Origin: Candidatus Eiseniibacteriota bacterium
GTDB taxonomy: Bacteria; Arandabacterota; Arandabacteria; JAGLYR01
Direction of reading: 5' to 3'
Length of the DNA stretch: 10,121 bases
Assembly (NCBI GenBank): GCA_023132135.1
Contig: JAGLYR010000288.1
Span: forward strand, 1 to 10,121
The stretch's first letter is position 1. Each line of letters begins with the position of its first letter. The notes under the pieces are model-generated. The model worked only from the letters and a program-made list of their open reading frames with translations. It ran no database searches and was not told where the DNA came from. This document shows, piece by piece, positions 1 to 10,121 of this stretch. The position numbers and the translations under genes were made by a program.

Positions 1-28
1 GGCGTGAGGCGTAAGGCGTAAGGCGCAG
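1..28. repeat. Short tandem heptamer repeat at the window edge
   Basis: Four head-to-tail 7-mers are visible: GGCGTGA, GGCGTAA, GGCGTAA and GGCGCAG. The last unit runs into GGCGCAGTCCAG (22-33), a 12-mer also found inside the repeat copy at 4243-4328 and, over 11 bases, inside the copy at 4053-4138. This may be the eroded end of a further copy of that repeat family, cut by the window edge. The match is short, so the link is only suggestive. Confidence 0.4.
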
Positions 29-56
29 TCCAGGCTAGGTGTGGAGGAATTCGCTG

Positions 57-740
57 GTGGGTATCGAGACGACAATAGCGGAGCACATGGAGCGCCGCCA
101 CGTGCTGGCCTGGGGTGTGGCGGATCTCACCGCAGCCCGGGACTATCTCGCCGGTGTCTCCGAAGGGTATGTCGTCGATCTGCCCCGAGCCATCTCCATT
201 GCCGTTCCTTTTCCACGCGAGATCGTTGACCTGCTGGCCGAGGGTCCCTCCCGCACGTACCTCTACTTCTACCGGCAGGTTAACAACCGGCTGAATCACA
301 TTGCCCTGGAAATCGATTCAATCCTGTCCGGGGAAGGATATCGATCCTTCCCTGTGCCGGCGTCCCGCCGGGAGGGCAGGGAACGAATCGGGAGCATCTT
401 CCCACATCGCCTGGCCGCCAATCTCGCCGGTATCGGATGGATCGGAAAAAGCGGGCTGCTCATTCATCCCGACGTCGGGCCCAGGCTCCGGCTCGTCACC
501 ATCCTCACCGACGCGCCTCTCGAGACTTCATCACCCGTTGAGGATCGGTGTGGGTCCTGCACGGTATGCATCGAGGCATGTCCGGGCGGTGCAATCGGCG
601 AGCGGGTGGACTGCGAAGATTGGCAAGGCAACCGTCTCGACGCGGCAATGTGCGACAGGTACTTGACTGAGGTGAGGGATCGACACGGTGTCAGAGTCTG
701 CGGGCTGTGCCTTGCGGCATGTCCGTGGGGAAAACGGTAG
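57..740 (+). CDS. QueG-like protein with two Fe-S cluster motifs (short form)
   Basis: This 227-residue protein resembles the core of epoxyqueuosine reductase (QueG) but is much shorter than classical QueG and lacks its C-terminal HEAT-like region. Visible signatures are the QueG-type stretch HRLAANLAGIGWIGKSGLLI (about 117-136), then a ferredoxin motif CGSCTVCIEACP with C165, C168, C171 and C175. A second motif, CGLCLAACPWG, carries C215, C218 and C222, and C199 is a possible extra ligand. Two [4Fe-4S] clusters are therefore likely. QueG proper reduces epoxyqueuosine in tRNA using cobalamin. Short homologues like this are often given that name, but their substrate is not established, so I assign no symbol. 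I chose GTG at 57 because GGAGGA (43-48) lies 8 nt upstream; the in-frame GTG at 39 has no such site. The next gene starts 2 nt after the stop, which implies co-transcription. The protein is probably cytoplasmic. Confidence 0.8.
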   Translation: MGIETTIAEHMERRHVLAWGVADLTAARDYLAGVSEGYVVDLPRAISIAVPFPREIVDLLAEGPSRTYLYFYRQVNNRLNHIALEIDSILSGEGYRSFPVPASRREGRERIGSIFPHRLAANLAGIGWIGKSGLLIHPDVGPRLRLVTILTDAPLETSSPVEDRCGSCTVCIEACPGGAIGERVDCEDWQGNRLDAAMCDRYLTEVRDRHGVRVCGLCLAACPWGKR

Positions 741-742
741 AC

Positions 743-1279
743 ATGGCTATCCCGGAATCTCCCACCCAGGCCAAACTCCTCATCGCCGTGATGACCCCGG
801 ACCCCCGCTGCTTTGATCTGGCATTGGCTGAGCTCGAGTCGACTCATGGGGCCATCGACGCAACGTCTCCGGAGATCCGGGATCCACACTACCGCCATTA
901 CGAAGATGAGATGGGCCCCGCACTCACCAAAAGGATACTTGCGTTTGAGAAACTGGTCGATCCCGAGCAGCTCGTTTCTGCGAAAACCCACACTAACGCT
1001 ATCGAACTTGCCTTTTCCATCCGCGGTCGAAGAACCGTCAATCTCGACCCGGGGCACCTCACTTCAGGCAACCTGGTGCTGGCTTCCGCCAAATCCCGTT
1101 CGAGGCGCATCTACCTTCGCGATGGAATCTACGCCGAGCTGGAGCTCGTCTACCAATCCGGCGAGTTCAGGCCCATGCCCTGGACATACCCCGACTTCCG
1201 CCGGCCAGAGGTCCTCTCCTTCCTCTCCGAGGTCCGGCAGACGTACCTCGCTCAATTGACTAGCCGGCGTCCCCAATAA
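743..1279 (+). CDS. DUF4416 family protein
   Basis: This 178-residue protein matches the DUF4416 family as I know it. Features include an N-terminal strand (KLLIAVMTPD), a conserved HYRHYEDEMGP segment, KTHTNAIEL, the RRTVNLDPGHLTSGNLVLAS block, RIYLRDGIYAELELVY and a C-terminal PWTYPDFRRPEV. The NLDPG and TYPDF blocks are the strongest family marks. The molecular function of DUF4416 is unknown. There is no signal peptide or transmembrane segment, so it should be cytoplasmic. I chose ATG at 743, 2 nt after the preceding stop codon; an in-frame ATG at 707 would overlap the upstream gene and add 12 residues unlike the family. The Shine-Dalgarno signal is weak (GGGG at 727-730), so translation may be coupled to the upstream gene. 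The last 20 bp overlap the 3' end of the convergent CHAT gene. Confidence 0.82.
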   Translation: MAIPESPTQAKLLIAVMTPDPRCFDLALAELESTHGAIDATSPEIRDPHYRHYEDEMGPALTKRILAFEKLVDPEQLVSAKTHTNAIELAFSIRGRRTVNLDPGHLTSGNLVLASAKSRSRRIYLRDGIYAELELVYQSGEFRPMPWTYPDFRRPEVLSFLSEVRQTYLAQLTSRRPQ

Positions 1280-4139
1280 GCACGAAGCCCGACCAGTAGG
1301 CGGGGTGCCGGAACGGCCGGTCACCATCCTCGTCAGTATAGTTTCGGAGCCAGTGCTTGGCTTCGCGGAGGGCTTCGGCTTTGGGGAGGGGCTCTTCTAT
1401 TCGACCCGCGCGCCGGCCGGCGTAGCTGCCGGTCAGGTTCTCGTAGAAGCGCCCCATGAGGAGTGCCGTCGCTTCATCCTCCACCAGCCACAGGCTCACC
1501 AGGAGACTGCGGGCGCCCGCCTGCAGGAACGCGTAGGCCATGCCGATGTAGCCCTCTCCTCCGGCTTCGCGCCCGAGCGCTGTCTGGCAACCGCTGAGTG
1601 TCACCAAATCCGCATTCAGCGGGAATTCGGCCACGATTTCCTTGACGGTGAGAAGACCATCGTACATTCGGGTGCCCGAGACTGTGGCCTCGACCGGATC
1701 CGGCAGGTTCGCGCAGGAGAGAACCAGTGCCGAACACTCCGGCCGCTCGTCGTCCACAAGGGCATGCGTCGCCAGGTGAATGATGTCGAAATCCGTGAGA
1801 TCTCCCGACGTGGCCAGGAGAACAAGCTGCTGTTCGGATGCGTCCTCCCCCAGAAGAACCGTGGACTTCGAGACCGACGCCGCCACTCTCCGGACCTCTT
1901 CCCCTGTCCACGGGAGACGCTGCAGATCTGCGGGGGGCTTCCCGGCCACCGTCGCCAGATGCGCCCGGGCGAACTGAGGATTGCCCACCAGCAGGGCGTT
2001 ACGATCCGAACCCAATGGCCGCGCGGCCCCCTGTTCCCGCAGCCAGGCGAAGATCGTGGCCGAAGGGGTATAGGATACCGTGTACCGGTCTCCAAGATAC
2101 ACGCCGTGTGAATCCACGAGCGATTCAACGGGTATTCCCAGCAGCGGTCCGGATGGAATCACAACCAGGTTTTCGGATCCGTCAAGGTAGCACTCGAGTG
2201 GAGTGATCCATTCGGACCACAGCTTCCCCGCGTCCGAGGTAATGCGCGCAGTCTCCGTGACACGGAAGGGCCACGACCCGGCCACCCCCAGGCTTCCCCG
2301 GAAGTCGCTCGCTGTCTCGTCCCAGGGAATCTCTCCGGCGCCGACGGACGGTGCGAGATGAACCCACCCAACGGGGCCGGAGTCGCGGATCACATAGCCC
2401 CATGCATCCGGCTCGCACCCCGGGATTTCCACCCACAACCAGCCCACCAACGCGGTCTTTTCCCCGAGCGATCCCTGAACCTGTTCCAGAGAAAAGGTCC
2501 GACCTTCAGCCCGTTGCCCGGAAGCAAAGAGGAGGTCCACCAGCGCTCGCGCCTGGGCTTTCTCTGCCGCCACCCATGCCCGGTCTTTCTGCTCCATGCC
2601 AAGACGCGCCACCGAGAGGTGACAGTAGGGTGATTCCCGGAACGTCGCCCGTGTGAATCCTCCGCCTGCGCGAAGGCGGGCGGTCTCAAAGATCTCGGCC
2701 GCGCCCGAGAGCACCGCCTCTGCCCCTGCGGCATCGCCTCTGGCAAGAAGGCACTCCCCCAACAACCGGAGCGTCTCGCCGACCTGTGGGTGCCGGTCCC
2801 CAAAACGCACGCGGCAGATGGACAACGCTTCCCGGCAAAGGGCTTCCGCCTCCCCATGTTTCCCCATGTCCATGAGAACCACGGCATGGAGGCGGAGCGC
2901 CGGAACCAGCATGGGATGGTCGTCTCCCAGAATTCGCCGGACCATGGCCAAACCGTCCCGATACAGGGAATCCGCCACCGCGTAGTCTTCCTTCTCGCGG
3001 AGGGTAGCGGCAAGGTTGATGAGATTCGTCGCAATCCCGAGATGAGTGCTGCCCAGGCATTTCCTTCTCAGGGCCAGCGCTTCGCGGAAAAGAGCTTCCG
3101 CGGCGTCGTAGTCCTCCTTCTTGGTCTGGATGACGGCCAGAACCCCTATGCTCTTGGCGATCTCCGGATTGTCTGCGCCCAAGAGCCTCCGGCGCGTCTC
3201 GAGAACCTCTATAAGCAGATCCTCCGCCTGGGCGTAGTTGCCCTGCTGTGAGAGAAGGATGGCGAAGTTGTTGAGGAGAGCTGCGGTTTCCGGATGTTCA
3301 TGGCCCAAGGCTTCCCGGTGAATCGCGAGGGCCTTGCGATAGAGCGGTGCAGCGCGCGCCAGATCGCCGCGGCTGTAGTACAGGATCGCGAGGTTGTTCA
3401 GACTCTTACCGACCTTTTCGTCATCCGGTCCGAAGAGCCTGGTTCGCATGGCGAGCGCGTCCCGGATCATGGGCTCGGCCTGGGCCACATTCCCGCGTTT
3501 GTAGAGGACGGTTCCAAGATTGTTGAGGCTCTCCGCTACCTGCGGGTGCTCGGGTTCCAGGGCACTGCGCTGCACATCCAGCGCCCGGCGCAGAACCTCC
3601 CCCGCCTCCCCGAACTCGCCCGTCTCCCGGAGAGCCACACCCAAGGCGTTCAGGGCAACGGCGGTCTCAGGGTGATCCGCTCCCAGGTAACGCTCCCGGA
3701 TCTCCAGCTCCTGCCGGGCCAGCCGGACGCAAGTCGCGTACTCCCTCCTGGAGCCATGGCTGCGAATCTCGAGGTACAGGCTATCTGCCTTCGCGAGATC
3801 TCTCCGGGAAACCGGCGGGAGTTCCACAATCAGACGAAGCGTCGAGATCTGCCGATCGAGATCGCCGACTCTCCATGATTCCCGGGCTCTTTCCCGCCGG
3901 AGCGAGTCCAGCGATTCCTCCGCTGCTCTCAGTGCCTCCGCATACCGCCCCCCTGCGCGCAGCTCCCGGCTTTGCTCCAGATGAGCGTCGGTACCACCCG
4001 CAGTCGCGGCAACCGCTGCAACAGAGATCAGAATCAGTGCAACCAGACAGGTTCGACCGGAGGCGTAGCCGTGGTTCCGCTTAGGATCGAAATCCGCGCC
4101 AGGGCGCAGTCCATATACATCCTGAGACTCTCGCAGCAA
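1260..4139 (-). CDS. Exported TPR-CHAT protein (caspase-like protease domain)
   Basis: A 959-residue protein. Residues 31-47 (CLVALILISVAAVAATA) form a hydrophobic segment with an AxA-type end (A45-T46-A47), so a signal peptide or N-terminal anchor is likely. Eight TPR units follow with equivalent positions at 156, 198, 240, 282, 324, 366, 408 and 450, exactly 42 residues apart, as in kinesin-light-chain-type repeats. The C-terminal third (about 640-957) is a CHAT domain: HLATHA holds the probable catalytic His792, SGCQTA the probable catalytic Cys851, and the GFVLIG end is typical. CHAT domains belong to the caspase-like cysteine peptidase clan, and both dyad residues are present, so activity is plausible. 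The start is TTG at 4139 with AAGGAG (4150-4155) 10 nt upstream. No ATG or GTG occurs in frame before the signal segment, and the first ~29 codons lie within a repeat copy. The gene sits downstream of a sigma/anti-sigma pair. Its substrate is unknown. Confidence 0.88.
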   Translation of the reverse strand: MLRESQDVYGLRPGADFDPKRNHGYASGRTCLVALILISVAAVAATAGGTDAHLEQSRELRAGGRYAEALRAAEESLDSLRRERARESWRVGDLDRQISTLRLIVELPPVSRRDLAKADSLYLEIRSHGSRREYATCVRLARQELEIRERYLGADHPETAVALNALGVALRETGEFGEAGEVLRRALDVQRSALEPEHPQVAESLNNLGTVLYKRGNVAQAEPMIRDALAMRTRLFGPDDEKVGKSLNNLAILYYSRGDLARAAPLYRKALAIHREALGHEHPETAALLNNFAILLSQQGNYAQAEDLLIEVLETRRRLLGADNPEIAKSIGVLAVIQTKKEDYDAAEALFREALALRRKCLGSTHLGIATNLINLAATLREKEDYAVADSLYRDGLAMVRRILGDDHPMLVPALRLHAVVLMDMGKHGEAEALCREALSICRVRFGDRHPQVGETLRLLGECLLARGDAAGAEAVLSGAAEIFETARLRAGGGFTRATFRESPYCHLSVARLGMEQKDRAWVAAEKAQARALVDLLFASGQRAEGRTFSLEQVQGSLGEKTALVGWLWVEIPGCEPDAWGYVIRDSGPVGWVHLAPSVGAGEIPWDETASDFRGSLGVAGSWPFRVTETARITSDAGKLWSEWITPLECYLDGSENLVVIPSGPLLGIPVESLVDSHGVYLGDRYTVSYTPSATIFAWLREQGAARPLGSDRNALLVGNPQFARAHLATVAGKPPADLQRLPWTGEEVRRVAASVSKSTVLLGEDASEQQLVLLATSGDLTDFDIIHLATHALVDDERPECSALVLSCANLPDPVEATVSGTRMYDGLLTVKEIVAEFPLNADLVTLSGCQTALGREAGGEGYIGMAYAFLQAGARSLLVSLWLVEDEATALLMGRFYENLTGSYAGRRAGRIEEPLPKAEALREAKHWLRNYTDEDGDRPFRHPAYWSGFVLIGDAG
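4053..4138. repeat. Direct repeat copy 1, inside the 5' end of the CHAT gene
   Basis: This stretch matches 4243-4328 at about 86% (I count 72 of 84 aligned bases, without gaps). It encodes CHAT residues 2-29, and copy 2 read in the same phase gives a similar peptide (LRPGADFDPK against LRPAGDFDPQ, then GYASGR in both). Similarity stops at the start of the hydrophobic signal segment. Copy 1 keeps only a degraded form of the hairpin seen in copy 2 (TTCGA and TCGAA arms). Confidence 0.85.
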
Positions 4140-4171
4140 TGCTGGCGTTCTCCTTGGATAGTTTGCCGTTA

Positions 4172-4195
4172 TAGCCTGGGTTATTCAGGAATCCC
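4172..4195. repeat. Left 24-bp inverted-repeat arm
   Basis: This is the left arm of the pair; the reverse complement of 4329-4352 differs only at 4188. It lies 16 bp from the Shine-Dalgarno site of the CHAT gene (4150-4155), on the upstream side in transcript terms. In the sigma/anti-sigma/CHAT transcript it could pair with the right arm and close a 133-nt loop. Confidence 0.85.
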
Positions 4196-4237
4196 GTGGC
4201 GAGAGGGGCGCAGGTTGTGACTGGCAAGGCCCGGGGT

Positions 4238-4285
4238 CGATTTCGACCGGACGCGTAGCCAAGGCTCCGCTGAGGATCGAAATCG
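4238..4285. repeat. Hairpin within repeat copy 2
   Basis: CGATTTCGA (4238-4246) and TCGAAATCG (4277-4285) are perfect 9-bp complements. The loop contains a smaller AGCC-AA-GGCT stem (4257-4266), so the whole can fold as a compound stem-loop like bacterial interspersed extragenic repeats. No U-run follows on either strand, so I do not call it an intrinsic terminator. Confidence 0.6.
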
Positions 4286-4328
4286 CCGGCAGGGCGCAGT
4301 CCAGACACAGCCTGAGACCCTCGCAGCA
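4243..4328. repeat. Direct repeat copy 2, intergenic
   Basis: This is the second copy of the unit at 4053-4138, in the same orientation and 190 bp away. It sits in the gap between the anti-sigma and CHAT genes and directly abuts the right inverted-repeat arm. It stays open in the frame that codes in copy 1, but no Shine-Dalgarno site or start precedes it. I therefore treat it as non-coding. Confidence 0.8.
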
Positions 4329-4352
4329 GGGATTCATGAATAACCCAGGCTA
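4329..4352. repeat. Right 24-bp inverted-repeat arm, overlapping the anti-sigma stop codon
   Basis: This arm contains the palindrome ATTCATGAAT (4332-4341). Its last three bases (4350-4352) read TAG on the - strand and terminate the anti-sigma reading frame, so the element boundary and the gene end coincide. Confidence 0.85.
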
Positions 4353-5177
4353 CTGCTCTGCTTGAAGGGAGCGGGCGCGTTCGCCGACCTCGCCCGGTTC
4401 CCCGGCGAGGATCTTCAGCAGGGAATCCGCCCGTGCCCCCCGGCCCGTTTTCCTGAGGGACACATAGAGGGTCCACCGCGCCTCGCCACCCCACGGGTCC
4501 GGGAGCACAGGTTCGGCCACACCCTCCAGCACGGTCACAGCTTCGTGATACCTGCCGTTCCAGGCAAGCGCGCTTCCCAGGTAGATTTTCCGAAGGGTCT
4601 CCAGTGACCCGGAGGTCGTGGTGCTCTCAAGCAGTTCTACGGCGCGCTTGAAATCCTCCGCAGCGTACGCATCCAGCCCCGCCTCGAGCTCCTCGCTGGA
4701 GGCAGCAGCGGAGGAGGCAGCAGCGGAAGCCCGGAAGTGCGTATCCTCAGAAGCAGCAGGCAGTGGGTGCAGAAGCGACGTGTCCGGCCCGGGCCGCAGA
4801 AGGATGACCAGGAGCAGGGCGACTACAGCCACCGGCACGAGCCGCAGACGAGGCCGGCGCATGGACTTCAGGAAACCGCCCCACAAACCGGCCAGGCGTT
4901 CAGCCAAGCCAACGCTGCTTTTCTCCCTTTCAGAGACAGGCTCTACCACCAGATCGCCACCGGGCAGCGTTCGGAGAACGCGCGTCGCACGGAGACGCTC
5001 TCTCTCGGTAACCATCTTCCGAAACGCGGCTTCGCAGGCAGGACAGATGGCCAGATGCGAAAGCACCTTGTCCCTTTCCGCGGTCGGCAGAAGACCATGG
5101 AGCAGGTCCAGGGCGAGATCCTCACTCATATGGGGATCCCGGCTTCCTTTCCCTCCTTCTGTCACCCGCTGGTTCAC
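4350..5177 (-). CDS. Membrane anti-sigma factor, zf-HC2 type with TPR-like outer domain
   Basis: A 275-residue protein with the layout of a zinc-finger anti-sigma factor. A cytoplasmic N-terminal part carries HLAICPAC (H41, C45, C48), the HxxxCxxC signature of the anti-sigma zinc-binding domain. A basic stretch (KSMRRPRLR) and one transmembrane helix (about 111-127) follow; the positive charges point to N-inside, C-outside. An Ala/Ser-rich linker (about 149-161) leads to TPR-like helices (about 162-260), with W206-NGRYHEAV the clearest unit. It should bind and silence the sigma factor encoded just upstream until a signal releases it. GTG at 5177 is chosen for its Shine-Dalgarno site AGGGAG (5185-5190, 7-nt spacer), which touches the sigma stop codon and suggests translational coupling. 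ATG at 5129 (MSEDLALDLL) is a reasonable alternative and looks more like usual family N-termini. The stop codon is supplied by the adjacent inverted repeat. Confidence 0.8.
   Translation of the reverse strand: MNQRVTEGGKGSRDPHMSEDLALDLLHGLLPTAERDKVLSHLAICPACEAAFRKMVTERERLRATRVLRTLPGGDLVVEPVSEREKSSVGLAERLAGLWGGFLKSMRRPRLRLVPVAVVALLLVILLRPGPDTSLLHPLPAASEDTHFRASAAASSAAASSEELEAGLDAYAAEDFKRAVELLESTTTSGSLETLRKIYLGSALAWNGRYHEAVTVLEGVAEPVLPDPWGGEARWTLYVSLRKTGRGARADSLLKILAGEPGEVGERARSLQAEQ
4701..4727. repeat. Short in-gene repeat coding the Ala/Ser linker
   Basis: GGCAGCAGCGGA occurs twice (4701-4712 and 4716-4727) with a 15-bp period, encoding two Ser-Ala-Ala-Ala-Ser units in the linker after the transmembrane helix of the anti-sigma factor. 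It looks like a replication-slippage product in a flexible region. Being exposed and outside the membrane, the linker is also a plausible protease-accessible site. Confidence 0.6.
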
Positions 5178-5189
5178 CGGACTACTCCC

Positions 5190-5978
5190 TCAGATTGAGA
5201 TCGTCTCAAGGCGGAATGCTTTCCAAATCTCCACAAAAACTCCGGGCGGCATGTCCTGGGACTCAAATCCATGCCTGCCCATGCAATCCCGAATCGCGTC
5301 CCGGGTACGCTGGAGAAGGACGTCCACGTGGCCAACCCTGAGACCCACCTCCGGATGCGCCGCGATCTCTCGACTGGACATCGCCAGGAACACCCGTAGG
5401 AACCAGACCAGCCGGGAGCGCGGCTTCAGATCCTCTGCGCAACCGCGCAGAGCGAAGGCGAATTCCCTGCGTTCCACAAGAATGTCCGGCGATTCTGTCA
5501 TCTGCATCGCGCTGTCCTCATCTACTGTGCCCACATCCCACTCGGGACGGCGTTCATCCGCAGGCTCGACCCGGCGTCCCGCCTCCCGCAGAACATCCAC
5601 CAGACCATTTCGGGCCACTTTCGAGAGAAACCCCGTGATATCCGACGGGGAACGACCAGATGTGTCCCACGTACCTAACTCGGCTCTGCGAAGCAGATCT
5701 AACGATTTTTCCGCCGCGATGTCCTCGATATCCTCCTGGGACACCACTCCAATCCGGGTCTCGTGCATGCGTAAGTAGCGGGATATTACGGAGTTAAGGA
5801 GTTCCCACACTTCGCCACGGGCCGCGTCCCGGGCACACTCGTTCGCCGGCGCCCGGAGCTCCTGGCAGAGCTCCACAAGGCGCGTGGGCCATCGCAGGCT
5901 TTCAGAACTCGAGGCGGGCATGAGCGAATGCCAACAGGTTCGGGAAGGGTTCACGACGCCGGCGCGCCATCTCCTCAA
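5190..5978 (-). CDS. ECF-type RNA polymerase sigma factor
   Basis: A 262-residue sigma-70 family protein of the ECF class. Region 2 covers about 55-136: QEDIEDIAAEKSLDLLRR (81-98) and FLSKVARNGLVDVLREAGRR (117-136) match the core-binding and -10-recognition helices. Region 4, a helix-turn-helix for -35 recognition, is at about 185-235 (LKPRSRLVWFLRVFLAMSSR onward). It is longer than the usual ~180-200 residues because of an N-terminal extension and a C-terminal tail. There is no region 1.1 or 3. The start is uncertain: TTG at 5978 has only a weak upstream GAAG, ATG at 5921 (MPASSSESL) lacks a clear ribosome site, and GTG at 5954 lies some 15 nt after AGGAG. The anti-sigma gene follows after 12 bp. 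It presumably directs transcription of a stress or envelope regulon, perhaps including its own operon. Confidence 0.8.
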   Translation of the reverse strand: MRRWRAGVVNPSRTCWHSLMPASSSESLRWPTRLVELCQELRAPANECARDAARGEVWELLNSVISRYLRMHETRIGVVSQEDIEDIAAEKSLDLLRRAELGTWDTSGRSPSDITGFLSKVARNGLVDVLREAGRRVEPADERRPEWDVGTVDEDSAMQMTESPDILVERREFAFALRGCAEDLKPRSRLVWFLRVFLAMSSREIAAHPEVGLRVGHVDVLLQRTRDAIRDCMGRHGFESQDMPPGVFVEIWKAFRLETISI

Positions 5979-6051
5979 GACTAACTTCTTTCAGAGTCTA
6001 CCGCCGCAGGCACAGAGGCACAAGGTCATAGTTGGAGAAAGGCATTCGCCG

Positions 6052-6080
6052 TTGATCCCGACAGCAGTCTCGGCTAAACT
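6052..6080 (+). promoter_or_regulatory. Candidate sigma-70 promoter for the flavoenzyme-lar operon
   Basis: TTGATC (6052-6057) and TAAACT (6075-6080) are separated by exactly 17 bp, each matching 4 of 6 consensus bases, and lie 45 bp before the start codon at 6125. They sit in the 146-bp divergent region (5979-6124). The overall match is moderate, and GC-rich phyla often deviate from this consensus. Confidence 0.3.
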
Positions 6081-6124
6081 GTTTCCTCAGTGCGGAGATT
6101 GACAAACACGGACAGGAGGCTGGG

Positions 6125-7267
6125 ATGGCGCTCTTCGAGGAATCGGCAATCGGATCGATGAATCTGCGAAACCGCCTGGTCCGGTCCGCGACGGCGGAGG
6201 GTATGGCTCCCGACACGGGAGAGGTCACCGACGATCTGGTGGGTTTCTACTCCCGGCTTGCCAGGGGTGGCGTGGGTCTCATCATCGGCGGCCACGCCCA
6301 CATCGCGCAGGAAGGCCGGAGTTCCCGGAACCAGGTGGGAATCCATCACGACCGGCTCATCCTGGGATTGAGGAAGCTGGTTCGGGCCTGCCACAACGGC
6401 GGAGCCAAAGTCGTAGCTCAGCTGACCCACGCAGGGTCGCAGACCACCTCTGAGTTCATTGGGGGCAACGATCCCGCCGCACCATCCGCGGTTGAGGACC
6501 CGACCTGTCACACAATGCCAAGAGAGATGACGGAGGAAGACATCGAAGCAGTGATCGGCCAGTTCGCCGCGGCGGCGCGGCGGGCCAGGGATGCCGGGTT
6601 CGACGCCGTACAGCTCCACGGGGCCCACGGCTACCTGCTCTCGCAGTTCCTCTCTCCTCACAGCAATCGCCGAACCGATTCATACGGCGGCACCGTCGAG
6701 AACCGGATCCGCTTCACCACAGAGGTCTTCCGGAAGGTGCGCCAGGCCGTGGGACCGGAGTACCCGGTCCTCATCAAGATGAACGCGCAGGACTATTTCC
6801 CCGGCGGAACGACTCTTGAAGATTCCCTGCCTCTGGCCAGAGCCCTGTCCGATCTGGGGATCAACGGGATTGAAGTCAGCGGAGGTCTCGGCGCCTCGGG
6901 CAGTCTGAACCCGTCCCGGGTCCGGATCAACCACCCAGGCAAGGAAGCCTACTTCCTGGAGGATGCCAGGGAAATCTGGAAGGCCATCTTCCTGGAGGAT
7001 GCCAGGGAAATCCGCAACGCCGTCAAGTGCCCCATTATCCTGGTGGGTGGAATTCGTTCTCTGGACCGGATTCTGGAAATCATCGACGAGGATGTCGTGG
7101 ACTACTTCGCTATGTCGCGGCCACTTATCCGGGAACCGGATCTTCCCAACAACTGGAAAACCGGCATCCGCTCCAACTCGTCCTGCATCTCATGCAACCA
7201 GTGTTTCAAGACTCTGAATGAGGGTGGATTGCACTGCGTGCAGAAGAAGAAAATGCTGGAAACGTAG
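6125..7267 (+). CDS. Old Yellow Enzyme family NADH:flavin oxidoreductase with C-terminal Fe-S cysteines
   Basis: A 380-residue FMN-dependent TIM-barrel protein. Family marks are NRLVRSATAEGMA (16-28), QLTHAG (99-104), HGAHGYLLSQFLSP (165-178; His165, His168 and Tyr170 are the expected substrate and proton-donor residues), NRRTDSYGG (181-189), VGGIRS (307-312) and FAMSRPLIREPDL (328-340). Four cysteines near the end (C354, C357, C360, C371) resemble the [4Fe-4S] site of 2,4-dienoyl-CoA reductases such as FadH. The FAD/NAD(P)H domain that follows in FadH is absent, so electrons must come from a partner or directly from NAD(P)H. Residues 277-300 are an in-frame tandem duplication (FLEDAREIWKAI, FLEDAREIRNAV). 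The start is firm: AGGAGG (6114-6119), 5-nt spacer, ATG. larE begins 28 bp downstream, so it is probably the first gene of the lar operon. The substrate is unknown; an ene-reductase acting on an unsaturated acid or CoA ester is the default reading. Confidence 0.87.
   Translation: MALFEESAIGSMNLRNRLVRSATAEGMAPDTGEVTDDLVGFYSRLARGGVGLIIGGHAHIAQEGRSSRNQVGIHHDRLILGLRKLVRACHNGGAKVVAQLTHAGSQTTSEFIGGNDPAAPSAVEDPTCHTMPREMTEEDIEAVIGQFAAAARRARDAGFDAVQLHGAHGYLLSQFLSPHSNRRTDSYGGTVENRIRFTTEVFRKVRQAVGPEYPVLIKMNAQDYFPGGTTLEDSLPLARALSDLGINGIEVSGGLGASGSLNPSRVRINHPGKEAYFLEDAREIWKAIFLEDAREIRNAVKCPIILVGGIRSLDRILEIIDEDVVDYFAMSRPLIREPDLPNNWKTGIRSNSSCISCNQCFKTLNEGGLHCVQKKKMLET
6953..7024 (+). repeat. 36-bp in-frame tandem duplication within the flavoenzyme gene
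   Basis: Two 36-bp units (6953-6988 and 6989-7024) share an identical 24-bp first part; the last 12 bp match at 8 of 12 positions. The reading frame is kept and 12 residues are added in the helix before the PIILVGGIRS strand. The perfect half suggests a recent event or gene conversion. Confidence 0.85.
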
Positions 7268-7295
7268 AGCATAGTGCCACGTTCACGGAGGAGTG

Positions 7296-8120
7296 ATGAG
7301 TGACGGGAAGCTGGAAATCCTCAGGAATCTGCTCTCCGAGATGGGCAGTGTTCTGGTTGCCTACTCCGGAGGGGTGGACAGTACTTTCCTCCTGAGGGTC
7401 GCCACGGACACCCTCGGCGACCGCGTCGTCGGCGTGACCGCCGTTTCCCCTATCCGCCCGAAAAAGGAGATCGAAGAGGCCCGGGCATTTGCAGAGCAGT
7501 TGGGCGTCCAACACCTGGTGGTTGAGACGGACGAGATGGAAATTCCGGGATTCGCGTCGAACCCGCCCGACCGGTGTTACCTGTGCAAACGGTGGGTTTT
7601 CTCCGCGCTGGTCCAGCTGGCCCGGGAGCAGGGCGTGAACCAGGTGATCGAGGGTTCGATCTGTGACGACACCGCCGACTACCGGCCCGGGATGAAAGCC
7701 ATCTCCGAGCTCGGTATCAGGAGTCCCCTGAGAGAGGCCGGTCTGACAAAGGCCGAGATCCGCGTGATGTCCAGGGAGATGAACCTGCCCACCTGGAACA
7801 AGCCCTCGTCCCCGTGTCTCGTGACGAGGATTCCCTACGGCAGTGAGATCACAATGGACAGACTGGCCCGCATTGAGCGAGCCGAGGAGATCCTGGCCAA
7901 CCTGGGGATTCGCGAATTCAGAGTCAGAGATCACGGCACTGTTGCAAGGGTTGAGGTTGCCGCCGAGGAAATGCACAAGATGCTTGACGATTCGATCCGC
8001 GACCGTGTGGCGGCGGAACTTAAGACCATCGGGTATCTCTATGTCTGCCTGGATATGGAGGGCTACCGGACCGGCGCCATGAATGAATCACTGAGCGAGT
8101 CACAGAAGGAGAACATCTGA
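7296..8120 (+). CDS. larE: LarE, ATP-dependent pyridinium dicarboxylate sulfurtransferase (NPN cofactor)
   Basis: A 274-residue PP-loop protein. LarE adenylates the carboxylates of the LarB product and replaces their oxygen with sulfur, giving the dithiocarboxylate that will bind nickel. The PP-loop SGGVDS is at 24-29. Also visible are the family blocks DRCYLCKR (C94, C97), [13 protein letters not shown] and [17 protein letters not shown]174 in the last block corresponds to the cysteine (C176 in Lactiplantibacillus plantarum) that is sacrificed as sulfur donor in the lactobacillar enzyme. The CxxC pair plus C174 fits the three-cysteine class of LarE, reported to hold a [4Fe-4S] cluster and to work without sacrificing its own cysteine; whether this protein does so is inferred. 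ATG at 7296 is preferred over GTG at 7293, because GGAGG (7287-7291) then has a short but usable spacer. larB starts 2 nt after the stop. Confidence 0.93.
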
Positions 8121-8122
8121 CC

Positions 8123-8878
8123 GTGGACAAAGAACGAATCCGGAAGCTACTGGAGGATGTCCGGTCGGGCGAGGTAGACGTCGGCAAGGCGCTGGACATC
8201 CTCAAGAGTCTTCCCTACGAAGATCTTGGTTTTGCCAAAATCGATACGCACCGGGACCTGCGGACCGGCTTCCCTGAAGCGATCTTCTGCCAGGGGAAAA
8301 CGCTGGATCAGATTAAGGCCATTGTCCAGAGGCACCCGGAAGAGGATCGCTTCCTGATGGCCACCCGGGCGAGCAAGGACGTGTACGAGACGATTCGGGA
8401 AGTACGGCCGGACGCGGTGTACAACGAGCTGGCCCGGATTGTTCTTGTCGGGAGATGCCGGGAGAAGAAAACGGATGGAAGTATCCTGATCATCAGTGCA
8501 GGAACTTCTGATCTGCCGGTCGCCGAGGAGGCAGCTGTTACGGCCGAGGCAACGGGGAACGTGGTGGAAAGACTCTACGACGTCGGCGTGGCCGGCATCC
8601 ATCGATTGCTCGATCACAACAGCCAGATGTCCGCGGCCAACGTTATCATCACCGTGGCGGGGATGGAGGGCGCCCTGGCCAGTATTGTCGGCGGGCTCGT
8701 CCAGTGTCCGGTGATAGCAGTGCCCACCAGCGTGGGCTACGGAGCCAGCTTCCACGGGCTCTCCGCCTTGCTGACCATGCTCAACAGTTGCGCGCCGGGC
8801 GTGGTTGTTGTCAACATAGATAATGGATTCGGGGCCGGTTACGTCGCCGGCATCATCAACCAGCGCTGCGCGCCGTAG
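8123..8878 (+). CDS. larB: LarB, pyridinium-3,5-biscarboxylic acid mononucleotide synthase (NPN cofactor)
   Basis: A 251-residue protein of the usual LarB length. LarB carboxylates C5 of the pyridine ring of nicotinic acid adenine dinucleotide and cleaves the phosphoanhydride, the first step of nickel-pincer cofactor synthesis. The N-terminal half carries KIDTHRDLRTGFPEAIFCQG (39-58), typical of LarB. The C-terminal half is the PurE-like (AIR carboxylase) fold with ISAGTSDLPVAEEAA (124-138), VAGMEGALASIVGGL (178-192), PTSVGYGASFHG (201-212) and NSCAPGVVVVNIDNGFGAG (221-239). C223 lies at the position of the catalytic Cys221 of the L. plantarum enzyme, which forms a covalent adduct with the substrate. 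The start is GTG at 8123 with AAGGAG (8106-8111) inside the end of larE, 11 nt upstream. The enzyme is cytoplasmic. Confidence 0.95.
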   Translation: MDKERIRKLLEDVRSGEVDVGKALDILKSLPYEDLGFAKIDTHRDLRTGFPEAIFCQGKTLDQIKAIVQRHPEEDRFLMATRASKDVYETIREVRPDAVYNELARIVLVGRCREKKTDGSILIISAGTSDLPVAEEAAVTAEATGNVVERLYDVGVAGIHRLLDHNSQMSAANVIITVAGMEGALASIVGGLVQCPVIAVPTSVGYGASFHGLSALLTMLNSCAPGVVVVNIDNGFGAGYVAGIINQRCAP

Positions 8879-8918
8879 GCCAGTGCAACCACGGAACTGA
8901 CTACTGAGGGTGCAATCC

Positions 8919-10085
8919 ATGCGAGTGGCTTACTTCGACTGCTTTTCCGGCGTCTGTGGCAGCATGATCATCGGGGCCCTGCTCGATGCAGGGCTGGACC
9001 TCGAGTGGCTGGAAACCGAGCTCTCCGGGATGAAGATCTCCGGTTACCGCCTGAGGGCGGAGAAGACGCTGAAGAACGGGATCTCCGGCACCGGGTTTCA
9101 TGTGGACGCGGACGAAGGGGTTCCCCACCGGAGCGCGGCCGAGCTTCTGCGAATTGTCGATGAGAGCGATCTCGAGCCGGACGTCAAGGAATCCAGCAAG
9201 TCCATCATGAGCGCAGTGGCCGGGACCGAGGCTAGGATCCACAATCGGGATGTCTCCACAATTCACATGCACGAGGTCGCGGGTATCGATTCCATCATAG
9301 ATGTCGTCGGATCGGTCCTGGCTTTGAAGAAGCTCGGAGTGGAGGCCGTTTACTCCTCTCCCATCCACGTGGGAACCGGTTTCGTTGAGTGCGCCCACGG
9401 CACCCTTCCGGTCCCTGCTCCGGCAACCGTGGCGTTGCTGGAAGGGATCCCGGTGTACTCCAGAGGAATCGATGCGGAACTCGCGACTCCAACCGGAGTC
9501 GCAATTCTCCGGGTCCTCTCTAGGGGATTCGGTCCCTTCCCATCAATGAAGATCGAGCGTACGGGCTACGGCGCCGGCGACCATGAACTTGAGATTCCGA
9601 ACCTTCTCCGCGTTACCATCGGGGAGTCGGCAGACGATGTGTATGAACATGACGATGTCGTCCTTGTGGAGACGAACCTGGACGACATGAATCCCGAATT
9701 CTTCGGCCACGTGTCGGACCTGCTCTGGGAGCGCGGCGCCCTGGACGTCTACACGACACCCATCTACATGAAGAAAAACCGGCCCGCGACGATGTTGAGC
9801 GTTCTCATTTCACCGGACCGGTTGGACGATGTGATCTCCACGCTGGCAATGGAGACAACCACGCTGGGGATGCGCATCAACCATGTCGAGCGGAAGAAGC
9901 TTGCCAGAGAGACCGTGGAAGTTCAGACGAAATGGGGACCGACCCGGGTCAAGGTGGGCCGCGTCGGCGATCGGATTGCAAACGTGGCCCCGGAGTACGA
10001 GGATTGCCGGAGAATTGCCCGCGAGCACGGAGTGGCCCTGAAGGACGTTTACGATGAAGTAATCGCCAACGCCCGCAGGGCGTGA
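8919..10085 (+). CDS. larC: LarC, nickel-insertion protein (CTP-dependent) for the NPN cofactor
   Basis: A 388-residue protein. LarC is the CTP-dependent cyclometallase that inserts nickel into the dithiolated pyridinium mononucleotide, the last cofactor step. The N-terminal domain shows YFDCFSG (5-11), IHMHEVAGIDSIIDVVGS, HGTLPVPAPATVALLEG and ATPTGVAIL. The C-terminal domain shows ETNLDDMNPEFFG, YMKKNRPATMLSVL, ETTTLGMR and PEYEDCRRIA. It is one uninterrupted frame, unlike L. plantarum, where full-length LarC arises by ribosomal frameshifting from larC1 and larC2. Two oddities stand out. The usual SGDM after the DCFSG block reads CGSM (Ser15 for the conserved Asp), and I see no histidine-rich insert of the kind many LarC proteins carry. 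ATG at 8919 is chosen because TGAGGG ends 8 nt upstream; an in-frame GTG at 8910 overlaps that site. It is preceded by a 40-bp gap after larB. Confidence 0.93.
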   Translation: MRVAYFDCFSGVCGSMIIGALLDAGLDLEWLETELSGMKISGYRLRAEKTLKNGISGTGFHVDADEGVPHRSAAELLRIVDESDLEPDVKESSKSIMSAVAGTEARIHNRDVSTIHMHEVAGIDSIIDVVGSVLALKKLGVEAVYSSPIHVGTGFVECAHGTLPVPAPATVALLEGIPVYSRGIDAELATPTGVAILRVLSRGFGPFPSMKIERTGYGAGDHELEIPNLLRVTIGESADDVYEHDDVVLVETNLDDMNPEFFGHVSDLLWERGALDVYTTPIYMKKNRPATMLSVLISPDRLDDVISTLAMETTTLGMRINHVERKKLARETVEVQTKWGPTRVKVGRVGDRIANVAPEYEDCRRIAREHGVALKDVYDEVIANARRA

Positions 10086-10121
10086 CAGAACAAACACCCC
10101 GCGGGATGAACACGGTGTCGG
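10086..10121 (+). other. Window end after larC; no recognisable gene
   Basis: Only 36 bp follow the larC stop. They contain the palindrome CCCGCGGG (10098-10105) and an ATG at 10106 that opens a frame to the window edge (MNTVS), without a convincing ribosome site. ACACC (10094-10098) and GGTGT (10114-10118) could form a weak stem, too poor to call a terminator. If a cofactor-using enzyme such as a LarA homologue belongs to this operon, it would have to start here or beyond. Confidence 0.3.

Follow-up and report, generated by a model that had tools for sequence, protein, structure and literature searches.

The nearest described parallel to the locus reported here is the DdvS/DdvA pair of Myxococcus xanthus, in which the anti-sigma factor DdvA is a transmembrane TPR-CHAT protein made as one polypeptide. 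Its TPR-CHAT part is reportedly periplasmic with an incomplete His-Cys site, and is said to act by self-cutting between dimer partners, followed by RseP. Structures are available (PDB 8ROT, 8RW5; Bernal-Bernal et al. 2024, Sci Adv eadp1053, as cited in PMC12288465), and PMC12288465 presents DdvS as the controller of a CBASS/III-B CRISPR island. A proven TPR-CHAT protease acting on a sigma inhibitor is Csx29 of type III-E CRISPR systems (PMC10028731), and in a third context the neighbourhoods of ECF54 sigma factors have been described as containing CHAT, subtilase and carboxypeptidase genes and no anti-sigma gene, with proteolytic control proposed (PMC8999054). Proteolysis of the RseA/DegS/RseP and RsiW types acts on membrane anti-sigma factors with an outer domain, the site-1 enzyme being a PDZ serine protease, PrsW or signal peptidase. 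To our knowledge, genes for CHAT (caspase/separase-like) proteins are widespread in bacteria, and few of them have a known substrate.

We have analyzed a 10,121-nucleotide stretch of DNA (the window) from a Candidatus Eiseniibacteriota genome, in which three co-oriented genes on the minus strand between 1260 and 5978 encode an ECF sigma factor, an anti-sigma factor and a TPR-CHAT protein. As in DdvS/DdvA, the ECF sigma gene adjoins one for a zinc-finger transmembrane anti-sigma factor. The DdvA fusion is absent, however: the TPR-CHAT protein is encoded by a separate gene of 959 codons and is predicted to be exported, and the anti-sigma factor, in contrast to the DdvA arrangement, has its own small TPR domain on the outer side. 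The locus shares with Csx29-Csx30-CASP-sigma the combination of a TPR-CHAT protein of the protease family, a sigma inhibitor and an ECF-type sigma factor, but that system is cytoplasmic and RNA-guided by Cas7-11, whereas the inhibitor in our locus is a zinc-finger anti-sigma factor of the membrane, accompanied by a CHAT protein that is putatively exported. It also differs from the ECF54 description in having a membrane anti-sigma factor. Like the RseA and RsiW systems it combines such a factor with an outer domain, and RseP is encoded in the genome, but the task of the site-1 enzyme would fall to a CHAT cysteine protease.

The first-pass annotation of this DNA had likened the locus to type III-E CRISPR, a correct comparison, although DdvA is the nearer one; the chromosomal, envelope-based version that it expected to be a different system is already known in one-piece form from DdvA, and the idea of a cleaving CHAT domain is not new for a one-piece protein. 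It had also seen no CRISPR component, and we find no match to the RAMP family (PF03787) in the genome, which is 96% complete, whereas control genomes are positive. The locus is best read as a two-piece relative of DdvA, divided into a membrane part and a predicted exported part, and of broad spread among phyla.

The three genes and their products

Domain matches bear out the presence of sigma, membrane anti-sigma and TPR-CHAT genes on one strand at the positions first annotated; the three-gene observation is real and conserved. The features of the region, with the evidence for each in brackets, are as follows.

5190 to 5921, minus strand: ECF sigma factor (TIGR02937, TIGR02943, orthologue starts, identity with the L130 protein)
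4350 to 5177, minus strand: zinc-finger membrane anti-sigma factor, 275 aa (zf-HC2, H/C/C columns, AlphaFold2 model)
4794 to 4850, minus strand: predicted membrane helix of the anti-sigma factor, about residues 110-128 (hydropathy peak of 2.92 at residue 111)
4731 to 4760, minus strand: juxtamembrane motif P140-x8-R149 in the outer linker (invariance in orthologues)
4353 to 4706, minus strand: outer TPR domain, anti-sigma residues 158-275 (conservation, AlphaFold2 model)
4172 to 4352, no strand: 181-bp interspersed repeat, ends inverted over 24 nt, inserted where the anti-sigma gene stops (67 genome matches, inverted arms)
4052 to 4138, no strand: partial repeat copy supplying the 5' end of the CHAT open reading frame (86% identical to 4242-4328)
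1260 to 4139, minus strand: TPR-CHAT protein, putatively exported, 959 aa (PF12770, 2.5e-63; TPR_12, 3e-94)
3993 to 4139, minus strand: predicted signal-peptide region (hydropathy 2.64; hydrophobic core, residues 31-47)
2667 to 3989, minus strand: TPR superhelix, residues 51-491 (helical hairpins in the model; kinesin light chain match)
1269 to 2468, minus strand: CHAT domain, residues 558-957 (PF12770; overlay on Csx29, 8EEX)
1764 to 1766, minus strand: codon of catalytic His792 (residue number confirmed)
1587 to 1589, minus strand: codon of catalytic Cys851 (residue number confirmed)

The sigma open reading frame extends up to a TTG at 5978, but the start is probably the ATG at 5921, giving a protein of 243 residues, because orthologues begin near a WPTRL motif; the matching start place is found in the sigma orthologues of loci L130, L090 and L100, and the L130 protein is 56% identical to that of the window. 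The 243-residue form matches TIGR02937 (sigma70-ECF) at about 2e-10 and TIGR02943 at about 5e-12 in NCBIfam (2.7e-10 and 6e-12 for the full frame), the TIGR02937 score lying 2 bits below the curated cut-off, and all 37 aligned members, the window's included, match this model. Searching Pfam with the window sigma factor gave no match. A simple spaced-word search of the regions upstream of orthologous sigma genes, which was underpowered, returned no common promoter-like motif, and a sigma-based search of genome contigs recovered no relative, since degenerate patterns drawn from a single divergent sequence miss such genes.

The anti-sigma factor consists of a zinc-finger domain, a single predicted membrane helix, a linker and an outer TPR domain, in agreement with the initial description of a likely zinc-finger membrane anti-sigma factor with TPR-like helices. 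Its zf-HC2 match (9.6e-5) is above the cut-off, and the zinc ligands H41-x3-C45-x2-C48 occupy near-invariant columns (H41, C45 and C48) across 37 homologues. The AlphaFold2 model folds the outer region (residues 155-275) as a TPR domain (pLDDT mostly 89-96) that superimposes on the TPR domain of YbgF with a Z score of 14.1 and an rmsd of 2.3 over 116 residues. No other segment of the protein is as well conserved as this outer domain, which has a mean majority fraction of 0.63 versus 0.52 in the linker among six orthologues, a small set. Within the otherwise variable linker, P140 and R149 are invariant and their spacing fixed in all six, making the P140-x8-R149 region a candidate for site-1 cleavage, although the two residues could instead have a structural role. 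One orthologous anti-sigma factor (L173, 204-1010) is without the zinc-binding cysteines and retains the outer TPR domain.

The TPR-CHAT protein carries TPRs of the kinesin light chain type (kinesin light chain match, 1.6e-36), and an AlphaFold2 model of its mature part (residues 50-959) has a mean pLDDT of 82. Foldseek places DdvA (8RW5) first among PDB matches of the model (E 1.2e-13), with a TM-score of 0.38, so that the whole-chain superposition is loose; the top PDB folds are DdvA, separase and Csx29. When a profile of 23 CHAT members was compared with all PDB sequences, DdvA (8ROT) was again best (3.3e-12) with both His and Cys aligned, whereas the CHAT domain of the window alone gave no direct match to PDB sequences. 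The CHAT domain superimposes on Csx29 (8EEX) with a Z score of 25.4 and an rmsd of 3.4 over 351 residues, and on separases with a Z score of about 21.5 and an rmsd of 3.5. The His792/Cys851 dyad is intact, and the residue numbers given for it by the first-pass annotation are right.

Export of this protein was part of the same annotation and stands as a prediction from sequence: hydrophobic residues 31-47 fit a Sec signal by hydropathy, and the orthologues have ordinary signal peptides at their N-termini. Together these indicate that the TPR-CHAT protein is exported.

The two downstream genes are separated by an unusual junction, in that the 300 bp from the anti-sigma stop codon to the CHAT signal peptide consist of repeat sequence, with one full and one partial copy. 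The 181-bp repeat has 67 matches in the genome, many at contig ends. The sole in-frame CHAT start is a TTG at 4139, behind an AAGGAG and abutting the partial copy, so that residues 1 to about 29 of the protein are repeat-derived; the repeat supplies a shared reading frame, LRPxxDFDPxRxxGYASGR, to the CHAT gene and also closes the anti-sigma gene. Orthologous genes in L090 and L130 are spaced more tightly, and the repeat may weaken co-transcription in the window.

Elsewhere in the window, a short QueG-like 4Fe-4S protein gene is followed by an overlapping DUF4416 gene (39-1279), a flavin oxidoreductase gene contains an in-frame 36-bp tandem duplication (6947-7018, 86% identical) encoding the 12 residues xFLEDAREIxxA, and the plus strand carries the nickel-pincer cofactor genes larE-larB-larC (7293-10085), with no larA within the window.

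Linkage, fusions and matched compartments

Loci were gathered by CHAT score and not by their neighbours, from 290 genomes, named contigs and further phyla, and sigma, zinc-finger and CHAT genes were detected with profiles built in this analysis; the resulting calls match TIGR02937 in 37/37 cases for sigma factors and zf-HC2 in 30/37 for anti-sigma factors. An ECF sigma gene lies within 3 kb of 91 of the 243 CHAT open reading frames in two samples, and the density of sigma genes near CHAT genes is approximately 11 times that further off. The main sample has 69 linked frames among 200, with 69 sigma genes in the 777 kb within 2.5 kb versus 9 in the 1,048 kb at greater distances (10.3-fold, p 3.5e-17), and a second, later sample has 22 of 43, with 22 sigma genes in 173 kb near and 2 in 198 kb far. 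The enrichment is thus 10- to 13-fold across the two samples, with a slight detection bias possible from the seeding of the sigma profile with linked genes. The remaining 152 of the 243 lack a sigma gene at this 3-kb distance, and TPR-CHAT proteins therefore have other roles as well.

In the window's own genome all five CHAT genes, at four loci of differing arrangement, lie beside a sigma/zinc-finger pair. At one of these (L016, 6504-13339) two TPR-CHAT genes in tandem are convergent with a single sigma/anti-sigma pair. More generally the CHAT gene may be downstream, upstream, divergent or convergent relative to the pair. The cassette of the window itself recurs in at least five other loci (L090, L130, L137, L100 and L173), of which L130 and L137 are from Candidatus Eisenbacteria; L090 has a second sigma/anti-sigma/CHAT set in tandem, the sigma end of L137 is missing from the contig, and in L173 the CHAT gene is divergent and the zinc ligands of the anti-sigma factor are lost. 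The enrichment and the recurring cassette run counter to the view that these families rarely occur together elsewhere. Linked loci are found in many phyla, including Eisenbacteria, Latescibacterota, Acidobacteriota, Bacteroidota and others.

At two loci the gene directly after the sigma gene specifies a single protein with all four parts (zinc finger, membrane helix, TPR, CHAT), the fused form known from DdvA: L053, which shares its class with the window's genome, and L179, from another phylum. At L065 the anti-sigma and TPR-CHAT parts are split by a single in-frame stop (3041-3042), unlike L053.

In each of the 51 scorable pairs, the CHAT protein and the C-terminal part of its anti-sigma factor are predicted to share a compartment, as judged from hydropathy and from N-termini read by eye. 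The main sample has 21 pairs of exported CHAT and membrane anti-sigma factor and 16 of cytosolic CHAT and soluble anti-sigma factor, with no exception, and when the prediction was set beforehand and 40 new loci then collected as a second sample, 14/14 agreed (11 exported and 3 cytosolic). From this count we omitted L259, whose CHAT N-terminus runs off the contig, and the interrupted L065; we kept L248 despite an anti-sigma gene truncated at the edge of its contig, and counted L083 as exported from a signal-like stretch in a neighbouring frame (a probable frameshift). Both types occur, each matched, in the single genomes G000, G214, G143 and G201. The trait changes about three times on the sigma and CHAT trees, giving 1-3 independent contrasts in the main sample with which a sign test cannot reach significance; we therefore dropped the match as a formal statistical proof and regard it as consistent evidence. 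Taken together, linkage, fusions and matched compartments suggest that the neighbouring anti-sigma factor is the likely partner of many CHAT proteins.

Several cytosolic loci have features of their own. At L084, L113, L117 and L201 the soluble anti-sigma factor combines a beta-domain with a zinc finger of variant type, Hx4CxxC; subtilase genes adjoin at L113 and L117, as in the ECF54 context, and the zinc-finger proteins of L084 and L201 have a weak CarboxypepD_reg match, which suggests that an anti-sigma factor may have been overlooked in the ECF54 neighbourhoods. The cytosolic CHAT proteins of L204 (4387-7626) and L211 (4713-7631), which adjoin sigma and soluble anti-sigma genes, seem on visual inspection to begin with a class III nucleotidyl cyclase domain and to have a membrane-anchored part at the C-terminus. 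PADLOC detected no defence system among 96 neighbour proteins of linked loci, returning subtilases and one viperin-like match, and no defence genes were found beside the cassettes examined; a defence-island reading is without support in these neighbours, and the targets are possibly elsewhere.

A proposed switch and its alternatives

We consider functional coupling of the CHAT protein and the anti-sigma factor highly probable. As for mechanism, we favour by a modest measure a split, three-gene version of the DdvS/DdvA switch in which the CHAT protein cuts the anti-sigma factor. The membrane anti-sigma factor would hold the ECF sigma factor at the cytoplasmic side through its zinc-finger domain, and the exported TPR-CHAT protein would work outside with the outer TPR domain, its large TPR coil sensing an envelope signal or protein. 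On activation, the CHAT site would most likely make the site-1 cut in the stretch of linker next to the membrane on its outer side, and a site-2 cut by RseP inside the membrane would then release the sigma factor. In favour of this proposal are the recurring cassette, the linkage of all five CHAT genes in this genome, the sigma enrichment in both samples, the two fusions, the matched compartments, the DdvA matches and the invariant linker residues. Contact of the CHAT protein with the outer domain, the cut, its position and the part played by RseP are our inferences; a cut in the anti-sigma factor is plausible given the retained dyad, the overlays on Csx29 and separase and the presence of RseP in the genome.

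The dyad also bears on the foremost alternative, that the TPR-CHAT protein, once exported, senses alongside the anti-sigma factor without cutting it: as such a co-sensor it would bind the outer TPR domain through its TPR coil and CHAT fold, and either shift that domain between holding and releasing states or shield it from another site-1 protease. Both His and Cys are retained in 65 of the 69 sigma-linked CHAT proteins checked, those of the window, L090 and L130 included, so that the dyad is not commonly lost among relatives, and Csx29, a relative, does cleave a sigma inhibitor (PMC10028731); both points speak against a co-sensor. The four exceptions (L083, L096, L178 and L179) share a His to Tyr change and belong to one phylum, the change in L179 lying inside the anti-sigma/CHAT fusion. 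The same substitution is present in L177, and L184 has Phe at this position; Cys is kept throughout this group, all from the one phylum, of which four members are sigma-linked. Since this clade keeps its sigma linkage, and in L179 even a fusion, catalysis is not always needed, and CHAT may have a non-proteolytic role. The conservation of the outer TPR domain above all other parts of the anti-sigma factor is likewise what a docking face would lead one to expect. We regard a co-sensor as possible but on the unlikely side.

The CHAT protein could instead be an output: the sigma factor would turn on the operon to which its gene belongs, and the exported protease would, under stress, have targets in the envelope other than the anti-sigma factor. 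Autoactivation is common among ECF factors, and their target genes often come last in such a cluster, as the CHAT gene does in the window. Fusions of anti-sigma factor and TPR-CHAT protein, varied gene orientations and matched compartments are, however, not required of a mere target gene, and we consider this reading improbable. Still less credible, and strongly doubted here, is cleavage of the anti-sigma factor by another site-1 protease, with the CHAT protein clearing the fragment or tuning the response: DegS and signal peptidase do serve as site-1 proteases elsewhere (PMC10028731, PMC8844934), but no DegS-like or signal peptidase gene lies within the conserved cassette. Finally, although most CHAT genes are unlinked, a neighbourhood arising by chance or shared lineage alone is very unlikely, and the least probable reading of all, in view of the 10- to 13-fold enrichment with its first-sample significance, the recurring cassette, the linkage of every CHAT gene in one genome and the fusions.

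A wider reading, which we put forward tentatively and hold to be somewhat doubtful, is that CHAT/anti-sigma pairs make up a large and mostly undescribed class of sigma switches. The CHAT domain would always share a compartment with the anti-sigma C-terminal part, an exported CHAT protein going with a membrane anti-sigma factor and a cytosolic one with a soluble factor, and would act as a signal-dependent site-1 protease, with DdvA (fused) and Csx29/Csx30 (RNA-guided) as two offshoots of an older chromosomal switch. The pairing of CHAT protein and anti-sigma factor is testable with purified proteins. If the reading is true, a caspase-like enzyme would join the site-1 proteases, and Craspase and DdvA would fall within a broader family of chromosomal sigma switches.
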